In this document: one piece after another, positions 1-21,824 of the stretch
Layout of the letters: each line of letters opens with the position of its first letter
Position numbering within the stretch: the stretch's first letter is position 1
Virus record (IMG/VR): IMGVR_UViG_3300025108_000433
Span: 1-21,824 of that record
Length of the DNA: 21,824 nucleotides
Source of the DNA: a virus
Strand: one strand, 5' to 3'
The notes under the pieces: generated by a model
What the model was told of the DNA's origin: nothing
Databases searched by the model: none
The model's input: the letters and a program-made list of their open reading frames with translations, nothing else
Made by a program: the position numbers and the translations under genes

Positions 1-1
1 G

Positions 2-730
2 ATGGGTTCTTATAATGATGGAACTAAAAATAGAGCACAAGGGGCTTCATATTATGGGTTTGGATTAGAAATAGATAGACCTAATCAATTAATAAGTTTT
101 AATTCATACGCTTCAAACGGTGTTACTAGTAGTGGAGCTGATATTTTAGTTTTAAAAAGAGATGGTAACGTAGGGATCGGGACGACTAGCCCAGGGGCTA
201 AATTAGATGTTGCAGGAAGTTTTAAAATTCAAGACTACAACGGAGATTACTGGTTTAAAATAAACGTCCCGCAGCCTCCACTAGGTGATTCGTTTGATTG
301 GGAAATTGGAGACCTCGAAGGAACAGCAGGTTCAGCAAAAATAGCAGGAGATAAAGATGAGATTATTATATGGAACGAAGGGCAAGAAACTCTTATGTGT
401 GATAACTCTAATAATGTAGAAGTATCAAATGGTAATTTAACAATTAACGGAACAGCCACAGCAACAAACTTCATATTATCCTCTGATGAAAGACTAAAAG
501 AAAATGTTGAAAAAGCATGTGATAATAGAATTAAAGCAGATTGGAAAACTTTTGAATTAAAAACAGAGAAAGGACAGAAAAGATACGGTGTTATAGCGCA
601 AGAGCTAGAAAAGACTAACCCTGAGTTTGTAAGAGAAGACGTTCAAGGATTTAAGTCTGTTGCTTACATAGATTTATTAATTGCTAAAATTGCTGAATTA
701 GAAGCAAGATTGGAAAAACTAGAAAAATAA
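2..730 (+). CDS. Phage tail fibre / receptor-binding protein, C-terminal part with S74 intramolecular chaperone (5' partial)
   Basis: The reading frame is open to the left edge, so the first Met here is probably internal and the true start lies outside the window. About residue 55 there is the motif GNVGIGTTSPGAKLDVAG, a repeat typical of trimeric phage fibres. Residues 160-242 form a Peptidase_S74 chaperone: the entry motif SSDERLKEN is followed by a YGVIAQELE segment and a final heptad helix (residues about 226-242). In this family the C-terminal domain trimerises the fibre and then cuts itself off; the Ser161/Lys166 spacing of five matches the Ser-Lys pair known from endosialidase-type chaperones. 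The protein should sit at the tail periphery and bind the cell surface. The stop overlaps the next start as TAATG, which suggests coupled translation. The S74 call is confident; the receptor is unknown. Confidence 0.88.
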   Translation: MGSYNDGTKNRAQGASYYGFGLEIDRPNQLISFNSYASNGVTSSGADILVLKRDGNVGIGTTSPGAKLDVAGSFKIQDYNGDYWFKINVPQPPLGDSFDWEIGDLEGTAGSAKIAGDKDEIIIWNEGQETLMCDNSNNVEVSNGNLTINGTATATNFILSSDERLKENVEKACDNRIKADWKTFELKTEKGQKRYGVIAQELEKTNPEFVREDVQGFKSVAYIDLLIAKIAELEARLEKLEK

Positions 731-1476
731 TGCCAGGAGTACCAGATACAACCACTTTCACTTTAGCAGATGTAGTAGCGGCGGTATTGCCGTCATCAAA
801 TGATCTACAAGAGTGCTTCGATGATTCAGTTGACGGGGCTTTTGATTCTACTTATGGACCTGGTAACAAAAGCAACTTACTTCAGTTTAGAAATTACGGC
901 AACGATATAGCTGCCCAAAATTCAGTATATATAGGAAGTGTATGGGGAACGGATGCTTGTGGTGCTACTAGAAACGGTTTAGTTTGGAAAAACAAAAACC
1001 CTAGCTCTGTAGAAAATGGAGATAAGTTTTGGGTTGACAATAATGGATCTCCTGGCAATCCTTTTCCAGGGCAGACTTTTTTAAGCTATACTTGTTTTAC
1101 AGGTTTAAACGCTGTTACTTTTAGTTTATCTAGTTCAGGTATTGCTTCCAACGTAGAATTTTGTAGTTTACCATCTTTAGTTTTAAGCGATGTATATTAC
1201 TATTTAACTGGTAGTACTTTTTCTACACCTGTAGATTACTACTATAGTAGCACTATTGGTGACGCTAGCAACTTGTCTCCAGGAGATATTTTATATACAG
1301 ACGCAGCACTCACAACACCTTTAGGTACACATAGCGGCTATGGATCTAATATTAGGTACTTGCAAAATGGTGCAGCTACTACTACTACTATATGTGGAAC
1401 GAGTTCTACTAGCCATATTAATATTAGTAGCAACAACACTGGTGTTATACAGCGAGTGAACTGCGGTGCTGTATAA
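730..1476 (+). CDS. Tail-associated structural protein of unknown function with DAALTTP motif
   Basis: I cannot assign a named function to this 248-aa protein. Residues 1-58 form a module (ADVVAAV ... LQECFDD ... LLQFRNYGN) that I recall from tail-region proteins of flavobacterial phages. The rest is rich in Ser, Thr, Gly, Tyr and Asn, low in charge and probably beta-structured, as in fibre or baseplate-like proteins. Six Cys (residues 29, 77, 122, 145, 222, 245) are spread along the chain. Residues 189-197, YTDAALTTP, recur as YQDAALTTP in the Cys-rich protein at 17814-18518, so the two may share a fold. No signal peptide or membrane segment is seen. The start overlaps the fibre stop by one base (TAATG), so the two are likely translated together and this could be an adhesin or fibre partner. 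That role is inference. Confidence 0.62.
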   Translation: MPGVPDTTTFTLADVVAAVLPSSNDLQECFDDSVDGAFDSTYGPGNKSNLLQFRNYGNDIAAQNSVYIGSVWGTDACGATRNGLVWKNKNPSSVENGDKFWVDNNGSPGNPFPGQTFLSYTCFTGLNAVTFSLSSSGIASNVEFCSLPSLVLSDVYYYLTGSTFSTPVDYYYSSTIGDASNLSPGDILYTDAALTTPLGTHSGYGSNIRYLQNGAATTTTICGTSSTSHINISSNNTGVIQRVNCGAV

Positions 1477-1478
1477 TG

Positions 1479-1506
1479 AATAAATAAATAAATAAATAAA
1501 TAAATA
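1479..1506. repeat. Tetranucleotide tandem repeat (AATA)x7
   Basis: Seven perfect AATA units lie between the stop at 1474-1476 and the ATG at 1519. The repeat forms most of the untranslated leader of the 125-aa gene. Copy-number change here would alter leader length, not a reading frame, because the upstream gene has already stopped. Confidence 0.9.
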
Positions 1507-1518
1507 AAAACAAAAATT

Positions 1519-1896
1519 ATGACAACTTACAATTGGAATTGCAAAACAGTAGATTGCTACCCAGAACAAGACAAAGAAGCGGATGTAGTGTACAATGTAC
1601 ACTGGATTGTAACAGGTGTATCAGATGAGGTAGATTCAAAAGGAAATCCTTACTCGGCTACTAATATAGGAACACAAGCTTTAGACACAAGTCAGATAAC
1701 AGAATTTATACCGTTTGATCAATTAACAAACGATGAAGTAGTCGCTTGGACTAAAGGAGCTATGGGTGAAGAACAAGTTGACAGTATTGAAGCAAGCATA
1801 CAAAGTCAGATAGATAGTTTGATTACACCTACAAGTGTTACATTGACTATTGGAGAGCCTGTACCACCAACGCCTGAAGTAGAAAATGAGGAGTAA
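1519..1896 (+). CDS. Small conserved hypothetical phage protein (125 aa)
   Basis: This is an acidic 125-aa protein of unknown function. The N-terminus (TYNWNCKTVDCYPEQ, then ADVVYNVHWIVTGVSD) and the middle (IGTQALDTSQITEFIPFDQLT) match a small protein type I recall from tail-fibre regions of marine phages such as cyanophages and pelagiphages. The C-terminal part (residues about 75-100) is predicted helical, with GEEQVDSIEASIQSQIDSLI, and the tail is a Pro/Glu-rich acidic end. It has no signal peptide or membrane segment. Its leader is the (AATA)7 repeat followed by an A-rich stretch, with no Shine-Dalgarno. Its position after the fibre genes suggests a tail or fibre-associated role, but no activity can be assigned. 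Confidence 0.72.
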   Translation: MTTYNWNCKTVDCYPEQDKEADVVYNVHWIVTGVSDEVDSKGNPYSATNIGTQALDTSQITEFIPFDQLTNDEVVAWTKGAMGEEQVDSIEASIQSQIDSLITPTSVTLTIGEPVPPTPEVENEE

Positions 1897-1902
1897 TACT
1901 TA

Positions 1903-1936
1903 TTTGATTAAAAATAGATAATATTTTGTATATTTG
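1903..1936 (+). promoter_or_regulatory. Bacteroidota-type promoter (TTTG-N22-TATATTTG)
   Basis: TTTG at 1903-1906 and TATATTTG at 1929-1936 are 22 bases apart, close to the -33 TTG/TTTG and -7 TAnnTTTG arrangement of Bacteroidota. It lies in a 57-base gap, and the -7 element starts 25 bases before the ATG at 1954. The two elements sit inside a 30-base-spaced imperfect direct repeat (TATTTGATTAAAAATA and TATTTGATAAAAAATA). It probably drives the small-gene/terminase unit. Confidence 0.55.
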
Positions 1937-1953
1937 ATAAAAAATATAATCTA

Positions 1954-2202
1954 ATGAACAAATTAACTGAAGAACAATTAAAAAAATTACAAGATCTTTT
2001 AGGATCAATTCAAAAAGGACAGTCACAAATTGGATCTCTAGAATCACAAAAACATGATTTGTTACACCAGGTAGCTGAACTACAAAAGCAGTTCTCTGAT
2101 TTTCAAAATGAACTAGAAAAAGAGTATGGATCAGTAACTATTGATATTACTGACGGCTCTTTTAAGTCAATTGACGAAAGTGAAAGTCTAGATAAAGAAT
2201 AA
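1954..2202 (+). CDS. Small coiled-coil protein of unknown function (82 aa)
   Basis: The first about 60 residues show a heptad pattern with Leu/Ile/Val at regular spacing (EEQLKKLQDLLGSIQ, then LLHQVAELQKQFSDFQNELE), which predicts a long coiled coil. The end (YGSVTIDITDGSFKSI) looks like a short beta hairpin followed by an acidic tail. I recall similar 75-90 aa coiled-coil proteins next to packaging genes in Bacteroidota phages, but no function is known to me. It is the first gene after a good promoter-like site, so it begins a transcription unit that runs into the terminase genes. The ATG is preceded by an AT-rich leader without a Shine-Dalgarno. It might be a small structural or assembly factor; this is a guess. 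Confidence 0.68.
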   Translation: MNKLTEEQLKKLQDLLGSIQKGQSQIGSLESQKHDLLHQVAELQKQFSDFQNELEKEYGSVTIDITDGSFKSIDESESLDKE

Positions 2203-2216
2203 ATAAAAATTCTTTA

Positions 2217-2444
2217 ATGGATATAAGAAAAATTTCTATAGGTCCTGACTATAAATCTAGTGCCATGCATTATATTATTGGTCAGGACATATTAAAAGGT
2301 AGTTACAATATACATCACATAAGACATGAGGAGTCTAGCGATTCTTTTAAGATATGGATTAAGTCTACGCATAACCAAGAGATTGTCTTGTGGAAGCGAT
2401 TTGTAAATATGCCTGTATCTATTGAATATAACATTAACTTCTAA
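2217..2444 (+). CDS. Small conserved hypothetical phage protein (75 aa)
   Basis: This 75-aa protein has alternating hydrophobic segments (IRKISIGPDYK, then MHYIIGQ, KIWIKS, PVSIEYNINF) that predict a small all-beta fold. The N-terminal MDIRKISIGPDYK and the ending SIEYNINF resemble a short protein I recall from flavobacterial phages, but it has no known role. It follows the coiled-coil gene by 14 bases. Its stop overlaps the next ATG as TAATG, so its product and the GroES-like protein are probably made in a coupled way. No catalytic motif, signal peptide or transmembrane segment is visible. Confidence 0.66.
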   Translation: MDIRKISIGPDYKSSAMHYIIGQDILKGSYNIHHIRHEESSDSFKIWIKSTHNQEIVLWKRFVNMPVSIEYNINF

Positions 2445-3007
2445 TGAAGTCGCCTTATTTATTTATTACTAAGCCTTTAAGTAATAAAAGATATAATAAC
2501 ACTAAGGACATAGGTGGTGTTGATTTTATAACAAGCACATCTGAGGAAAACCATAAAGCATCAAATAGAATTGCTGAAGTTATAGCAACTCCTATTGTTT
2601 ATGATGGTCCTATAAAACCAGGATATAAACTATTAGTACATCATAACGTTTTTAAATTTTACAACGATATGCAGGGTAGGCGTAAGAGTGGTAGAAGTTT
2701 TTTTATGGATGATTTATTTTTTGTTGAGCCTGACCAATTTTATATGTATCATGATGGTGATAAATGGAATGCTAGTGGAAGATATTGTTTTACAAGTCCT
2801 GTTCCTACAGAAGAATATTACTTGTATAAAAATACAAATGAAGAACCTTTAGTTGGAGAAATAAAATACAGTAATGATTACTTACGTTCTCAAGATATAA
2901 ATCCTGGAGATAAGATTTGCTTTAAACCTGAAAGTGAATATGAGTTTGAGGTAGATGGGGAAAAACTTTATAGAATGTTTGACCATCAAATAACAATAAA
3001 ATTATGA
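2444..3007 (+). CDS. Putative tandem GroES-like (Cpn10-fold) phage co-chaperonin
   Basis: The 187-aa protein appears to hold two degenerate GroES-like folds. Residues about 22-103 read DIGGVDFIT, then RIAEVIATPI, then GPIKPGYKLLVHHNVFKFYND and a final FFMDDLFFVEPDQFYMY. Residues about 134-187 read PLVGEIKYSN, then INPGDKICF and VDGEKLYRMFDHQI. Both copies follow the Cpn10 pattern: a strand ending G-x-V, a linker, K/N-PG-D/Y with a beta turn, then a closing strand. Some tailed phages (T4 gp31) encode their own GroES-like partner so that host GroEL can fold the capsid protein. The gene lies just before the terminase genes and upstream of the capsid gene, which fits that role. The remote homology is my reading and not confirmed; a non-chaperone beta protein is the alternative. 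Starts overlap on both sides (TAATG, ATGA). Confidence 0.45.
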   Translation: MKSPYLFITKPLSNKRYNNTKDIGGVDFITSTSEENHKASNRIAEVIATPIVYDGPIKPGYKLLVHHNVFKFYNDMQGRRKSGRSFFMDDLFFVEPDQFYMYHDGDKWNASGRYCFTSPVPTEEYYLYKNTNEEPLVGEIKYSNDYLRSQDINPGDKICFKPESEYEFEVDGEKLYRMFDHQITIKL

Positions 3008-3129
3008 ATGACCAACCTAAAAGAAAAAAACGACCAAGAATAAAATATAATCCAAATCGCAATGGACTCAAAAAATTTAAAGAAGAATATTATTCAGGCA
3101 GGGATGAGAGCCGTAGAGCAACTAATTAA
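3004..3129 (+). CDS. Possible 41-aa basic peptide overlapping the next gene
   Basis: An ATG overlapping the previous stop (ATGA) opens a 41-codon frame ending at TAA 3127-3129. The product is strongly basic (MNDQPKRKKRPRIKYNPNRN at the start) and could bind nucleic acid. It covers the gap of 54 bases before the ATG at 3062 and then overlaps that gene by 68 bases in another frame. The stop-start overlap is the same arrangement used by its neighbours and supports translation. Against it are its small size and the long out-of-frame overlap. Function unknown. Confidence 0.35.
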   Translation: MNDQPKRKKRPRIKYNPNRNGLKKFKEEYYSGRDESRRATN

Positions 3130-3343
3130 GGTTGCTAAAGAAGATATTATAAAGCCAGATCCTGAAGACGAACTAGCTGCTGATAGATTAAAAAATGCTG
3201 CAGCGACAAAAAAGCTAGCTATATTCGATGCGTTTGACATATTGACTAGGTTAGAGAATGAAAAAAATTTAATGGAAATCGAAGAGCGAGGTCCAAGTAA
3301 ACTAGATACTAAACAAGGATTTGCAGAAAGAAGGTCTTCATAA
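3062..3343 (+). CDS. Candidate terminase small subunit (93 aa)
   Basis: The protein is mainly helical and charged. A core (DELAADRLKNAAATKKLAIF, then DAFDILTRLENEKNLMEIEE) resembles a conserved protein that I recall directly upstream of large terminases in Bacteroidota phages. In many tailed phages the gene just before the large terminase encodes the small subunit, which recognises the packaging site on viral DNA and loads the motor; here the link rests on position, size and helical character. No classic helix-turn-helix is obvious, so the DNA-binding role is inference. The ending GFAERRSS looks natural rather than truncated. Its last 23 bases overlap the terminase frame, which points to tight co-expression. 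Confidence 0.5.
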   Translation: MDSKNLKKNIIQAGMRAVEQLIKVAKEDIIKPDPEDELAADRLKNAAATKKLAIFDAFDILTRLENEKNLMEIEERGPSKLDTKQGFAERRSS

Positions 3344-5486
3344 CTTACATACAGTTTTAAATGACTATATACCTAAAGGTGTTCTTAAAAAAAAGAACAG
3401 AAATAAGTCGTGGCAATATGGTTATAATGAACAGTATGATGTTGTTGTGATATCTAAAACAGGACAAGTAGGTGATGTTTACGATATAAATGGATTGAGA
3501 ATAGGTTTACCTGTATCTCCTGAGTCTCTTCAAAGAGACAAAAACAAATGGCATCGTAAAGATTCTCCTAAAGAGTTATTAAAAATACAATCTATATTTC
3601 AATGGAATGAGCAGCCAAATACTTTTAAGGCTAGGTGGGTTGATTATATTGAAGATGAGTTTGATAAAAGAGAGCAAGGTAGTTGGTTTGTAAACAACAA
3701 CAACCCTACATATATAACTGGTTCTCATTATATGTACCTTCAATGGACAAAGATTGATGTAGGGTATCCAGACTTTAGAGAAGCTAACAGAATTTTTTAT
3801 ATTTTTTGGGAGGCTTGTAAAGCAGACCCTAGATGTTTTGGAATGATATACCTAAAGATTAGGCGTTCAGGTTTTTCATATATGGCTTCTGAAGAATGTG
3901 CAAATGTTGCAACAATATCTAAAAATTCTCGTATAGGTATTTTATCTAAGTCAGGTTCTGATGCAAAAAAAATGTTTACAGATAAGGTTGTTCCTATTGT
4001 AAGAAATTACCCTTTCTTTTTTAAGCCTGTTCAAGATGGTATGGATAAACCTAAAACAGAATTAGCCTTTAGAATTCCTGCATCTAAGATTACTAAAAAA
4101 AATATGCATAATGTAGATAATGAAGAGATGGAAGGCTTGGATACTACTATTGACTGGAAAAATACTGACGACAACTCTTATGATGGTGAGAAGTTACTTT
4201 TACTAGCGCATGATGAAAGTGGTAAATGGCTTAAACCAAACAATATACTAAATAATTATCGTGTTACCAAAACCTGTTTAAGATTAGGTAGAAGAATTAT
4301 TGGCAAATGCATGATGGGTTCAACATCAAATGCGTTAAATAAAGGAGGTGAAGAGTTTAAAAAACTTTACTATGATTCTAATCCTAATAACAGAAGTAAC
4401 AATGGTCAAACCAAAAGCGGATTATATTCACTTTTCATCCCAATGGAATGGAATTTTGAAGGTTACATTGATGAGTATGGTATGCCTATGGATGATGTTA
4501 TTGATTACTGGAACAATGAAGTTGAGAGTTTAAAGAATGACGCTGACGCATTAAATGAATTTTATAGACAGTTTCCTAGAACTGAGTCTCACGCATTTAG
4601 AGATGAGAGTAAACAGTCTTTGTTTAACCTTACACGAATATATCAACAGATTGATTACAATGATTCTCTGATAAAGGAGCATCATGTTACTAGAGGTTCT
4701 TTCTCTTGGAAGAATGGAATAAAAGATACAGAGGTAATATGGACTCCAAACACAAGGGGTAGATTTTTAGTTAGTTGGATTCCAAAAAAAAATATGCAGA
4801 ACAGGTATAGGAAAAATCATAGGGGAGAATTTTTTCCTGCAAACGAACATCTTGGTGCTTTTGGTTGTGATAGTTATGATATATCTGGAACAGTAGGAGG
4901 CGGTGCTTCTAATGGTGCTTTGCACGGAATAACAAAGTTTAATATGGATGATGCTCCTAGCAATCAGTTTTTTTTAGAGTATGTAGCTAGACCTCAGACT
5001 GCAGAAATATTTTTTGAAGAAGTATTAATGGCTTGTGTATTTTATGGTATGCCTATATTAGTGGAAAATAATAAACCTCGTTTACTATATCATTTTAAAA
5101 ATAGAGGCTACAGAGGATTTAGTATTAACCGACCAGACAAACTTAAACACAAGCTCTCTAAGACAGAAAAAGAACTTGGGGGTATACCTAACTCAAGTGA
5201 GGCGGTAAAGCAAGCTCACGCAGCTGCTATTGAGTCTCATATTGAATCTCATGTTGGTTTAATAGGTCCTGACGAAATGGGTTATATGCCTTTTAGTAGA
5301 ACCTTAGAGGATTGGGCAAAGTTTGATATAAGCAACAGAACTAAGTTTGATGCGTCTATTAGCTCAGGTTTAGCTATAATGGCTTGCCAAAGACACTTAT
5401 ATCAGCCTGTAAAAAAACAATCAAATATTATTGTTAACTTTGCTAGATACAACAATAAAGGAAGTCGTAGTGAAATAATTAGATAA
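3321..5486 (+). CDS. terL: Terminase large subunit (DNA packaging ATPase/nuclease), TTG start
   Basis: The 721-aa protein drives ATP-powered packaging of viral DNA into the prohead and cuts the concatemer. The N-terminal ATPase has an adenine-side motif (THYITGSHYMYLQW-like, residues about 130-141), a degenerate Walker A (KIRRSGFS, 179-186), a Walker B (KLLLLAHDE, 291-299) and a coupling motif (MMGSTSN, 331-337). The C-terminal RNase-H-like nuclease offers Asp517 (GCDSYD), Glu582 (LVENN) and Asp677 (KFDASISSG) as candidate metal ligands. Length and style match crass-like and marine Bacteroidota phage terminases. No ATG occurs in frame before residue 138, and an in-frame TAG lies at 3303-3305, so TTG 3321 is the best start; it lies inside the upstream gene. 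The portal start follows the stop directly. Confidence 0.88.
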   Translation: MQKEGLHNLHTVLNDYIPKGVLKKKNRNKSWQYGYNEQYDVVVISKTGQVGDVYDINGLRIGLPVSPESLQRDKNKWHRKDSPKELLKIQSIFQWNEQPNTFKARWVDYIEDEFDKREQGSWFVNNNNPTYITGSHYMYLQWTKIDVGYPDFREANRIFYIFWEACKADPRCFGMIYLKIRRSGFSYMASEECANVATISKNSRIGILSKSGSDAKKMFTDKVVPIVRNYPFFFKPVQDGMDKPKTELAFRIPASKITKKNMHNVDNEEMEGLDTTIDWKNTDDNSYDGEKLLLLAHDESGKWLKPNNILNNYRVTKTCLRLGRRIIGKCMMGSTSNALNKGGEEFKKLYYDSNPNNRSNNGQTKSGLYSLFIPMEWNFEGYIDEYGMPMDDVIDYWNNEVESLKNDADALNEFYRQFPRTESHAFRDESKQSLFNLTRIYQQIDYNDSLIKEHHVTRGSFSWKNGIKDTEVIWTPNTRGRFLVSWIPKKNMQNRYRKNHRGEFFPANEHLGAFGCDSYDISGTVGGGASNGALHGITKFNMDDAPSNQFFLEYVARPQTAEIFFEEVLMACVFYGMPILVENNKPRLLYHFKNRGYRGFSINRPDKLKHKLSKTEKELGGIPNSSEAVKQAHAAAIESHIESHVGLIGPDEMGYMPFSRTLEDWAKFDISNRTKFDASISSGLAIMACQRHLYQPVKKQSNIIVNFARYNNKGSRSEIIR

Positions 5487-7922
5487 ATGAAAGATGTAAA
5501 AATAAATGTTTCTTCTGTTGGGTTTCCAAGTCAGTTTGTTTCTGATAGAGAAAAAGCATCAGATGAATTTGGCTTGCAAATAGGTCAAGCTATTCAATAC
5601 GAATGGTTTAAGAAAGATGGAAATCAATGTAGATACTACAATCAATGGAAAGACTTTTACAGACTACGCCTTTATGCTAGAGGTGAGCAATCAGTTGCTA
5701 AATATAAAAACGAACTTGCGGTTGATGGAGATTTAAGTTACTTAAACTTAGATTGGACACCTGTTCCAATTATACCAAAGTTTGTAGATGTTGTTGTTAA
5801 TGGTATGAACGACAGGTTGTTTGATGTTAAGGTATATGCAGAAGATGCAATGTCTCAATCTAAAAGAAGTAAGTATCAAGATATAATACAAGGTCAAGCA
5901 GCGGCAAAAGACATATTGCAAATTGTTCAAAAAGAAACGGGAGCTGATCCCTTTATAATGAATCCCGATGACCTTCCTCAAACTGATGAGGAGTTGAATC
6001 TTTATATGCAGCTTAAATATAAGCCAGCTATAGAAATTGCTGAAGAAGAAGCTATAAATACAATTTTTGCAGAGAACCATTATAATGATGTTAGAAAAAG
6101 AGTTGATTATGATTTAACTGTTTTAGGTATTGGATGTACAAAGCATGAGTTTTTGCCAGGTTCTGGAGTTGAATTAAAATACGTAGACCCTGCAAACATT
6201 GTTTACAGTTATACAGAAGACCCACACTTTAAAGACTGTTTTTATTGGGGAGAAATTAAAACATTACCAATTAATGAGTTAATAAAAATTGACCAATCTT
6301 TAACTTCAAGCGACTTAGAAGAAATATCAAAGTATTCTCAGAGTTGGTACGATTACTATAACGTTGATCAATTTTATGAGAATGATATATTTTATAGAGA
6401 CACTGTTACTTTAATGTATTTTAATTATAAGACTACTAAAAAAGTAGTTTATAAAAAGAAAATATTAGAAAATGGAGGCACAAAGGTTATAGAAAAAGAT
6501 GACCAATTTAATCCGCCTTTAGAAATGATGGAGGAGGGAAGATTTGAGAAAATTGAAAAAACTATAGATGTTTGGTATGATGGTGTTATGGTTATGGGAA
6601 CTAACATATTACTTAAATGGGAGCTTGCTGAAAATATGGTTAGACCTAAATCAGCTCAACAACACGCATTGCCAAACTATGTTGCGGTAGCTCCAAGAAT
6701 GTACAAGGGAGTTATAGAGTCTTTAACTAGGAGAATGATTCCTTTCGCAGACTTAATACAAATTACACACTTAAAACTACAACAAGTTATTTCAAGAGTT
6801 GTCCCCGATGGTGTGTATATTGATGCTGATGGATTAAACGAAGTAGACCTTGGAACAGGTAATGCTTATAATCCTGAAGACGCTTTGCGATTATATTTCC
6901 AAACAGGTTCTGTTATTGGTAGAAGTTATACACAGGATGGAGATTATAATCAAGGAAAGATTCCAATAAAAGAACTACAGTCTAGCTCTGGCGCAAGTAA
7001 AACACAAATGCTTATTGCTAATTATAACCATTATCTAGGAATGATTAGGCAGGTAACAGGATTAAATGAAGCAAGAGATGCATCATCTCCTGACCCTAAT
7101 TCTTTAGTAGGGTTACAAAAACTAGCAGCATTAAATTCAAACGTAGCTACTAGACATATACTAGATGGCTCACTTTATATTTACAGAACATTAGCAGAAG
7201 CCATAACATACAGGGTAGCGGATATACTTCAATATGCAGATTTTAAAGATGACTTTATAAATTCAATTGGTAAGTATAATATTAGTATTCTTGAAGATAT
7301 CAAAGATTTGTATATCTATGACTTTGGTATATTTATTGAAATTGCTCCAGATGAAGAACAGAAAGCTCAGTTAGAATCTAATATACAAATGGCTTTATCT
7401 AAGGGAGATATTAATTTAGAAGATGCTATTGACATACGAGAAATAAAAAACATTAAACTTGCTAACCAATTACTTAAAGTAAAACGTAAAGCATTACAAG
7501 AGCAGCAGCAACAACAAGCTATGCAACAACAAGCTATGCAGGCTCAACAAGCTTTACAATCTCAACAGATGAAGCAGCAAATGGAAATGCAAAAACAACA
7601 ACTTGAGGTAGAAGGCAAGATGAAGTTAAAGCAGGCTGAGATAGCTTTTGAAATTGAGAAGCAAAATAACGAGGCTGTTCTTAAAAGCAAATTAATGGAA
7701 GAAGAATTTAATTACAATTTGCAATTAAGAGGCATGGAGTCTCAGTCATTATCTCAGAGAGAGTCTCAAAGAGAAGATTCTAAAGCTAAAAGAATTAGCC
7801 AAGCGAATACAGAACAATCAAAATTAATACAACAAAGAAAAAATAATTTACCACCAATAAACTTTGAATCTAATGAGGACAGTTTAGATGGGTTTGATTT
7901 AGCTGAATTCAATCCAAGATAG
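5487..7922 (+). CDS. Portal protein
   Basis: The 811-aa protein would form the dodecameric ring at one capsid vertex through which DNA enters and leaves. It sits directly after the terminase (no gap) and before scaffold and capsid genes, the usual place. Features recalled from crass-like portals are YARGEQ (residues 63-68), LNLDWTPVPIIPKFVDVVVN near 86-105, a long helical and beta core with VDPANIVYSYTEDP, and a conserved SSPDPNSLVGLQKLAALNSN (residues about 532-551) crown-side segment. From about residue 668 the chain becomes a Gln/Met/Ala-rich coiled coil of over 100 residues (QEQQQQQAMQQQAMQ onward), a barrel-like extension, then a short acidic tail. A perfect 15-base duplication at 7509-7538 lies in the Q-rich part. 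The length is at the upper end for podoviral portals. Confidence 0.86.
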   Translation: MKDVKINVSSVGFPSQFVSDREKASDEFGLQIGQAIQYEWFKKDGNQCRYYNQWKDFYRLRLYARGEQSVAKYKNELAVDGDLSYLNLDWTPVPIIPKFVDVVVNGMNDRLFDVKVYAEDAMSQSKRSKYQDIIQGQAAAKDILQIVQKETGADPFIMNPDDLPQTDEELNLYMQLKYKPAIEIAEEEAINTIFAENHYNDVRKRVDYDLTVLGIGCTKHEFLPGSGVELKYVDPANIVYSYTEDPHFKDCFYWGEIKTLPINELIKIDQSLTSSDLEEISKYSQSWYDYYNVDQFYENDIFYRDTVTLMYFNYKTTKKVVYKKKILENGGTKVIEKDDQFNPPLEMMEEGRFEKIEKTIDVWYDGVMVMGTNILLKWELAENMVRPKSAQQHALPNYVAVAPRMYKGVIESLTRRMIPFADLIQITHLKLQQVISRVVPDGVYIDADGLNEVDLGTGNAYNPEDALRLYFQTGSVIGRSYTQDGDYNQGKIPIKELQSSSGASKTQMLIANYNHYLGMIRQVTGLNEARDASSPDPNSLVGLQKLAALNSNVATRHILDGSLYIYRTLAEAITYRVADILQYADFKDDFINSIGKYNISILEDIKDLYIYDFGIFIEIAPDEEQKAQLESNIQMALSKGDINLEDAIDIREIKNIKLANQLLKVKRKALQEQQQQQAMQQQAMQAQQALQSQQMKQQMEMQKQQLEVEGKMKLKQAEIAFEIEKQNNEAVLKSKLMEEEFNYNLQLRGMESQSLSQRESQREDSKAKRISQANTEQSKLIQQRKNNLPPINFESNEDSLDGFDLAEFNPR

Positions 7923-7948
7923 GTAAAAAAACGGTATTGAAATTTTAC

Positions 7949-7965
7949 TATCTTTGTAATAATTA
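7949..7965 (+). promoter_or_regulatory. Late promoter-like site (TATCTTTG + GTAATAATTA)
   Basis: TATCTTTG at 7949-7956 fits the Bacteroidota -7 consensus TAnnTTTG and runs into GTAATAATTA. It is 28 bases before the scaffold ATG in a 54-base gap. No good -33 TTG at 17-23 bases upstream is seen; the nearest TTG is only 9 bases away. The same core recurs at 11431 and 19321. Confidence 0.55.
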
Positions 7966-7976
7966 AATTTAATCAT

Positions 7977-9086
7977 ATGGAAATCAAAGTAAAAGAAGTA
8001 ACATTAGGTGAAGAAAAGTCAGTTCAACAAGTAGAACAAGAGCTTTTAGATAAGCACGAAGAAGCACTTAGTGACGACCAGCCAAAAGCTAAAAAGCCAA
8101 AAGCTGAAGAACCAAAAGCTGAAGAACCAAAAGCTGAAGAATCAAAAGCTATTGAGTTAAATGATGAAAACGTTCTGTCATATATTGGTAAAAGATATAA
8201 TAAAGAAATTAGTTCATTTGATGAATTGATGAGTGAGCGAGAAGCGCAGGAAGAGTTACCTGCTGATGTCGCTGCTTACTTTAAATATAAAAAAGATACA
8301 GGTAGAGGAATTGAAGATTTTGTACAATTACAAAAAGACTACAATGAATCTAATCCTGATTCTTTACTTAGGGATTATTTACGTGCCACTGAAGATGGTC
8401 TTGATGAGGAGGATATTGAAACCTTAATGGATGATTATTCTTTTGATGAAGATTTAGATGAAGAGGCAGATGTAAAAAAAATTAAGCTAAAGAAGAAAAA
8501 AGCTATTGCTAAGGCAAAAGATTATTTCAAAGGAATGCAAGAGAAATACAAGCAACCACTTGAGTCAAGAGGATTGCAAGATTCAAATGTATCCAAAGAA
8601 GAAATGGAAGGCTATAAGCAATACATCGCAGAAGCGAAGTCTTATGAAGAAAAGACTGCTAGACAGAAAGAGTTGTATGACTCTAAGACGTTAGAGGTAT
8701 TTACACCTGAGTTCAAAGGTTTTGAATTTAATGTAGGTGAAGAAACAATAACGTTTTCTCCAGGCAGTTTGGAAGATTTAAAAAAGAGCGCATTAAATCC
8801 TGGTAGTTGGGCATCCAAGTATTTAGATGATGATGGTCTTTTAGAAGACTCTAAAGGTTTTCATAGGAGTGTAGCAATTGCAAAGAATCCTGAAAAGTTT
8901 GCTAAGTTCTTTTATGAGCAAGGTAAGGCTAATGCCACAGAAGATGTGATGCGTAAGACAAAAAATATTAATATGTCAGAGCGAAGAACACCTGAAGTGA
9001 CTAGTAAGGGAGGAACACAATTTAAGGCTATAAGCAGCAACAGCAGCAAAGGTCTTAAAATAAGAAGTATTAAAAATAAAAATTAA
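7977..9086 (+). CDS. Capsid scaffold-like protein
   Basis: This 369-aa, highly charged, Lys/Glu/Asp-rich protein lies between portal and capsid genes, where tailed phages place the scaffold that guides capsid assembly and is later removed. Residues about 35-57 are a KAEEP-type repeat in tandem. Then follow a helical region (NVLSYIGKRYNKEISSFDEL), a segment with VAAYFKYKKDTGRGIEDF, acidic runs (DEEDIETLMDDYSFDEDLDE) and a basic run (KKIKLKKKKAIAKAKDYFKG). A more ordered part, FKGFEFNVGEETITFSPGS (residues about 246-264), lies near the C-terminus; a basic end (KIRSIKNKN) may contact capsid protein, as in other scaffolds. No protease motif is evident. It follows a promoter-like site, so scaffold and capsid form their own late unit. 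Function is inferred from order and composition. Confidence 0.68.
   Translation: MEIKVKEVTLGEEKSVQQVEQELLDKHEEALSDDQPKAKKPKAEEPKAEEPKAEESKAIELNDENVLSYIGKRYNKEISSFDELMSEREAQEELPADVAAYFKYKKDTGRGIEDFVQLQKDYNESNPDSLLRDYLRATEDGLDEEDIETLMDDYSFDEDLDEEADVKKIKLKKKKAIAKAKDYFKGMQEKYKQPLESRGLQDSNVSKEEMEGYKQYIAEAKSYEEKTARQKELYDSKTLEVFTPEFKGFEFNVGEETITFSPGSLEDLKKSALNPGSWASKYLDDDGLLEDSKGFHRSVAIAKNPEKFAKFFYEQGKANATEDVMRKTKNINMSERRTPEVTSKGGTQFKAISSNSSKGLKIRSIKNKN
8082..8156. repeat. 15-bp tandem repeat encoding K-A-E-E-P units
   Basis: Three perfect units CCAAAAGCTGAAGAA (8097-8141) are flanked by one diverged unit on each side (8082-8096 and 8142-8156). The unit length is a multiple of three, so copy-number change keeps the scaffold reading frame and only alters the length of a flexible charged linker. 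Confidence 0.9.
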
Positions 9087-9103
9087 TTTAAAAAATAAAA
9101 ATT

Positions 9104-10561
9104 ATGGCAGGTTCAATCCAAGCAACGCCAGGTTTTGATTTGCAACCAAGTTCGCATCAAACACCTTTGGCATCAAATTACATTACTGACTTCAACTTTT
9201 TGAATCAGTACTTACCAGACACTTACGAAAAAGAATTCGAGCGTTATGGTAACAGAACAATTTCTTCATTCATTAGAATGGTAGGAGCAGAAATGCCTTC
9301 TAACTCAGACCTTATCAAATGGGCAGAGCAAGGAAGATTACACACTAAATATGTTGACTGTGGTACTGCAGCGGTAGTAGCAGGTGGAGAGGTAACATTT
9401 CAAGTAAATGACGCTCTTAACCCAGCAGGATCAACTGTACAACCAGGATCTGGTGCAACAGTTCAAATTGCAATTAGAGTTGGTCAAACACTTGTTGTTG
9501 TAAACAACGATGGATCAGGAGAGTTTAAAGCTATTGTTACAGCAGTAGACCTTGCAAATAGTCAATTTACTGTTGCGTTTTATGATGCTGCAGGATATAC
9601 AGGTGGAACAGGACTAGGAAATGCTGATGCAAGTATTTTCATTTATGGTTCTGAATTTAAGAAAGGAACAAACGGAATGCAAGGTTCACTAGAATCTGAT
9701 GATTTCATTTTTGAAAACACTCCAATTATCATCAAAGATAAGTATGCAGTATCAGGTTCTGATATGGCTCAAATCGGATGGATTGAGGTTACTACTGAAA
9801 ACGGAGCTTCAGGTTACTTATGGTACTTGAAGTCTGAGCATGAAACTCGTTTACGTTACGATGATTACCTAGAGACTGCAATGATTGAAGCAGTACCTGC
9901 AGAAGCTGGTTCTGGTGTGAAAGCACAAACTACTTCTGACCAAGTAGGTGATAAAGGTTCTGAAGGTGTATTCTACGTAGTGCAACAAAGAGGAAACGTT
10001 TGGGCAGGAGGAAATCCTAATGCTTTAACTGACTTTGATGCAATGATTTCACGATTAGACAAGCAAGGTGCCATCGAAGAAAATGTAATTTTCTTAAACA
10101 GAGACTTTGGATTTGACATCGATGATATGTTAGCAGCTCAAAACTCTTATGGAGCAGGTGGAACATCTTATGGTCTTTTTGACAATGACAAAGACATGGC
10201 ATTGAATTTAGGATTTACAGGATTCCGTAGAGGATATGACTTTTACAAGACTGACTGGAAATACTTAAACGACCCAACTATGAGAGGTGGGGTTGATGGT
10301 ACAGGAAGCATTAACGGATTGTTAGTACCTGCAGGCTCTACAACTGTTTATGACCAAGTTCTTGGTAAAAATGCAAAGAGACCGTTCTTACACGTAAGAT
10401 ATAGAGCTTCTGAAACTGAAGACAGACGTTACAAAACTTGGATTACTGGTTCTGCTGGTGGAGCAAGAACATCTGACTTAGATGCAATGGAAGTAAACTT
10501 CTTGAGTGAAAGAGCAATTTGTACTTTAGGTGCAAACAACTTCTTTATCTTTCAAGACTAA
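9104..10561 (+). CDS. Major capsid protein (HK97-type fold expected)
   Basis: The 485-aa product is the probable shell protein. Its N-terminus (FDLQPSSHQTPLASNYITDF, then YLPDTYEKEFERYGNRTISS) and the motif IKWAEQGRLHTKY (residues 71-83) are what I recall from capsid proteins of crass-like and related Bacteroidota phages, which use the HK97 fold. Residues about 84-184 are rich in Gly, Val and Thr and look like a beta-rich inserted domain (VGQTLVVVNNDGSGEFKAIV). The C-terminal half has the helical and P-domain-like stretch ending in GANNFFIFQD. The leader TTTAAAAAATAAAAATTATG is A-rich with no Shine-Dalgarno. By eye it has more C-ending Asn, Phe and Tyr codons than its neighbours, as expected of a very highly expressed gene. 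A strong terminator follows 20 bases after the stop. Confidence 0.88.
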   Translation: MAGSIQATPGFDLQPSSHQTPLASNYITDFNFLNQYLPDTYEKEFERYGNRTISSFIRMVGAEMPSNSDLIKWAEQGRLHTKYVDCGTAAVVAGGEVTFQVNDALNPAGSTVQPGSGATVQIAIRVGQTLVVVNNDGSGEFKAIVTAVDLANSQFTVAFYDAAGYTGGTGLGNADASIFIYGSEFKKGTNGMQGSLESDDFIFENTPIIIKDKYAVSGSDMAQIGWIEVTTENGASGYLWYLKSEHETRLRYDDYLETAMIEAVPAEAGSGVKAQTTSDQVGDKGSEGVFYVVQQRGNVWAGGNPNALTDFDAMISRLDKQGAIEENVIFLNRDFGFDIDDMLAAQNSYGAGGTSYGLFDNDKDMALNLGFTGFRRGYDFYKTDWKYLNDPTMRGGVDGTGSINGLLVPAGSTTVYDQVLGKNAKRPFLHVRYRASETEDRRYKTWITGSAGGARTSDLDAMEVNFLSERAICTLGANNFFIFQD

Positions 10562-10576
10562 GAATACTAACCAAAG

Positions 10577-10608
10577 AAAAGGGGGTCTCTTCAAAGAGAC
10601 TCCTTTTT
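10577..10608 (+). terminator. Intrinsic terminator after the capsid gene
   Basis: Left arm GGGGTCTCT (10582-10590), loop TCAA, right arm AGAGACTCC (10595-10603), followed by T5 (10604-10608); an A run before the stem can pair with the T run and extend it. It lies right after the capsid stop and before the next gene, and would limit read-through. Confidence 0.85.
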
Positions 10609-10632
10609 ATTAATTAAATTAAATTATATCAA

Positions 10633-11379
10633 ATGAAAACTACAATACAAAGAGTAGACAAGGTCTACAAACTAACAAGGAACGCAGCACCTTTATCCTT
10701 CATGCTTGCAACAAGACACACAAGAAGATTTCCATTACTTTGGGTAGACCCAGAGACAGGTGTAAACAGAGAACTACGTTACGCTAGAAACCAATCTACA
10801 CCCTTTGTAGATGAGCAGGATGGGAATGCAATTATAGAGCCTGTTGTTTTTGAGGATGGTTTTTTAAGGGTTTCTAAAAACAATCAAGTATTACAAAAAT
10901 TTTTAGATGTACACCCACATAATGGTGTTAAATTTAAAGAGTTGGATAAATCTAAAGATGCTCAAGAAATTGTTGAAAACATAAATGTAGAGCTTGACGC
11001 AATGTTAGAAGCTCGTTCTTTATCTATACAACAACTAGAGACTCTAACAAGAGTATTGTTTTCAAAAGACCCTTCTAGAATTAGTACAGACGAAATGAAA
11101 AGAGACATCTTAGTTTACGCTAAGAGAGAACCAAGAGAGTTTATGTCTTTAGTAAATGACCCTGTATTAAAACTACAAGCAACTGTACATAAATTGTTTG
11201 AGGAAGGTTTTATAAAATATAGAAATAAAAACAAAGAGGTTTGGTTTAATACTAAAACTAATAAAACAAGAATGTGTACAATCCCTTACGGAGAAGACCC
11301 AATCTATATAGTGTCCTCTTATTTCCAAACTGACGATGGAGTCGAGTCATTAAAAATACTAGAACAACTACTTGATTAG
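10633..11379 (+). CDS. Conserved phage protein of unknown function, possible winged-helix C-terminus
   Basis: I recall this 248-aa protein type from many marine and Bacteroidota phages near the capsid gene, but know of no function. Conserved-looking parts are residues 20-55 (PLSFMLATRHTRRFPLLW, then NRELRYARNQ), 73-78, and NNQVLQKFLDVHPHNGVKF (83-101), a short helical block. Residues about 110-165 are helical. Residues about 165-215 (DPVLKLQATVHKLFEEGF, then IKYRNKNKEVWFNTKTNK) look like a helix-helix-wing unit with basic residues in the wing, so nucleic-acid binding is possible but unproven. It is flanked by terminators and no promoter-like -7 site is seen in the 71-base gap upstream, so it may depend on read-through from the capsid unit. 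Alternatives are a head-associated or morphogenesis protein. Confidence 0.68.
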   Translation: MKTTIQRVDKVYKLTRNAAPLSFMLATRHTRRFPLLWVDPETGVNRELRYARNQSTPFVDEQDGNAIIEPVVFEDGFLRVSKNNQVLQKFLDVHPHNGVKFKELDKSKDAQEIVENINVELDAMLEARSLSIQQLETLTRVLFSKDPSRISTDEMKRDILVYAKREPREFMSLVNDPVLKLQATVHKLFEEGFIKYRNKNKEVWFNTKTNKTRMCTIPYGEDPIYIVSSYFQTDDGVESLKILEQLLD

Positions 11380-11392
11380 TAGTCATAAATTC

Positions 11393-11427
11393 AAAGAGGG
11401 GTCTATTTTTAGACCTCTTTTTTTTTT
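11393..11427 (+). terminator. Intrinsic terminator after the 248-aa gene
   Basis: GGTCTA (11400-11405) pairs with TAGACC (11410-11415) around a T4 loop; AAAGA and TCTTT extend the stem across a two-G bulge, and a run of ten T follows (11418-11427). It lies immediately upstream of the promoter-like site at 11431, so it separates two units. Confidence 0.82.
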
Positions 11428-11430
11428 AAC

Positions 11431-11453
11431 TATCTTTGTGTAAATAATAGTTA
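11431..11453 (+). promoter_or_regulatory. Late promoter-like site (TATCTTTG)
   Basis: TATCTTTG at 11431-11438 fits the Bacteroidota -7 consensus and is followed by GTAAATAATAGTTA, similar to the sequence after the site at 7949. It begins 25 bases before the ATG at 11456 and starts directly after the terminator, so it probably restarts transcription of the neck/tail genes. No clear -33 element is present. Confidence 0.55.
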
Positions 11454-11455
11454 GG

Positions 11456-12172
11456 ATGATAAACGATATTAGAAATACAGTTTTAGCCGTATTAAATAAA
11501 AACAACTATGGCTACATCTCTCCACAAGATTTTAATCTATATGCACAACAAGCTCAAATGGATTTGTTTGAGGATTATTTTTATGCATACAATTATCAGG
11601 TAAATAAAGAGAATCAGAGAACATCAGGTACAGGATACGCAGATATAAAAAAAGGATATTCAGAGGTTATTGATTTTTTTTCAGTAACAAGTTCATTAAC
11701 TGCAAACGGAGCAATAACAGATGGATTTTTTCTTCCTTCTGTAGCAACTACAGGTTTTGATTATTACTTAATAAATAAAATATTTATTGGAAACGTTGAA
11801 GCGGAAAGAATTGAGCAAAGTAAAATATTATTACTCAACTCTTCTCTATTAACTTCTCCATCCGATTTGTTTCCAGCCTACACAACTCAAGGTCTTACAG
11901 CTACGATATATCCATCTCCTAAAAGCACTCCTCAGTGTCAATACATACGTTATCCAAAACCTCCAAAATGGACTTATGTAGATTTAGGATCGGGAAGTGA
12001 GCCTGTGTTTGACCAAACTCAACCTGACTATCAGGACTTTGAATTGTTTCCAGACGATGCAACGGATTTAACAATGAAAATATTAAAATACGCAGGAGTG
12101 TCAATTAGAGAGGCATCAGTTGTTCAATATGCAGGAGCTGAACAAGCTACTGAAAATAATAGTGAAAAATAA
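11456..12172 (+). CDS. Ring / head-tail connector-like structural protein (238 aa)
   Basis: The start INDIRNTVLAVLNKNNYGYISP, split as a short helix and a PQDFNLYAQQAQMDLFEDYF helix, is a pattern I recall from a small structural protein lying after the capsid gene in crass-like and flavobacterial phages; in crass001 such proteins build the rings under the portal. The central part is beta-rich and the C-terminus (DDATDLTMKILKYAGVSIRE, residues about 203-222) is helical, as in podoviral adaptor proteins. It is the first gene of the neck/tail unit, with a gap of two bases to the next gene, which looks like a second ring protein. No enzyme motif is seen. The exact ring number cannot be told from sequence alone. 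Confidence 0.58.
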   Translation: MINDIRNTVLAVLNKNNYGYISPQDFNLYAQQAQMDLFEDYFYAYNYQVNKENQRTSGTGYADIKKGYSEVIDFFSVTSSLTANGAITDGFFLPSVATTGFDYYLINKIFIGNVEAERIEQSKILLLNSSLLTSPSDLFPAYTTQGLTATIYPSPKSTPQCQYIRYPKPPKWTYVDLGSGSEPVFDQTQPDYQDFELFPDDATDLTMKILKYAGVSIREASVVQYAGAEQATENNSEK

Positions 12173-12174
12173 TT

Positions 12175-13098
12175 ATGGCATACATTAGTCAATACGAATA
12201 TTATCAAAATGAAGGAAACTCTCCTGAAGATATTAACTGGGGTTCTTATCAATATATATCACTAAAAGATATAGTTGTAAACTATCAACTAATGTATTCA
12301 GGAAATCATTCTTTAGTAAATAATGAGGAGAGATATAAGATATTGTTTCATGCTAAAAGGGCAATACAAGAATTAAACTATGATGCTTTTAAGGAAATAA
12401 AAGTTTTACAACTAGACGTTTCAGAGTCACTTAGGTTTATATTACCTTCTGATTATGTGAATTGGGTTAGAATATCTTACTACGAAGATGGTGTTATTAG
12501 ACCTATGGTAGAAAACATTCAAGTAAATTCAGCTAGCGCATATCTTCAAGATAATAACTATAAAATACTATTTGATGAATATGGTAATATTTTAAAACCC
12601 GAACAATCTCCATTAGATCTTGCTCGTATTCAGGGTCAAAAACCAAGTATTTATTTAAATAGTTTAAGTCCGTATAATGGATTATTAGGATATGAATACG
12701 AGGGATGTTGGTACTTTGATTTTGCTATTGGTGCAAGATTTGGTTTGAATACCGAGACCGCTAATTCAAATCCTACGTTTAGGGTTGATAAAAAAGCAGG
12801 TGTAATAAATTTTAATTCAGCCATGGCAGGCAATAGTTGTATACTAGAATACGTGTCTGATGGAATGGAAAACGGAGACGATACACAAGTTACTGTAAAT
12901 AAGTTGTTTGAAGATTATGTTTATGCCTATATTAGTTATCAAATATTAAATGGTAAATTAGGTGTTCAAGAGTATGTTGTTAATCGAGCTAGAAAAGCTA
13001 AATCATCACTTCTACGGAACGCAAAAATAAGATTAAGCAATATACATCCAGGAAGATTATTAATGAACCTGAGAGGAAAAGACAAGTGGATAAAATAA
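12175..13098 (+). CDS. Ring / tail-tube-like connector protein (307 aa)
   Basis: The protein (MAYISQYEYYQ start) carries a helical segment RYKILFHAKRAIQELNYDAF (residues about 53-72), followed by KVLQLDVSESLRFILPSDYV and WVRISYYEDGVIRPM, a helix then a beta sandwich arrangement as in podoviral neck and tail-tube (gp11-like) proteins of T7 and crass-like phages. The C-terminal part has a long helix (LFEDYVYAYISYQILNGK) and a basic end (RARKAKSSLLRNAKIRLSN) that may contact DNA or the portal. It starts two bases after the previous stop and ends one base before the next gene, in line with a three-gene neck/tail set. This fits a connector that closes the portal, though its position in the ring stack is inferred. 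Confidence 0.62.
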   Translation: MAYISQYEYYQNEGNSPEDINWGSYQYISLKDIVVNYQLMYSGNHSLVNNEERYKILFHAKRAIQELNYDAFKEIKVLQLDVSESLRFILPSDYVNWVRISYYEDGVIRPMVENIQVNSASAYLQDNNYKILFDEYGNILKPEQSPLDLARIQGQKPSIYLNSLSPYNGLLGYEYEGCWYFDFAIGARFGLNTETANSNPTFRVDKKAGVINFNSAMAGNSCILEYVSDGMENGDDTQVTVNKLFEDYVYAYISYQILNGKLGVQEYVVNRARKAKSSLLRNAKIRLSNIHPGRLLMNLRGKDKWIK

Positions 13099-13099
13099 T

Positions 13100-16000
13100 A
13101 TGGCTACAGTTCAAAGAAATTTTATAGCAGGTAAAATGAATAAGTCTCTTGATGAACGATTAGTTCCTCAAGGTCAATATATTGATGCAGTAAATGTTAG
13201 GTTAGGTTCTTCTGAGTCAACTGAAATAGGTGCGGTAGAAAATTCAAAAGGTAATACTCAAATAACTTCACTGTCTTACTTAGGGCAATCATTAAGCAAT
13301 CAAGCAAAATGTATTGGAGCTTATGAAGATGGAGCAAATGAAACTTTGTATTGGTTTATTACAGACCCTGCCTTTGGATCGACTAGTCCAACAGGAATAT
13401 TAGATTTAGTAGTTTCTTTTAATACAATTACAAATAACTTAATCTACCACGTAATTAGTGTTTCTAAAGGAGGTTTAAATCCAACAGAAACAGTATTAAA
13501 CTTTAATAACACATACCTTATTACTGGTATTAATTTAGTAGATGGATTGTTGTTTTGGACAGATAACTACAATGCACCTAGATTTATAAATACAACTAGA
13601 GCTTATAGTGAGCCAAGTGGCACACCTCTTGTTGATGGAAGTGGAGACGCTTCCTTTTTAGAGGAATCTTTATTAGTTATCAAAAAACCTCCACATACTG
13701 CTCCTACTATTGAAATGACCAAAACAAGCGGAGGCGATGAAAATTTTTTAGAAGAAAGATTTATTTCGTTTGCGTATAGGTATGAATACCAGGATGATGA
13801 ATACTCAGCAACTTCACAGTTTTCAGAAGCAGCATTCTTTAGTAACCCTTTTGATTTTAGCGGAGAGTCTTACTTAAATGAAGGAGCTACAAATAAGTTT
13901 AACACTGCTATAGTAACGTATAACTCAGGAGGTCCTTTAGTGACCGCAATAGATTTATTATTTAAAGATAGTGAAGGAACTGTTATCAAGGTAATAGAGA
14001 AATTAAAAAAATCAGATTTAGGTCTTGCTGACAATACTAATTATACTTTTACTTTTAGAAATAATAAAATATTTACAATACTACCAGAGTCAGAATTATT
14101 AAGGTTATATGATAACGTTCCGTTATTGGCTCAATCCCAAACATTAATGGGTAATAGGCTAATGTATGGTAACTACATTGAAAACTACAACCTAGTAGAT
14201 AAAAATAATGTTCCTGTTAAGTTTGAGTTTAGTACTGAACTTATATCTGAACTTATAGGATTTGAGCCTGTTGAAGACACAACAGATAGTGTAAACTTTA
14301 ACTTTGGTTCATCTATTAATGTAGCTGATGCTCAGTTAGTTATAGACTTAGAAGGCTTTGAATTAACTTCAGGTTCTCTTATTACTATTGATGCGTCATT
14401 TACACATAGCTCTTTTGCAGGAGGCTCTCCAACAGAAGAAACAGGTACTACAGATATAATATGGAGTTATACTCTTCCTCAAGATTACGCTAGTGTTTAT
14501 GAGTTAGCTACTAGTATTGACTTTCAAGAAAAGGTGGGTATTGCTTCTACAATAAAACCAGTGTACAACTCTAACCCTTCAGGTCAAGATTCTTGTGATG
14601 GAAATACTCTTACAGATGTAATAAACTGTGCAGTACCTAACACACTAGACTCAGGTCAACCAACAAGTTGGATTAAATTTGAAAGTGGTATATCTGCTGC
14701 AAATCAACCTGTTGGAATTGTAACGTCTCCAGGATTAAACACAATAGGATTTGAAATAATAGCTATGCGTAGGGTAGACGATGTTACTACTCCAACTCAA
14801 AGCGTTTATGAATACTTTGAATGGAATTTTGCTGAAGTATCATTTCAAATAATAAGCGATACTAAAAGCTTACATAGTAATAGAGATTATGAAATAGGTA
14901 TTGTGTATATGGATGATTTTAACAGAGCTTCTACTGCTTTAGTTAGTCCTAATAATTCTGAACACATACCATGTGAATTTTCAGATAGAAAAAATTATAT
15001 TCAGGTTACAATACCTACTATACAAAACCCTCCGTATTGGGCAACAAAGTATAAGTTTGTAATAAAGCCTAGTACTGAAGCATATGAAACAATATACACA
15101 AATATATTTTTTACAGACTCAACAACAGGTGATACATACTTTTTATTAGAAGGTGAAAACCAAAGGAAAGTAGAAGTAGGAGACAGATACATTGTAAAGC
15201 TTGACAGTCAAGGTCCTTTACTAAGATGTGCGTATGCAACAGTGTTAGAGAAAGAGGCTAAAGAGTCAGACTTTTTAGACCCTCTACCGCAAGATTCTTT
15301 AAACAATGACATTTCTATTCCTGCAGGAACGTACATGAAAATGAAGGCACAAGACTTTTCTGTTCAAGTAGGAGATGACCCTTTTATATTGCCAGGAAAA
15401 AGTTGTTATGTTTCTAAAAATAAAGGAAAGGCGGTTGTTGGTGCTTACAGAGGATTAAGCGGTAACCCTGACGATGCAGGTATATTTTCACCGCCTACTA
15501 TTCCTTCAGGAACTAGAATTAAGATTGACTTTGACTCTACAAGAAGAGGTTCTGGTAGTGGAGACTTATCTTGTGAAAGAAGAAAGTATAGGCTAGAAAC
15601 TACATTAACATCATCTCAGGATTATGGCAATATTATTGAATGGTGGGAAGGAGATAATGTTCAAAGTATTTTAAACACAGGACAACAAGAGGTTGGAGGC
15701 AACGGAGATGACGTAGAAAACGAATATCTAAGTCCAACTAATAGTGAGTCAAACAATTATGGTATTGGAGATGGTAGTGAAACCATCAACTACTATAGAT
15801 GGTATGAAAACTCTAGTACAGGTGAGATACGTTTTATTGCTTCAGGAACTCAAGCTTGTGGTTCTAAACCTAAAAGAAGAGCTAACCTATGTATAACGTT
15901 TGAGGTGTTTAGAGCTGAGAGTACAATCGTATTTGAAACAGAACCTAAAGATTCGCAACCTGATGTTTGGTATGAAGGTTCAGAAACATTTGATATAGTA

Positions 16001-17803
16001 AAGGATGGATGTTTGTTTGACTTGAGTGTAAGTGCTGCAGAGACAAATCCAATAGCTTTTGAGTACACCTTTCAAGGATTTCAAAAACAAATAGTTGTAA
16101 ACCCGGACGAGAGTATACAGAATATAAATGGAGACTGTAGTTCGATGGTAGTTTCATCATCAACACCTCCTAGTAATCCTTCAAACGTTACAATAAATAG
16201 TACCACTGTAGAAAATTGTCACTTAGGAAATATTCAATCACAGACATTAACACAGCCTGCAATTATAAAAACAGCATTCTTTAATTGTTTCTCTTTTGGT
16301 AACGGAGTAGAGAGTTATAAAATTAGAGATTCTATCATTGGAAGACCATTGTTGTTAGGGAATAGAGTCACAACAACATCTGCTGAAGATTATAGACAAG
16401 CTGATAGGTTTGCTGATATTACTTATAGTGGAATATACAACGATGAAAGTAATGTAAACAAACTAAATGAGTTTAACTTAGGATTATTAAACTTTAAAAA
16501 AACTGAGGAGTCATTTGGTCCTATACAAAAATTATTTGCTAGAAGTACTGACATACTTACGCTTCAAGAAGATAAAATATCTTACGTCTTAGCAGGTAAA
16601 AATTTACTATCTGACTCTGCGGTAGGAGGAGCTATTACATCTGTTCCTCAAGTACTAGGAACTCAGATAGCAAGACTTGAAGAGTTTGGTATAAGTTCTA
16701 ATCCTGAAAGCTTTGCAGTGTATGGATATGATAAATACTTTTCTGATCAGAAACGTGGAGTTCTTTTACAGTTAAAAGGTAGTGGTTATCAAAATGAACA
16801 ACTAACAGTTATATCTGAAGCAGGAATGCGTTCTTGGTTTAGAGATAAATTTATTGCCTCTCCAAATACTCAAAAACTAGGAGGGTATGACCCTTACATG
16901 GATGAATATGTTTTCTCACTTAATGATAACAAATTACCAACAGTTGTTGATTGCATAGAGTGTGGTAATAATAGTTTCTTTAACTATGCTCTAGTGGATA
17001 GAGAGTTTTGTTTTAATCTTGGTCAACTAGTTGGTGATGTAACAATAAAACTAAACACAAACTTTATTGAAACAGGTTTATTCCAGGTATCAACAAATTA
17101 TAGAGGGGTTGTTACAACAACCACATTAACTCAAGGTCCTAAAAACATAGTGTTTAATAAAGATACAGTTTCAGAAGAAGATGTAATAATAACATTTACA
17201 GGTAGTGTAGTGGCAGACGTTAATATGAGTGTTTCATGTCCTGAAGCTAAAACTATAGAAATAATACAAGTGTGTGTGTCTGACAACGTGGATGCAGGTC
17301 AGTTTATACATAACCAATATAGATGGATTGACGGAACATTTACATCACCATTGCACCAAGAACAAGTTCAATTAGATACATCAAATGTGTATCCGATAGT
17401 ATCTCAATACAATACCATATCAGGTTTACAAGGAGCAGGTGTTATTCCTGCTGATGGAGCTGATGTATCTATAATATCTAATAAGATATCACCAACAGAT
17501 ACATTTGTTTTTGCTAATCCTCCAATGAACTTTAAGTATTTAAGAAGCAGCGTGTTGTATGCAAATACTCCTGCTGCAATTCAAAACTTATTAGACAACC
17601 CACTAACAACAACATTATCGGTAGATGCTAGTGGTGCGCCATCTACATATGTAGGAGAGTTTACAATGCCTACAGGAAGTTCAGGAGATTACTTATATTT
17701 GATATATGATTACAGAGAGCCTGTGTTATTAGAATTGTGTTACTCTACAACTAGTCCATTGGATGCTTGTTGTAATTGCACAACACCGCCTCCAGTACAA
17801 TAA
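13100..17803 (+). CDS. Giant tail stabilisation / muzzle-like protein (1567 aa)
   Basis: The N-terminus (RNFIAGKMNKSLDERLVPQG, then YIDAVNVRL and EIGAVENSKGN) is the signature of the stabilisation proteins that plug or extend the short tail (P22 gp10-like; 'muzzle' in crass001). The large middle is Ig/beta-rich. Residues about 1085-1290 are a very conserved-looking block: FADITYSGIYNDESNVNKLN, NLGLLNFKKTEESFG, DILTLQEDKISYVLAGKNLL, then a SVPQVLGTQIARLEEFGI stretch and MRSWFRDKF. Between residues about 968 and 1040 lies a Cys-bounded insert, an Ig-like addition perhaps. The last 24 residues hold Cys1547, 1557, 1558 and 1560 (ACCNC). The length is within the very large end of the family. It would sit at the tail tip, made in the same unit as the ring proteins. 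Confidence 0.8.
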   Translation: MATVQRNFIAGKMNKSLDERLVPQGQYIDAVNVRLGSSESTEIGAVENSKGNTQITSLSYLGQSLSNQAKCIGAYEDGANETLYWFITDPAFGSTSPTGILDLVVSFNTITNNLIYHVISVSKGGLNPTETVLNFNNTYLITGINLVDGLLFWTDNYNAPRFINTTRAYSEPSGTPLVDGSGDASFLEESLLVIKKPPHTAPTIEMTKTSGGDENFLEERFISFAYRYEYQDDEYSATSQFSEAAFFSNPFDFSGESYLNEGATNKFNTAIVTYNSGGPLVTAIDLLFKDSEGTVIKVIEKLKKSDLGLADNTNYTFTFRNNKIFTILPESELLRLYDNVPLLAQSQTLMGNRLMYGNYIENYNLVDKNNVPVKFEFSTELISELIGFEPVEDTTDSVNFNFGSSINVADAQLVIDLEGFELTSGSLITIDASFTHSSFAGGSPTEETGTTDIIWSYTLPQDYASVYELATSIDFQEKVGIASTIKPVYNSNPSGQDSCDGNTLTDVINCAVPNTLDSGQPTSWIKFESGISAANQPVGIVTSPGLNTIGFEIIAMRRVDDVTTPTQSVYEYFEWNFAEVSFQIISDTKSLHSNRDYEIGIVYMDDFNRASTALVSPNNSEHIPCEFSDRKNYIQVTIPTIQNPPYWATKYKFVIKPSTEAYETIYTNIFFTDSTTGDTYFLLEGENQRKVEVGDRYIVKLDSQGPLLRCAYATVLEKEAKESDFLDPLPQDSLNNDISIPAGTYMKMKAQDFSVQVGDDPFILPGKSCYVSKNKGKAVVGAYRGLSGNPDDAGIFSPPTIPSGTRIKIDFDSTRRGSGSGDLSCERRKYRLETTLTSSQDYGNIIEWWEGDNVQSILNTGQQEVGGNGDDVENEYLSPTNSESNNYGIGDGSETINYYRWYENSSTGEIRFIASGTQACGSKPKRRANLCITFEVFRAESTIVFETEPKDSQPDVWYEGSETFDIVKDGCLFDLSVSAAETNPIAFEYTFQGFQKQIVVNPDESIQNINGDCSSMVVSSSTPPSNPSNVTINSTTVENCHLGNIQSQTLTQPAIIKTAFFNCFSFGNGVESYKIRDSIIGRPLLLGNRVTTTSAEDYRQADRFADITYSGIYNDESNVNKLNEFNLGLLNFKKTEESFGPIQKLFARSTDILTLQEDKISYVLAGKNLLSDSAVGGAITSVPQVLGTQIARLEEFGISSNPESFAVYGYDKYFSDQKRGVLLQLKGSGYQNEQLTVISEAGMRSWFRDKFIASPNTQKLGGYDPYMDEYVFSLNDNKLPTVVDCIECGNNSFFNYALVDREFCFNLGQLVGDVTIKLNTNFIETGLFQVSTNYRGVVTTTTLTQGPKNIVFNKDTVSEEDVIITFTGSVVADVNMSVSCPEAKTIEIIQVCVSDNVDAGQFIHNQYRWIDGTFTSPLHQEQVQLDTSNVYPIVSQYNTISGLQGAGVIPADGADVSIISNKISPTDTFVFANPPMNFKYLRSSVLYANTPAAIQNLLDNPLTTTLSVDASGAPSTYVGEFTMPTGSSGDYLYLIYDYREPVLLELCYSTTSPLDACCNCTTPPPVQ

Positions 17804-17816
17804 AAAATAAAATATG
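17797..17816 (+). repeat. 20-bp leader duplicated before two neighbouring genes (copy 1)
   Basis: ACAATAAAAAATAAAATATG includes the upstream stop and this gene's ATG. The same 20 bases occur at 18512-18531. There is no Shine-Dalgarno, so an A-rich stretch just before ATG is the likely initiation signal, as in Bacteroidota. Confidence 0.8.
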
Positions 17817-18518
17817 GCAACACTAGGAAATTATTATTTAAACGGACCAAGCTTATCAACGGCAACAGGCATATTTACAGATGTAGATTTAACAACTTGT
17901 GCGCCTGACGGATGGTATTCTGATGGTGTAATTTCTAGGCAGTTGGCAGGTTGTAAGTTGTTAGCTCAACAAAACTGTCCAGACTGTAGTGGTGAAAATA
18001 AAATAAAGCTTCAGTACAACGCTATTTCAGCAACTGATTTGTATTGTGCATCAAGCACAAATGTCGATGCCTATATGGCGACAGGAGACATATTTAGTTC
18101 TACTACTCAAATATACCAAGACGCAGCTTTAACAACTCCTATGGCAGATGGTTTTTATAGAGAGCCTCTTTCTAGTTTTTACAGAGAACAATCACTTAGT
18201 GTTTTAGGTGTGTTAACTTCAGGACCTACTTGTCCTCCAGAAGACATTTACAGAAGTGGACCTTCATTAACTTGTAGTAATTTCTGTACAACAAACTATA
18301 ATATTAGTGTTGCATTTAGTACAGTAAGTGGTAACGACTATTTTACATTAACATTAGGAGATGAGATTGTAGGAGGCTTAGTTGATGGATGGTATGCTTA
18401 TGATGACTTTAGTAGTTCAACCGGTACAAGTCCAAGCTTTAAGATAATGGAGATACAAAGCAATATTGTCGCTGATCTTTTAGAGTGTGATGCGTCAAAC
18501 AATTGTCAACCACAATAA
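17814..18518 (+). CDS. Cys-rich tail-associated repeat protein (234 aa)
   Basis: This protein of unknown function seems built from about three degenerate repeats: residues 7-37 (IFTDVDLTT, then APDGWYSDG), 90-115 (IYQDAALTTPMADGFYRE) and 177-197 (LVDGWYAYDD). The unit pattern is a beta strand, Y/F-x-D-x-x-LTT, then DG-[WF]-Y. Ten Cys occur, including a CPDC pair at 55-58 and CSNFC at 154-158, so disulfides or metal binding are possible. No signal peptide is seen, so it is likely a virion part rather than secreted. A related DAALTTP stretch occurs in the protein at 730-1476. Its leader is identical over 20 bases to that of the next gene, and it lies in the tail unit, which suggests a decoration or adhesion role (inference). 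Confidence 0.6.
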   Translation: MATLGNYYLNGPSLSTATGIFTDVDLTTCAPDGWYSDGVISRQLAGCKLLAQQNCPDCSGENKIKLQYNAISATDLYCASSTNVDAYMATGDIFSSTTQIYQDAALTTPMADGFYREPLSSFYREQSLSVLGVLTSGPTCPPEDIYRSGPSLTCSNFCTTNYNISVAFSTVSGNDYFTLTLGDEIVGGLVDGWYAYDDFSSSTGTSPSFKIMEIQSNIVADLLECDASNNCQPQ

Positions 18519-18531
18519 AAAATAAAATATG
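18512..18531 (+). repeat. 20-bp leader duplicated before two neighbouring genes (copy 2)
   Basis: This is a perfect second copy of the 17797-17816 sequence, again spanning the stop of one gene and the ATG of the next. Bases on either side differ, so the identity is limited to the leader. Confidence 0.8.
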
Positions 18532-19314
18532 CCAGACTATACATTAACATATGACGATGGAGTAAAAGGATTTCCATCTTTTTATACCTTCTATCCTGAT
18601 TGGATGATTGGTATGAATAATTATTTTTACACATTCAAAGAGGGTAACCTTTACCGCCATAATACAAACGAGCGTAGAAATAATTATTATGGTCAGGACT
18701 TTTCGTCTGTACTAACATCTGTGTTTAACGATGAGGCTTTGATGAATAAGATTTTTAAAACATTAGCTTTAGAGTCTGATGATTCTTGGGAGGCTAGTGT
18801 TAATAGTGACCAACAAAGCGGAAACTTTATAGACAAGGATGACTTTAAATTGAAAGAGGGAGGTTACTTTGGATATCTTAGAGCTGAGAACTCAACACCT
18901 GCAGCCACTACTCAGTATGCTTTAAGGTCTGCTAATGGTATTGGTAATAATACATTTGCTGATATATCAAATCCTTCGCAGGTTAGAGTAAACTTTAGCA
19001 CTACTGTAAGCATAGGTACAATTTTAAGTATAGGAGACTTGTTGTATATTAACGATGCTGGAACTGTTAAGTTAATAGGTAAGGTTACAGATAGATTTGA
19101 AGATATTTCAAATGGAGAAAACTATTTAATAGTTGATACCACAACAGGAAATTTACCTCCAACAACTGCAGTGTATTATTTCTTTATAAAGAACGCTACT
19201 GCTGAGTCTCATGGTATATTAGGTCACTATGCGGTGTTTACTTTAACAAACAATAATACTGACTCAGTTGAATTATTTGCAGTTGAATCAGAGGTTATGA
19301 AATCATTTCCTTAA
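18529..19314 (+). CDS. Tail structural protein of the crass-like type (261 aa)
   Basis: Residues about 8-45 (YDDGVKGFPSFYTFYPDWMI, then NNYFYTFKEGNLYRHN) match a motif that I recall from short-tail proteins of crass-like phages, where it forms part of beta propeller-like or stabilisation proteins: G-x-x-SF, P-W-M, N-x-x-F-Y-x-F and G-x-LYRHN. It is followed by FNDEALMNKIFKTLALES, a short linker, and a C-terminal domain of about 120 residues with many beta strands (ISIGDLLYINDAGTVKLIGK-like turn). No catalytic signature or signal peptide is seen. It is the last gene of the tail unit: the next promoter-like site starts 7 bases after its stop. It may be a small paralogue or partner of the giant stabilisation protein; that is inference. 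Confidence 0.62.
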   Translation: MPDYTLTYDDGVKGFPSFYTFYPDWMIGMNNYFYTFKEGNLYRHNTNERRNNYYGQDFSSVLTSVFNDEALMNKIFKTLALESDDSWEASVNSDQQSGNFIDKDDFKLKEGGYFGYLRAENSTPAATTQYALRSANGIGNNTFADISNPSQVRVNFSTTVSIGTILSIGDLLYINDAGTVKLIGKVTDRFEDISNGENYLIVDTTTGNLPPTTAVYYFFIKNATAESHGILGHYAVFTLTNNNTDSVELFAVESEVMKSFP

Positions 19315-19320
19315 AATTAG

Positions 19321-19340
19321 TATCTTTACAGTAATAATTA
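19321..19340 (+). promoter_or_regulatory. Late promoter-like site (TATCTTTA + GTAATAATTA)
   Basis: TATCTTTA at 19321-19328 is one base off the TAnnTTTG consensus and is followed by GTAATAATTA (19331-19340), identical to the ten bases at 7956-7965. It lies 33 bases before the ATG at 19354 in a 39-base gap. No -33 element is obvious. It likely drives the internal virion protein genes. Confidence 0.45.
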
Positions 19341-19353
19341 AAAAAAGAAAAAT

Positions 19354-20349
19354 ATGGCAGGACCACTACTACCTATAGCATCACTCGCATTATCGGCTTT
19401 AGGCACAGGAATGTCTTTTGGTCAAGCGTCAAAGCAGCGTAAGGCTGAACAAAAAGCTATTAGAGCAGCAGAAGAAGCTATGGAACAAGCTAGAAAAAGA
19501 TTAGAAGTAAACTACTTAGATGCCTTAGCTATACAGAAAGAACCTTACGAATTAGAAAGAGAAGCTCTGCTTGTTGCAGGCGCACAAGGTATTGAAGCTG
19601 CTAGAGAGTCTGAACGAGGTGCGGCAGCAGGTGTTGGTAGAATACAACTAGCACAACAAAGAGGGCAGCAAGGTATACGTTCGGCAATGGGTAGGGAGAT
19701 GACTGCGTTAGATAAAGCTGCAGCGGCAGAAGAATCTAGGCTTCGTGATGCTCAGGCTCAAATAGATTTAGGTGAGGCTGCAGGTGCGCAACTAGCAGCA
19801 GCAAATGCTAGTAAAGCAGCAGCAGCAGCACAGACACAAGGGTTTCAACAGTTAGCATCTTTGGGTGTTCAAGCTTTAGAAACTGCGCCATTGTTTTCTA
19901 AGAGTCCTGCAGCGAGAGCGCAAGCAAAAGCACAAAGACAAGCAGTGAGGGCTGATAAAGCTAACTATATGCAAGGTTCAGGTAAAGGTAAAGGCTTCTT
20001 AGGGATAGGAACAGGATATAATAAATTTGCTCCTAAAACTCCTGAGTTTGCAGGATTTAATGTTTCAGGAATAGGCGCAGATGGAATGCCTATAATAACA
20101 GGTGCTGAGTTTGCAGGAGGAAAACAATTTGCATTAACTAATCTTCAGAAAAACCAATTTGCAGCTATAGACCCTACTGTAATATCTCAAATAAATAAAG
20201 CAGGACTCAGTGAAAATGGTGAAATGATTGGTCAACGTTTTGACCCATCAGTTATTCAATCAATGACTACTGATCAATTAGAAGCATATATGAAAGGATT
20301 AACTCCTGGTCAAATGAATTTAATTAATCAAGCAATAGGAAGATACTAA
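19354..20349 (+). CDS. Internal virion / DNA-ejection-like protein (331 aa)
   Basis: The N-terminus is hydrophobic (AGPLLPIASLALSALGTG, residues 2-19) and is followed by a long Ala/Gln/Glu/Arg-rich helical region (about 26-165), for example QRKAEQKAIRAAEEAMEQ and AAGVGRIQLAQQRGQQG. The composition and position right after the tail genes resemble the small internal core protein gp14 of T7 and related podoviruses, which is ejected to help form a DNA channel in the cell envelope. A Gly/Lys-rich hinge (GSGKGKGFLGIGTG, about 209-222) divides it from a C-terminal domain that includes FAGFNVSGIGADGMPI and a helix-rich end (TTDQLEAYMKGLTPGQ). It shares an operon with the next internal protein, whose start is 12 bases away. 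The family match is by composition, not by motif. Confidence 0.62.
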   Translation: MAGPLLPIASLALSALGTGMSFGQASKQRKAEQKAIRAAEEAMEQARKRLEVNYLDALAIQKEPYELEREALLVAGAQGIEAARESERGAAAGVGRIQLAQQRGQQGIRSAMGREMTALDKAAAAEESRLRDAQAQIDLGEAAGAQLAAANASKAAAAAQTQGFQQLASLGVQALETAPLFSKSPAARAQAKAQRQAVRADKANYMQGSGKGKGFLGIGTGYNKFAPKTPEFAGFNVSGIGADGMPIITGAEFAGGKQFALTNLQKNQFAAIDPTVISQINKAGLSENGEMIGQRFDPSVIQSMTTDQLEAYMKGLTPGQMNLINQAIGRY

Positions 20350-20361
20350 AAAATAAAGCAA

Positions 20362-21824
20362 ATGTCATATTATAAGTACGCAGAAAGAGACGCTAGTAAT
20401 CAGGTAAATTGGTCTGAGATTACATCTAACATGGTCAAGTCTTTAAAAGATGCTGAGGCTATTAGAGAGTCTAAAAGACAAGCTATCAACGATGCTACTG
20501 CAGAACTTGGCACTACACTTTCAGAAGCTCCTCAAGGAGAGCATAAAGGACTTAATGAGTTTGCTATGACTTATGCTAACAACGCACAACAGATGCGTTT
20601 AATGCAGGATAAATTATTAAAGTCTGGTCAGTTAAGTTTAAAGGACTATAATATTGGTCGTGCAAATCTTACCGAAGGAACAACACAACTATTTAGTTTA
20701 GGAAAAAAATACCAAGCAGTATACGCTGACAGAATGAAGAAGTTTCAAGATGGTACTACGTCTCAACTAGATGCTGATATGTTGGCTAGGCTTGAAGGCT
20801 TTGCAAACTTTTCAAACCATGAGGCTTATATAAACCCTACCAATGGACAGGTAAGTATGGGTAAATTAGTTGACAAAACAATTGATGGAAAGACAGTTAA
20901 GACTATGGATAAAACTCCAGGAAGTTTTACTACTATTCAACAATTAAATTTTTCTTTAGGTCAAGAGATACAAAAGTATCAAATGGATGGTCTTGATGCT
21001 GAGGTTAAAAAGTTTGCTAAAACTTATTTAACAACAGATGGACCTTATCAAACACTTGACGATGTTAGGCAGATGCCTGAGTATGAACAAATGGTAAATG
21101 ATATTGTTAACTCTCAACTTGTTATGCCAAATAGTGTGGGAAGTATTCTTAAAGATTATATTGGAGGATATGATACTGTCTTTAACAAGAAAGACCAAAA
21201 TGAAAAATCCATCCTTATGGTTGAAGACCCTAGACAACCAGGTTCAGGTAGAATGATTATGGATGTTACTAGTGAGAATGGTAAGAAGCAGTTGGAAGTA
21301 GCTAAAGAGTATTTAAAAAGACAGGTTGAAAAGCAACTAGGTAGAAAGGAAACTAAAAAAGAACCTAGGCAAGAACCACAAGCAGATAAAACTGCTAGGG
21401 GAATAAGAAAACAAGAAGACGAAATTATCTCTAATGTTGGTAAATTATACTTTGGAGGTGAGGCTGATATGCAAACATTGACTGATTATTTTAGCACCTT
21501 AAACCCCGCTACAAGATCTGTTAAAAGAACTAAAGATGGTGTAACTGTACAATATGTAAGTCCAACTACAGGGAGGATTGAAACAAAAACAATTAGTTTT
21601 TATGCTGACAGAACTAATCCTGATTTTGACGAAAGTAAGCCTGTGTCTGATAGCAACCCTAAAACTATTAAAGTTCGTAAAACTCAAGAGCAGTTTATTG
21701 AATCTGCAAGTCCATTATTAACAGGTCAAAAAAATATAAGGACTATACTTGATAGAGGAAATTATAATAAAGATGCTGAATTTTCAGATTTAGACTTAGA
21801 GTATGTTTCAAAAACAGGTGTAGA
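20362..21824 (+). CDS. Internal virion / cargo-like protein, N-terminal 487 residues (3' partial)
   Basis: From ATG 20362 the frame is open to the right edge without a stop, so this is the start of a larger gene. Features are MSYYKYAERDASNQVNWSEI at the start, then a Lys/Glu/Ala-rich helical region (KDAEAIRESKRQAINDATAE, residues about 28-47) and LLKSGQLSLKDYNIGRANLT (residues about 87-106). Around residues 330-355 there is a strongly charged stretch (RKETKKEPRQEPQADK). I recall proteins that begin like this as large internal (cargo) proteins next to the gp14-like gene in Bacteroidota and crass-like phages. There is no enzyme motif in the visible part; T7-like phages carry lysozyme-like or membrane parts in such proteins, but none is seen here. 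The ATG follows an A-rich leader, without a Shine-Dalgarno. Confidence 0.72.
   Translation, partial: MSYYKYAERDASNQVNWSEITSNMVKSLKDAEAIRESKRQAINDATAELGTTLSEAPQGEHKGLNEFAMTYANNAQQMRLMQDKLLKSGQLSLKDYNIGRANLTEGTTQLFSLGKKYQAVYADRMKKFQDGTTSQLDADMLARLEGFANFSNHEAYINPTNGQVSMGKLVDKTIDGKTVKTMDKTPGSFTTIQQLNFSLGQEIQKYQMDGLDAEVKKFAKTYLTTDGPYQTLDDVRQMPEYEQMVNDIVNSQLVMPNSVGSILKDYIGGYDTVFNKKDQNEKSILMVEDPRQPGSGRMIMDVTSENGKKQLEVAKEYLKRQVEKQLGRKETKKEPRQEPQADKTARGIRKQEDEIISNVGKLYFGGEADMQTLTDYFSTLNPATRSVKRTKDGVTVQYVSPTTGRIETKTISFYADRTNPDFDESKPVSDSNPKTIKVRKTQEQFIESASPLLTGQKNIRTILDRGNYNKDAEFSDLDLEYVSKTGV

What the first reader, a model, noticed from the sequence alone, without database searches (positions are those of the whole stretch)
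10577..11427. A single conserved gene isolated between two intrinsic terminators
The 248-aa gene is bracketed by a strong hairpin-T terminator on each side, in a genome where neighbours are otherwise packed with gaps of 0-14 bases. No TAnnTTTG site is seen in its leader. It seems to be expressed by read-through from the capsid unit at low level. The C-terminus may be a winged helix, so a dosage-sensitive or regulatory role is worth testing.
Basis: partly seen in the sequence, partly recalled or inferred. Interest (0 to 1): 0.5.

Follow-up and report, generated by a model that had tools for sequence, protein, structure and literature searches.

The report
Insulated gene beside phage capsid gene
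In a group of phages of Bacteroidetes-type bacteria, a conserved but uncharacterised gene sits next to the capsid gene, usually walled off by a transcription stop signal on each side; it is the counterpart of an uncharacterised gene of gut crAss phages and probably makes a low-dose DNA-handling protein for building or filling the virus head.

Summary
The 248-aa gene (10633-11379) lies between two strong intrinsic terminators (10577-10608, -17.6 kcal/mol; 11393-11422, -15.8), the only intergenic ones called on the window's + strand. No TAnnTTTG lies in its leader; one (11431) follows the second terminator. The layout is conserved: of 225 distinct loci, 216 have an upstream and 201 a downstream terminator (dinucleotide shuffles 19 and 22). 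Hairpin sequences vary while place and structure persist. The gene follows the capsid gene in 75 of 75 testable capsid-anchored loci. 43 of 225 have their own TAnnTTTG, so insulation, not read-through, is the shared theme.

It is the orthologue of Crassvirales crAss001 gp33 (profile-profile E 4e-9, same place after the capsid gene and a hairpin), which has no second terminator. phi18:3 and phi14:2 records carry no MS/MS note for it, though neighbours do. The C-terminal domain (about 177-248) is predicted to resemble the RecA C-terminal, dsDNA-binding domain rather than a winged helix. Most likely a low-copy, non-virion DNA-binding factor of head assembly or packaging, fed here by read-through (inferred). 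Capsid-terminator-read-through is known from T7; double insulation is a new variant.

The parts
9104..10561 (+). major capsid protein gene
   Evidence: phrog_13704 virion structural protein E 7e-99; the homologue in Calle_1 is annotated major capsid protein
10577..10608 (+). intrinsic terminator 1, directly after the capsid gene
   Evidence: -17.6 kcal/mol hairpin with T tract; 0 of 100 mononucleotide shuffles of the gap reach it; 216 of 225 distinct loci have one
10609..10632 (+). A/T-rich leader without TAnnTTTG
   Evidence: similar leaders in many close relatives
10633..11379 (+). 248-aa gene, orthologue of Crassvirales crAss001 gp33
   Evidence: phrog_34748 E 2e-24, unknown function; profile-profile E 4.3e-9 to the crAss gp33 family; Foldseek E 1.6e-6 to a phi14:2 protein
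11161..11376 (+). C-terminal domain, residues 177-248, RecA-C-terminal-domain-like (predicted)
   Evidence: AlphaFold2 model; VIA-align Z 7.6, rmsd 1.6 A over 56 residues to RecA 269-324; best unrelated row Z 4.1
11393..11422 (+). intrinsic terminator 2
   Evidence: -15.8 kcal/mol with T run; 201 of 225 distinct loci have one
11431..11438 (+).
   Evidence: a TAnnTTTG follows the downstream terminator in 177 of the 207 loci that have one at -6 kcal/mol
11456..12172 (+). virion structural protein in the place held by ring protein gp34 in crAss001
   Evidence: phrog_14543 E 2e-38; homology to gp34 itself not tested
7949..7956 (+). TATCTTTG before the putative scaffold gene; possible start of the capsid unit
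   Evidence: gap 7923-7976

Best explanation
It is a core gene of these Bacteroidetes podoviruses, orthologous to crAss001 gp33, kept as a transcription unit of its own between the capsid unit and the tail unit. Terminator 1 ends most transcripts right after the capsid gene, so the capsid protein is made in excess. In this clade the gene has no recognisable promoter and is most likely transcribed by the fraction of polymerases that read through terminator 1. Terminator 2 ends that transcript, and the TATCTTTG promoter at 11431 restarts transcription for the tail genes, so the tail genes do not depend on the gene's level. In some sister clades a promoter before the gene replaces read-through. 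The protein is probably not a lasting part of the virion: a low-copy, non-structural late factor whose RecA-like C-terminal domain contacts double-stranded DNA during head assembly or DNA packaging, by position a role like lambda gpFI (recalled). Shown here: the hairpins, their conservation, the neighbours, the orthology. Predicted: the fold. Inferred: termination, read-through, low dose, DNA binding, packaging role.
For: Both hairpins are conserved in place with differing sequences (130 distinct upstream in 216, 143 distinct downstream in 207), also in named Pervagoviridae, Pachyviridae, Elemovirus, Panino and MW202828 records (12 loci read by eye; 225 loci). The gene is downstream of the capsid gene in 75 of 75 testable capsid-anchored loci, with a terminator after the capsid gene in 73 of 75. 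It lies directly after the capsid gene in 8 of 8 crAss-like genomes examined, each with a G+C hairpin in that gap. Homology: A2 against A3 E 4.3e-9, against crAss001 gp33 alone E 8.3e-5; the ten Foldseek hits at E <= 0.001 include a phi14:2 protein of g090's length, two named CrAss-like viruses and an Azobacteroides phage. No MS/MS note for this gene in the phi18:3 and phi14:2 records although several neighbours have one; gp33 is not named in the main texts of the crAss001 structure and isolation papers (word searches). RecA C-terminal domain from two methods: VIA-align, and the only PDB sequence hit at E <= 10 of the crAss profile, RecA 271-333, E 0.94; four Suoliviridae orthologues are also annotated RecA. 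RecA C-terminal domains bind dsDNA (PMC4666392, passages). T7 precedent: the only phage-RNAP terminator follows capsid gene 10, and genes 11 and 12 are expressed only by read-through (PMC5592923, passages).
Against: No transcript or protein data on this gene were seen. 43 of 225 loci have their own TAnnTTTG, so low dose by read-through is not universal. The net charge of the C-terminal domain is -1 here (median 0, range -5 to +4 over 88 sequences) and of the whole protein 0 (median -4); only the hairpin is basic (+6 here, median +4, minimum 0), so DNA binding is uncertain. Foldseek against the PDB gave nothing at E <= 0.001; the RecA sequence hit is not significant; the A2 profile itself hit only three coiled-coil sequences (E 0.34 and 3.3); the VIA-align tool warns that Z under 8 may be a common arrangement. 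pTM is 0.51. phi14:2 g090 alone aligns only at E 0.013. Lack of an MS/MS note does not prove absence from the virion. Packaging is inferred from position and domain only.
Confidence: 0.45

Rival explanations
1. A minor virion component (for example a few copies inside the head or at the portal vertex) that gel and MS methods missed; the terminators set its low copy number.
For: Lies among virion genes and is conserved with them. Virion proteins can be missed: the crAss001 isolation paper reports gp43 as not detected (passage), yet gp43 is ring protein R1 in the later structure (passage).
Against: No MS/MS note in the phi18:3 or phi14:2 records; gp33 is not named in the main text of the crAss001 atlas.
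Confidence: 0.25
2. A late transcription regulator: a DNA-binding protein that tunes the capsid or tail unit or the switch between them, hence isolated and dosage-sensitive.
For: Possible DNA-binding C-terminal domain, isolation by terminators, a promoter element right beside it.
Against: In the 8 crAss-like genomes examined it is not isolated downstream: the next gene follows within 1-8 bases or overlaps by a base, so isolation is not tied to its function; no significant winged-helix match; no operator was sought.
Confidence: 0.2
3. For expression: the gene is not fed by read-through but by a promoter that lacks the TAnnTTTG consensus, perhaps a diverged element in the conserved A/T-rich leader.
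For: The leader is similar across many close relatives; Panino and phi38:1 leaders hold TATTTTTA and TAACTTTA, one letter off the consensus; sister clades have TAnnTTTG there.
Against: The window leader has no copy even with one mismatch; the leader also resembles the A/T-rich leader of the gene at 7977, which has its own TATCTTTG, so it may serve translation.
Confidence: 0.35
4. A moron-like cargo gene recently inserted between capsid and tail genes with its own signals.
For: Single gene with flanking signals between structural genes; other genes are inserted at the same borders.
Against: Present in 75 of 75 testable capsid-anchored loci and in the 8 crAss-like genomes examined: a core gene, not cargo.
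Confidence: 0.02

Closest known systems
Crassvirales crAss001 gp33 (Steigviridae; orthologues labelled 'RecA protein' in four Suoliviridae records)
   Same: Homologous over the C-terminal 150 residues; directly after the capsid gene and a hairpin; no MS/MS note in phi14:2
   Different: In the 8 crAss-like genomes examined the next gene follows within 8 bases or overlaps, without second terminator or promoter; N-terminal parts did not align in the profile comparison
T7 terminator Tphi after capsid gene 10 with read-through genes 11 and 12
   Same: Terminator directly after the capsid gene, downstream gene thought to be fed by read-through
   Different: Different polymerase; homology of the genes not tested; here a second terminator plus promoter closes the unit after one gene
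RecA C-terminal dsDNA-binding domain
   Same: alpha-beta3-alpha2 order in the model, Z 7.6, rmsd 1.6 A over 56 residues
   Different: Protein too short for and without a detected RecA ATPase core; identity 5-12%; lysine cluster not established
lambda gpFI (recalled, no call)
   Same: Small non-virion factor encoded right after the capsid gene that acts in packaging
   Different: No homology tested; comparison is by position only

Membership tests
Crassvirales gp33 family | gene directly after the capsid gene | tested here: met
   window order; crAss001, phi14:2 and 6 other crAss-like genomes
Crassvirales gp33 family | sequence homology | tested here: met
   hhalign A2-A3 E 4.3e-9, prob 96, 151 columns; gp33 alone E 8.3e-5, prob 61; phi14:2 g090 alone only E 0.013
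Crassvirales gp33 family | G+C hairpin between capsid gene and this gene | tested here: met
   8 of 8 crAss-like gaps and the window, 0 of 100 mononucleotide shuffles each; only 2-3 T in the next 8 bases in cr53_1, cr10_1, cr55_1 and phi14:2
Crassvirales gp33 family | directly joined to the downstream gene | tested here: not met
   76-base gap with terminator and promoter element here; 1-8 bases or a one-base overlap in the crAss-like genomes
RecA C-terminal domain fold | alpha-beta3-alpha2 domain | tested here: met
   order H177-191 E194-197 E202-205 E213-216 H223-231 H234-247 in the predicted model; 43 RecA rows at Z 6.0-7.6. That this order defines the fold is recalled
RecA C-terminal domain fold | dsDNA-binding lysine cluster | tested here: inconclusive
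   hairpin net charge +6 in window, median +4, minimum 0 over 88 sequences; residues not mapped one to one
RecA recombinase | ATPase core | tested here: not met
   248 aa; no RecA family among Pfam matches of the protein or of the 88 relatives
   CRP/MarR rows only at Foldseek E 0.25 or worse; best structural match is the RecA C-terminal domain
T7 Tphi-type capsid terminator | terminator right after capsid gene | tested here: met
   sequence signal only
T7 Tphi-type capsid terminator | downstream gene expressed only by read-through | not testable with these tools
   needs RNA-end mapping
moron | absent from close relatives | tested here: not met
   75 of 75 testable capsid-anchored loci have the gene

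The most novel reading that the evidence does not exclude
The gp33 family is a DNA-packaging or head-assembly factor shared by Crassvirales and the flavophage podoviruses, built on a RecA-type dsDNA-binding domain without the recombinase, whose dose is set by a capsid terminator; the flavophage lineage added a second terminator and promoter, making a conserved one-gene dosage unit.
Probability: 0.3. Interest if true: 0.65.

Novelty: new variant of a known kind. Interest (0 to 1): 0.5.

Why it matters
[quoted passage not shown] This points to one core, uncharacterised gene beside the capsid gene that can be tested in cultured phages (phi38:1, phi14:2, crAss001), and gives a comparative case of a gene insulated by terminators whose sequence turns over while their place is kept. 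It also flags 'RecA' labels in gut crAss genomes as likely misannotations.

Tried and rejected
Moron or recent cargo: rejected, core gene. Winged helix: Foldseek PDB hits to CRP/MarR are not significant. Pfam and PHROGs give no function. A PDB sequence search with the protein found nothing, with A2 only three coiled-coil sequences. A second structure job on residues 121-248 alone, without alignment, gave pLDDT 63.9 with a poor C-terminus and was not used.

Terminator detectors: a perfect-stem detector on 123 distinct loci gave 98 of 120 up and 108 of 122 down (random windows 38 of 1230, mononucleotide shuffles 7 of 738). A first folding detector was too strict and gave 155 up, 128 down and 87 both of 225; its printed misses showed clear hairpins with T runs, so I relaxed stem ends and T tract and re-ran with controls at the same settings. 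The relaxed detector was thus chosen after seeing the misses. At -6 kcal/mol it gives 216 up and 207 down against 44 and 73 of 225 shuffles; at -8, 216 and 201 against 19 and 22, both together 192 of 225. 342 places of the gene were located, window included and some contigs fetched more than once; 21 lacked a start, stop or flank, 96 were duplicates, 225 were kept, window included. Distinct means not identical, so near copies remain and the 225 are not independent. Of 9 loci without upstream hairpin, 8 have more than 350 bases between capsid gene and this gene and one (148 bases) has a misplaced start; of 18 without a downstream one, 14 have more than 280 bases before the next structural gene, one has 67, and in 3 that gene was not placed. 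On the protein tree the fewest changes are 3 for own promoter, 7 for upstream and 15 for downstream terminator.

The capsid-anchored test kept the 80 best of 599 matches, many on contigs already seen and close to the window, so it is not fully independent; 5 of 80 lacked room. Genome contigs gave 5 MAG contigs only. Papers: searches listed none that I recognised as about this gene; the library lacks most subscription papers, so the phi38:1 and phi14:2 transcript and proteome originals were not read. The methylation proteomics paper does not name gp094 in its main text and appears to number genes differently (passages); no supplements were read. PMC8776804 says one hypothetical core protein is shared by Pachyviridae and Pervagoviridae (passage); I did not verify that it is this one.

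Full report
What is there. The window is a 21,824-base virus record with the head and tail genes of a podovirus: a terminase-like ORF (3321-5486), portal (5487-7922), a probable scaffold gene (7977-9086), capsid (9104-10561), the 248-aa gene (10633-11379), and structural genes from 11456 on. The two + strand terminators at 10577-10608 and 11393-11422 are the only intergenic ones found at -8 kcal/mol or better with a T tract. No TAnnTTTG, even with one mismatch, lies in the leader; TATCTTTG sites lie at 7949, before the scaffold-capsid unit, and at 11431, before the tail unit. TAnnTTTG as such is not enriched in the window. In the complete relative MW202828, of 28 gaps of 25 bases or more after a gene, six gave a hit; the two around this gene (-19.0 and -19.7) and one after 416-517 (-19.0) are the strongest, the other three are -9.7 to -11.6.

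Conservation of the layout. 342 places of the gene, window included, were located in named phages and IMG/VR contigs; 225 distinct ones had enough flanking DNA. With one detector and matched controls, an upstream terminator is found in 216 of 225 and a downstream one in 201 of 225 at -8 kcal/mol (dinucleotide shuffles 19 and 22; inside the gene 20), both in 192. Two stricter detectors gave fewer (see Tried and rejected). There are 130 distinct upstream hairpins among 216 and 143 distinct downstream among 207: sequence turns over while the signal stays. The reverse strand of the upstream region also scores at -8 in 155 of 225, so that hairpin may act in both directions. The capsid gene lies within 150 bases upstream in 198 of 222 and the next structural gene within 150 bases downstream in 140 of 216; both in 118 of the 213 with both in hand; elsewhere extra DNA, often with genes, lies between.

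Is it a core gene? Starting from the capsid protein instead (80 best loci, 75 with room), the gene is present downstream in 75 of 75, within 150 bases in 70, and a terminator follows the capsid gene in 73; the other two have a hairpin with a poor T tract. In the phage collection the gene (E <= 0.1) and the capsid protein (E <= 0.001) each hit 85 records with the same tallies by genus name; records were not matched one by one.

Own promoter or read-through. 43 of 225 distinct loci have a TAnnTTTG 18-32 bases before the start codon, at nearly fixed spacing within groups, 37 of them after a detected upstream terminator; the fewest changes on the protein tree are 3 over 223 rows. None of the 103 distinct loci from the two searches centred on the window protein and A1 has one (L004-L084 and L094-L169). 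After the downstream terminator a TAnnTTTG follows in 177 of 207. So the stable feature is insulation; the way of firing differs. T7 offers the precedent for read-through: its single phage-RNAP terminator follows capsid gene 10, and genes 11 and 12 are made only by read-through (PMC5592923, passages).

Identity. PHROG matches are of unknown function. The AlphaFold2 model from an 88-sequence alignment of window and IMG/VR proteins has mean pLDDT 86.6 and pTM 0.51, so local structure is credible but the packing of the parts is not. Foldseek against viral models gives ten hits at E <= 0.001, among them Gundel_1, phi14:2 S0A085 (294 aa, the length of g090, which I take it to be; accession link not verified), Azobacteroides phage and two viruses named CrAss-like. 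phi14:2 g090 and crAss001 gp33 sit directly after the capsid gene; the gene after gp33 is ring protein gp34. Profile comparison: E 8.3e-5 against crAss001 gp33 alone, 0.013 against g090 alone, 4.3e-9 against an eight-member crAss profile, over the C-terminal 150 residues; the N-terminal parts did not align. All eight crAss-like genomes examined have a G+C hairpin after the capsid gene that 0 of 100 mononucleotide shuffles reach, four of them with a weak T tract, and the next gene follows within 1-8 bases or overlaps by a base. Among the genomes examined, the second terminator and promoter are therefore found only in the flavophage group.

What the protein may do. VIA-align places residues 177-248 on the RecA C-terminal domain (Z 7.6, rmsd 1.6 A, 56 residues; 43 RecA rows, next unrelated row Z 4.1); the tool warns that Z under 8 can be a common arrangement. 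The crAss profile's only PDB sequence hit at E <= 10 is the same part of a RecA (E 0.94), and annotators of four Suoliviridae genomes called the 250-aa orthologue RecA. RecA C-terminal domains bind dsDNA (PMC4666392, passages). Against this: the charge of the domain is near zero and only the hairpin is basic; Foldseek against the PDB found nothing significant. In the phi18:3 stretch read, the MS/MS note is on gp099, gp104, gp112, gp113 and gp114 but not on gp103 (scaffold position) or gp105 (this gene); in phi14:2 it is on g089, g091 and g093 but not on g090 or g092. The word gp33 does not occur in the main text held of the crAss001 atlas or isolation paper; tables outside that text and supplements were not read. 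A non-virion, DNA-binding factor of head assembly or packaging is the reading I favour (about 0.45), ahead of a minor virion protein and a late regulator.

Verdict. Real and conserved; no description of it came up in the papers searched; built from known elements: a new variant of the capsid-terminator arrangement around an uncharacterised core gene.

Noticed in passing
L345, L346, L347, L348 (Suoliviridae crAss genomes): The 250-aa orthologue is labelled RecA; it is far shorter than RecA and resembles only its C-terminal domain, so the label is probably wrong.
   Followed up: partly
gap between this gene and the next structural gene, e.g. L112, L132, L133, L209, L229, L087: Insertion hot spot: 76 of 216 loci hold more than 150 bases there; several inserted genes come after a TAnnTTTG and a recurrent leader like TTAACCCATTAATTTTTT before the ATG.
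   Followed up: no
window 2444-3007: GroES-like co-chaperonin (phrog_13932, E 3e-16) upstream of the terminase.
   Followed up: no
window 7977-9086: Probable scaffold gene in the same position as crAss001 gp31 and phi14:2 g092; weak sub-threshold Pfam hit to crAss cargo protein 1 (E 0.029); the positional counterparts have no MS/MS note in phi18:3 or phi14:2.
   Followed up: no
window 1476-1508: Run of AATA tetranucleotide repeats between two genes.
   Followed up: no
L432-L436: The five relatives in the bacterial genome collection are all MAG contigs, two of them in an Aliivibrio bin although the known relatives infect Bacteroidetes; probably binned phage contigs.
   Followed up: no
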